NCBI GenBank assembly: GCA_947496065.1
Contig: CANMBF010000027.1
Span: 1-34,927 of the forward strand
Direction of reading: 5' to 3'
Origin: Bacteroidota bacterium
GTDB taxonomy: Bacteria; Bacteroidota; Bacteroidia; NS11-12g; UBA955
Length of the DNA: 34,927 nucleotides
Part shown: positions 1 to 34,927 of the stretch, in pieces
How the letters are laid out: each line of letters starts with the position of its first letter
Numbering within the stretch: position 1 is the stretch's first letter
Position numbers and translations under genes: made by a program
The notes under the pieces: generated by a model
Told to the model about the DNA's origin: nothing
The model's database searches: none
Seen by the model: only the letters and a program-made list of their open reading frames with translations

Positions 1-2
1 CT

Positions 3-284
3 GATGTAACAGTATTTGTACCAACAGCCTTCAGTCCTGAGGGTACTGGTCCGAAATTGAACAACACGTTCTATGCGGTGGTAAATGGCGAGAAGACTTT
101 CCATATTGAAGTGTTCAACCGTTGGGGAGAATTACTATGGGAGACCGATAATAAATACGAAACATGGAATGGTAGATACCGCGATGGCGATTGCCAACAA
201 GATGTCTATGCTTGGGTGGTAAAGGTAACGGCTTACGATGGTGAAGAATATAGGTACGAGGGTACTGTAACATTATTGAGATAA
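3..284 (+). CDS. C-terminal end of a T9SS type B sorting-domain protein (5' partial)
   Basis: The reading frame is open from the window edge to TAA at 282-284, so only the last 93 residues of a longer protein are visible. They form a complete gliding-motility-associated C-terminal (CHU_C / T9SS type B) domain: the opening FVPTAFSPEGTG, the central VFNRWGELLWET, then TWNG and the closing EGTVTLLR. In Bacteroidota this tail directs large surface or secreted proteins through the type IX machinery. The passenger part is outside the window, so its function cannot be stated. The next gene starts 21 bases downstream on the same strand and carries the same kind of tail, so the two are probably co-transcribed paralogous cargo genes. 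The first in-frame ATG-like positions inside this fragment are internal and are not the real start. Confidence 0.9.
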   Translation, partial: DVTVFVPTAFSPEGTGPKLNNTFYAVVNGEKTFHIEVFNRWGELLWETDNKYETWNGRYRDGDCQQDVYAWVVKVTAYDGEEYRYEGTVTLLR

Positions 285-305
285 ATGAACAACTGCTCAT
301 AATCT

Positions 306-3300
306 ATGAAAAGTGTTTTTAGACTTAAAGGACTATTGATATTGGTGCTAATTAATTTTAGCGCCAATATTGGTTTAAAAGCATCCCATATTTTAGGAGC
401 AGAAATTAGCTATCAGCACATAAAGGCAAGCCAATATAAATTTACTTTAAAAGTCTACCGCGATTGCAATGAATGTAAGTTCAATGACAATGGAGGGGGC
501 AATAACAATGTTAATTGCGATGAGGTGCCTAATTTAAAAATCAATGGTGTTGTAAACTCAGGTTACAGTGGTGTTTTAGATGATATACGACTTAAAAGAG
601 TAGCCATTAAAGATATTACACCAACCTGTTATGGAACATTAAGTAAATGCCATGGCGGCTTGGTTGTTGATAACGGGTATGAAGTGCAAGTATTTGAAGG
701 TGATTATAATTTTTTAACTTTTATTCAAGATGGGAAATGTGCTTTCGATATTAGTATTGCAATTTCTGGTAGAAATCCTGCCATTAATTCATCATTAGCA
801 GAGCAAAACTTTTTCAATTATGTGCATTTAAACTTATGCAACGGTTTACCAAACGAATCTAGCAAATTTAATTTAAACCCAGTCTTAACACTTCTCCAAA
901 ATCAAACCCATCGCATAGCTTTAGGAATTAGTAATCCTGACAATGATTCATTGGTTTTTAAATTAAAACCAGCTTTGTTAAACCGTTTACAATCGATTAT
1001 TTATAGTATAGGTAAAACAAGCACAAGGCCCTATACGGTATACTGCAATAGCGGTGCTAATTGTCCACCAAATCCAGATGCCTTGCCTTTGTCCGAAGGG
1101 TTTTATCTTTCGCCAATAACAGGTGATTTGGCATTTACTCCAACTGTGCAAAATGAAGCTGGTGTCATTGTTGTTGAATGTGAAGAATGGAAAAAAGATG
1201 CCAATGGCTTGTATTTCCTTTCAGGTGTGATAAGACGAGATATTTATGCAGAGGTTGTTGCTGGAACCAACAATTTACCAGTGATAAAAAATAAAGAATT
1301 AAACATTGCGATATGTGAAGGTGAAACTTTTAATTATCCAATAGATTTACAAGATTTGAAAATGTTTGGTTTATTCTCCGATACAGTTTCGTTAGAATAC
1401 TATTCTGATTTGAGCGATTTGTCTATCATTAAATCAAATTTAAATATTCCGCCATACAATTATTACCGCCTCAATTTGTCAAATACCCTTAATAAAAATG
1501 GCAGGTATTATATAACGCTTTTAGCAAAAGATAACAATTGCCCAATGAATGGTCAAGGGTCTAAAACAATTATCTTGAATATTTTGGCGAATCGACAATT
1601 AAACTATACCTACAAAACGAAGAATTGTGGACTGCTTCAGGTTGAAAATAAAAACAAGAACCAAGCGGTGCGTTGGACACTTTGTGATATGAATAATAAG
1701 GAACTCTACAAATCTATCTCAACAGGATTTAATTTTCAATTGCCAAGGGGCGGTCAATACCTATTGAAATATTATTTAGAAGCAACCGATAAGTTATGTG
1801 CTTTGAGCAAACAAGATGTATTAACCATTGCTGATTTCGTAAGTCCAGCAATTGATTTGGGGCCAACCCAAAATGTTTGCCCAAATACCACTGTTACGAT
1901 TGCACCAATTAAGTTAAACACATTCGATAAATATAAAATTCTATTGGAAAATATTGAAGTGCAATTGCCTTATGCTTATACTGCTAATAATAATGCACGT
2001 CATCATTTCAAGGTGCTTCAGGACAATGGTTGCTATACTGAAGTAATCTATTTGGTAAATGTTTACCCTGCGTTAGCAAGAACTTTTGTAAAGGATACCA
2101 TCTGCTCTAATGTAACCGCAGCGATAGATTTAGACGAACTAATATTAGCAGATAAAAATTTAATCGCCAAAATTGATTTTAGCTCACTGAATTCTGAATT
2201 AAGTCTTCAAAAAATAAACACTTTGAATTGGGAAGCAAAAATTATTAAACCAAGAACTTCTCAGGTGACGTTGAATTGTTTAATCACAGATAAGAATGGA
2301 TGTATCACCAAAGATGCATTTGCTTTTGATATGGTAGAACCATTGCCGATTGGGATTAATGTTCCAAAGGAAATTTGTTCGAATGTCAAAATAGTAAAAT
2401 TGGAAGCATCAAAGCAGTTTAAGTGGATGTGCATCAATTACCCTTCAAATATCATTGGAAATACATTGTACATTCAACCACCCTATAACGGTGTTATGAA
2501 TTTACACTATGAGGAAACTAAAAACAATTGCACAAATTCAAAGGATTATGCAATCCAAATAATTGATACGAACGCCATTAGTGTTTCTCTACCTGCGCAA
2601 ATGCAAGTTTGTGAAAATGCTAACCCTATTTTGCTAAATGCGAATCCGGCCAATGGTAAGTGGCAAGGTAATTTTATTAGTCAGAATATTTTTCAAACGC
2701 AGACTGCAAGAAACACCAAGTCTATATTGACTTACAGTTATACCAATGCTTCAGGTTGTCTTTCACGTTCAACCATTCGTATTGATGTGGTTGGTTTGCC
2801 TCAATTAAGTATTGAAGGTAATAAACAAAATTTATGTGTTGGTGATGAACTTGAATTGTCTGCAGTAACAGATGCAATATCTTTACAGGGATACTGGTAT
2901 ACCAATGGCGGAGGTAACTTTACTAATAATAACAAACTAACGACATTGTATAATCCTTCTCTTTCCGATGTTAAAATGGGAAAGGTGCATTTTTCATACA
3001 CCATTCAAACCAATACAATTTGTGGGAATTTAACAGAGGGTATTGATGTTCAGGTAAACAAAGGCCCTACAGGTAAAATTATACAAGATTATGCTACTAG
3101 TCAATGTGAACCTGCAGTGCTTCAAATGAAAACAGACTATAAAAACATATCAAAGCAATTCTGGTATGTGAACGATAGTTTAGTCGAAGATTTTGATTAT
3201 GAAACCAATTTAGATTTAGTGTTAGGTGCGGGCAATTATATAATTAAAACACGTGCCTTTAATAACGATTGTGAGTCGGTAGCGCATGCATTTCCAATTA

Positions 3301-3854
3301 CGGTATATGCTAAGCCCATCAGTAAGTTTATTTCTAATCCTGGCTACAAATTGTCACGCGAATACCCACGTCTATATCTTAAGGATATTAGCGCTAGCAA
3401 AACACCTTTTTCAACACAATGGTATTTTAATAATCAGGCCATCGATCAAAACAGAGAGTTATATTATAACGTAGCAGATAATTTAGGTGATACTTTTAAA
3501 ATTAAGCTGGTAAATGTGGCATCTATAGGCGCTTGCTCAGATTCTTTAGAAAAAATATTTGTTTTTAATCCATTGAATCAATTATACATTCCAGACGCTT
3601 TTTCACCAGATACTAAAGGGCCGGATGAGAACAATGAGTTTAGAATAAAAGGACCTGCCATGCAGCAATTCTTCATTGAAGTATTTAATAAATGGGGTGA
3701 AATTGTTTTCTATTCCAAAGATATGAATGTGTCATGGGATGGTAATTTTGGTGGTAAGTTGGCTCCACAAGGCGTTTATTTCTATAAAATAAATTCAACT
3801 GATATGATTGGTGCTAGCCGCGACTACTCAGGAACAATAACGTTAATTAGATAA
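306..3854 (+). CDS. Large secreted protein with T9SS type B sorting domain
   Basis: The protein has 1182 residues. Residues 1-26 form a signal peptide (MKSVFRLKGLLILVLINFSA..., cleavage near KAS). The mature start, SHILGAEISYQ, is a beginning I know from large Bacteroidota surface proteins with Ig/PKD-like modules. The body is long, beta-rich and cysteine-containing, with repeated segments such as CPNTTVTI, CENANPILLN and CVGDELELSAV that look like successive Ig-like modules (inferred from pattern). Residues about 1093-1182 are a full type B sorting domain (YIPDAFSPDTKGPDENNEF, VFNKWGEIVF, SWDGNF, SGTITLIR), so export through the T9SS is expected. It lies 21 bases after the preceding type B gene, and its TAA ends one base before the stop of the convergent htrA gene. 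No enzymatic domain was recognised. An adhesin or surface-layer-type role is plausible but is not shown by the sequence. Confidence 0.88.
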   Translation: MKSVFRLKGLLILVLINFSANIGLKASHILGAEISYQHIKASQYKFTLKVYRDCNECKFNDNGGGNNNVNCDEVPNLKINGVVNSGYSGVLDDIRLKRVAIKDITPTCYGTLSKCHGGLVVDNGYEVQVFEGDYNFLTFIQDGKCAFDISIAISGRNPAINSSLAEQNFFNYVHLNLCNGLPNESSKFNLNPVLTLLQNQTHRIALGISNPDNDSLVFKLKPALLNRLQSIIYSIGKTSTRPYTVYCNSGANCPPNPDALPLSEGFYLSPITGDLAFTPTVQNEAGVIVVECEEWKKDANGLYFLSGVIRRDIYAEVVAGTNNLPVIKNKELNIAICEGETFNYPIDLQDLKMFGLFSDTVSLEYYSDLSDLSIIKSNLNIPPYNYYRLNLSNTLNKNGRYYITLLAKDNNCPMNGQGSKTIILNILANRQLNYTYKTKNCGLLQVENKNKNQAVRWTLCDMNNKELYKSISTGFNFQLPRGGQYLLKYYLEATDKLCALSKQDVLTIADFVSPAIDLGPTQNVCPNTTVTIAPIKLNTFDKYKILLENIEVQLPYAYTANNNARHHFKVLQDNGCYTEVIYLVNVYPALARTFVKDTICSNVTAAIDLDELILADKNLIAKIDFSSLNSELSLQKINTLNWEAKIIKPRTSQVTLNCLITDKNGCITKDAFAFDMVEPLPIGINVPKEICSNVKIVKLEASKQFKWMCINYPSNIIGNTLYIQPPYNGVMNLHYEETKNNCTNSKDYAIQIIDTNAISVSLPAQMQVCENANPILLNANPANGKWQGNFISQNIFQTQTARNTKSILTYSYTNASGCLSRSTIRIDVVGLPQLSIEGNKQNLCVGDELELSAVTDAISLQGYWYTNGGGNFTNNNKLTTLYNPSLSDVKMGKVHFSYTIQTNTICGNLTEGIDVQVNKGPTGKIIQDYATSQCEPAVLQMKTDYKNISKQFWYVNDSLVEDFDYETNLDLVLGAGNYIIKTRAFNNDCESVAHAFPITVYAKPISKFISNPGYKLSREYPRLYLKDISASKTPFSTQWYFNNQAIDQNRELYYNVADNLGDTFKIKLVNVASIGACSDSLEKIFVFNPLNQLYIPDAFSPDTKGPDENNEFRIKGPAMQQFFIEVFNKWGEIVFYSKDMNVSWDGNFGGKLAPQGVYFYKINSTDMIGASRDYSGTITLIR

Positions 3855-3855
3855 A

Positions 3856-5280
3856 TTAATAGTAAAAATTGTAGTAGCGAGTTCCGCCATCATTTCCTAT
3901 GCCTTCAATTTGCATCTTTCCATTTGCATTTTCTAACGCATTAATTAAACTTTTTGCATCTGTGCAGATTTTGCCATTAAATTTTGTAAAAATAAAACCT
4001 TCTTCTATGTTCATGTTGGCAATTAAACCTTGCTGAATATTGTTCACTTTAACGCCATTTTTGAGATTGTATTTTTGTAATTCAATTTTTGAAGCAGGGG
4101 CAAAATCGGCACCTAGTTTATGAGATGAAATGGTGTTGTTTTTATTTAAAGCCAACTCTCCATCTTTATTGGTTAACACAATATTGGTTTCCTTTAACTC
4201 GCCATTGCGCAAATAGGTAATTTTGATTTTGTCGGCTGGACGGTAATAGGAGATGTGTTCGTCGAAAGTAGATTTGCCAATGATGGGTTTGTCCTGCACT
4301 TTCACAATGACATCGCCTGTTTTTAACCCACCTTTTTGTGCGGGGCCTCCTTCACTTACAATGGTTATTAAAGCACCCTCGTTTGTTTTGTTAATGGCTT
4401 CACTTTGTTCATCAATTTCCACAGCTTCTAGGCCTGTGTAACCTCGCTGAATTTCGCCAAAATCAATTAAGTCTTTTACCGCTTTTGCAACTATGTTGCT
4501 TGGTATTGCAAAGCCATAACCAGCATTACTCCCTGTTTTGCTAAAAATGGCGGTATTAATACCCACCAATTCGCCATTTAAATTAACAAGCGCACCACCA
4601 CTGTTGCCTGGATTAATGGCAGCATCTGTTTGTATAAATGATTCGATTGGGAATTGATTGTTTACTATATTAATATTACGTCCTTTTGCACTTACTATTC
4701 CAGCGGTAACCGTTGAAGTTAAATTAAATGGATTGCCAACTGCAATGACCCACTCGCCTATTTGTAAATCATCAGAGTTGGTAAGTGAGATGCTTGGTAA
4801 ATTATCTGCTTCTATTTTTAACAGTGCCAAATCAGTTGAAGGATCTGTGCCTATTAATTTTGCGGTATAGTTTTTCTTTTTATTGTTCAATACAACTTCT
4901 ATTGTATTCGCATCTTTTACTACATGTAAATTGGTAACGATAAAACCATCCTTGCGCACTATAACACCGCTACCTGTGCTGCTTACTTGTCCAATGCTAC
5001 CAAATGGGTCGTAGCCGTCGAAAAACCATCCAAAAGGGTTGCGTTGTTGAACCATGGCAGTTGTCTTGATAAATACCACACATGGTGTACTTACTTTAGA
5101 GGCTAATACAAAACTTAAATTGCCTTCTGCAATTTTGCCATTATAGCTCGCTAACAAACCTTTAATATTCTCCGTTTGAAAGTTGCTATTGTTTGATGAA
5201 GGATTAAATTTAAAAAAAACAAAAGCGCCAAGAATACCAAATGTAAAGGCTGTTGTGATGTTTAAAATTATTTTTTTCAT
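3856..5280 (-). CDS. htrA: HtrA/DegQ-type periplasmic serine protease with two PDZ domains
   Basis: This is a 474-aa trypsin-like envelope protease/chaperone. The N-terminus (MKKIILNITTAFTFGILGAF) is an uncleaved anchor or signal segment. The catalytic triad is visible: His119 in TNLHVV, Asp150 in DPSTDLALLKI, and Ser227 in INPGNSGGAL. The Gly-rich LA-loop region before the protease (NPFGWFFDGYDPFG) is typical of Bacteroidota DegQ-like proteins. PDZ1 spans about residues 282-370 (EGGPAQKGGLKTGDVIVKVQ) and a second, more divergent PDZ about 388-474. The family degrades or refolds misfolded periplasmic proteins. The gene starts 6 bases after the DUF1573 gene on the same strand, so the two likely form one envelope transcription unit. 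Its stop lies one base from that of the convergent T9SS gene. Confidence 0.95.
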   Translation of the reverse strand: MKKIILNITTAFTFGILGAFVFFKFNPSSNNSNFQTENIKGLLASYNGKIAEGNLSFVLASKVSTPCVVFIKTTAMVQQRNPFGWFFDGYDPFGSIGQVSSTGSGVIVRKDGFIVTNLHVVKDANTIEVVLNNKKKNYTAKLIGTDPSTDLALLKIEADNLPSISLTNSDDLQIGEWVIAVGNPFNLTSTVTAGIVSAKGRNINIVNNQFPIESFIQTDAAINPGNSGGALVNLNGELVGINTAIFSKTGSNAGYGFAIPSNIVAKAVKDLIDFGEIQRGYTGLEAVEIDEQSEAINKTNEGALITIVSEGGPAQKGGLKTGDVIVKVQDKPIIGKSTFDEHISYYRPADKIKITYLRNGELKETNIVLTNKDGELALNKNNTISSHKLGADFAPASKIELQKYNLKNGVKVNNIQQGLIANMNIEEGFIFTKFNGKICTDAKSLINALENANGKMQIEGIGNDGGTRYYNFYY

Positions 5281-5286
5281 AATTCG

Positions 5287-6378
5287 TTAGTCCGTGATTT
5301 TTATTTTAAATGAAAAATTAAAGTCTGAATTCGTTGGGTCGTTGCAAATCAAATTAACATGCTTTGTATGTTCGGCAACCATCTGATTGATGGTATCGTA
5401 AGTAAATAACAATGTATAAGATTCGCCTGGTTTAATGGTAAATGCATTTTTGTTCACAGTGATGCAACTACAGGTAGGTGCTACCTTGTATACAATTAAA
5501 TCAGTTTTACCTAAATTCGTCAATACCACAGGCTCTGAGAATTTTGAGCCAATTGGATGCTCGCCCAAATGAATGATTGGCCCTTGTGATAATTTTAATT
5601 TTGGTGCATTCTTCAATTCTTTTTTTGTTAACTGGCTAAAGTCTTGTTTTAATCGGCTCATGACAAATAATGATTTCTCTGGAAACGCCAAATCATCTGT
5701 CAAAAAGCTAATGCGGTTAAAATCATCACCCATTTTAACCATTTTATTGCCCTTCACACGTATCAAAATGTTGATTGAATCACCTGCTTTAATGATACTA
5801 TCCTTCAAAAAAACTTCAATAAAATCTGGTTTTTCAGCAATACTCAAAATAGCAATTGGATATTCATTGTAATTAAAAACATGGATGGTTCTTTCCTTAA
5901 CCTCCGAACTTAATACAACGCCAAAGTTGGCCATATTCTCGCTAAAGGCCAAATTGCCATAATCTAATTTAAAGGTTGATTTTGCATAGTCTGGACGGGG
6001 GCGAGGCACGACATCGCCACGGATGGTAAGGGTTGTAAAATAATCTGGTCGGTTGATATGTACATACATGTACTTTTGAAAATTACCCTTCTTCCCTTCA
6101 GGATTATAAAAAGCTTTGATAAAACCTGTTCCACCAGGCAATACAGTGTCTTTCGACCATTCAGGGGTGGTACAGCCGCAGCTGGTTTCTACTTTTGTAA
6201 TGACAATATTTCTTTTCGAAACATTTTTAAACTGAAAAACATGCACCGATTCATTCGATTCCTCTTTAATGCGTCCAAAATCATGGACCAATTCATTGAA
6301 TTGAATTTCGTCGAGTGTCTGCGAAAAAAGCGAAGAACTTGCGAATAGCAGGATGCTTAAAAATATTTTTTGAATCAT
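5287..6378 (-). CDS. DUF1573 repeat protein, secreted
   Basis: From the ATG at 6378 the product is 363 aa and begins with a compact signal peptide (MIQKIFLSILLFASSSLFSQ). An upstream in-frame ATG at 6402 would add eight residues (MKFAINDT) and is possible, but it lengthens the signal n-region. Two DUF1573 modules are seen. The first has HDFGRIKEE at about residues 32-38 and the family Cys motif TSCGCTTPEW. The second is near the C-terminus, with LGEHPIGSKF and the Cys motif PTCSCITVN. DUF1573 proteins are common Bacteroidota envelope proteins with an Ig-like/MSP fold and no established enzymatic role. The gene is divergent from ruvB and lies 6 bases upstream of htrA, which suggests an envelope function. 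Confidence is high for the family and low for any function. Confidence 0.9.
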   Translation of the reverse strand: MIQKIFLSILLFASSSLFSQTLDEIQFNELVHDFGRIKEESNESVHVFQFKNVSKRNIVITKVETSCGCTTPEWSKDTVLPGGTGFIKAFYNPEGKKGNFQKYMYVHINRPDYFTTLTIRGDVVPRPRPDYAKSTFKLDYGNLAFSENMANFGVVLSSEVKERTIHVFNYNEYPIAILSIAEKPDFIEVFLKDSIIKAGDSINILIRVKGNKMVKMGDDFNRISFLTDDLAFPEKSLFVMSRLKQDFSQLTKKELKNAPKLKLSQGPIIHLGEHPIGSKFSEPVVLTNLGKTDLIVYKVAPTCSCITVNKNAFTIKPGESYTLLFTYDTINQMVAEHTKHVNLICNDPTNSDFNFSFKIKITD

Positions 6379-6458
6379 TGTATCATTTATTGCAAATTTC
6401 ATGCTAAAATTTTGTTAAGGAGATAAAAAATAAATGAGAAAGGTTGCCCAAAGGCAAA

Positions 6459-6466
6459 TATATTTG
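6459..6466 (+). promoter_or_regulatory. Bacteroidota -7 box for ruvB
   Basis: TATATTTG fits the Bacteroidota -7 consensus TAnnTTTG exactly. It ends 8 bases before the ruvB ATG, so initiation about 6-8 bases downstream would place the transcript start at or within a few bases of the start codon. No clear -33 TTTG is present at the usual distance. Confidence 0.5.
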
Positions 6467-6474
6467 CATGGTAG

Positions 6475-7503
6475 ATGCTAAATGATAATTTGAATCCGGA
6501 AGCCGATAAATTAAGTAAAACCGACAAGGACATAGAAAAGGTTTTGCGCCCTGCCCATTTTGAAGACTTTACAGGTCAAGAGAAAATTCTTGAAAATCTT
6601 AGAGTGTTCGTAAAGGCGGCAGTGCAGCGTGGCGAAGCACTTGATCATGTGTTATTGCATGGACCACCTGGTTTGGGCAAAACAACGCTTGCCAATATAA
6701 TTGCCAACGAGCTGGGTAGTAATATTAAGATCACCAGCGGGCCTGTGTTAGAGAAGCCGGGCGATTTGGCAGGCTTGCTGACAAATTTGGAGGAAGGCGA
6801 TGTTTTGTTTATAGATGAAATACATCGTTTAAGTCCTGTAGTAGAAGAATATTTGTATTCTGCTATGGAAGATTATAAAATTGATATTTTACTTGATTCA
6901 GGACCAAGCGCACGGTCAGTGCAAATTACGCTGTCGCCTTTTACTTTGGTTGGCGCAACGACGCGATCGGGTTTATTAACTTCGCCTTTAAGAGCGCGTT
7001 TTGGAATTACCAACCGCTTGGAATATTATAATACCGATTTGCTCACCAAAATTGTCATGCGCTCATCTGCCATTATTAAAGTAGATATTGAAAATATAGC
7101 AGCCTACGAAATAGCGCGAAGAAGCAGGGGAACCCCGCGTATTGCCAATGCATTGTTGCGAAGGACACGCGATTTTGCACAAATAAAAGGCAATGGCGCC
7201 ATTGATCTTGAAATTGCTAAAATTGCACTCGATGCGCTCAATGTTGATATGAATGGGTTAGATGAAATGGACAACAGAATTTTAAGCACCATTATCGATA
7301 AATTTAAAGGAGGTCCAGTGGGCATTAATACCATCGCCACTGCAGTTGGAGAAGAGGCCGGTACCATCGAAGAAGTTTATGAACCTTTTCTAATACAAGA
7401 GGGCTATTTAATGCGCACTGCCAGAGGGCGCGAAGTAACAGAAGCAGCCTACAAACATTTAGGCAGAGTTACCTATAACAAAGGGAATAACGCACTTTTT
7501 TAA
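6475..7503 (+). CDS. ruvB: Holliday junction branch-migration DNA helicase RuvB
   Basis: This 342-aa AAA+ ATPase is the usual length for RuvB. The N-terminal signature [17 protein letters not shown] occupies residues 19-35. Walker A is GPPGLGKT at 63-70, Walker [10 protein letters not shown] at 111-119, sensor 1 ATTRSG at 161-166, and the arginine-finger region LRARFG lies near 172-177. The C-terminal winged helix includes [15 protein letters not shown] and ends GRVTYN. With RuvA it drives branch migration of Holliday junctions for RuvC resolution. ruvA and ruvC are not in the window, as is common in Bacteroidota. The ATG at 6475 fits the family N-terminus. It sits 8 bases after a TATATTTG box, so the mRNA may be leaderless. 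The gene is divergent from the DUF1573 gene. Confidence 0.98.
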
Positions 7504-7508
7504 ATTTG
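7501..7508 (+). promoter_or_regulatory. Candidate -7 box for the S8 peptidase gene
   Basis: TAAATTTG matches TAnnTTTG and overlaps the ruvB stop codon (TAA at 7501-7503). It lies 22 bases before the ATG at 7531. No matching -33 element was found, so this rests on the -7 box alone. Confidence 0.4.
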
Positions 7509-7530
7509 TATTTTTTTGTATATTCGTACT

Positions 7531-9180
7531 ATGTTACGTTATATTATTGCTTTATACTTATTTGTTTATTCTTTACAACTTTCGGCCATTGCGCCCGTTA
7601 AACCTTCTACTTTAGCTTTCATTATTGCATTTGATCGTCCTTGTGATGAAGCTGTTTTAAAAGAAATAGCTGCTTTTAAATTTAATCAATTTGATGCGCT
7701 TAATTTAGAACATACACTTTTCAAGGCGGTGTATAATCCAGCGCTCATCACAACCCCACAGGCTGAACAATTGCTTTACCAATTGCCCGGTGTTTTAATG
7801 CTGCAAGAGGATAGTAGAGTTGACTTACGCACGACAGTTCCGAATGATTCAATGTTTAGCCACCAATGGTACTTAAATAAAATAGGAGCCTTACAAGCTT
7901 GGGATTTAACCAGGGCCGGCACCAATAGGCGAGGTGATACCATTGTTATTGCAGTGGTAGATGACGGCTTGCACATTCATCATCCAGATTTTAAAGGCAA
8001 TATTTGGATCAATTACGCAGATACCATAGGTAACCTAAAAGATGATGATGGCAATGGTTATACCGACGACCATTATGGATGGAATTTTTTAGCCAATAAC
8101 AATGATATTAGCGATAGTAATTATTACCAAGGGAAACATGGCACGCCCGTAGCAAGTATCATTGGCGCTACTGGAAATGATGTGACAGGTATTACAGGCA
8201 TTATGTGGAAGGTAAAATTGATGATTGTAGATATCAGAGATACAACCAACATGGCCGGCAGTAATTTTGCTTTTCAAAGCGATGTGATTAAGGCCTATAG
8301 CTATGTATTGCACCAACGCAAATTATACAATGCGACAAAAGGTCAACAAGGGGCGTTTGTTACGGCCATTAATTCTAGTTGGGGGGTCGATGGCAAGTTT
8401 GCAGCACAAGCACCGTTATGGTGTGCATTCTATGACACGCTTGGTAAATATGGAATCTTAACAGCTGGTGCTACCTCCAATAATCTTGTCAATATTGATA
8501 TTACCGGCGATTTACCTTCGCTTTGTCAAAGTCAACATTTAATCATGGTGAACAATACCAATAGTATAGATGCTTTAGCTCCGAGTGGCTACAGCGAAAC
8601 CAATGTTGATATTGCTGCGCCTGGGCAAGGCATTAAAACCGCCAATACGTATACCAAGCTCAATATAAAAAACGGATTGTATGGCAGTTTTAATGGCACC
8701 TCTGCAGCCACACCGATGGTGACTGGTGCCATTGGTTTGTTACACGCTTATGCCTGTGAAAAAATGATGGATTTAATTGAAACAGATCCAATACGGGCGA
8801 ATTTATTAATACGCAGATTTTTGTTAGAAGGCGTCGATGTAATTCCAGATTTAGTTGGCAGAAACAGTTCGAGCGGAAGACTTAATATTTTTAAGGCCAT
8901 GCAAGTTATGGATCAATTTTGCTACGGAACGCTCAATACCACAACACTTTTATTAAACCAAGCAATTGTTATTTACCCTAATCCAGGCAATGGATTGTTA
9001 AATTTAGAATCGATAGATGAGGTTTTAAGTGTGCAATGTTTTGATATAACCGGTCAACAAATTAATTGCCAAATTTCGAATAATGCCATTGACATTAGCC
9101 AATTTGCTAATGGTGTGTACTACTTCAAAATAAGCACAGTCAATGCAACAAAAGTATTGTCTTATGTGAAGCAAGACTAA
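7531..9180 (+). CDS. Secreted S8 (subtilisin-like) serine peptidase with T9SS type A tail
   Basis: From the ATG at 7531 the product is 549 aa. An upstream in-frame TTG at 7516 would add five residues but spoils the compact signal peptide (MLRYIIALYLFVYSLQLSAI). A propeptide-like region precedes the catalytic domain. The triad is visible: Asp in VIAVVDDG near residue 144, His203 in GKHGTPVAS, and Ser391 in FNGTSAATPMV. The oxyanion Asn281 is in AINSSWG. Residues about 480-549 (YPNPGNGLLNLES..., ANGVYYFKI) are a T9SS type A sorting domain, so the protease is expected outside the cell or on its surface. The segment DDDGNGYTDDHYGWNF is typical of Bacteroidota S8 enzymes. The TAA overlaps the stop codon of the convergent gene at 9177-9482. 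Confidence 0.95.
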   Translation: MLRYIIALYLFVYSLQLSAIAPVKPSTLAFIIAFDRPCDEAVLKEIAAFKFNQFDALNLEHTLFKAVYNPALITTPQAEQLLYQLPGVLMLQEDSRVDLRTTVPNDSMFSHQWYLNKIGALQAWDLTRAGTNRRGDTIVIAVVDDGLHIHHPDFKGNIWINYADTIGNLKDDDGNGYTDDHYGWNFLANNNDISDSNYYQGKHGTPVASIIGATGNDVTGITGIMWKVKLMIVDIRDTTNMAGSNFAFQSDVIKAYSYVLHQRKLYNATKGQQGAFVTAINSSWGVDGKFAAQAPLWCAFYDTLGKYGILTAGATSNNLVNIDITGDLPSLCQSQHLIMVNNTNSIDALAPSGYSETNVDIAAPGQGIKTANTYTKLNIKNGLYGSFNGTSAATPMVTGAIGLLHAYACEKMMDLIETDPIRANLLIRRFLLEGVDVIPDLVGRNSSSGRLNIFKAMQVMDQFCYGTLNTTTLLLNQAIVIYPNPGNGLLNLESIDEVLSVQCFDITGQQINCQISNNAIDISQFANGVYYFKISTVNATKVLSYVKQD

Positions 9181-9482
9181 CCTTGAGCAGCGTCGTCGTT
9201 GCTCTCTTTTCTCGTAAACTCGTCGAAATTATATTCAGGCAATAGTTCACTTTTTACATGCTTCACAGTTTCGTTCAAAGCCTCAATAAATTTATTGAAA
9301 TCCTCTTTGTATAAAAAGATTTTGGATTTCACATAATTGCCATCTTCGAATTTTCGAGTGCTTTCTGTAATGGTTAAAAAATAATCATTGCTTTTAGTAG
9401 CCCTAACATCAAAAAAATAGGTTCGTTTACCCGCTTTAACTCTCTTTGAAAAAATACTGTTTTGATCTCTGTTCTCTTCCAT
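9177..9482 (-). CDS. DUF3276 / PUR-domain nucleic-acid-binding protein
   Basis: This small 101-aa protein is recognised by its PUR-like core: IFSKRVKAGKRTYFFDVR at residues about 10-27, then DYFLTITESTRKFEDG and KSKIFLYKEDF. DUF3276 is a Bacteroidota family related to the PUR-alpha/BpuR single-stranded nucleic-acid-binding fold. A role in binding DNA or RNA is known for relatives and inferred here. The C-terminal tail (FDEFTRKESNDDAAQG) is acidic and probably flexible. The gene is monocistronic. Its stop (TAG on the minus strand) overlaps the TAA of the S8 peptidase gene by four bases, so the two transcripts must converge and overlap. It is divergent from the small exported protein gene at 9576. 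Confidence 0.88.
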   Translation of the reverse strand: MEENRDQNSIFSKRVKAGKRTYFFDVRATKSNDYFLTITESTRKFEDGNYVKSKIFLYKEDFNKFIEALNETVKHVKSELLPEYNFDEFTRKESNDDAAQG

Positions 9483-9575
9483 AACTCGCTTAAATATTAT
9501 GCTAATTAAAAGATAATTTTATGAAAACAAAAATTTTTCATTAGTTTGGCAGATAAATTGTATGATTTCCAAGTG

Positions 9576-9998
9576 ATGAAAAAAAGTTTAACCACCTTTG
9601 TATTGATTCTTTTTTGTGCGGTTGCTTATGCCGGAACCAACGATAGTTTAAGGCCAATACAAGTAGGCGACTCGGTCGTTATAGGCAATTGCAGTGCCCC
9701 AGGATATAAATATTTACAGTATTATAGAAAAACGCGATTCCCTGAGCCAAATGCCACTTACAACAAGCAAACTGGTGAAGATTTTTACGACTATTTTTTT
9801 AGCAATGGCGATTTTGATGTGAAACAATTAACCTGCGAATACGCGCTTAAAAAATACCGTGTAGCATGCTTAAAAGTATTTGCCGATAAAAAAACAGGAG
9901 CCGAAAGGCCCGTGATGTTTTTAGAAATTGATTCCAATACCGTGGCTTGGGTAGAGCTCGAAGGCGCGGTGGCTGCCATGGAGGTTTATATCGAGTAA
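9576..9998 (+). CDS. Small exported protein of unknown function
   Basis: The ATG at 9576 gives 140 aa starting with a clear signal peptide (MKKSLTTFVLILFCAVAYAG, cleavage likely after AYA). A longer reading from TTG at 9546 would put ten residues before the signal peptide and is rejected. The mature protein contains GDSVVIGNCSAPGYKYLQYY, an aromatic stretch EDFYDYFFSNGDFD, a basic patch (CEYALKKYRVACLKVFADKKTG) and two cysteines in that patch. No family was recognised. The product is probably periplasmic or outer-membrane associated. It is a single gene between the divergent DUF3276 gene and the MBL hydrolase. Confidence 0.75.
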   Translation: MKKSLTTFVLILFCAVAYAGTNDSLRPIQVGDSVVIGNCSAPGYKYLQYYRKTRFPEPNATYNKQTGEDFYDYFFSNGDFDVKQLTCEYALKKYRVACLKVFADKKTGAERPVMFLEIDSNTVAWVELEGAVAAMEVYIE

Positions 9999-10030
9999 TT
10001 GCGTTAACATCTTTTTTAACTTAAAATTTG

Positions 10031-10062
10031 TTTGGCTTCGTCATTAATAAATGACAATTTTG
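10031..10062 (+). promoter_or_regulatory. Possible -33/-7 promoter for the MBL hydrolase gene
   Basis: TTTG at 10031-10034 is followed after 20 bases by CAATTTTG at 10055-10062, one mismatch from TAnnTTTG. The spacing fits Bacteroidota promoters. The ATG at 10067 begins 4 bases after the box, so a leaderless or nearly leaderless transcript is implied. Weak evidence. Confidence 0.3.
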
Positions 10063-10066
10063 CGCC

Positions 10067-10705
10067 ATGCTTTCAGTACAATCTTTTACTTTCAATCCAT
10101 TCCAAGAGAATACCTATGTGCTTTACAATGAATTTAAGGAATGTATTATTATCGATCCTGGTATGTGCAATGCAAGCGAGGAAGCCGTGTTGGCGGAATA
10201 TCTTTTGGCTAATCAGTTAACTCCGAAATTATTACTCAATACCCATTGTCACATCGATCATATTTTGGGGAATTATTTTTGTTTTCAAAAATATAATTTA
10301 GTGACCCAATGCCATCTAGCCGAAATGCAGGTATTAGATATGGCGCAAGCCACTGCCAATGTATACGAAATGCGCTATACCGATGCGCCAATGCCAAATC
10401 AGTATATTTCAGATAACGCGATTATCAAATTTGGAAACGATACCTTACAAGCTATTTTTACTCCCGGACATTCGCCTGGAAGCTTAAGTTTTTACAGTGC
10501 CGAGAATAATTTTGTTATTTCCGGTGATGTATTGTTTTATCAAAGTATTGGTCGATCCGATTTACCAGGGGGCAATTTTGCAACCCTCATCGAAAGTATA
10601 AAAACGCGTTTATACGCCTTGCCCGAAGAAACCAAGGTATACAGTGGTCATGGTCCTGCTACCATTATCGGCCATGAAAAAGTATTCAATCCTTATGTAG
10701 GTTGA
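10067..10705 (+). CDS. MBL-fold metallo-hydrolase (glyoxalase II / YcbL-like)
   Basis: This 212-aa metallo-beta-lactamase-fold hydrolase has the complete metal site: THCHIDH (His60, His62, Asp64, His65), His135 in FTPGHSPGSL, Asp154 in ISGDVLF, and His195 in SGHGP. The segment IGRSDLPGGN at about 161-170 and the ending GHEKVFNPY are typical of the YcbL/glyoxalase-II-like hydroxyacylglutathione-hydrolase subgroup. These enzymes bind two metal ions and hydrolyse thioesters or related substrates. The true substrate here is unknown, because Bacteroidota often lack glutathione. The protein is cytoplasmic, with no signal peptide. It is a single gene, convergent with the pgk-67aa unit, with 13 bases between the stop codons. 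Confidence 0.92.
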   Translation: MLSVQSFTFNPFQENTYVLYNEFKECIIIDPGMCNASEEAVLAEYLLANQLTPKLLLNTHCHIDHILGNYFCFQKYNLVTQCHLAEMQVLDMAQATANVYEMRYTDAPMPNQYISDNAIIKFGNDTLQAIFTPGHSPGSLSFYSAENNFVISGDVLFYQSIGRSDLPGGNFATLIESIKTRLYALPEETKVYSGHGPATIIGHEKVFNPYVG

Positions 10706-10718
10706 AAATGAGGGGATG

Positions 10719-10922
10719 TTACATAAGACCTAAAAATCCAACGACCATTGTAAATCCAAAAAGCAGCAGACAAATAATGCTAATCATGATAAGTATATAC
10801 CACTTACCTTGATTTTTTTCCTTGTAGTCTTTCTTGTTCTTTCGGTAATCAAAATAGTAGGCTATTAGAATAGCGAGTGTGAAAAAGAAGAGAACTGCCG
10901 GAAAAAAATAGATACTTAACAT
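10719..10922 (-). CDS. Small membrane protein with two transmembrane helices
   Basis: The product has 67 residues. Residues about 3-24 (IYFFPAVLFFFTLAILIAYYF) and 43-66 (ILIMISIICLLLFGFTMVVG) are two hydrophobic helices. They are joined by a highly charged loop (DYRKNKKDYKEKNQGKW) that would face the cytoplasm by the positive-inside rule. The gene starts 10 bases after the stop of pgk on the same strand and so is probably read from the pgk promoter. No family was recognised. The codon pattern and clean hydrophobic/charged architecture support a real gene, though it could be strain-specific. Confidence 0.65.
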   Translation of the reverse strand: MLSIYFFPAVLFFFTLAILIAYYFDYRKNKKDYKEKNQGKWYILIMISIICLLLFGFTMVVGFLGLM

Positions 10923-10932
10923 CGGTTATAAA

Positions 10933-12123
10933 TTATCCTGTAATTGCTTTTACACCTGGTAATTCTTTGCCTTCGAAATATTCTAACAAAGCACCACCAC
11001 CTGTTGATACATAACTTACTTTATCGGCCAATTCAAATTTATGAATGGCTGCAGCACTGTCGCCGCCGCCAATTAAACTGAACCCGCCATTGCTAGTAAC
11101 TGCAGCTACCGCATTGGCTACTGCTTTGGTGCCAGCTTCGAAACTGCTCATTTCAAAAACCCCCATTGGGCCATTCCACAAAACCGATTTAGAGTTTTTT
11201 ATCACTTCGCAAAATACATCGGTTGCTTTAGGTCCGATATCCAAACCCATATAACCATTCGTAATATTCATATTATTTTCAATAGCTGTGTTGGCATCGT
11301 TTGCAAACTTATCGGCAACCACGCTGTCTTCTGGTAACAACAATTGAATACCTTTTGCTTTTGCTTTTTCAATTAATTCAAGCGCAAGGGGCATTCTGTC
11401 GTCTTCGCAAAGTGAATTTCCAATGTTGCCACCCATTGCTTTTGCAAATGTATAAGCCATACCACCGCCAATGATGATATTGTCCGCAAGGTTCATTAAG
11501 TTTTCTATAATGAGTAATTTATCGGAAACTTTAGCGCCACCAACTATTGCAGTGAATGGGCGCGACGGATTATTTAAAACTTTTTGTGCATTCGCTATTT
11601 CGTTGGCCATTACAAATCCAAAACATTTTTTGCTGCCAAAGAATTCAGCAACAATGGCTGTGGAAGCGTGTGCTCTATGCGCTGTACCAAAGGCGTCGTT
11701 CACATAAAAGGTGCCCAACTTCGATAGTTTTTCTGCAAAAGCAGCATCGCCTTTTTCTTCTTCTTTATAGAATCTTAAATTCTCTAATAATAAAATTTCG
11801 CCCATTGGCAAATTTGCGGCTAGTTGTGTGGCTTCTTCACCAATGCAATCTGCTGCAAAATTTACTTTTGCGCCTGTTAATTCAGAAACACGATTCACAA
11901 TATGTTTCAATGAATATTTTTCAACCGGTCCTTCTTTCGGTCGGCCTAAATGACTCATTAATATACAAGCACCGCCATCGTTTAATATTTTTTTAATGGT
12001 TGGAATGGTTGCGGCTATGCGTGAATCATCGGTGATATTGAAATCGGCATCTAATGGAACATTGAAATCGACTCTGATAAGTGCCTTTTCATTATTAAAA
12101 TTGAAATCGTTTACTGTAATCAT
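10933..12123 (-). CDS. pgk: Phosphoglycerate kinase
   Basis: The product is 396 aa when started at the ATG at 12123 (MITVNDFNFNNEKALIRVDFN), the normal family length. An in-frame ATG at 12195 would add 24 residues that lack family character, and a -7 promoter box lies inside that extension, so it is rejected. Family motifs are RVDFNVPLD (17-25), SHLGRPK (57-63), GPMGVFE (about 318-324) and the nucleotide loop GGGDSAAA (352-359). The enzyme transfers phosphate from 1,3-bisphosphoglycerate to ADP in cytoplasmic glycolysis. It is divergent from the polyprenyl synthase gene and followed by a 67-aa membrane protein gene. Confidence 0.98.
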   Translation of the reverse strand: MITVNDFNFNNEKALIRVDFNVPLDADFNITDDSRIAATIPTIKKILNDGGACILMSHLGRPKEGPVEKYSLKHIVNRVSELTGAKVNFAADCIGEEATQLAANLPMGEILLLENLRFYKEEEKGDAAFAEKLSKLGTFYVNDAFGTAHRAHASTAIVAEFFGSKKCFGFVMANEIANAQKVLNNPSRPFTAIVGGAKVSDKLLIIENLMNLADNIIIGGGMAYTFAKAMGGNIGNSLCEDDRMPLALELIEKAKAKGIQLLLPEDSVVADKFANDANTAIENNMNITNGYMGLDIGPKATDVFCEVIKNSKSVLWNGPMGVFEMSSFEAGTKAVANAVAAVTSNGGFSLIGGGDSAAAIHKFELADKVSYVSTGGGALLEYFEGKELPGVKAITG

Positions 12124-12155
12124 TTTTGAATTTATTTTGGGCTGCGAATTTAAGT

Positions 12156-12163
12156 CAAATTTA
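12156..12163 (-). promoter_or_regulatory. Bacteroidota -7 box for pgk
   Basis: On the minus strand the bases read TAAATTTG, an exact TAnnTTTG. A TTTC lies 20 bases upstream, close to the -33 TTTG. The box is about 32 bases before the ATG at 12123, giving a leader of about 25 bases, and supports that start over the ATG at 12195. Confidence 0.5.
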
Positions 12164-12195
12164 TTTAATGTATTTTCGCCCTTGAAATTTTTCAT

Positions 12196-13170
12196 TTGAG
12201 TCTTTCAATCGACCATATTAAAAAACCCATAGACCAAGAACTCAAACAGTTTGAATCTACCTTCAGTCAGAGCATGAAAACCCATGTGCCTTTGCTGAAT
12301 ACCATCATGCATTATATCGTTAAACGCAAAGGTAAAATGGTTCGGCCAATGTTTGTGCTATTTTGTTCGAAACTACATGGCGAAATTAATGAAAGAACAT
12401 ACAGAGGTGCGAGTTTAATTGAGTTGCTGCACACGGCCACTTTGGTGCACGATGATGTGGTGGATGGCAGCGATAAACGCAGAGGTTTTTTTAGTTTAAA
12501 TGCACTTTGGAAAAATAAAATTGCAGTTTTAGTAGGGGATTATTTATTGGCCAAAGGCTTGTTGCTTTCCATCGATAACGATGATTTCGACATGCTTAAA
12601 ATTGTGAGTGAAAGTGTGCGAAAAATGAGCGAAGGTGAATTGTTGCAATTAGAAAAAGCAAGACGATTAGACATTACTGAGGAAGTTTATTACGACATTA
12701 TCACCAAAAAAACAGCTTCTTTAATTGCGAGCTGCTGTGCCATTGGAGCCGCTGCTGTGAATGCACCTAAGGAAACCATCGAGCGCATGCGCTTGTTTGG
12801 AGAATATACGGGTATTGCTTTTCAAATTAAGGATGATTTGTTCGACTATGGTGATAAAAATGTAGGTAAACCAACAGGTTTAGATATCAAAGAAAAGAAA
12901 ATGACCTTGCCTTTGATTTATGCATTGAACAATGCGAGCAAAGACGAGCGCAAACACATTATTTATTTAATTAAAAATAAAAGCGAAAAGAAAGTAGCTG
13001 TGCAAGAAATTATCAAATTTGTACTTGATAAAGGTGGTTTTGCTTATGCCCAAACGCGCATGGAATATTACAAGCAAATGTCCATGGATATATTAGCTGA
13101 AATGCCAATGAATACAGCCAATGAAAGTCTTAAAACGCTTCTTGAATTTGTCATTAGCCGAGATAAATAA
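12196..13170 (+). CDS. Polyprenyl (trans-isoprenyl) diphosphate synthase
   Basis: The product has 324 aa. The first aspartate-rich motif is DDVVD at residues 86-90 (LVHDDVVDGSDKRRG) and the second DDLFD at 212-216 (IKDDLFDYGD). KGKMVRPMFV near 45-54 is the conserved isopentenyl-diphosphate-binding region, and KKTASLIASCC at about 170-180 is also typical. The family makes long-chain isoprenoid diphosphates; in Bacteroidota the product usually supplies the menaquinone side chain, which would feed the quinol pool used by the act complex (inference). The start appears to be TTG at 12196. The next in-frame ATG (residue 27) would delete conserved N-terminal helix, and a stop at 12166-12168 limits upstream options. 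The gene is divergent from pgk. Confidence 0.93.
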   Translation: MSLSIDHIKKPIDQELKQFESTFSQSMKTHVPLLNTIMHYIVKRKGKMVRPMFVLFCSKLHGEINERTYRGASLIELLHTATLVHDDVVDGSDKRRGFFSLNALWKNKIAVLVGDYLLAKGLLLSIDNDDFDMLKIVSESVRKMSEGELLQLEKARRLDITEEVYYDIITKKTASLIASCCAIGAAAVNAPKETIERMRLFGEYTGIAFQIKDDLFDYGDKNVGKPTGLDIKEKKMTLPLIYALNNASKDERKHIIYLIKNKSEKKVAVQEIIKFVLDKGGFAYAQTRMEYYKQMSMDILAEMPMNTANESLKTLLEFVISRDK

Positions 13171-13252
13171 GTGTAAGATTAGTCCTTGCTAATTTTGTAA
13201 ATTTCCTTCAAATCACGTGAGACAAACTTTATAGGATAAACTTGATTAATTA

Positions 13253-13267
13253 ATTTGACTGTCAAAT
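13253..13267. promoter_or_regulatory. Perfect 15-bp dyad, candidate operator
   Basis: ATTTGAC-T-GTCAAAT is a perfect inverted repeat with a one-base centre. It lies in the 187-base gap before the 1240-aa T9SS gene, about 91 bases upstream of its start. The symmetry suits a dimeric regulator. No regulator is assigned. Confidence 0.35.
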
Positions 13268-13357
13268 GATGGAATTTTTAAAAGAATGCAACGTTATGCT
13301 ATCAAATGCAGTCTAATACTATATAAATAATTTATATTATCTTCGTAAATCAATTGA

Positions 13358-16300
13358 TTGAGAACTAAAACCATTGTCATATTGCTGTTGCTTTCCGCGG
13401 TTTGCTTTAATAGCAGCATGGCACAGGTGCGTTTTACCGAAAACAAAGGACAATGGCCAAGTCACATTAAATTTAAGTCGGACCTGAGTGGTGCCAAATT
13501 ATTTTTTACCGAAGGGTCCATGACCTATCTCTTTTATGATGGTGAACAAATTGAACATGCCCAACATTTACAAGATTTTAAAACACCATTAAACCTACAT
13601 GGTATCAGAATCGATTTTGTAGGTTATAATGCGAATGCGGTATACGCTGGGCAGAACGCCTATGCAGATTACGCCAATTATTTTATTGGGAACAATCCTT
13701 CTATTTGGCAAGGGCATGTGCAACACTTTCGCAAAGTATTCGTGAGCGAAATTTATCCCAACATCGATTTTGAAATCTTCGAAAACAATGGCAGCATCAA
13801 ATACAATTTTATTGTGCGACCTGGCGGTAACCCTTCTCAAATAAAATTAAAATACACAGGTGCAGATAGTCTCTTTATTAAAAATGGCAACTTAGAAATT
13901 GTTAATTCAATTAACAAAGTCACAGAATTAAAACCCTTGGTTTATCAGGGTACAGAAGAAAATAATACCACCGTTAATTCAAGTTACTTATTGCAAGATA
14001 ATACCTTGTCGTTTAATTTAAGTTCGAAATTCAATGCCAAAAAAAATCTAATCATCGATCCTGCACTCGTCTTTTCAACCTTTAGTGGTTCGTTTGCAGA
14101 TAATTTTGGATATACTGCAACCTACGATGATTTTGGCCATGCATACAGTGGTGGTACAGTTTTCAATATTGGATTTCCAACAACTACTGGGGCATTTCAA
14201 ATGAAGTTTGCTGGAGGCGAAGTGGAGGATAAAGATATTGGTTATACTGACCGCGACTGTGGTATTCTAAAATATGCCAAGGATGGTAAGAGTTTATTAT
14301 ACGCCACTTATTTAGGAGGAAGTTTAAGCAACGATCAGCCCCACAGTATGATTGTGAATAGCAAAGCTAGTCTGGTAGTGATGGGATCAACCAAATCGGC
14401 CGATTTTCCGATGAGTAAAAATACTTCTTATGATAATTCGCACAATGGCAATGCCGATATCTTTATTGCTATTCTATCTGAAGACGGTACCACTTTGTTG
14501 AATGCAACGTATGTTGGTGGTGTTGGTCAAGATGGCTTAAATGGCGACCGTCCATCAGGCATTACAACACCATTGCTTTATAATTATGCCGACGATTTTA
14601 GAGGCGAGGTGATACTCGATTCGTTCGATAATATTTATGTTGCTTCGAGCACCAATTCTGGCAATTTTCCAACCATCAATGCTTTTGATGGCAGCTACAA
14701 CGGCGGTCAAGAGGGCTGCGTTTTTAAATTAAAAGCCGATTGTAGTGACTTGTTGTTTAGTAGTTATATTGGAGGTTTTAAAGATGAAGCAGCCTATGGC
14801 CTTGACTTAGGAATTGAAAATGATTTATATGTCACGGGCGGTACAACTTCAAGTAGTTTTAATTATGGTGTTAGTGGTTCAAATGCTAATAATTTTGGCG
14901 GTAGAGCCGATGGTTTTTTAATAGGTATGAACAAAAATGATGGCTCCTTGTTTGCCACAACCATGCTGGGCACTTCGGCCTACGATCAATCGTATTTTGT
15001 AAAAACAGATAAATACGGTAAGCCATTTGTCTATGGACAATCAGAAGGGGCCTTCGGTGTTTCAGCTAATGTATATGCCAATGCAGGGTCCAAACAATTT
15101 ATCGCAAAATTTAATAGAACTTTAACAGCTGTGGAGCTTCAAACCATTTTTGGGGCCGCTGGTAAAAGCATGCCCGATATTTCGCCAACTGCTTTTTTAG
15201 TTGATGAATGCGAGCGCATTTTTATTTCTGGTTGGGGTGGATTTAGTTTAGGAGGCTTTTCAGGTGCGGGTACTTTAAAAATGCCAATTACTGCCAACGC
15301 CATTCAAAAAAATACTGACGGTCAAGATTTTTATTTGGCAGTTTTTAGTAAAAATTTAAGAGAGTTATTGTTTGCAACCTATTTTGGTGGTATTGGTACC
15401 ATTAACACTTCATCAGCAGAACATGTCGATGGCGGTACCAGCCGTTTCGATAAAAAAGGCATCATCTATCAATCGGTGTGTGGGGGCTGTCACCGTCAGA
15501 GTTTATTCCCAACCACACCGGGGGCATGGAGCAGAACCAATAATTCTGATAATTGTAACAACGCGTTATTCAAAATTGATTTTGAGAATTTGAACCGAAA
15601 ACCCGTTGCAAAAGATTCTTTGTATGCCATTACAGTGACAGATACCCTCGATTTTGATGTAGTGGTGTCCGATCCAGATTATGATGATTCGCTAATTGTT
15701 CGTTTAACAGGAACACCTTTTAGCGATCCTAAATTTCCTAAGCCTTTACCAACAATTCAATCCTTTAAAAAGGATCCCAATTCAAATACTTTAACCGCTA
15801 AAATACATTGGGAGGCTGGTTGTCAGCATGCAAGCTTAGATACCGTAAAATTATATGTCAATGTATACGACCAAGGTTGTCCGACCCAAGATAGTAGCAA
15901 GGCCCTTATAAAAATTGTGGTGAAAGATATTCCACTAACTTTAACGCCAGAATCTTTCTGTTTGAATTTTAAAGAGGATGGGAGTTTGAAATTGACTTGG
16001 AAAGCATTTACTAAAAATAAATATTTCAAACATGTTATTCTTTACAGAAGAAATCCGAATGGTACCGATAAAGCTTTGGATACCATTAAAAATAGCGATG
16101 CAGGTATCTTTTTAGATAAAGTTGCGCTCGATCCCAAAGGCAATAATTACACCTATTACATGGTTGGTGTTAACATTTGTAATAAGCGTTACGATCAAGG
16201 CGTCACCATTAGTACCTTAAAAGAATTCAATATACCCATCGATTCAACCTACTTAAATTATGCCACTGTGATAGACAATAGTAAAGTTAAAATTAGTTGG

Positions 16301-17080
16301 TTCACTAGCAAGGAAGAAGATTTTGGAAGTTACGATGTTTTTAAAACCGAGAACAGAAATGATATGGCCTTAGGGTATAGAAAAATACATACCACTTCGA
16401 CACTAAATGATACAAACTTTGTAGATGAAGATGTCACTGTAAGTAATAAAAGTTATTGCTATAAAATTGGTGTGAATGATAAATGCGGTCATATAAGCAA
16501 GCCAAGTAACGAAGCCTGTAACATTGTTTTAAAGGGCGAGGTTGGCCATTTGTATTTCGATTTGAATTGGAACCCTTACCGTTATTGGTTAGGAGGGGTT
16601 AATAGTTATGAGCTGGTGAGAAAAGTTGATACCGGCACTTTACGTTTTTTAACCAATACTGGTCTTAATAGAAATCACAGAGATCCGAACTTGGATTTGT
16701 GGTGGGGTGCATATTTTTATCAAGTAAGAGCTTTCGAAGGGACCAACGCCAATAGCGAAGGCTACAATGCCATTAGCGAATCGAATACCATACGTTTGAT
16801 ACAACCGCCTATGGTATTTGTGCCGAATGCTTTTTCTCCCAACGACGATGCATATAATGATGTGTGGGGTGTTTCGCATGCCTTTGTGAAGGTTTATGAT
16901 TTGAAAGTTTTCAACAGATGGGGGCAAAAAGTATGGGAAAATGATTACAAAGGCACCCAATGGGATGGCAAGGTCAACGAAGCAATTGCAGGCAATGATG
17001 TTTACGTTTGGATAATTACCTACAAAGGCTGGGACAATAAGTTCTACACTCAAAAAGGCACTGTAACGGTTATGCAATAA
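13358..17080 (+). CDS. Large SBBP-repeat secreted protein with T9SS type B sorting domain
   Basis: The protein has 1240 aa. The start is TTG at 13358, since no in-frame ATG precedes the signal peptide (MRTKTIVILLLLSAVCFNSSMAQ). The mature start VRFTENKGQWPSHIKFKSD matches the N-terminal module common in Bacteroidota proteins with SBBP beta-propeller repeats (DUF7948-like, from memory). SBBP-type repeats are seen as LLYATYLGGS (about 316), LLNATYVGGVGQDG (about 382), LLFSSYIGGFKDEAAYGLD (about 466) and LLFATYFGGIGT (about 669). Residues about 870-1130 look like fibronectin-III-type modules (LKLTWKAF, VKISWFTSKEEDFGSYDVF). Residues 1153-1240 are a type B sorting domain (FVPNAFSPNDDAYND, VFNRWGQKVWE). 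It is probably a surface-exposed, non-enzymatic protein. The 300-aa type A gene follows after 39 bases. Confidence 0.88.
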   Translation: MRTKTIVILLLLSAVCFNSSMAQVRFTENKGQWPSHIKFKSDLSGAKLFFTEGSMTYLFYDGEQIEHAQHLQDFKTPLNLHGIRIDFVGYNANAVYAGQNAYADYANYFIGNNPSIWQGHVQHFRKVFVSEIYPNIDFEIFENNGSIKYNFIVRPGGNPSQIKLKYTGADSLFIKNGNLEIVNSINKVTELKPLVYQGTEENNTTVNSSYLLQDNTLSFNLSSKFNAKKNLIIDPALVFSTFSGSFADNFGYTATYDDFGHAYSGGTVFNIGFPTTTGAFQMKFAGGEVEDKDIGYTDRDCGILKYAKDGKSLLYATYLGGSLSNDQPHSMIVNSKASLVVMGSTKSADFPMSKNTSYDNSHNGNADIFIAILSEDGTTLLNATYVGGVGQDGLNGDRPSGITTPLLYNYADDFRGEVILDSFDNIYVASSTNSGNFPTINAFDGSYNGGQEGCVFKLKADCSDLLFSSYIGGFKDEAAYGLDLGIENDLYVTGGTTSSSFNYGVSGSNANNFGGRADGFLIGMNKNDGSLFATTMLGTSAYDQSYFVKTDKYGKPFVYGQSEGAFGVSANVYANAGSKQFIAKFNRTLTAVELQTIFGAAGKSMPDISPTAFLVDECERIFISGWGGFSLGGFSGAGTLKMPITANAIQKNTDGQDFYLAVFSKNLRELLFATYFGGIGTINTSSAEHVDGGTSRFDKKGIIYQSVCGGCHRQSLFPTTPGAWSRTNNSDNCNNALFKIDFENLNRKPVAKDSLYAITVTDTLDFDVVVSDPDYDDSLIVRLTGTPFSDPKFPKPLPTIQSFKKDPNSNTLTAKIHWEAGCQHASLDTVKLYVNVYDQGCPTQDSSKALIKIVVKDIPLTLTPESFCLNFKEDGSLKLTWKAFTKNKYFKHVILYRRNPNGTDKALDTIKNSDAGIFLDKVALDPKGNNYTYYMVGVNICNKRYDQGVTISTLKEFNIPIDSTYLNYATVIDNSKVKISWFTSKEEDFGSYDVFKTENRNDMALGYRKIHTTSTLNDTNFVDEDVTVSNKSYCYKIGVNDKCGHISKPSNEACNIVLKGEVGHLYFDLNWNPYRYWLGGVNSYELVRKVDTGTLRFLTNTGLNRNHRDPNLDLWWGAYFYQVRAFEGTNANSEGYNAISESNTIRLIQPPMVFVPNAFSPNDDAYNDVWGVSHAFVKVYDLKVFNRWGQKVWENDYKGTQWDGKVNEAIAGNDVYVWIITYKGWDNKFYTQKGTVTVMQ

Positions 17081-17087
17081 TTTTCAG

Positions 17088-17115
17088 TATAATTGTAGTT
17101 CAATTTACAATTATA
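17088..17115. repeat. 10-bp perfect inverted repeat just before a start codon
   Basis: TATAATTGTA (17088-17097) and its exact complement TACAATTATA (17106-17115) flank an 8-base spacer. The repeat ends 4 bases before the ATG at 17120. In RNA it would form an AT-rich hairpin abutting the start codon; in DNA it could be an operator. Confidence 0.5.
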
Positions 17116-17119
17116 TAAC

Positions 17120-18022
17120 ATGAAAAAAAGTTTACTTATTTTATTAGCACTCGTTCAAATGTCACTCTATGGACAATTGGAATACACCTTTGTTAAATCA
17201 ACGGGCACCTATACCGAACTGGTAAGTCCTACTGTTCTTCCGGGCGCTTGGACTCAGACTTTCAAAACTAAATTACCTTTTTCATTTACTTATTTCAGTA
17301 AGCCTTTTGATAGCTTGAAAGTGATTCCCAATACGATTTCATTTACTGCCGCCAAGGATGATATTATTTCGATGGGTCAAGAGTATTATTATGATATCAA
17401 TAATAAGAAACCAACGGCCTCTGAAGTTTCTTATGCAATTATTGGCAGCAGCCCCAATAGAATTGTAAAGGTGCAATTTAAAAATTTGGAAGTTGTTCCA
17501 ATCGATCCGGCCGAAAGTTATAGTGTCAATGGACAAATTTGGTTGTATGAAACGAGCAATAAAATTGAATTCCATTTCGGTGCTTCAACTATTACAGATC
17601 TTAATTTCACGGAGTATTATTTTGGTTTTAGAGATTCTGATGGTTCACCTTATTTAGCCATCACAGGGTCAGCTACAACGCCAGCGATTACAAAGGTGGT
17701 GAATGTAGCAACTTTTAAAGGTATTTCTTCGCAGCCAAGCAATGGCAACATTTATACATTTGCACCATATGTTGCACCAAGTAGTTTGAACGGACTTATA
17801 AAACCGTATCAATTTGCTAACACCAAAGAAGGATTTAAAATTTTATCAGACGAGAAATTTGAATTTCAGATTAACAATTTGATAGGTGAAAACATACACA
17901 CTCAAAGTATTGACGGAAATGAAATTTATTCATTTAATACATCCCATTTATCTAAGGGAATGTATCTAGTAGCAATAATCTCAAATAATCAAACATTTTT
18001 TGAAAAAATAATTGTACAATAA
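17120..18022 (+). CDS. Secreted protein with T9SS type A-like tail, function unknown
   Basis: The protein has 300 aa. The signal peptide is MKKSLLILLALVQMSLYGQ. The body (residues about 20-225) is beta-rich, with segments such as LPFSFTYFSKPFDSLKV, QIWLYETSNKIEFHFG and YYFGFRDSDGSPYLAI that recall jelly-roll-like secreted domains of Bacteroidota. No named family was recognised. The final about 70 residues (GFKILSDEKFEFQINNL, then HLSKGMYLVAI and FEKIIVQ) have the form of a type A sorting domain. The gene follows the 1240-aa T9SS gene by 39 bases, which contain a perfect inverted repeat. An AT-only hairpin overlaps its end. Confidence 0.8.
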   Translation: MKKSLLILLALVQMSLYGQLEYTFVKSTGTYTELVSPTVLPGAWTQTFKTKLPFSFTYFSKPFDSLKVIPNTISFTAAKDDIISMGQEYYYDINNKKPTASEVSYAIIGSSPNRIVKVQFKNLEVVPIDPAESYSVNGQIWLYETSNKIEFHFGASTITDLNFTEYYFGFRDSDGSPYLAITGSATTPAITKVVNVATFKGISSQPSNGNIYTFAPYVAPSSLNGLIKPYQFANTKEGFKILSDEKFEFQINNLIGENIHTQSIDGNEIYSFNTSHLSKGMYLVAIISNNQTFFEKIIVQ

Positions 18023-18031
18023 TTATTTTTT
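18003..18031 (+). terminator. AT-only hairpin at the gene end, possible terminator
   Basis: An 11-bp A/T stem (18003-18013 with 18021-18031) encloses a 7-base loop and runs into a T tract. It overlaps the stop codon. The lack of G/C pairs makes it a weak candidate. Confidence 0.25.
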
Positions 18032-18098
18032 TGTATCATCAAAGTCAAAATAAATACAATAATCATTTTCCTGAAATTAAGCAAATTATAAATTTATA

Positions 18099-18111
18099 TA
18101 GAATAGTTCTA
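18099..18111. promoter_or_regulatory. Distal GAA-N3-TTC dyad before the act operon
   Basis: TAGAA-TAG-TTCTA is a perfect 5+3+5 dyad. Weaker symmetry extends into the flanking AATTTA-type sequence. It lies about 49 bases upstream of the act -7 box, a position suited to an activator or upstream operator. Confidence 0.4.
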
Positions 18112-18142
18112 AATTAAATTTATGTGAATAAAAATTTTTAAC

Positions 18143-18157
18143 ATTGAAATATTCAAT
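18143..18157. promoter_or_regulatory. Proximal GAA-N3-TTC dyad overlapping the act promoter
   Basis: ATTGAA-ATA-TTCAAT is a perfect 6+3+6 dyad ending 2 bases before the TATATTTG box. It shares the core GAA-N3-TTC and the 3-base centre with the dyad at 18099-18111, with centres 45 bases apart. A bound protein here would sit on the promoter spacer. Confidence 0.4.
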
Positions 18158-18159
18158 GA

Positions 18160-18167
18160 TATATTTG
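18160..18167 (+). promoter_or_regulatory. Bacteroidota -7 box for the act operon
   Basis: TATATTTG exactly matches TAnnTTTG, 65 bases before the chosen actA ATG at 18233. A TTTT lies 20 bases upstream in place of the -33 TTTG. It is the best promoter candidate for actABCDEF. Confidence 0.5.
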
Positions 18168-18232
18168 CGGTCTCATTAGAATTGTCATTTTTCAGTCATA
18201 AACTCATGGTTAGAAACCGAAATAATTATTAC

Positions 18233-19552
18233 ATGCAAGTAAAATCACTATTAGTAGCCTTTTTACTTTTTCTCAGCTTAAATTTGTTTGCCCAACCTTC
18301 CGGTAAACCGCTCTCTTTAGAAGGAGCTAAAGGTGAATCATTATTCAAACTCAATTGTGTATCATGCCACGCCATGAATGCCAAATTAGTTGGTCCTGCC
18401 CTGCAGAATGTTCATCAACGCAGAAGCGAAGAATGGTTGTTAAAATGGATTAAGAACAACGAAAAATTAAGAGCGAGTGGCGACAAAGATGCCATTGCCG
18501 TTTACAACGAAAACGGAAAATCAGCGATGAATGTATTTGAAAATCTAAGCGATGATCAAATTAAATCCATTATTACCTATTTTAAAGATTGGACCCCAGC
18601 AGCAAAAGTAGTTGCAGCTGGCGGTACTTCACCTGAAGCTGATCAAGGTTTCTTCAGCGATAATACTTTATACATTCTATTGTTCTTAATTATAATTTTA
18701 GCTGTTGTATTGTTAATTTTAAGAAGAACCAAAAATCAATTGCAATCTACATTAAATGAAGTAGACGGTATTGTTGAAAATGAAGTTGCTGAGCCAACTG
18801 CATCACAATCCAAGATGGCAGCGTTCAAGAAAAAAAGCAATCCAACCATTGTTAAATTACTAGTGGGTACTTTAGTCGCTCTATGTTTAGCAGTTTACGG
18901 TTATAATTTTGGTGCAACTGAAATTGCAGTTCAACAAGGTTATGCGCCAGAGCAACCAATCAAATTCTCACACAAAATTCACGCAGGTGATTACAAAATG
19001 GATTGTAGATATTGTCATACCACTGTTGAGAAATCAAAACAAGCCAGTGTTCCCTCAGTCAATACTTGTATGAATTGTCATAAAGGTGTGCAATTGAGAG
19101 AAAGATATGATGGTGAAATTTCTCCAGAAATTAAAAAGATATATGCTGCAATGGATTATGATCCTGATAAACCAAATGGTCAACAATTTGGGCCTAATCC
19201 TAAACCAATTAAATGGATTCGTGTACACAATTTACCTGACCACGCTTTCTTTAACCACAGCATGCACGTGAAAGGTGTTGGCTTAACTTGCCAAACTTGT
19301 CACGGTCCTGTGCAAGCAATGCCAGTCATTCAACAATATGCTACCTTGCAAATGGGCTGGTGTATCAATTGTCACAGAGAAAGAAACATTGACGTAGAAA
19401 ATAATCCTTACTACGAAAAATTACACGAAAAAATCAAAGCGGATAAGAATAACAAAAATTCTAACTACAGCAAATATTACACAAAAGATGGCAAAATCAA
19501 TGTAACAGCGGCCCAAAACGGAGCGTTGGAATGTTCAAAATGTCACTATTAA
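18233..19552 (+). CDS. actA: Alternative Complex III subunit ActA, multiheme cytochrome c
   Basis: From the ATG at 18233 the product is 439 aa with a signal peptide (MQVKSLLVAFLLFLSLNLFAQ). An ATG at 18206 would add nine residues. An N-terminal monoheme cytochrome domain carries CVSCH (42-46). A transmembrane helix follows (about 144-163), then a cytoplasmic linker rich in E/K, a second helix (about 206-226), and a C-terminal domain with five heme motifs: CRYCH (258-262), CMNCH (279-283), CQTCH (353-357), CINCH (377-381) and CSKCH (434-438). This predicts six covalent hemes. ActA passes electrons from quinol oxidation within the complex towards cytochrome oxidase on the periplasmic side. It is the first gene of actABCDEF, with actB 35 bases downstream. 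Confidence 0.95.
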   Translation: MQVKSLLVAFLLFLSLNLFAQPSGKPLSLEGAKGESLFKLNCVSCHAMNAKLVGPALQNVHQRRSEEWLLKWIKNNEKLRASGDKDAIAVYNENGKSAMNVFENLSDDQIKSIITYFKDWTPAAKVVAAGGTSPEADQGFFSDNTLYILLFLIIILAVVLLILRRTKNQLQSTLNEVDGIVENEVAEPTASQSKMAAFKKKSNPTIVKLLVGTLVALCLAVYGYNFGATEIAVQQGYAPEQPIKFSHKIHAGDYKMDCRYCHTTVEKSKQASVPSVNTCMNCHKGVQLRERYDGEISPEIKKIYAAMDYDPDKPNGQQFGPNPKPIKWIRVHNLPDHAFFNHSMHVKGVGLTCQTCHGPVQAMPVIQQYATLQMGWCINCHRERNIDVENNPYYEKLHEKIKADKNNKNSNYSKYYTKDGKINVTAAQNGALECSKCHY

Positions 19553-19587
19553 ATTAATTTTATAAAATCACTAGGCTAACAATAAAA

Positions 19588-22500
19588 ATGGCGAATAAAC
19601 AAACATACTGGAAAGGCGAAGAGGAATTATTAAGAACCAAAGATTTTTTGGCTACTCAAAAAAATGAATTTCACGAAGCGCTTCCTTTAGATGAAGTATT
19701 AAGTGAAAATAACTTGGGCTTAAGTGCCAACAGAAGAGATTTTCTTAAATTCTTTGGATTTAGTATCGCAGCTGTATCATTGGCTGCTTGTAACAAGACA
19801 CCAATTAGAAATGTCGTTCCTTATTTGGTTAAACCAGAAGAAATTACACCAGGTGTTGCTAATTATTACAATTCAACTTGTGGTGCTTGTAGTGCTGCAT
19901 GTGGTGTAACTGTAAAAACCAGAGAAGGTCGTCCGATTAAAGTGGATGGCAATATCAATTCACCAGTGTCTGGCGGTGCATTGTGCTCAACTGGTCAAGC
20001 TTCTCTTTTAAGTTTATATGACACCGAAAGATTAGCGGGCCCTCAAAAAGTAAAAGATAAAACCACCTCATTGGTAGAGTGGTCTGCAATCGATGCTGAT
20101 ATTACGAAGCAACTAACTGCTATCAATGCATCAGGTGGTAGAATTGCCATCGTTAGTGGTACTTTACACAGTCCTTCTACTTTAGCTGTTATCTCTGACT
20201 TTACTGCAAAATATACCAATACCAAACATGTAACTTACGATACAATTGGTTACGGTGGTATTTTATCTGCTAACCTAAGTTCATTTGGTAAGCAAGTATT
20301 GCCTTCTTACAATTTTGATAAAGCCAATGTGGTAGTAAGTTTCGGTGCCGATTTCTTAGGTACTTGGATCTCTCCAGTTGAATTTACCAAAGCTTGGGCT
20401 TCTAGAAGAAAAGTAGATGGCTTAAACAAAGAATCAAAAATCATTAAAACCATTCAGTTCGAAAGCAACCTTTCATTAACTGGTTCTAATGCCGATTACC
20501 GTTTCCCAATGAAATCTTCAATGGAAGCGATATACGTTACTGCATTGTACAATGCCATTGCTCAAAAAGCAGGTGTTGCACAAATGCCAATGGTTAAAAC
20601 TGGCGAACTAGCTGGTAGCGCCATTAAACAATCTGCCGAAGCATTATGGAACGAAAAAGGCGCAGGTCTTGTTGTTTCAGGTTCAAACGATGCACGTGTT
20701 CAAACTGTCATCAACGGTATCAACTTGTTGTTGAGCAACTACGGCACGACCATCGATTTAGAAAACCACTCTAATCAATACAAAGGTATTGATGCAGATT
20801 TCGCACAATTTGCCACAGATTTAAGCAATGGTAATTATAAAGCAGTTATTTTTTATAACACCAATCCGCTTTACAATTCACCAATGGCCGATATGATTTC
20901 TGCAGGTATTAAGAGAGCTTCATTGTCTGTTTCATTTGCAACAACTGCCGATGAAACTGCTATTGCGTGTCAATACATTGCGCCGGATAGTCACTACCTA
21001 GAATCTTGGAACGATGCTGAACCAAAAGCAGGTTTATTCCAATTAACCCAACCAACCATTTCTCCAGTATTCAAAACCCGTCAAGCACAAGATTCTTTAT
21101 TGACATGGGCAGGTTTAGCTACTAAGCCGTTGGTTGATCCATTTGCTAACAAAACCATCTTAACGCAAAAAGCGGAAGCTTCAATTTATTATTTATATAT
21201 TAAAAATAAATGGGCTGCAATGGGCATCAATAGCGATGCGACATTCAACAAAGCGTTACATGATGGTGTTCATAAATTAGATGCGAAAGCAGCAACAACG
21301 CCAGCATTCTCTGCTAACCTAAATGCAGTAGCTGCTGAGCTTGATAAAATGACCATTGATGCTAACGCCATTGATTTGGTATTGTATCAAAATGTGGCCA
21401 TTAAAGATGGTAGCTTAAGCAACAACCCTTGGTTGCAAGAAACACCAGATCCAATCAGCAAAGTAACATGGGACAATTATGTTTCATTGCCGAAAGCTTT
21501 AGCTGAAAAAGAAAAAATTGCCAATGGCGATTTAGTAGATATAAGCGTAGGTTCAAAAAGTATCAAAGGTTTACCCGTCTTCATACAACCGGGTCAAAGC
21601 AATATGACAGTTGGTCTTGCTTTAGGTTATGGTCGTAAAGGTAAAATCGGAGAGAAAGGCGCATTCGAAGCCATCGGTAAAAATGCGTTCCCATTTGTGA
21701 CCTATTCAAATGGTAACTTTAATTATGTAACCAATGGTGTTAAAATCACCAAAGCTGAAGGTAATTATGAGTTAGCGCAAACCCAAACACACTTCTCAAT
21801 CGAGGGTAGAGATTTGGTAAGAGAAACTACTTTCAACGAAATAAAAGAGAATCCAAAAGCGGGTAACGATAAAATGGCGCCACATCTTTATACCCTTTGG
21901 GAAACCAAAGATTACAAAAAAGATGGTGCTCCTAATCACCACTGGGCAATGTCTATCGACTTGAATACTTGCACTGGTTGCAGTGCTTGTGTTGTAAGTT
22001 GTAACATCGAAAACAACGTACCAGTAGTTGGCAGAGCGGAGGTAAGAAAAAGAAGAGAAATGCATTGGTTGCGTATCGATCGTTACTTCTCTTTCAGCAA
22101 CGTTAATAAAATCAATTACGAAGCCGATTTATTCCTTAAAAAGGATTACGAAGGCGATAGAATAACCAAAGAAAAAGGGTTAGAAGCCATTGATGCCATT
22201 GAAAGTAAAAAAGCGGACAAAGCCAAATACGATCATTGGGAAAATGTACAAGTGGTGCACCAACCAATGATGTGTCAACATTGCGGTCAAGCGCCATGCG
22301 AAACTGTTTGTCCAGTATTGGCCACTACGCATAGCACCGAAGGTTTAAATCAAATGACTTATAACCGTTGTATTGGTACTAAATATTGTGCAAACAACTG
22401 CCCTTATAAAGTAAGAAGATTCAATTGGTTCAGATACAATGACAACGACCAATTCGATTTCCATTTCAACAACGATTTAGGTAAAATGGTCATCAATCCT

Positions 22501-22806
22501 GATGTTACAGTGCGTACAAGAGGGGTGATGGAAAAATGTAGCATGTGTGTTCAAAGCATTCAAGCTGTTAAAGTAAAAGCAAAACGCGAGCGCAGAAAAA
22601 TCAGTGATGGCGAAATAAAAACCGCTTGTCAAAGAGCATGTCCTGCAGGTGCAATTGTTTTTGGTGATGTAAACGATCAAAACAGCGAAATCCACAAATT
22701 GTTCTTGAACGAACGCTCATACAGAGTTTTAGAGGAGTTGAATACCCAAACTGCTGTTAAATATTTAGTGAAAGTAAGAGATACCGAAACCGCAAAAAAA
22801 GCATAA
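19588..22806 (+). CDS. actB: Alternative Complex III subunit ActB, Fe-S molybdopterin-like protein
   Basis: The protein has 1072 aa. A twin-arginine signal (NRRDFLKFFGF, Arg49-Arg50) leads into a lipobox with Cys68 (SLAAC), so the mature protein is a Tat-exported lipoprotein. Residues about 90-750 form the ActB1 domain related to molybdopterin oxidoreductases, which carries no molybdenum cofactor in known complexes. It retains a CGACSAAC pattern (Cys98, 101, 105) and Cys133. The C-terminal ferredoxin domain has four Cys groups: CTGCSACVVSC (795-805), CQHCGQAPCETVC (896-908), CIGTKYCANNC (928-938), and CSMC (984-987) with CQRAC (1014-1018). It relays electrons from the membrane quinol sites to ActA hemes. 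It is the second gene of the operon. Confidence 0.96.
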   Translation: MANKQTYWKGEEELLRTKDFLATQKNEFHEALPLDEVLSENNLGLSANRRDFLKFFGFSIAAVSLAACNKTPIRNVVPYLVKPEEITPGVANYYNSTCGACSAACGVTVKTREGRPIKVDGNINSPVSGGALCSTGQASLLSLYDTERLAGPQKVKDKTTSLVEWSAIDADITKQLTAINASGGRIAIVSGTLHSPSTLAVISDFTAKYTNTKHVTYDTIGYGGILSANLSSFGKQVLPSYNFDKANVVVSFGADFLGTWISPVEFTKAWASRRKVDGLNKESKIIKTIQFESNLSLTGSNADYRFPMKSSMEAIYVTALYNAIAQKAGVAQMPMVKTGELAGSAIKQSAEALWNEKGAGLVVSGSNDARVQTVINGINLLLSNYGTTIDLENHSNQYKGIDADFAQFATDLSNGNYKAVIFYNTNPLYNSPMADMISAGIKRASLSVSFATTADETAIACQYIAPDSHYLESWNDAEPKAGLFQLTQPTISPVFKTRQAQDSLLTWAGLATKPLVDPFANKTILTQKAEASIYYLYIKNKWAAMGINSDATFNKALHDGVHKLDAKAATTPAFSANLNAVAAELDKMTIDANAIDLVLYQNVAIKDGSLSNNPWLQETPDPISKVTWDNYVSLPKALAEKEKIANGDLVDISVGSKSIKGLPVFIQPGQSNMTVGLALGYGRKGKIGEKGAFEAIGKNAFPFVTYSNGNFNYVTNGVKITKAEGNYELAQTQTHFSIEGRDLVRETTFNEIKENPKAGNDKMAPHLYTLWETKDYKKDGAPNHHWAMSIDLNTCTGCSACVVSCNIENNVPVVGRAEVRKRREMHWLRIDRYFSFSNVNKINYEADLFLKKDYEGDRITKEKGLEAIDAIESKKADKAKYDHWENVQVVHQPMMCQHCGQAPCETVCPVLATTHSTEGLNQMTYNRCIGTKYCANNCPYKVRRFNWFRYNDNDQFDFHFNNDLGKMVINPDVTVRTRGVMEKCSMCVQSIQAVKVKAKRERRKISDGEIKTACQRACPAGAIVFGDVNDQNSEIHKLFLNERSYRVLEELNTQTAVKYLVKVRDTETAKKA

Positions 22807-22831
22807 TAACTTAAAAAATAATTAATCAATA

Positions 22832-24184
22832 ATGATTCACGATTCAGTTATAAGACCAAATTTAGTAACAGGAGATAAGACCCTTCATGATGTAACCACA
22901 GAGATATGCCGTCCGATAGAAAACAAACCGACCTTGTCATGGTCAATTGGCTTCTCAATTTCGGTTATATTTCTAGGCTTACTTGGTTTAACTTTGTTCA
23001 TCACAGAATATACGGGTATAGGAACTTGGGGATTGAATAAATCTGTTCAGTGGGGTTGGGATATCACCAACTTCGTATTCTGGGTAGGTATTGGTCACGC
23101 GGGTACTTTGATTTCTGCTATCTTGTTATTGTTCCGTCAAAAATGGAGAATGTCAATTAATAGATCTGCTGAGGCCATGACCATCTTCGCGGTAATGTGT
23201 GCGGCCATTTTCCCATTCTTCCACATGGGTCGTCTTTGGGTAGGTATCTATTGGGTATTCCCATTGCCAAATGCTTTCGGTTCATTGTGGGTTAACTTCC
23301 ACTCACCATTGCTTTGGGATGTGTTCGCGATTTCTACATATTTCTCAGTATCATTAGTATTCTGGTACTTAGGTTTAATTCCAGATATCGCTACAGTAAG
23401 AGATAGAGCTAAAACAGCTGGTAGAAAATTCTGGTATAATTTCTTCTCAATGGGTTGGACAGGTTCTGTTAGAACTTGGAACAGATATGAGGTTGTGTCT
23501 TTAATCTTGGCGGGTATTTCTACTCCGTTGGTATTATCGGTTCACACCATTGTATCCATGGACTTTGCGACCTCGGTTGTACCGGGTTGGCACACCACCA
23601 TCTTCCCTCCATATTTTGTTGCCGGTGCGATTTTCTCTGGTTTCGGTATGGTGTTAACCTTATTGGTTATTGCACGTAAAGTAATGAACTACCAAGATTT
23701 TATTACCATTGGCCACCTAGAGGCCATGTGTAAAGTAGTCATGTTAACGGGTACCATGGTAGGTTTGGCTTATATCACTGAATTCTTCGTAGCTGCATAC
23801 TCTGGTGTTGAATACGAGCAATACGCATTTATTAATAGAGCAACCGGACCCTATTGGTGGGCTTATTGGAGCATGATGTCTTGTAACTTAATTGCACCTC
23901 AAGTATTCTGGTTCAAATGGGCGAGAACAACGCCTTGGTTTATCTTTATGTTATCTGTAGTGGTAAACGTAGGGATGTGGTTCGAGCGTTTCGTAATTAT
24001 CGTTACGTCGTTGCACAGAGAATACTTGCCTTCAGGTTGGGTAATGTACTCACCAACAAGAATAGAAATTGGCATCTTCTTAGGGACCTTCGGTTTATTC
24101 TTTACATGTTTCTTCTTATTCAGTAAGTTTTTACCTGTAATCAATATGTCAGAGTTGAAAGCCATCTTAAAAAATAGAGAATAA
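22832..24184 (+). CDS. actC: Alternative Complex III subunit ActC, NrfD/PsrC-like quinol-site membrane protein
   Basis: This 450-aa polytopic protein starts with a soluble segment of about 35 residues ([18 protein letters not shown]) and then has about ten hydrophobic helices, the NrfD/PsrC layout. Conserved-looking features are the helix segment FFHMGRLW near residue 131, followed by VFPLPN, and the loop [19 protein letters not shown]. In known Alternative Complex III structures ActC binds menaquinol near the periplasmic face and may take part in proton movement; which residues do so here is inferred from the family only. It begins 25 bases after actB, and actD follows after 19 bases. ActF later in the operon is its paralogue. 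Confidence 0.95.
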
Positions 24185-24203
24185 TCATTTTAAAATTGAA
24201 TAG

Positions 24204-24806
24204 ATGATAGATAGTAAATTATATTTAGATAAAAATAAAACAGTGATGTTTGGGATATTCGAAAACCCTGATAAATTCCTTGACACTGTTGCAAAAGTGA
24301 ATTCAAAAGGCGCTAATATTTTGGATTGTTACACGCCATTTCCTCTACATGGTATCGAAAAGGCAATGGGTTTGAAAAGATCGCGTTTGCCAATTGCCTC
24401 TTTTATTTGTGGTTGTTTAGGCTTTTTATCGGCCGCTACACTTCAATATTATATCATGGCTTACGATTGGATCATGGTAATCGGTAACAAACCATCGATA
24501 GGTGTGAGTTGGGTACCCGTATTGTTTGAGTTAACCATCTTATTTACAGCTTTTGGAACTGCCATTGCTTTCTTTATTAGAAATAAAATGTTGCATGGCA
24601 AATTGCCTATGGAAAGAATTGACATGAGACAAACAGATGACAGATTAGTAGTAGCCATTGCTACCGATGCGGATAACACCAACAAATCTGAATTATCTGC
24701 CATGCTTTTCGAAGGTGGTGCAGTAGAAGTAAAAGAGAGAACCAATCACGGATACGATGATTTCTCTGATGTAATGATTAACAACAACGGAACAGTAATC
24801 GCCTAA
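24204..24806 (+). CDS. actD: Alternative Complex III subunit ActD (DUF3341)
   Basis: The protein has 200 aa. The DUF3341 signature begins MFGIFENPDKFLDTVAKV (residues 15-32) with NILDCYTPFPLHGIEKAMGL following. Two transmembrane helices lie at about 62-83 (LPIASFICGCLGFLSAATLQ) and 103-125 (WVPVLFELTILFTAFGTAIAF). ActD is a small structural membrane subunit of the complex without cofactors. The ATG at 24204 gives a 14-residue extension (MIDSKLYLDKNKTV) before the usual family start; an alternative ATG at 24246 would match the short family N-terminus. actC ends 19 bases before it and actE starts 19 bases after it. Confidence 0.93.
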   Translation: MIDSKLYLDKNKTVMFGIFENPDKFLDTVAKVNSKGANILDCYTPFPLHGIEKAMGLKRSRLPIASFICGCLGFLSAATLQYYIMAYDWIMVIGNKPSIGVSWVPVLFELTILFTAFGTAIAFFIRNKMLHGKLPMERIDMRQTDDRLVVAIATDADNTNKSELSAMLFEGGAVEVKERTNHGYDDFSDVMINNNGTVIA

Positions 24807-24825
24807 ATAAAGTTTAAATAAAGTA

Positions 24826-25563
24826 ATGAAGCAAAATATATTTATAATTATCGGTGTGGCATTGGTTACTTCTCTTTCATCTTGCTGGATGAAATCTGGA
24901 GGTAACGATACAGGATATGAATATGCACCCGATATGTATTACTCAAAAGGGTATGAGCCGATGTCACAATTTAGTGATAGTAGCAAATACCGTTACAATC
25001 CGTATTTCATGACCATGAGAGAGCCTGTTAAAGGGAGCGTTGCCATTGGTCAATTAGATTATCAATATCCATTTGACAATACCCCGGAAGGCTACGAAGC
25101 AGCTGGTGCAAGTTTACAAATGCCAGGTTTAACCTTGAACGAACATATTGAAGGTGAAAGATTATACGGTATTTATTGTTCAGTGTGTCATGGTGAAAAA
25201 GGGGGCAATGATGGAAGTGTTTCCTCAAAACAAGCCACTTTAAAACCAAGCTGGGCCAACTACCAAGACAAATACGTTAAAGAATTGCCAGTTGGTAAAA
25301 TTTACCATACCATTACTTACGGTAAAAACAATATGGGTAGCTATGCTTCTGCTGTTACGCCTAAAGACCGTTGGGCCATTATCGCTTATGTTAAACGTTT
25401 AAGCATGATGGATAGTTTAGGTAATATGCCAAAAGCTGTTTATATTGAATCAGCCCCGGTGGCTGCTGCATTAGTAGCTGATACAACTAAAAAGGCTGAG
25501 CCAGCAACCCATGCGAATAGTTCATCTAGTACAAGTAATCATTCTAATCATAACAAGCATTAA
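24826..25563 (+). CDS. actE: Alternative Complex III subunit ActE, monoheme cytochrome c lipoprotein
   Basis: The protein has 245 aa. The signal peptide ends in a lipobox with Cys20 (SLSSC), so it is a lipoprotein. A single heme motif CSVCH lies at residues 118-122, and the likely axial Met170 is in GKNNMGSY. The region MYYSKGYEPMSQ and the repeated Pro/Tyr segments before the heme domain are typical of ActE. ActE sits on the periplasmic face and is thought to pass electrons from ActA to a cytochrome or oxidase. The C-terminal tail (THANSSSSTSNHSNHNKH) is Ser/Asn/His rich and probably disordered. actF starts 2 bases after its stop, so translation coupling is likely. Confidence 0.95.
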   Translation: MKQNIFIIIGVALVTSLSSCWMKSGGNDTGYEYAPDMYYSKGYEPMSQFSDSSKYRYNPYFMTMREPVKGSVAIGQLDYQYPFDNTPEGYEAAGASLQMPGLTLNEHIEGERLYGIYCSVCHGEKGGNDGSVSSKQATLKPSWANYQDKYVKELPVGKIYHTITYGKNNMGSYASAVTPKDRWAIIAYVKRLSMMDSLGNMPKAVYIESAPVAAALVADTTKKAEPATHANSSSSTSNHSNHNKH

Positions 25564-25565
25564 AC

Positions 25566-26984
25566 ATGAGCCACGGACACGATATTCATATCAAACAAGA
25601 GAATTTTATTTTCTCATCTAAAACAAAGAATTTTTGTTATGCATTAATAGTGATAGGCGCTATTTTGACTGCCATTGGTATATTTACTTTACCAAAAGCG
25701 GAAGATCATAAAGCTGAAGGTCACCAAACAGAAATGGCCGCTACCGAGCACCACACGGATGCAGCTGCTGCTGAACATCACATGGCTGCTGAAGAGCATG
25801 TTACCAATTATCAGAACATTCATGGTATTGATACCTTTAGAGACAATGAGCAAATACACGGTGTGCCTGCCGAGCATGCAAAACCAATTGCGACTAGAAT
25901 CTGGGCAAACCTATTGTTAAATGCTTACCTTATACTTTTAATTTCTGCATGTGGTTTGTTCTTCTTTGCATTACAATACATTGCAAACGCTGGTTGGGCT
26001 ACCTTGTTAATCCGTATTCCGCAAGCCATCAGTACCTTCCTTCCGGTTGGTGCTTTAATTATCTTAGCGGTATTCTTTATCGATGGTGAAAACATTTACC
26101 ACTGGGTGCATTACGAACACCAACACATTGCAAAAGGTGCTGCGGGTTACGATGCCATCTTAGCCGATAAGTCGTGGTTCTTGAACTCGAAATTAATCGT
26201 TGGATTCTTGATTGCTATTCCTTTGATTTGGTGGTTATTTGGTAAAAAATTAAGAGGGTTATCTTACACAGAAGATTCAGAAGGTGGTTTAATGTTCTTT
26301 AAAAAATCAATCACTTTCTCTGCAGCCTTTACCATTTTCTTTGGTTTTGGTTTGTCAATCTTCAGTTGGGTAGTAATGATGAGTGTGGATGCACACTGGT
26401 ACAGTACCATGTTCTCTTTATATAACTTTGCAACTGGTTGGGTGACTTGTATCTCTATCATTGCTTTGTTTGTATTGTTCTTAAAACGCAACGGCTACTT
26501 AACTTTAGTAACCGACGAGCATATTCACGATTTAGGTAAATTCATGTTCGCCTTCTCAATTTTCTGGACTTACCTTTGGGTATCTCAGTTCTTATTGATT
26601 TGGTATGCGAACATTCCTGAAGAAACCATCTATTTCTACAAACGTTGGGAAATGCCTTTCAAGATTAATTTCTTCTTCAACTTGGTAATGAATTTCTTAA
26701 TTCCATTCCTAGTATTGATGACCAGAAACGCAAAACGCAATCCGAAAATTTTAACCTTCGTTGCTTTGTGTATCATCATCGGTCACTGGAACGATATGTA
26801 CTTAATGATTATGCCTGGCACTTTAGATCACCAAGCAGGTATCGGTGCATTAGAAATCGGAATGACCATTTTGTTTGCAGGTGTATTCATCTATTGGGTA
26901 CTAACAGCGCTAAGCAAAAAAGGATTGGTTCCTGTGAACCACCCTTACATTGAAGAAAGTGCTCACCACGATGTGGGTGTATAA
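25566..26984 (+). CDS. actF: Alternative Complex III subunit ActF, NrfD-like membrane protein
   Basis: This 472-aa polytopic protein is paralogous to ActC. The N-terminus (MSHGHDIHIKQENFIFSSK) precedes a first helix (about 24-43). A hydrophilic insert of about 65 residues follows, with ten histidines between residues 48 and 104 (for example AEHHMAAEEH). About nine further helices follow, with HYEHQHIAKG, WNDMYLMIMPG and the ending VNHPYIEESAHHDVG. In the family it pairs with ActC to form the membrane arm. It starts 2 bases after actE, and an intrinsic terminator begins 20 bases after its stop, so it is the last gene of the operon. No oxidase subunits follow. Confidence 0.95.
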   Translation: MSHGHDIHIKQENFIFSSKTKNFCYALIVIGAILTAIGIFTLPKAEDHKAEGHQTEMAATEHHTDAAAAEHHMAAEEHVTNYQNIHGIDTFRDNEQIHGVPAEHAKPIATRIWANLLLNAYLILLISACGLFFFALQYIANAGWATLLIRIPQAISTFLPVGALIILAVFFIDGENIYHWVHYEHQHIAKGAAGYDAILADKSWFLNSKLIVGFLIAIPLIWWLFGKKLRGLSYTEDSEGGLMFFKKSITFSAAFTIFFGFGLSIFSWVVMMSVDAHWYSTMFSLYNFATGWVTCISIIALFVLFLKRNGYLTLVTDEHIHDLGKFMFAFSIFWTYLWVSQFLLIWYANIPEETIYFYKRWEMPFKINFFFNLVMNFLIPFLVLMTRNAKRNPKILTFVALCIIIGHWNDMYLMIMPGTLDHQAGIGALEIGMTILFAGVFIYWVLTALSKKGLVPVNHPYIEESAHHDVGV

Positions 26985-27003
26985 TCCTCAAGCATAAAAT
27001 ATT

Positions 27004-27037
27004 AAAAAGGCAGTATGATGTTCATACTGCCTTTTTT
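27004..27037 (+). terminator. Strong intrinsic terminator of the act operon
   Basis: GGCAGTATGA (27009-27018) pairs fully with TCATACTGCC (27022-27031) around a 3-base loop. The stem is extended by flanking A and T tracts to about 15 bp and followed by a T run. The A tract on the left means it can also act on minus-strand transcripts arriving from the nuclease-like gene. Confidence 0.9.
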
Positions 27038-27092
27038 TATTGGAGATTTTAAAGCATGCAATTAACGCAGGACAATAATAAATAAATGGAAA

Positions 27093-28490
27093 TTAAATAT
27101 TGCTCTCAAACTCATTGATAACACTCTGTGGTGTTACCAAAATGCTTAGACTTACCAAGCGTTCGATAAGTGAAGACAATCTAATTTTGTCTTTGATTTT
27201 AAATGCCAATAGATATAGCAAGGCATCTGAAGTTAGGAACATCATCTTTTTGATATCGGTGTTCCAAGAAATATAATTAATGAATTCGCTGTGATTCGAT
27301 TCGAATGCGCTGCACACTAGCATAAAGCCGACCTTCTTATAGCCTTCGCGCTTTAAGTCGCTACAATGGTCGTTAATGGCCTCTTTTAAGGCACGGTCGT
27401 CGGTGGTATTAAAGTAGGCGCCGCTATCGCGTTTAGTATCTAAAATAAAGGCTAAATTTTCTTCTCTGAATTTTACCAAGCAATACGGATTCTTGCGCAC
27501 TCCTTGTGGTAAAATGGTGATTTCGAAATCGAGTTGTTTAAAAGCTTCGGCAACAGTTGGTTCAAATAAGGCTTTGTCGAGCTGGCAATCAGGCTGACTG
27601 AATTCAAACAAACGCGCCACCTTGGGAATTAAATAATCATACACATCGAATTGCACCACTTGGTTTACCGCCTCAATTGGTTTTACTGGTTCAGCCTTTG
27701 GTAAAATCACTTCTTCAACAAATGTTTTTTCAACGGGCGAAGGCGCCTTCACACTGTTCAACACTGGCACTTCTTCTTCAACAGGTGCATTCGGATTAAT
27801 GATATTCGAATATTTGAAATTCCAGAAGGTGTGTTCTACATCCCAATTGGAAACATTTTTTTTGCTATGCTCCTTTAAAATCTCTTTAATTTCTTCATTG
27901 AGGTGGTAAAAGAAATCATAGTTAGCTTTCTGCGCAGTTTGGTCTTTCCATATACCAATCTCTCTAAAGCCATTGACTAATGAAGAGTATAGGATGGGCC
28001 ATTTGCTTGGATTATGGACCTGCCAAAAGTAGGAGAGGAAATAACCAACCGAACCAGGATATGGCACTTTGCGTTTATCTTCTGCTACTAGGAAAATAGC
28101 ATTGGTGAATTTTTCTAACTCTTCTATTTTTTTGAACGCGTCTTTTAAATCTTTGGGTTCAGCAATTACTGTTTTTAAAAGTTCCGCTAATTTATCAATG
28201 CCTTGGTCATTCGATTTCAACAATTGATTGAAATACATCTGACCCATTTTGGCACTGAAATTCCATAAGTTATTATGGCGATTAAAAATATCGAGTGCAG
28301 CTTTAAATTCGTAAATGGTAATGTCTTCGTTAATAAAATCGCGAATAATGACTTTAATAACCTCGATGGCTTCTAAACGACTATTGTCAATATTGTTGAC
28401 TAATTGACCGTTGGTGTCGGTAACAAAATGATTGGCATTTAGATGCTCATCCCATATCTCAATGATTTGCTTTTTAGAAAGTTCGTCCAT
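27093..28490 (-). CDS. Solitary protein with a FokI-like PD-(D/E)XK cleavage domain
   Basis: The protein has 465 aa. Residues 1-230 are helical and hydrophilic and include PYPGSVGYFLSYFWQVHNP and KWPILYSSLVNGFREIG, a pattern I associate with N-terminal modules of restriction or defence proteins. Residues 231-278 form a Pro/Glu/Val linker. Residues about 280-445 align by eye with the FokI cleavage domain: FEPTVAEAF (309-317) with the FokI helix before its active site, GVRKNPYC (330-337) with FokI SRKPDGA, FILDTKRDSGAYF (348-360) with its VDTK region (Asp351, Lys353), and VGFMLVCSAF (387-396) with FKFLFVSGHF. The first catalytic Asp of FokI is Pro/Asn here. No methyltransferase or helicase is adjacent. 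A restriction-like or nucleic-acid-processing role is inferred, and activity is uncertain. Confidence 0.75.
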   Translation of the reverse strand: MDELSKKQIIEIWDEHLNANHFVTDTNGQLVNNIDNSRLEAIEVIKVIIRDFINEDITIYEFKAALDIFNRHNNLWNFSAKMGQMYFNQLLKSNDQGIDKLAELLKTVIAEPKDLKDAFKKIEELEKFTNAIFLVAEDKRKVPYPGSVGYFLSYFWQVHNPSKWPILYSSLVNGFREIGIWKDQTAQKANYDFFYHLNEEIKEILKEHSKKNVSNWDVEHTFWNFKYSNIINPNAPVEEEVPVLNSVKAPSPVEKTFVEEVILPKAEPVKPIEAVNQVVQFDVYDYLIPKVARLFEFSQPDCQLDKALFEPTVAEAFKQLDFEITILPQGVRKNPYCLVKFREENLAFILDTKRDSGAYFNTTDDRALKEAINDHCSDLKREGYKKVGFMLVCSAFESNHSEFINYISWNTDIKKMMFLTSDALLYLLAFKIKDKIRLSSLIERLVSLSILVTPQSVINEFESNI

Positions 28491-29089
28491 TTGAAATTAG
28501 AAATTGAGGGCGTAATTGAAAAAAGTAAATGGCGCTAAAATTATTATTTTTTGAATGTCTATAAAAAATAGGTAATAATTTGATAACCATATTTATAGCG
28601 TATAATATATTCAAAAAAATGAATTGCAACCAATTGGAAATCATACAAAGAGCGGTGTGTAATTGGAGAGTTAAAACTAAAATCATTTTAATGACAGACC
28701 CCGGCAGTCTGTAAGCTGATATTTTGAAATAAAAAACCATTTTAAAGCCTTTGTTTACAGCAGTGTAAAAATCAAAGCGGAACTTTGAAGCAAAAAATGA
28801 AATAAATGTTTCCAACGCAGTTTTAGTTGGGCAAATATGCTAAAATTTTAAGTAAATTATACTATTTCTAAGCATTTATTTTTAATAGTTTAGTCTTTTA
28901 ATCTGTGTTTTATTCAGGCTATTAGGTAGTATTTTATTACTAATCTTATTCAAATAATTGGAAATATGATAGTTGTAAATCATTTTCTATAAAAAATATA
29001 AGTTTATAACAATGAAATACTTACTTGAATTTTATGCATTCAAAGGGCCATCTTAATCTTACAATTGGGGTTCATTTTAATCAGCCATT
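28491..29089. other. AT-rich intergenic region without a supported gene
   Basis: About 600 bases with no convincing coding frame. A minus-strand frame at 28474-28815 reads through but has biased Phe/Ile/Leu composition and overlaps the start of the nuclease-like gene. One small dyad is present: ACAGAC (28694-28699) and GTCTGT (28707-28712) with a GC-rich 7-base loop, in a single copy. The promoter of the nuclease-like gene should be in the first part, but no TAnnTTTG box was found close to it. Confidence 0.6.
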
Positions 29090-29119
29090 AAAAAAGCCCA
29101 TCAAAAATGATGGGCTTTT
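29090..29119 (-). terminator. Intrinsic terminator left behind by a lost minus-strand gene
   Basis: GCCCATCA (29096-29103) pairs with TGATGGGC (29108-29115) around AAAA, extended by A/T pairs. On the minus strand a T run follows the stem. It lies 27 bases downstream of the orphan T9SS tail and now terminates no complete gene. Confidence 0.75.
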
Positions 29120-29145
29120 GTTGTAATTATTTAACAATCTGATAA

Positions 29146-29292
29146 TTATTCACTCACTAGCTTTTGGAAACCACTATCAGTTGTGGTTTGAATTAAGACG
29201 GTATAAATGCCTCTGTATAAATCGCTCATGTTTAATTGACTATCAGGGCCATTATTTTTGCGATGTTTTGAATATTTTAATTTTGACAGCAT
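29146..29292 (-). pseudogene. Orphan T9SS type A sorting-domain tail (gene remnant)
   Basis: A 48-codon minus-strand frame ends SQLNMSDLYRGIYTVLIQ and then TTTDSGFQKLVSE before TAA at 29146-29148. This is the characteristic last strand pair of a T9SS type A domain (a DL..GIY.V core, then a closing K-L segment). Upstream, the frame degrades into a basic non-domain sequence (LKYSKHRKNNGPD) and meets an in-frame stop a few codons before the ATG at 29292. There is no signal peptide and no passenger domain. Together with the terminator at 29090-29119 this marks the 3' end of a formerly large cargo gene whose body has been deleted. The first plus-strand gene beyond it starts at 29407. Confidence 0.65.
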
Positions 29293-29406
29293 GCGTTTAA
29301 AATATCTTTTGCTAGATTAGGATAAGCCTTTAAACCACAACGCTTATTTTTTTATTTATAACAATTCGAAATAAAGTTTGTTATTTGTATTAAATATTCA
29401 ATTACG

Positions 29407-29568
29407 ATGTTTAAGAAAATCTGGAGCTACCTGACGTTTAAAAAACAACCTGAATTCGAACAGGCTGATAAAAGTTATTTGAAAATGATGCATGGCATTA
29501 ACCGCATTTCAATTCTTATGTTTTTAATAGGAATGATTGTGGTCATCATAAAAATTGTGAGACTTTAA
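29407..29568 (+). CDS. 53-aa single-helix membrane peptide, DUF6728-like
   Basis: The ATG at 29407 opens a 53-residue frame ending in TAA at 29566-29568. It has a basic amphipathic N-terminus (MFKKIWSYLTFKKQPEFEQA), a central MMHGINRISILMFLIGM, and a hydrophobic end (IVVIIKIVRL). The middle motif resembles short Bacteroidota proteins that I recall as DUF6728; the family name is from memory and should be checked. A single helix would anchor it in the inner membrane with the N-terminus in the cytoplasm. It ends 33 bases before the secreted thioredoxin-like gene on the same strand and could share its transcript. Function unknown. Confidence 0.7.
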   Translation: MFKKIWSYLTFKKQPEFEQADKSYLKMMHGINRISILMFLIGMIVVIIKIVRL

Positions 29569-29601
29569 GGGTTTGGTACTATTTCTGTAGCAGTTAAAAA
29601 C

Positions 29602-30900
29602 ATGTTCCTAAAAGTTGTTTTCATTTTGCTGTTGAATTGCACTTTAATCATTGGGTATGCGCAATCGCAACAAGTAACCCTTAGTGATTTTGCATTGGAT
29701 GAAAAGGCAAAAAAACTACAAGCGATTGTAGCGGTATACAAATACCCAAAACAACCGCTAGTAGATCCGCTTTTAAATGGCGTTGAGTCCAAAAAAACGG
29801 CCCATAAATTTAACGCTATTTTGCCCGATTTAAGAGGCGCAAAGGATACTTGTTATGCCTATTTTTACTATGGGGGTGTGGTGAAAAAATCTGCTCTTCA
29901 AGGCTATGTTTTAGCCATTTTAACCAATAATAATCGCGGGGCGCAACCATGTAGTATTTGGATAGATAAAAATTTTAATTTAGACTTAACAGATGATGGG
30001 CCGCCCATTCTTTATAACTACAATACACCCTATCATGACATTGTTTTTGAAAGCAGTGAAATCAAAGACGCAAAATATACGGTGCGCATCAGTCGATTTC
30101 CATTCAATTACAATTCAAAATATTTGGCCATGCTCGATGTTTTTTATAAAGAAGGAAGTGGTACGAAATTATTTGCAGGTGCCTTTTATTCTTTTAAAGA
30201 AGAGCGGTTAAATGTGAAAGCTGGTGATTATTTATTGGGCCATGATAGTTTTAGAATTGCACTGAAAGATGTCAATTGTAATGGTTTGTATAATGAGGAT
30301 GGAGTCGACCAAGTAGTTATTGGCGAATACAAGAATAATACTTTGTTCGACCAAAAAATACCAATCGGTATGCAAAAAGGAATGACCTATTTTGAGAAGA
30401 ATGGGAAGCGTTTTACGATAAGTGCGATTGACATACTTGGCAATTCATTGCGGATCGCAATTGATGCCGATGCCCCAATAAAAAACGTTTTAAAAATTGG
30501 GAAGAAAATTAAACGCTTTAAATTTAAAAGCACCGAAAAAGATGGCAAGAAAATAGCCATCCGTCAGTTTAATAAAAAACCAACCTATCTATACATTTGG
30601 CGAATTGGCGATAATGCATTCGCTAAAGACTCGGCCGCATTGCGCGAGATTCAAAACAAGTATGCCGATAAAATAAATTTGGTCACGCTCAATTATGGCG
30701 AAACACCCAAAGAACTAAAATCTTTTAAAAAGCGAAATCGCATTAATTGGCTCATTGGATATTCGAGTTCTAGAATAAACCAAAAATTATACATCGAAAA
30801 ATTTCCTACAGGTATTTTAACCAAAAAAAGGCTGCGTGTAAAGCAAATTTGTATAAGTGCATTAGATTTGTTAAATTTGCTTAAAATCAACACACTCTAA
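29602..30900 (+). CDS. Secreted protein with a thioredoxin-like domain lacking CxxC
   Basis: The protein has 432 aa. The signal peptide is MFLKVVFILLLNCTLIIGYAQ. Residues about 25-310 form a beta-rich region with two acidic, loop-like segments (WIDKNFNLDLTDDGPP and DVNCNGLYNEDGVDQ) that resemble calcium-binding or dockerin-like loops. Residues 325-432 read like a TlpA/thioredoxin fold: YLYIWRIGD at the first strand, KDSAALREIQNKYADKINLV, KELKSFKKRN, and the cis-proline-like EKFPTG (Pro402). Where TlpA proteins have CxxC, this protein has DNAF (337-340), so it should not be a disulfide oxidoreductase. It is followed 5 bases later by the coiled-coil gene, so the two form an operon. Confidence 0.75.
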   Translation: MFLKVVFILLLNCTLIIGYAQSQQVTLSDFALDEKAKKLQAIVAVYKYPKQPLVDPLLNGVESKKTAHKFNAILPDLRGAKDTCYAYFYYGGVVKKSALQGYVLAILTNNNRGAQPCSIWIDKNFNLDLTDDGPPILYNYNTPYHDIVFESSEIKDAKYTVRISRFPFNYNSKYLAMLDVFYKEGSGTKLFAGAFYSFKEERLNVKAGDYLLGHDSFRIALKDVNCNGLYNEDGVDQVVIGEYKNNTLFDQKIPIGMQKGMTYFEKNGKRFTISAIDILGNSLRIAIDADAPIKNVLKIGKKIKRFKFKSTEKDGKKIAIRQFNKKPTYLYIWRIGDNAFAKDSAALREIQNKYADKINLVTLNYGETPKELKSFKKRNRINWLIGYSSSRINQKLYIEKFPTGILTKKRLRVKQICISALDLLNLLKINTL

Positions 30901-30905
30901 AAAAT

Positions 30906-31829
30906 ATGGAAGATCAAATCATGGCGCCAATAGAAACAAAAAAGGGAAAAGGAAAAACCATTTTAATCATACTGCTGGTTTTGCTTTTGGGTGGTTCTGG
31001 TGTTTTTAATTATCTATTGTTTGACAAAGGACAAAAGGCTTCGGCCACGACACAAAGCAATATTGATTCTCTCAATCAACTCAGTGGTTTGAAAGATTCA
31101 TTGTACAAAATGTTGGCCGATGAGGAAGCTAGTGTCGCCAATTTAAGGTTAGAGATTTCTTTGTACCAAAGCGAGAATGATAGTTTAAAACAAATCTTGG
31201 ATTTAAAAGAACAAAAAATCCTAGCCTTGCGTTCGCAAATTGGCGGGGGTGGCAGTTCTAATAAATTAAGGGCCTTGAAAGATAGTTTAGAAAAAATGAT
31301 AGTGGTTAACAAAGAATTCAAGACACAAGTGCAAACCCTATTCATGGAGAACGAAGATTACCGCGCGCAATTAGCATCCAAAGAAGAAAGAATCGATGCG
31401 CTGAATTCCAGTAACCAGCGATTAAGTGATAAGGTAACCATTGCAGCCGAGCCCAATTTAGGGCCTGTAAATGTTACACCTATGTACAGTAAAAAAGGCG
31501 TTGATATGCCAATATACAAGGCCAAGAAGGTAGAAAAATTAGTCATCACATTCGATGTATTGGGCAATCAGCTCACCAAAAAAACTGTTGAGAAAACCTA
31601 CAATGTGCGTGTGAAAGATCCAGATGGTATTGTATTAAGTAATGACAACGGATCTTTAATGGATAGCAATGATGTATTTACCATTCGCGAAAAAGTGAGT
31701 TTTGATGGCACACAAAAAAGAATCAAAGTGGATTTCATACAAGATCTTCAATTCAAAAAGGGCCGTTATAAAGTAGAGTTAAAAGACGGTGATGAAGTTA
31801 AAGATATCTTCATGTTCGAACTGCTTTAA
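30906..31829 (+). CDS. Membrane-anchored coiled-coil protein
   Basis: The protein has 307 aa. A short basic N-terminus (ETKKGKGK) precedes one transmembrane helix at about 18-38 (TILIILLVLLLGGSGVFNYL). A long coiled coil follows (about 50-180) with heptad-like repeats (SLNQLSGLKDSLYKML, ENDSLKQILDLKEQKILAL, LASKEERIDALNSSNQRL) interrupted by a GGGGSS hinge. The C-terminal part (about 190-307) is beta-rich (KLVITFDVLGNQLTKKTVEK, KKGRYKVELKDGDEVKD) and may be an Ig-like domain. I recognise it only as a type of conserved Bacteroidota hypothetical protein. It begins 5 bases after the thioredoxin-like gene and is closed by an intrinsic terminator, so the pair forms one unit. Confidence 0.8.
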   Translation: MEDQIMAPIETKKGKGKTILIILLVLLLGGSGVFNYLLFDKGQKASATTQSNIDSLNQLSGLKDSLYKMLADEEASVANLRLEISLYQSENDSLKQILDLKEQKILALRSQIGGGGSSNKLRALKDSLEKMIVVNKEFKTQVQTLFMENEDYRAQLASKEERIDALNSSNQRLSDKVTIAAEPNLGPVNVTPMYSKKGVDMPIYKAKKVEKLVITFDVLGNQLTKKTVEKTYNVRVKDPDGIVLSNDNGSLMDSNDVFTIREKVSFDGTQKRIKVDFIQDLQFKKGRYKVELKDGDEVKDIFMFELL

Positions 31830-31850
31830 AATTATTAATAGATTCATTAG

Positions 31851-31883
31851 AAAGGACCTGTAAAATCTACAGGTCCTTTTTTT
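31851..31883 (+). terminator. Intrinsic terminator after the coiled-coil gene
   Basis: AAAGGACCTGTA (31851-31862) pairs fully with TACAGGTCCTTT (31868-31879) around a 5-base loop, and the T run continues to 31883. It closes the two-gene unit 22 bases after the stop codon. Confidence 0.92.
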
Positions 31884-31907
31884 ATGCCTTTTTTTAATTG
31901 AAAAGTT

Positions 31908-31915
31908 TATATTTG
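31908..31915 (+). promoter_or_regulatory. Bacteroidota -7 box for the 787-aa T9SS gene
   Basis: TATATTTG exactly fits TAnnTTTG and lies 49 bases before the ATG at 31965, giving a leader of about 40 bases. It sits just after the preceding terminator, as expected for an independent gene. No -33 element is evident. Confidence 0.5.
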
Positions 31916-31964
31916 AATAAACAATAACACCTCACTTCTTTGCTTAACTTAAATAATCAGTCAA

Positions 31965-34328
31965 ATGAAAAATTCTAAATTGGGTTCAATTTTACCAATG
32001 GCTTTTATTCTATATTTTATTTTAATGGTCGTCAATCCATTAATTGCGCAAGATTTGAATCCTGTTAAATGGCCACATTTAAAAGGGTATTGGAAATATC
32101 AAAACATTGCTAAACTTACCAAAGCTTCTGTTGGGAAGGATTTAACTTTGGTCGGAACCCATCTAGCAGTTAGTGGTCCATCGGTAGGCGATACGGCTAT
32201 TAGAATAGGAATAGGGAGTTATTACAATTGTTATCACAACATGGCGCCCAATGGTGGTGGCGACTCGGTAAATCAATATACTTTGATGTTCGATTTCAAA
32301 GTGTTGAGTTTAAAAAAATGGCATACGTTTTTCAAAACAGATAGCAATAATAACAATGACGGAGAGTGTTTCATAAGGCCAATTACGGGATCTAATCCTG
32401 GGAGAATTGGAGTTGGCGCAACTGGTTATTCAAATGATTCTATATCACCTAACCAATGGTACCGCTTGATAATATCGGTTAATCTGAATCATTTTTACAG
32501 GTATTATATCAATGGTCAATTGTTTCACGAAGGCGATACACAAGCAGTTGATGGTCGATTTGCCCTGACTCCTAAAATGGTATTTTTTGGCGATGATAAC
32601 CAAGAGGATGATACCATCGATATTGCATCTGTGGCTGTTTTTGATACTTGCTTAACAGCCAGCGATATTGCAAAAATTGGCAGTATTGACCCGTGTGTAG
32701 CCAAGCCTCCAAAATTGAGTTTAGGCAGAGATACAGCTTTGTGCGATTATAATACTATTGTAAAAAATGCAGGTATAGGTTATAAAAAATACCAATGGTA
32801 CAATGGTAGTACCCAATCATCAATTACCCTAACTAAAAATATTGGACTGGGTAAAAGAAATATTTGGTGTAAGGTAACTGATGTAAATGGTTGTGTTGTG
32901 GCCGATACCTTTGCCCTCACTTATATTAGTTCTCCTATTGTCAATTTAGGACCTGATTTATTTTTCTGCGAAGGTGTAAGTACCAAACTAATGGCAAATG
33001 CAGATACTATCTTGAAATACAAATGGTATTATTATTTAGCAAACACAACAGTTATTTCTACAAAGAACCAAATCATAGCCAATTTAGATGGCAAGTATTT
33101 TGTTGATGTAAAGAATCAAAATGGGTGTGTGAGTACCGATACCATTTTGCTTACGCAATTGGCACGACCAGGTAAACCGAGTATAGCAGCCAATAGGGGT
33201 AAAAATATTTGTGCAGGAGAAAGTGTTACTCTGTCAGGACCTACAGGCTATACAGATTATATTTGGTCGAATGGATTGCACCAGCAAAGTATAGTAGTAA
33301 ATACCAATAGTGTATTGAAATTAAAAGTAGTGAATAGTAATAATTGTGAAAGTATTTATTCGGATAGTGTGGTGGTTAAAGTATTTGCAAAGCCATTGCA
33401 ACCAAATTTGCAGTTATTTGGCAATGATTCATTTTGTATAGGCGACTCCGTGTTATTAAACGCACCATCGGGGTACAAGAATTATTTATGGAATGATGGC
33501 TCAGGAAATGCATCGCGCTATTTCAAAAGTACCCAATCTTGTAGTGTTCAAGTAACAGATAGTATAGGCTGTGTGAGTCCTATATCAGTTGTTGTCAAAG
33601 TAGTGGCAATAGCATTACCAGCACCTCCTTCTGTGCAAATAATGGGCGCTTCTTTTTTATGCAATGGAGAGTCTACAGTTTTATCCGTACCAGCAGGATT
33701 TGCAAAATATAAATGGTCGAATACTGTCTACACACCTCTCGATACCATTAAAACTTCGGGTACTTATTCTGTAATAGTGTCGAATATTTTCGGTTGCAGT
33801 AATGCCAGTTCCAATACAGTTAAAATTACTGTTTATCCTGTACCGTTAAAACCTAGTGTTATTAAGATAACTGCCGATACTTTGCAATGTAGTACCATCG
33901 ATTCAAGTTACGAATGGGCGCGCAATGGGGTTGTGTTAAGTATTGCCAAACGCAACTTAAAAACTTTAGCAAGTGGTTATTATCAAGCCCGAACCACCAA
34001 CACATGGTGTTTATCACCTTGGTCGTATTCTTTTTTACATACCAATGTTAGTATTCAAAATTCAAAGTATGATGACCTGAATTTGTTATTAACACCTAAT
34101 CCATTTTCCACTGAATTAAAACTGCAATTGAATACCGAAAAAGTAGGAGAACAGATAGGCATAACAATACTCGATTTAGCGGGTAGGGAAATAGGAAAGT
34201 GGATTGCTTTTAGCGAACAACTAAATGCCGGAATTGATTTACAATTAGCCGATTTAACGATGGGCCAATATGTAATTAAAATTCAAGGTGAGCAATGGAT
34301 GCAAACAGCTAAACTAATAAAGCAATAA
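31965..34328 (+). CDS. Secreted LamG-like and Ig-repeat protein with T9SS type A tail
   Basis: The protein has 787 aa. The signal peptide (MKNSKLGSILPMAFILYFIL...) ends near LIAQ. Residues about 40-240 look like a concanavalin-A/LamG jelly roll (YTLMFDFKVLSL, NQWYRLIISVN, RYYINGQLFHEGD, IDIASVAVFDTCL). Five Ig-like modules follow, each opening with a Cys in C-x-G-[ED]-S or similar and then Y-x-x-[YW]-x-W. The leading Cys are residues 260, 335, 416, 491 and 566, a spacing of 75-81. The last about 80 residues (LLLTPNPFSTELKLQLN, DLTMGQYVIKI, TAKLIKQ) are a type A sorting domain. It is likely a surface adhesin or carbohydrate-binding protein (inference). It has its own promoter box after a terminator and converges on a 49-aa gene. 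Confidence 0.87.
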   Translation: MKNSKLGSILPMAFILYFILMVVNPLIAQDLNPVKWPHLKGYWKYQNIAKLTKASVGKDLTLVGTHLAVSGPSVGDTAIRIGIGSYYNCYHNMAPNGGGDSVNQYTLMFDFKVLSLKKWHTFFKTDSNNNNDGECFIRPITGSNPGRIGVGATGYSNDSISPNQWYRLIISVNLNHFYRYYINGQLFHEGDTQAVDGRFALTPKMVFFGDDNQEDDTIDIASVAVFDTCLTASDIAKIGSIDPCVAKPPKLSLGRDTALCDYNTIVKNAGIGYKKYQWYNGSTQSSITLTKNIGLGKRNIWCKVTDVNGCVVADTFALTYISSPIVNLGPDLFFCEGVSTKLMANADTILKYKWYYYLANTTVISTKNQIIANLDGKYFVDVKNQNGCVSTDTILLTQLARPGKPSIAANRGKNICAGESVTLSGPTGYTDYIWSNGLHQQSIVVNTNSVLKLKVVNSNNCESIYSDSVVVKVFAKPLQPNLQLFGNDSFCIGDSVLLNAPSGYKNYLWNDGSGNASRYFKSTQSCSVQVTDSIGCVSPISVVVKVVAIALPAPPSVQIMGASFLCNGESTVLSVPAGFAKYKWSNTVYTPLDTIKTSGTYSVIVSNIFGCSNASSNTVKITVYPVPLKPSVIKITADTLQCSTIDSSYEWARNGVVLSIAKRNLKTLASGYYQARTTNTWCLSPWSYSFLHTNVSIQNSKYDDLNLLLTPNPFSTELKLQLNTEKVGEQIGITILDLAGREIGKWIAFSEQLNAGIDLQLADLTMGQYVIKIQGEQWMQTAKLIKQ

Positions 34329-34336
34329 GATTAGGC

Positions 34337-34486
34337 TTACATAACAGGACAGTGCCCTGCTTGGCAACCCGAGAAAAACAGCAGTGCTAAAACTAAAAGT
34401 GTAAGGGTAAAATAATAAGGAATACTTTTGTTTACTTTGGTTGTGTCGGCCAGCACCGCAGTGGGCCTCATCAATTGCTTTTTCAT
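34337..34486 (-). CDS. 49-aa lipoprotein-like membrane peptide
   Basis: A minus-strand frame runs from the ATG at 34486 to TAA at 34337-34339. The first 23 residues are polar and basic (MKKQLMRPTAVLADTTKVNK). A strongly hydrophobic segment follows (YYFTLTLLVLALLFFSGC) ending in a lipobox-like FSGC with Cys41, then a short tail QAGHCPVM with a second Cys. It could be a small lipoprotein with an unusually long n-region or a single-helix membrane peptide. It is convergent with the 787-aa T9SS gene (8 bases between the stops). No family was recognised. The good hydrophobic pattern supports it, but its shortness limits confidence. Confidence 0.5.
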   Translation of the reverse strand: MKKQLMRPTAVLADTTKVNKSIPYYFTLTLLVLALLFFSGCQAGHCPVM

Positions 34487-34683
34487 ACGCGTGTTAAATT
34501 AAAAACTTTGCCCAAGGTGCAATTCGTTTCATCGAAATTTAAACCACCTCAGATGCTCTTTATTGATAACGCAATTAGCGCACCAAAAAGTATAACACCT
34601 CATAAAATAAAAGCTTACGCTCTTTGCCTTTGCAAAATAACACCTGCAACGGCAGGGTTCAAAAGCAAAAGGTTGGTCAGGCT

Positions 34684-34714
34684 GAGCTTATCCGATAACT
34701 ATCGGATGAAGCTC
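34684..34714. repeat. REP-like hairpin 1
   Basis: The core is TCCGATA-AC-TATCGGA (34691-34706). It extends outward through A/T and then GAGCTT (34684-34689) with AAGCTC (34709-34714), giving a 14-bp stem with a single bulged G at 34708 and a 2-base loop. Confidence 0.7.
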
Positions 34715-34778
34715 CACTCAGGTCAGAGATTTACGACATTGAAATATTGGTAAAGCCCCTCTGCCTTGTGGCTTCGAA

Positions 34779-34834
34779 ATACTTCGTCTATACACTCGAC
34801 TCCCGATAGTTATCGGGACAGTATGACGAAGTAT
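34779..34834. repeat. REP-like composite hairpin 2
   Basis: The inner stem TCCCGATA-GT-TATCGGGA (34801-34818) is the same palindrome as hairpin 1 with CCC/GGG ends. An outer stem pairs ATACTTCGTC (34779-34788) with GACGAAGTAT (34825-34834), separated by an asymmetric internal loop. Confidence 0.7.
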
Positions 34835-34879
34835 AGAGGAATCACATTCGACTCCTGAAATCTATCGAGACAAAGTGAC
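34792..34879. repeat. Degenerate tandem copy around the REP-like palindrome
   Basis: The 36 bases at 34792-34827 (starting ACACTCGACTCC and ending ATGAC) recur at 34844-34879 with 27 of 36 bases identical and a 52-base period. The second copy has lost the palindrome symmetry, so it looks like a decayed repeat unit. Confidence 0.6.
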
Positions 34880-34927
34880 TAAATAGAATTATCAAATCAT
34901 CAAATCATCTGATTGATCTAATCCACC

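Follow-up and report, generated by a model that had tools for sequence, protein, structure and literature searches.

A solitary gene on the minus strand of the DNA analysed here (34,927 nucleotides, hereafter the window, which is the entire contig C27 of a 2.9-Mb genome) was found to encode a protein that is, on balance, probably a domesticated and catalytically degenerate restriction nuclease, reading DNA marks largely without cutting. The protein would represent a fusion of a McrB-type N-domain with a FokI-type domain, kept solitary in this genus while its nuclease centre decayed and its N-domain became the more constrained half. In the ORF listing the gene is a single 465-codon open reading frame with an ATG start, running from 28490 to 27093, and orthologues of 75-95% identity occupy the same locus in three further species. 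The gene and the parts of its product are as follows:

27093..28490, minus strand: entire gene, 465 amino acids (ATG at 28490, stop at 27093-27095; ORF listing and orthologues)
27801..28490, minus strand: N-domain, residues 1-230, mostly helical (tblastn, profile, alignment A4 and model)
27648..27800, minus strand: linker, residues 231-281, rich in Pro, Glu and Val and fast evolving (low pLDDT, high dN)
27096..27647, minus strand: FokI-like cleavage domain, residues 282-465 (relatives passing PF09254 and model matches)

Of the 17 genomes in the genus, 11 carried a relative, as against none of the 53 from other genera of the family (70 searched); across the order, the 11 positive genomes among 108 all belonged to this genus. 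Sampling 395 genomes across the class added one further full-length relative, in genome G377 (E 2e-126), and 13 genomes in which the profile was matched over part of its length only (E 0.1 or better), and a phylum-wide sample of 395 genomes held no further full-length relative. Within the family of G377, 4 of 244 genomes carried the gene (G377, G871 and G1032, plus a truncated copy in G842), and when the N-domain profile was run against 348 genomes of the order to which G377 belongs, two more came to light: G1256, where a contig end cuts the copy, and G1243, which holds a fragment. Patchiness, which a sequence-only reading of the window had raised, is evident in these counts (11/17 in the genus, 0/53 in the rest of its family and 4/244 in the family of G377). 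The homologues in G377, G871, G1032 and G1256, from another family of the same class, share the two-domain architecture of the window protein, and the three complete intact ones are 40-48% identical to it in each domain. A phage origin was rejected: phage records contained nothing that matched the G377 protein, and in IMG/VR profile A2 gave no relative.

Searched alone, the window protein gave no credible match in Pfam, NCBIfam, PADLOC or PDB sequences (a UvrD row in Pfam, at E 1.4, was at chance level), and the family profile and family members yielded nothing usable in the same annotation attempt. PF09254, the Pfam model of the FokI cleavage domain, was not listed for the window protein up to E 10 or for its C-terminal domain alone up to E 1. 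The cut-off of this model (25 bits) was passed by the full-length relatives in G871 (L055, 28.4 bits) and G1032 (L056, 41.1 bits), and the relative in G377 (L029) fell just under it (24.6 bits, E 2e-5). Residues 287-434 of the window protein matched a 180-amino acid FokI-like protein from a haloarchaeal Halalkalicoccus plasmid (E 2e-9), which itself matched PF09254 at E 4e-4, below the cut-off, and the C-domain profile scored this protein at 78 bits, whereas no shuffled or reversed decoy exceeded 6.2 bits. Against PDB sequences, the C-domain profile (A5) gave no match up to E 1 and relative L056 gave chance-level matches only, while relative L029 aligned to FokI at E 0.5, the motifs falling in register.

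The whole-protein model (mean pLDDT 62) began with a module at residues 3-223 that was mostly helical, lacked structure at about 224-309 (pLDDT below 50 across residues 224-318) and ended in a C-terminal domain arranged alpha-beta-beta-beta-alpha-beta-alpha. No Foldseek row for the full model was stronger than E 0.2, and FokI did not figure among the first 50. The structural match of the C-domain to FokI appeared only on realignment and with middling Z-scores, the best rows being Nt.BspD6I, FokI and R.BspD6I2 (Z 7.4-7.0, rmsd 3.4-4.3, 127-154 residues) and the next rows over this domain reaching Z 5.1 or less. Since model confidence was moderate and FokI was missing from the first 50 Foldseek rows, the assignment of the fold rests on sequence and structure jointly, the middling Z-scores for a FokI-arranged PD-(D/E)XK fold being supported by homology to the relatives that pass PF09254. 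Judged in this way, the C-terminal half is a FokI-type cleavage domain that has diverged. The sequence-only reading, which had proposed such a half behind a separate helical N-module and a Pro/Glu/Val linker, was therefore correct on both points: the first agrees with the relatives over the PF09254 cut-off, the match at E 2e-9 and the structural Z-scores of 7.0-7.4, and the second with the helical (3-223) and unstructured (about 224-309) parts of the model.

In the type IIS restriction and nicking enzymes FokI and Nt.BspD6I (PF09254), whose C-terminal domain has a fold like that of the window protein, the recognition part is likewise N-terminal and the cleavage domain C-terminal. The window protein differs from them in having another N-domain, in missing the first catalytic aspartate and in a lysine that varies within the genus. 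The catalytic residues of FokI (D450, D467 and K469) form the motif PD...D-x-K; the homologues in G377, G871, G1032 and G1256 have an intact PD...DAK motif, unlike the window protein. In the intact G1032 relative the catalytic motif is REPDAIIKFSEEHVAFIIDAK and the corresponding motif of the window protein is KNPYCLVKFREENLAFILDTK. The positions concerned are:

27483..27485, minus strand: codon 336 (Tyr), where FokI-type nucleases have their first catalytic aspartate (alignment column)
27456..27470, minus strand: codons 341-345 (Phe-Arg-Glu-Glu-Asn), invariant in 10/10 genus members (alignment)
27432..27440, minus strand: codons 351-353 (Asp-Thr-Lys), second half of the catalytic motif (alignment columns)

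The first-aspartate column read YYYYYLCYYY in the ten full-length genus members versus DDDD in the four intact relatives, and the second aspartate (Asp351 in the window) was D in all 14 of these sequences. The lysine column (353) read KKKKKQFTHH in the genus versus KKKK in the intact relatives, so that the lysine is lost in five of the ten genus members. The DTK active-site strand that had been picked out by eye is thus present in the window protein, Lys353 included, but its partner aspartate is replaced by Tyr336 and its lysine is not conserved in the genus. Of the Phe-Arg-Glu-Glu-Asn block, Glu344 alone is invariant in the intact relatives. The window protein is, from these alignments, probably not a normally working nuclease. 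The simplest history on the gene tree would have the first aspartate lost in the ancestor of the genus copies and the lysine later, in the sub-clade of G005, G019, G008, G016 and G010.

Because Asp351 is invariant and the window protein keeps Lys353, residual catalysis is the main rival to loss of cleavage; the conserved aspartate, with the lysine present in five of ten members, could support residual or altered catalysis. In its full form this alternative is a solitary nuclease that still works through a rearranged active site, in which another acidic residue stands in for the lost aspartate, and that cuts marked or foreign DNA; it is considered rather unlikely. PD-(D/E)XK enzymes with moved catalytic residues are known, and Lys353 is kept in the window's own clade. 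However, no acidic residue is fixed in the genus among residues 328-340, before or on the strand of the lost aspartate, the lysine position is occupied by K, Q, F, T or H, and the invariant FREEN sits in the turn between the model strands 337-341 and 346-352.

The four intact two-domain relatives all lie directly beside a type I hsdM or hsdR gene, and for this reason the gene probably has its ancestry in restriction loci. The copy in G377 follows hsdM and also has a Fic gene and a QatC-like gene with a QueC domain among its neighbours; that in G1032 follows hsdM in a locus that also holds QatA, QatC, QatD and a PtuA/HNH pair; that in G871 follows hsdM-hsdS-prrC-hsdR; and that in G1256 follows hsdR. 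The G1243 fragment adjoins an Eco57I-type methylase and the truncated, solitary G842 copy an efflux-pump-like gene (named by eye). A nuclease gene within a type I locus, as in the G871 arrangement, has a counterpart in EcoprrI, where the latent nuclease PrrC is encoded inside the type I operon (PMC3874165). PrrC is a tRNA nuclease and is unrelated to the FokI-type protein.

In contrast to the intact relatives (4/4), none of the 12 genus loci places the gene beside hsdM, hsdS or hsdR. These loci, from 11 genomes, amount to 111 kb in total (2.4-34.9 kb each, several only 2.4-4.4 kb) and gave no hsd, PrrC, Eco57I-type or McrC-like match. Unlike type II restriction-modification genes, the gene has no cognate hsdM- or Eco57I-like methylase beside it in the window or in the 11 other genus loci, and no partner gene pointing to a pathway was found among its neighbours. 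In the window itself, tblastn at E 1e-3 gave no match to hsdM, hsdS, hsdR, Eco57I-type methylase, PrrC or McrC queries, and for these queries the earlier statement that no methyltransferase lies nearby holds. Dependence on a type I system in trans was not seen and is unlikely, since six of the 11 carrier genomes had no N6-methylase over the cut-off (G000 and G016, 97-98% complete; G005, G010, G017 and G018, 82-90% complete); the window genome had a single N6-methylase match, below the cut-off.

The genus copies occupy two main positions. The first is beside the act operon (directly in the window, L002 and L003, and in L004, whose contig ends there, by way of the genes on the other side), and the second is beside a DUF58-like gene, named by eye, in L005, L012, L015 and L016. 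L011 and L014 each have one other neighbour in common with the DUF58-like group and L010 lies elsewhere, while no neighbour is common to both main positions. Within the genus the gene is vertically inherited: its tree branches, for the 8 shared genomes, in the same way as one built from four act proteins (unrooted, compared by eye), and its two main positions are stable.

These observations bear on the possibility that the gene is an ordinary defence gene whose dead nuclease subunit pairs with an intact one from another locus, in the manner of heterodimeric nicking enzymes. Nt.BspD6I, the top structural match, does belong to a heterodimeric enzyme, the small subunit of which is also matched (2p14, Z 7.0). 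Protein and family profile searches nevertheless showed ten carrier genomes to have one copy apiece and the eleventh, G018, to have one that is divided between two contig ends; with two main positions lacking a common neighbour, and with vertical inheritance, unlike most defence islands, this arrangement is very improbable.

Selection was assessed in nine chosen pairs, in seven of which dS was saturated in at least one domain. Between the window gene and its nearest relative, dN/dS was 0.03 for the N-domain, 0.09 for the linker and 0.05 for the C-domain, and where dS was unsaturated the values for the N- and C-domains lay between 0.03 and 0.09, indicating that both domains are maintained. With dN/dS this low, and with ten full-length open frames in the genus (nine of them 41-95% identical to the window protein), it is scarcely credible that the gene is a decaying pseudogene on its way out, although catalytic residues have been lost, a truncated solitary copy exists in G842, in another family, and six of the 17 genus genomes are without the gene. 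Two of these six, G011 and G015, are 99% complete; the other four are 68-85% complete, and one of the six, G013, has a contig that breaks off within the final act gene, so that some absences may be gaps.

The two halves were compared further by their distances, using 145 of the 184 C-domain columns because G1256, one of the four intact copies that anchor the comparison, is cut by a contig end. The mean ratio of C-domain to N-domain distance was 1.38 (95% 1.06-1.77) in the genus versus 0.68 (0.49-0.92) in the intact copies, the two not overlapping in any of 500 column bootstraps, and the C distance exceeded the N distance in 41 of 45 genus pairs versus none of 6 intact pairs (pairs not being independent). 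This test and alignment A1 leave out G018, and the test also omits the G842 and G1243 fragments together with the partial relatives P0001, P0003 and L030. On these alignments the constraint on the two domains is reversed, the nuclease half evolving faster than the N-domain across the genus and slower in the restriction-linked copies. In the two closest genus pairs dN was slightly lower in the nuclease half (N 0.024 versus C 0.018 for the window and G017, and 0.059 versus 0.051 for G016 and G010), and the excess in the C-domain may for that reason belong to an older episode rather than the present one. Purifying selection and a nuclease half no faster in these two pairs favour a working enzyme with a rearranged site, whereas its faster evolution across the genus tells against one.

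As to the N-domain, residues 1-238 of the window protein matched the N-terminus of a McrB-like ATPase, NGM15_RS17665, on the Natronosalvus halobius plasmid NZ_CP099998.1 (tblastn E 4e-28, 29% identity), and the N-domain profile scored this protein at 141 bits versus at most 9.8 bits for decoys. The domain had been called unrecognised in the sequence-only reading, a description that no longer applies. The match starts upstream of the annotated start of NGM15_RS17665, where an in-frame ATG is present. This protein, annotated 'AAA family ATPase', carries AAA_5 (E 1e-16), has McrB as its best NCBIfam name (E 3e-14, far below the cut-off of that model) and contains an MNTLD motif that fits the McrB NxxD signature (PMC11090510), and the gene next to it has a PD...EVK motif as in McrC proteins, without an HMM match. 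Because of these features the domain is taken, from sequence, to serve as the N-terminal module of a McrB-like protein; one McrB-like ATPase with a window-type N-domain was found. The N-terminal place is occupied in E. coli McrB by a methylcytosine-binding domain (PMC11090510).

Compared with McrBC type IV systems, the window protein shares a homologous N-terminal domain with a McrB-type protein (E 4e-28) but has no AAA domain (Pfam), and a single McrC-like query found no McrC partner in the window or the genus loci. In NGM15_RS17665 an AAA+ ATPase comes after the N-domain and the neighbouring gene is McrC-like, though solely by motif; in the window protein the FokI-type domain takes that place and there is no partner. 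The suggestion that the gene encodes a modification-dependent nuclease fares unevenly: its first part gains support because the N-domain is common to a McrB-like ATPase, but the nuclease part is weakened by loss of the PD aspartate in 10/10 and of the lysine in 5/10 genus members.

Phasins were also considered, as helical proteins of about 200 amino acids matched profile positions 9-104 (E 3e-6 to 2e-3 per genome); the four rescored gave 19-27 bits, above chance compared with at most 9.8 bits for decoys. A phasin identity was rejected because the McrB-like match is far stronger and spans the whole N-domain. Several phasin-like matches adjoin PHA synthase-like genes (named by eye).

The N-domain profile gave nothing credible against PDB sequences. 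Modelled alone, the domain reached a best pLDDT of 80 and pTM of 0.79, two of five models falling below 60. The first six Foldseek rows were Ogg2-type 8-oxoguanine DNA glycosylases (E 0.49-1.8, TM-scores 0.26-0.41), and on realignment Ogg2 glycosylases gave Z 7.5 (3knt, rmsd 3.1, 124 residues), 7.2 (3n0u), 6.8 (3fhf) and 5.3 (3fhg), scores that helical models can reach by chance and that lie below the level excluding a common helical arrangement. Among the lower rows MagIII, Mag1, Mag2, MutY and OGG1 were frequent, with unrelated helical proteins interspersed. The model thus hints at a fold resembling that of Ogg2 (HhH-GPD) glycosylases, and the likeness to MjOgg, TmOgg and SsOgg (Z 7.5-5.3) is possibly one of fold, without similarity at the sequence level: profile-profile comparison by hhalign with 8 Ogg2 proteins, those of 20 Ogg-HhH loci with a K.AS.FLR frame, gave no similarity (hhalign probability 0.2%), and the Ogg-HhH model PF22175 had no match in the window genome.

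Alternatively, the N-domain might be the enzymatic part, a base-excising or AP-lyase enzyme of Ogg2 (HhH-GPD) type for which the FokI-like domain serves as a dimerising DNA clamp. That the four best rows for the N-domain model are archaeal or bacterial 8-oxoguanine DNA glycosylases, that many lower rows are other HhH-GPD glycosylases and that the N-domain is the more conserved half across the genus all lend this some weight. It is improbable, however, given the negative PF22175 and profile-profile results and given that the same domain is joined both to a McrB-like ATPase and to FokI domains, a pattern more in keeping with recognition than with catalysis.

In the preferred reading of the protein as a largely non-cutting reader, the N-domain would bind DNA and read a base that is modified, damaged or marked in some other way, the analogy being with the recognition domain that McrB proteins have at this place and with the base-flipping fold that the model resembles. 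The FokI-type domain would no longer cut efficiently and would act in dimerisation or as a DNA clamp, so that a FokI-like dimer might recognise marked DNA with no or very weak cutting, and the protein might mark, occupy or signal on certain DNA sites instead of cleaving them. Dead nucleases and transposases recruited as DNA-binding proteins offer a parallel, the source here being a FokI-type restriction enzyme. A more specific version, in which cleavage was lost in the ancestor of the genus and the gene, at fixed chromosomal places, took on a housekeeping-like regulatory or genome-protection role with the nuclease as a binding or dimerisation module, is put forward tentatively, as a possibility that falls somewhat short of an even chance.

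Engineered nucleases rely above all on FokI domains. In the present case such a domain is naturally fused to a recognition-type domain of the McrB kind, and the fusion occurs intact beside type I genes and, in a separate genus, inactivated yet maintained, which provides a natural active/dead pair for asking what such a domain reads and makes visible a selection pressure moving from the cutting to the reading half of a restriction enzyme. Should the N-domain be a reader with a glycosylase fold, it would represent a new kind of base-recognition module for type IV-like restriction. Among the matches listed in the open-licence literature, judged by title and the start of the abstract, no description of a fusion of a McrB-type N-domain and a FokI domain was found, which is weak evidence of novelty.

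Around the gene, no tRNA was found in the window and no Rfam family reached its gathering score there. The gene is isolated and converges on the so-called act operon, as had been described: the plus-strand ORF 25566-26984 is the final gene of that operon, of which ORF 19588-22806 matched a TAT-variant molybdopterin oxidoreductase model over its cut-off. The flanking features are:

27004..27036, minus strand: terminator-like hairpin of 15 pairs, a near-perfect inverted repeat between the gene and the act operon
28795..28839, minus strand: conserved block of 45 nucleotides with a short inverted repeat, about 305-350 nucleotides upstream of the start
28856..28885, minus strand: promoter-like site with 10/12 consensus matches, just upstream of the 45-nucleotide block (weak evidence)

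The hairpin may be a terminator shared by the gene and the act operon. Promoter-like sites are common by chance (15 found versus 11.6 expected). The 45-nucleotide block is identical at all but two positions across four species, and its 24-nucleotide core occurred, by exact matching, in 11 of 112 loci, all of them copies from the same four genomes. A smaller putative ORF (28474-28815) was also noted upstream of the gene; similar short ORFs were grouped in two relatives, L003 not being one of them.

The region upstream of the studied gene, which encodes a protein of 465 amino acids (27093-28490, minus strand), contains two features:

28795-28839, minus strand: a conserved block of 45 nt, which precedes the start codon of the studied gene by approximately 305-350 nt
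28474-28740, minus strand: a short putative open reading frame which overlaps the start of the studied gene

The block includes an inverted repeat (CCAAC...GTTGG) and all but two of its positions are identical across four species, the encoded proteins of which have an identity to the window protein as low as 75%. The block may represent a leader or a promoter element. Similar counterparts of the putative open reading frame were identified using BLASTP at two loci of relatives from the same genus (L002 and L004), while no similar counterpart was found at L003.

In two of the other-family genomes with intact two-domain relatives (G1032, locus L056; G377, locus L047), Qat-type genes precede hsdM and the FokI-type gene. 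One hsdS and two hsdR queries gave no match within these two stretches, and hsdM without hsdS, together with the FokI-type fusion protein, might constitute a system of its own. Both loci are dense defence islands; G1032 additionally carries PtuA/HNH, and G377 carries Fic.

Three further features were identified outside the window:

L030:997-2037 (G468): a fusion of a homing-endonuclease-associated repeat (PF18780) to an Mrr/FokI-like nuclease
L057:512-1327 (G842): a truncated solitary copy which retains the N-domain
NZ_CP099998.1 164479-164745 (L049:8968-9234): a probable N-terminal extension of the Natronosalvus AAA ATPase gene

The fusion in G468, the nuclease part of which has an intact PDG...NSK motif, represents a different domain arrangement within this nuclease branch. 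The open frame of the G842 copy stops shortly past the linker; the nuclease half may have been lost here a second time, independently. This copy adjoins an RND-type efflux pump-like gene. The Natronosalvus gene was extended upstream by homology and an in-frame ATG, and on this sequence evidence its annotated start seems to be 89 codons too far downstream.

In contig C38 of G009, a member of the genus (loci L078 and L080), the ActC-like gene, whose window counterpart is 22832-24184, is broken into two overlapping frames, one with internal stops, and this split is probably an assembly or sequencing error.

Helical proteins of approximately 200 amino acids at L031-L035, L037 and L043 resembled positions 9-104 of the N-domain profile (LDFYNKHTNL against LDSYNKHNNL), which gave scores of 19-27 bits for the four that were rescored. 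Several of their genes adjoin PHA synthase-like genes (named by eye).
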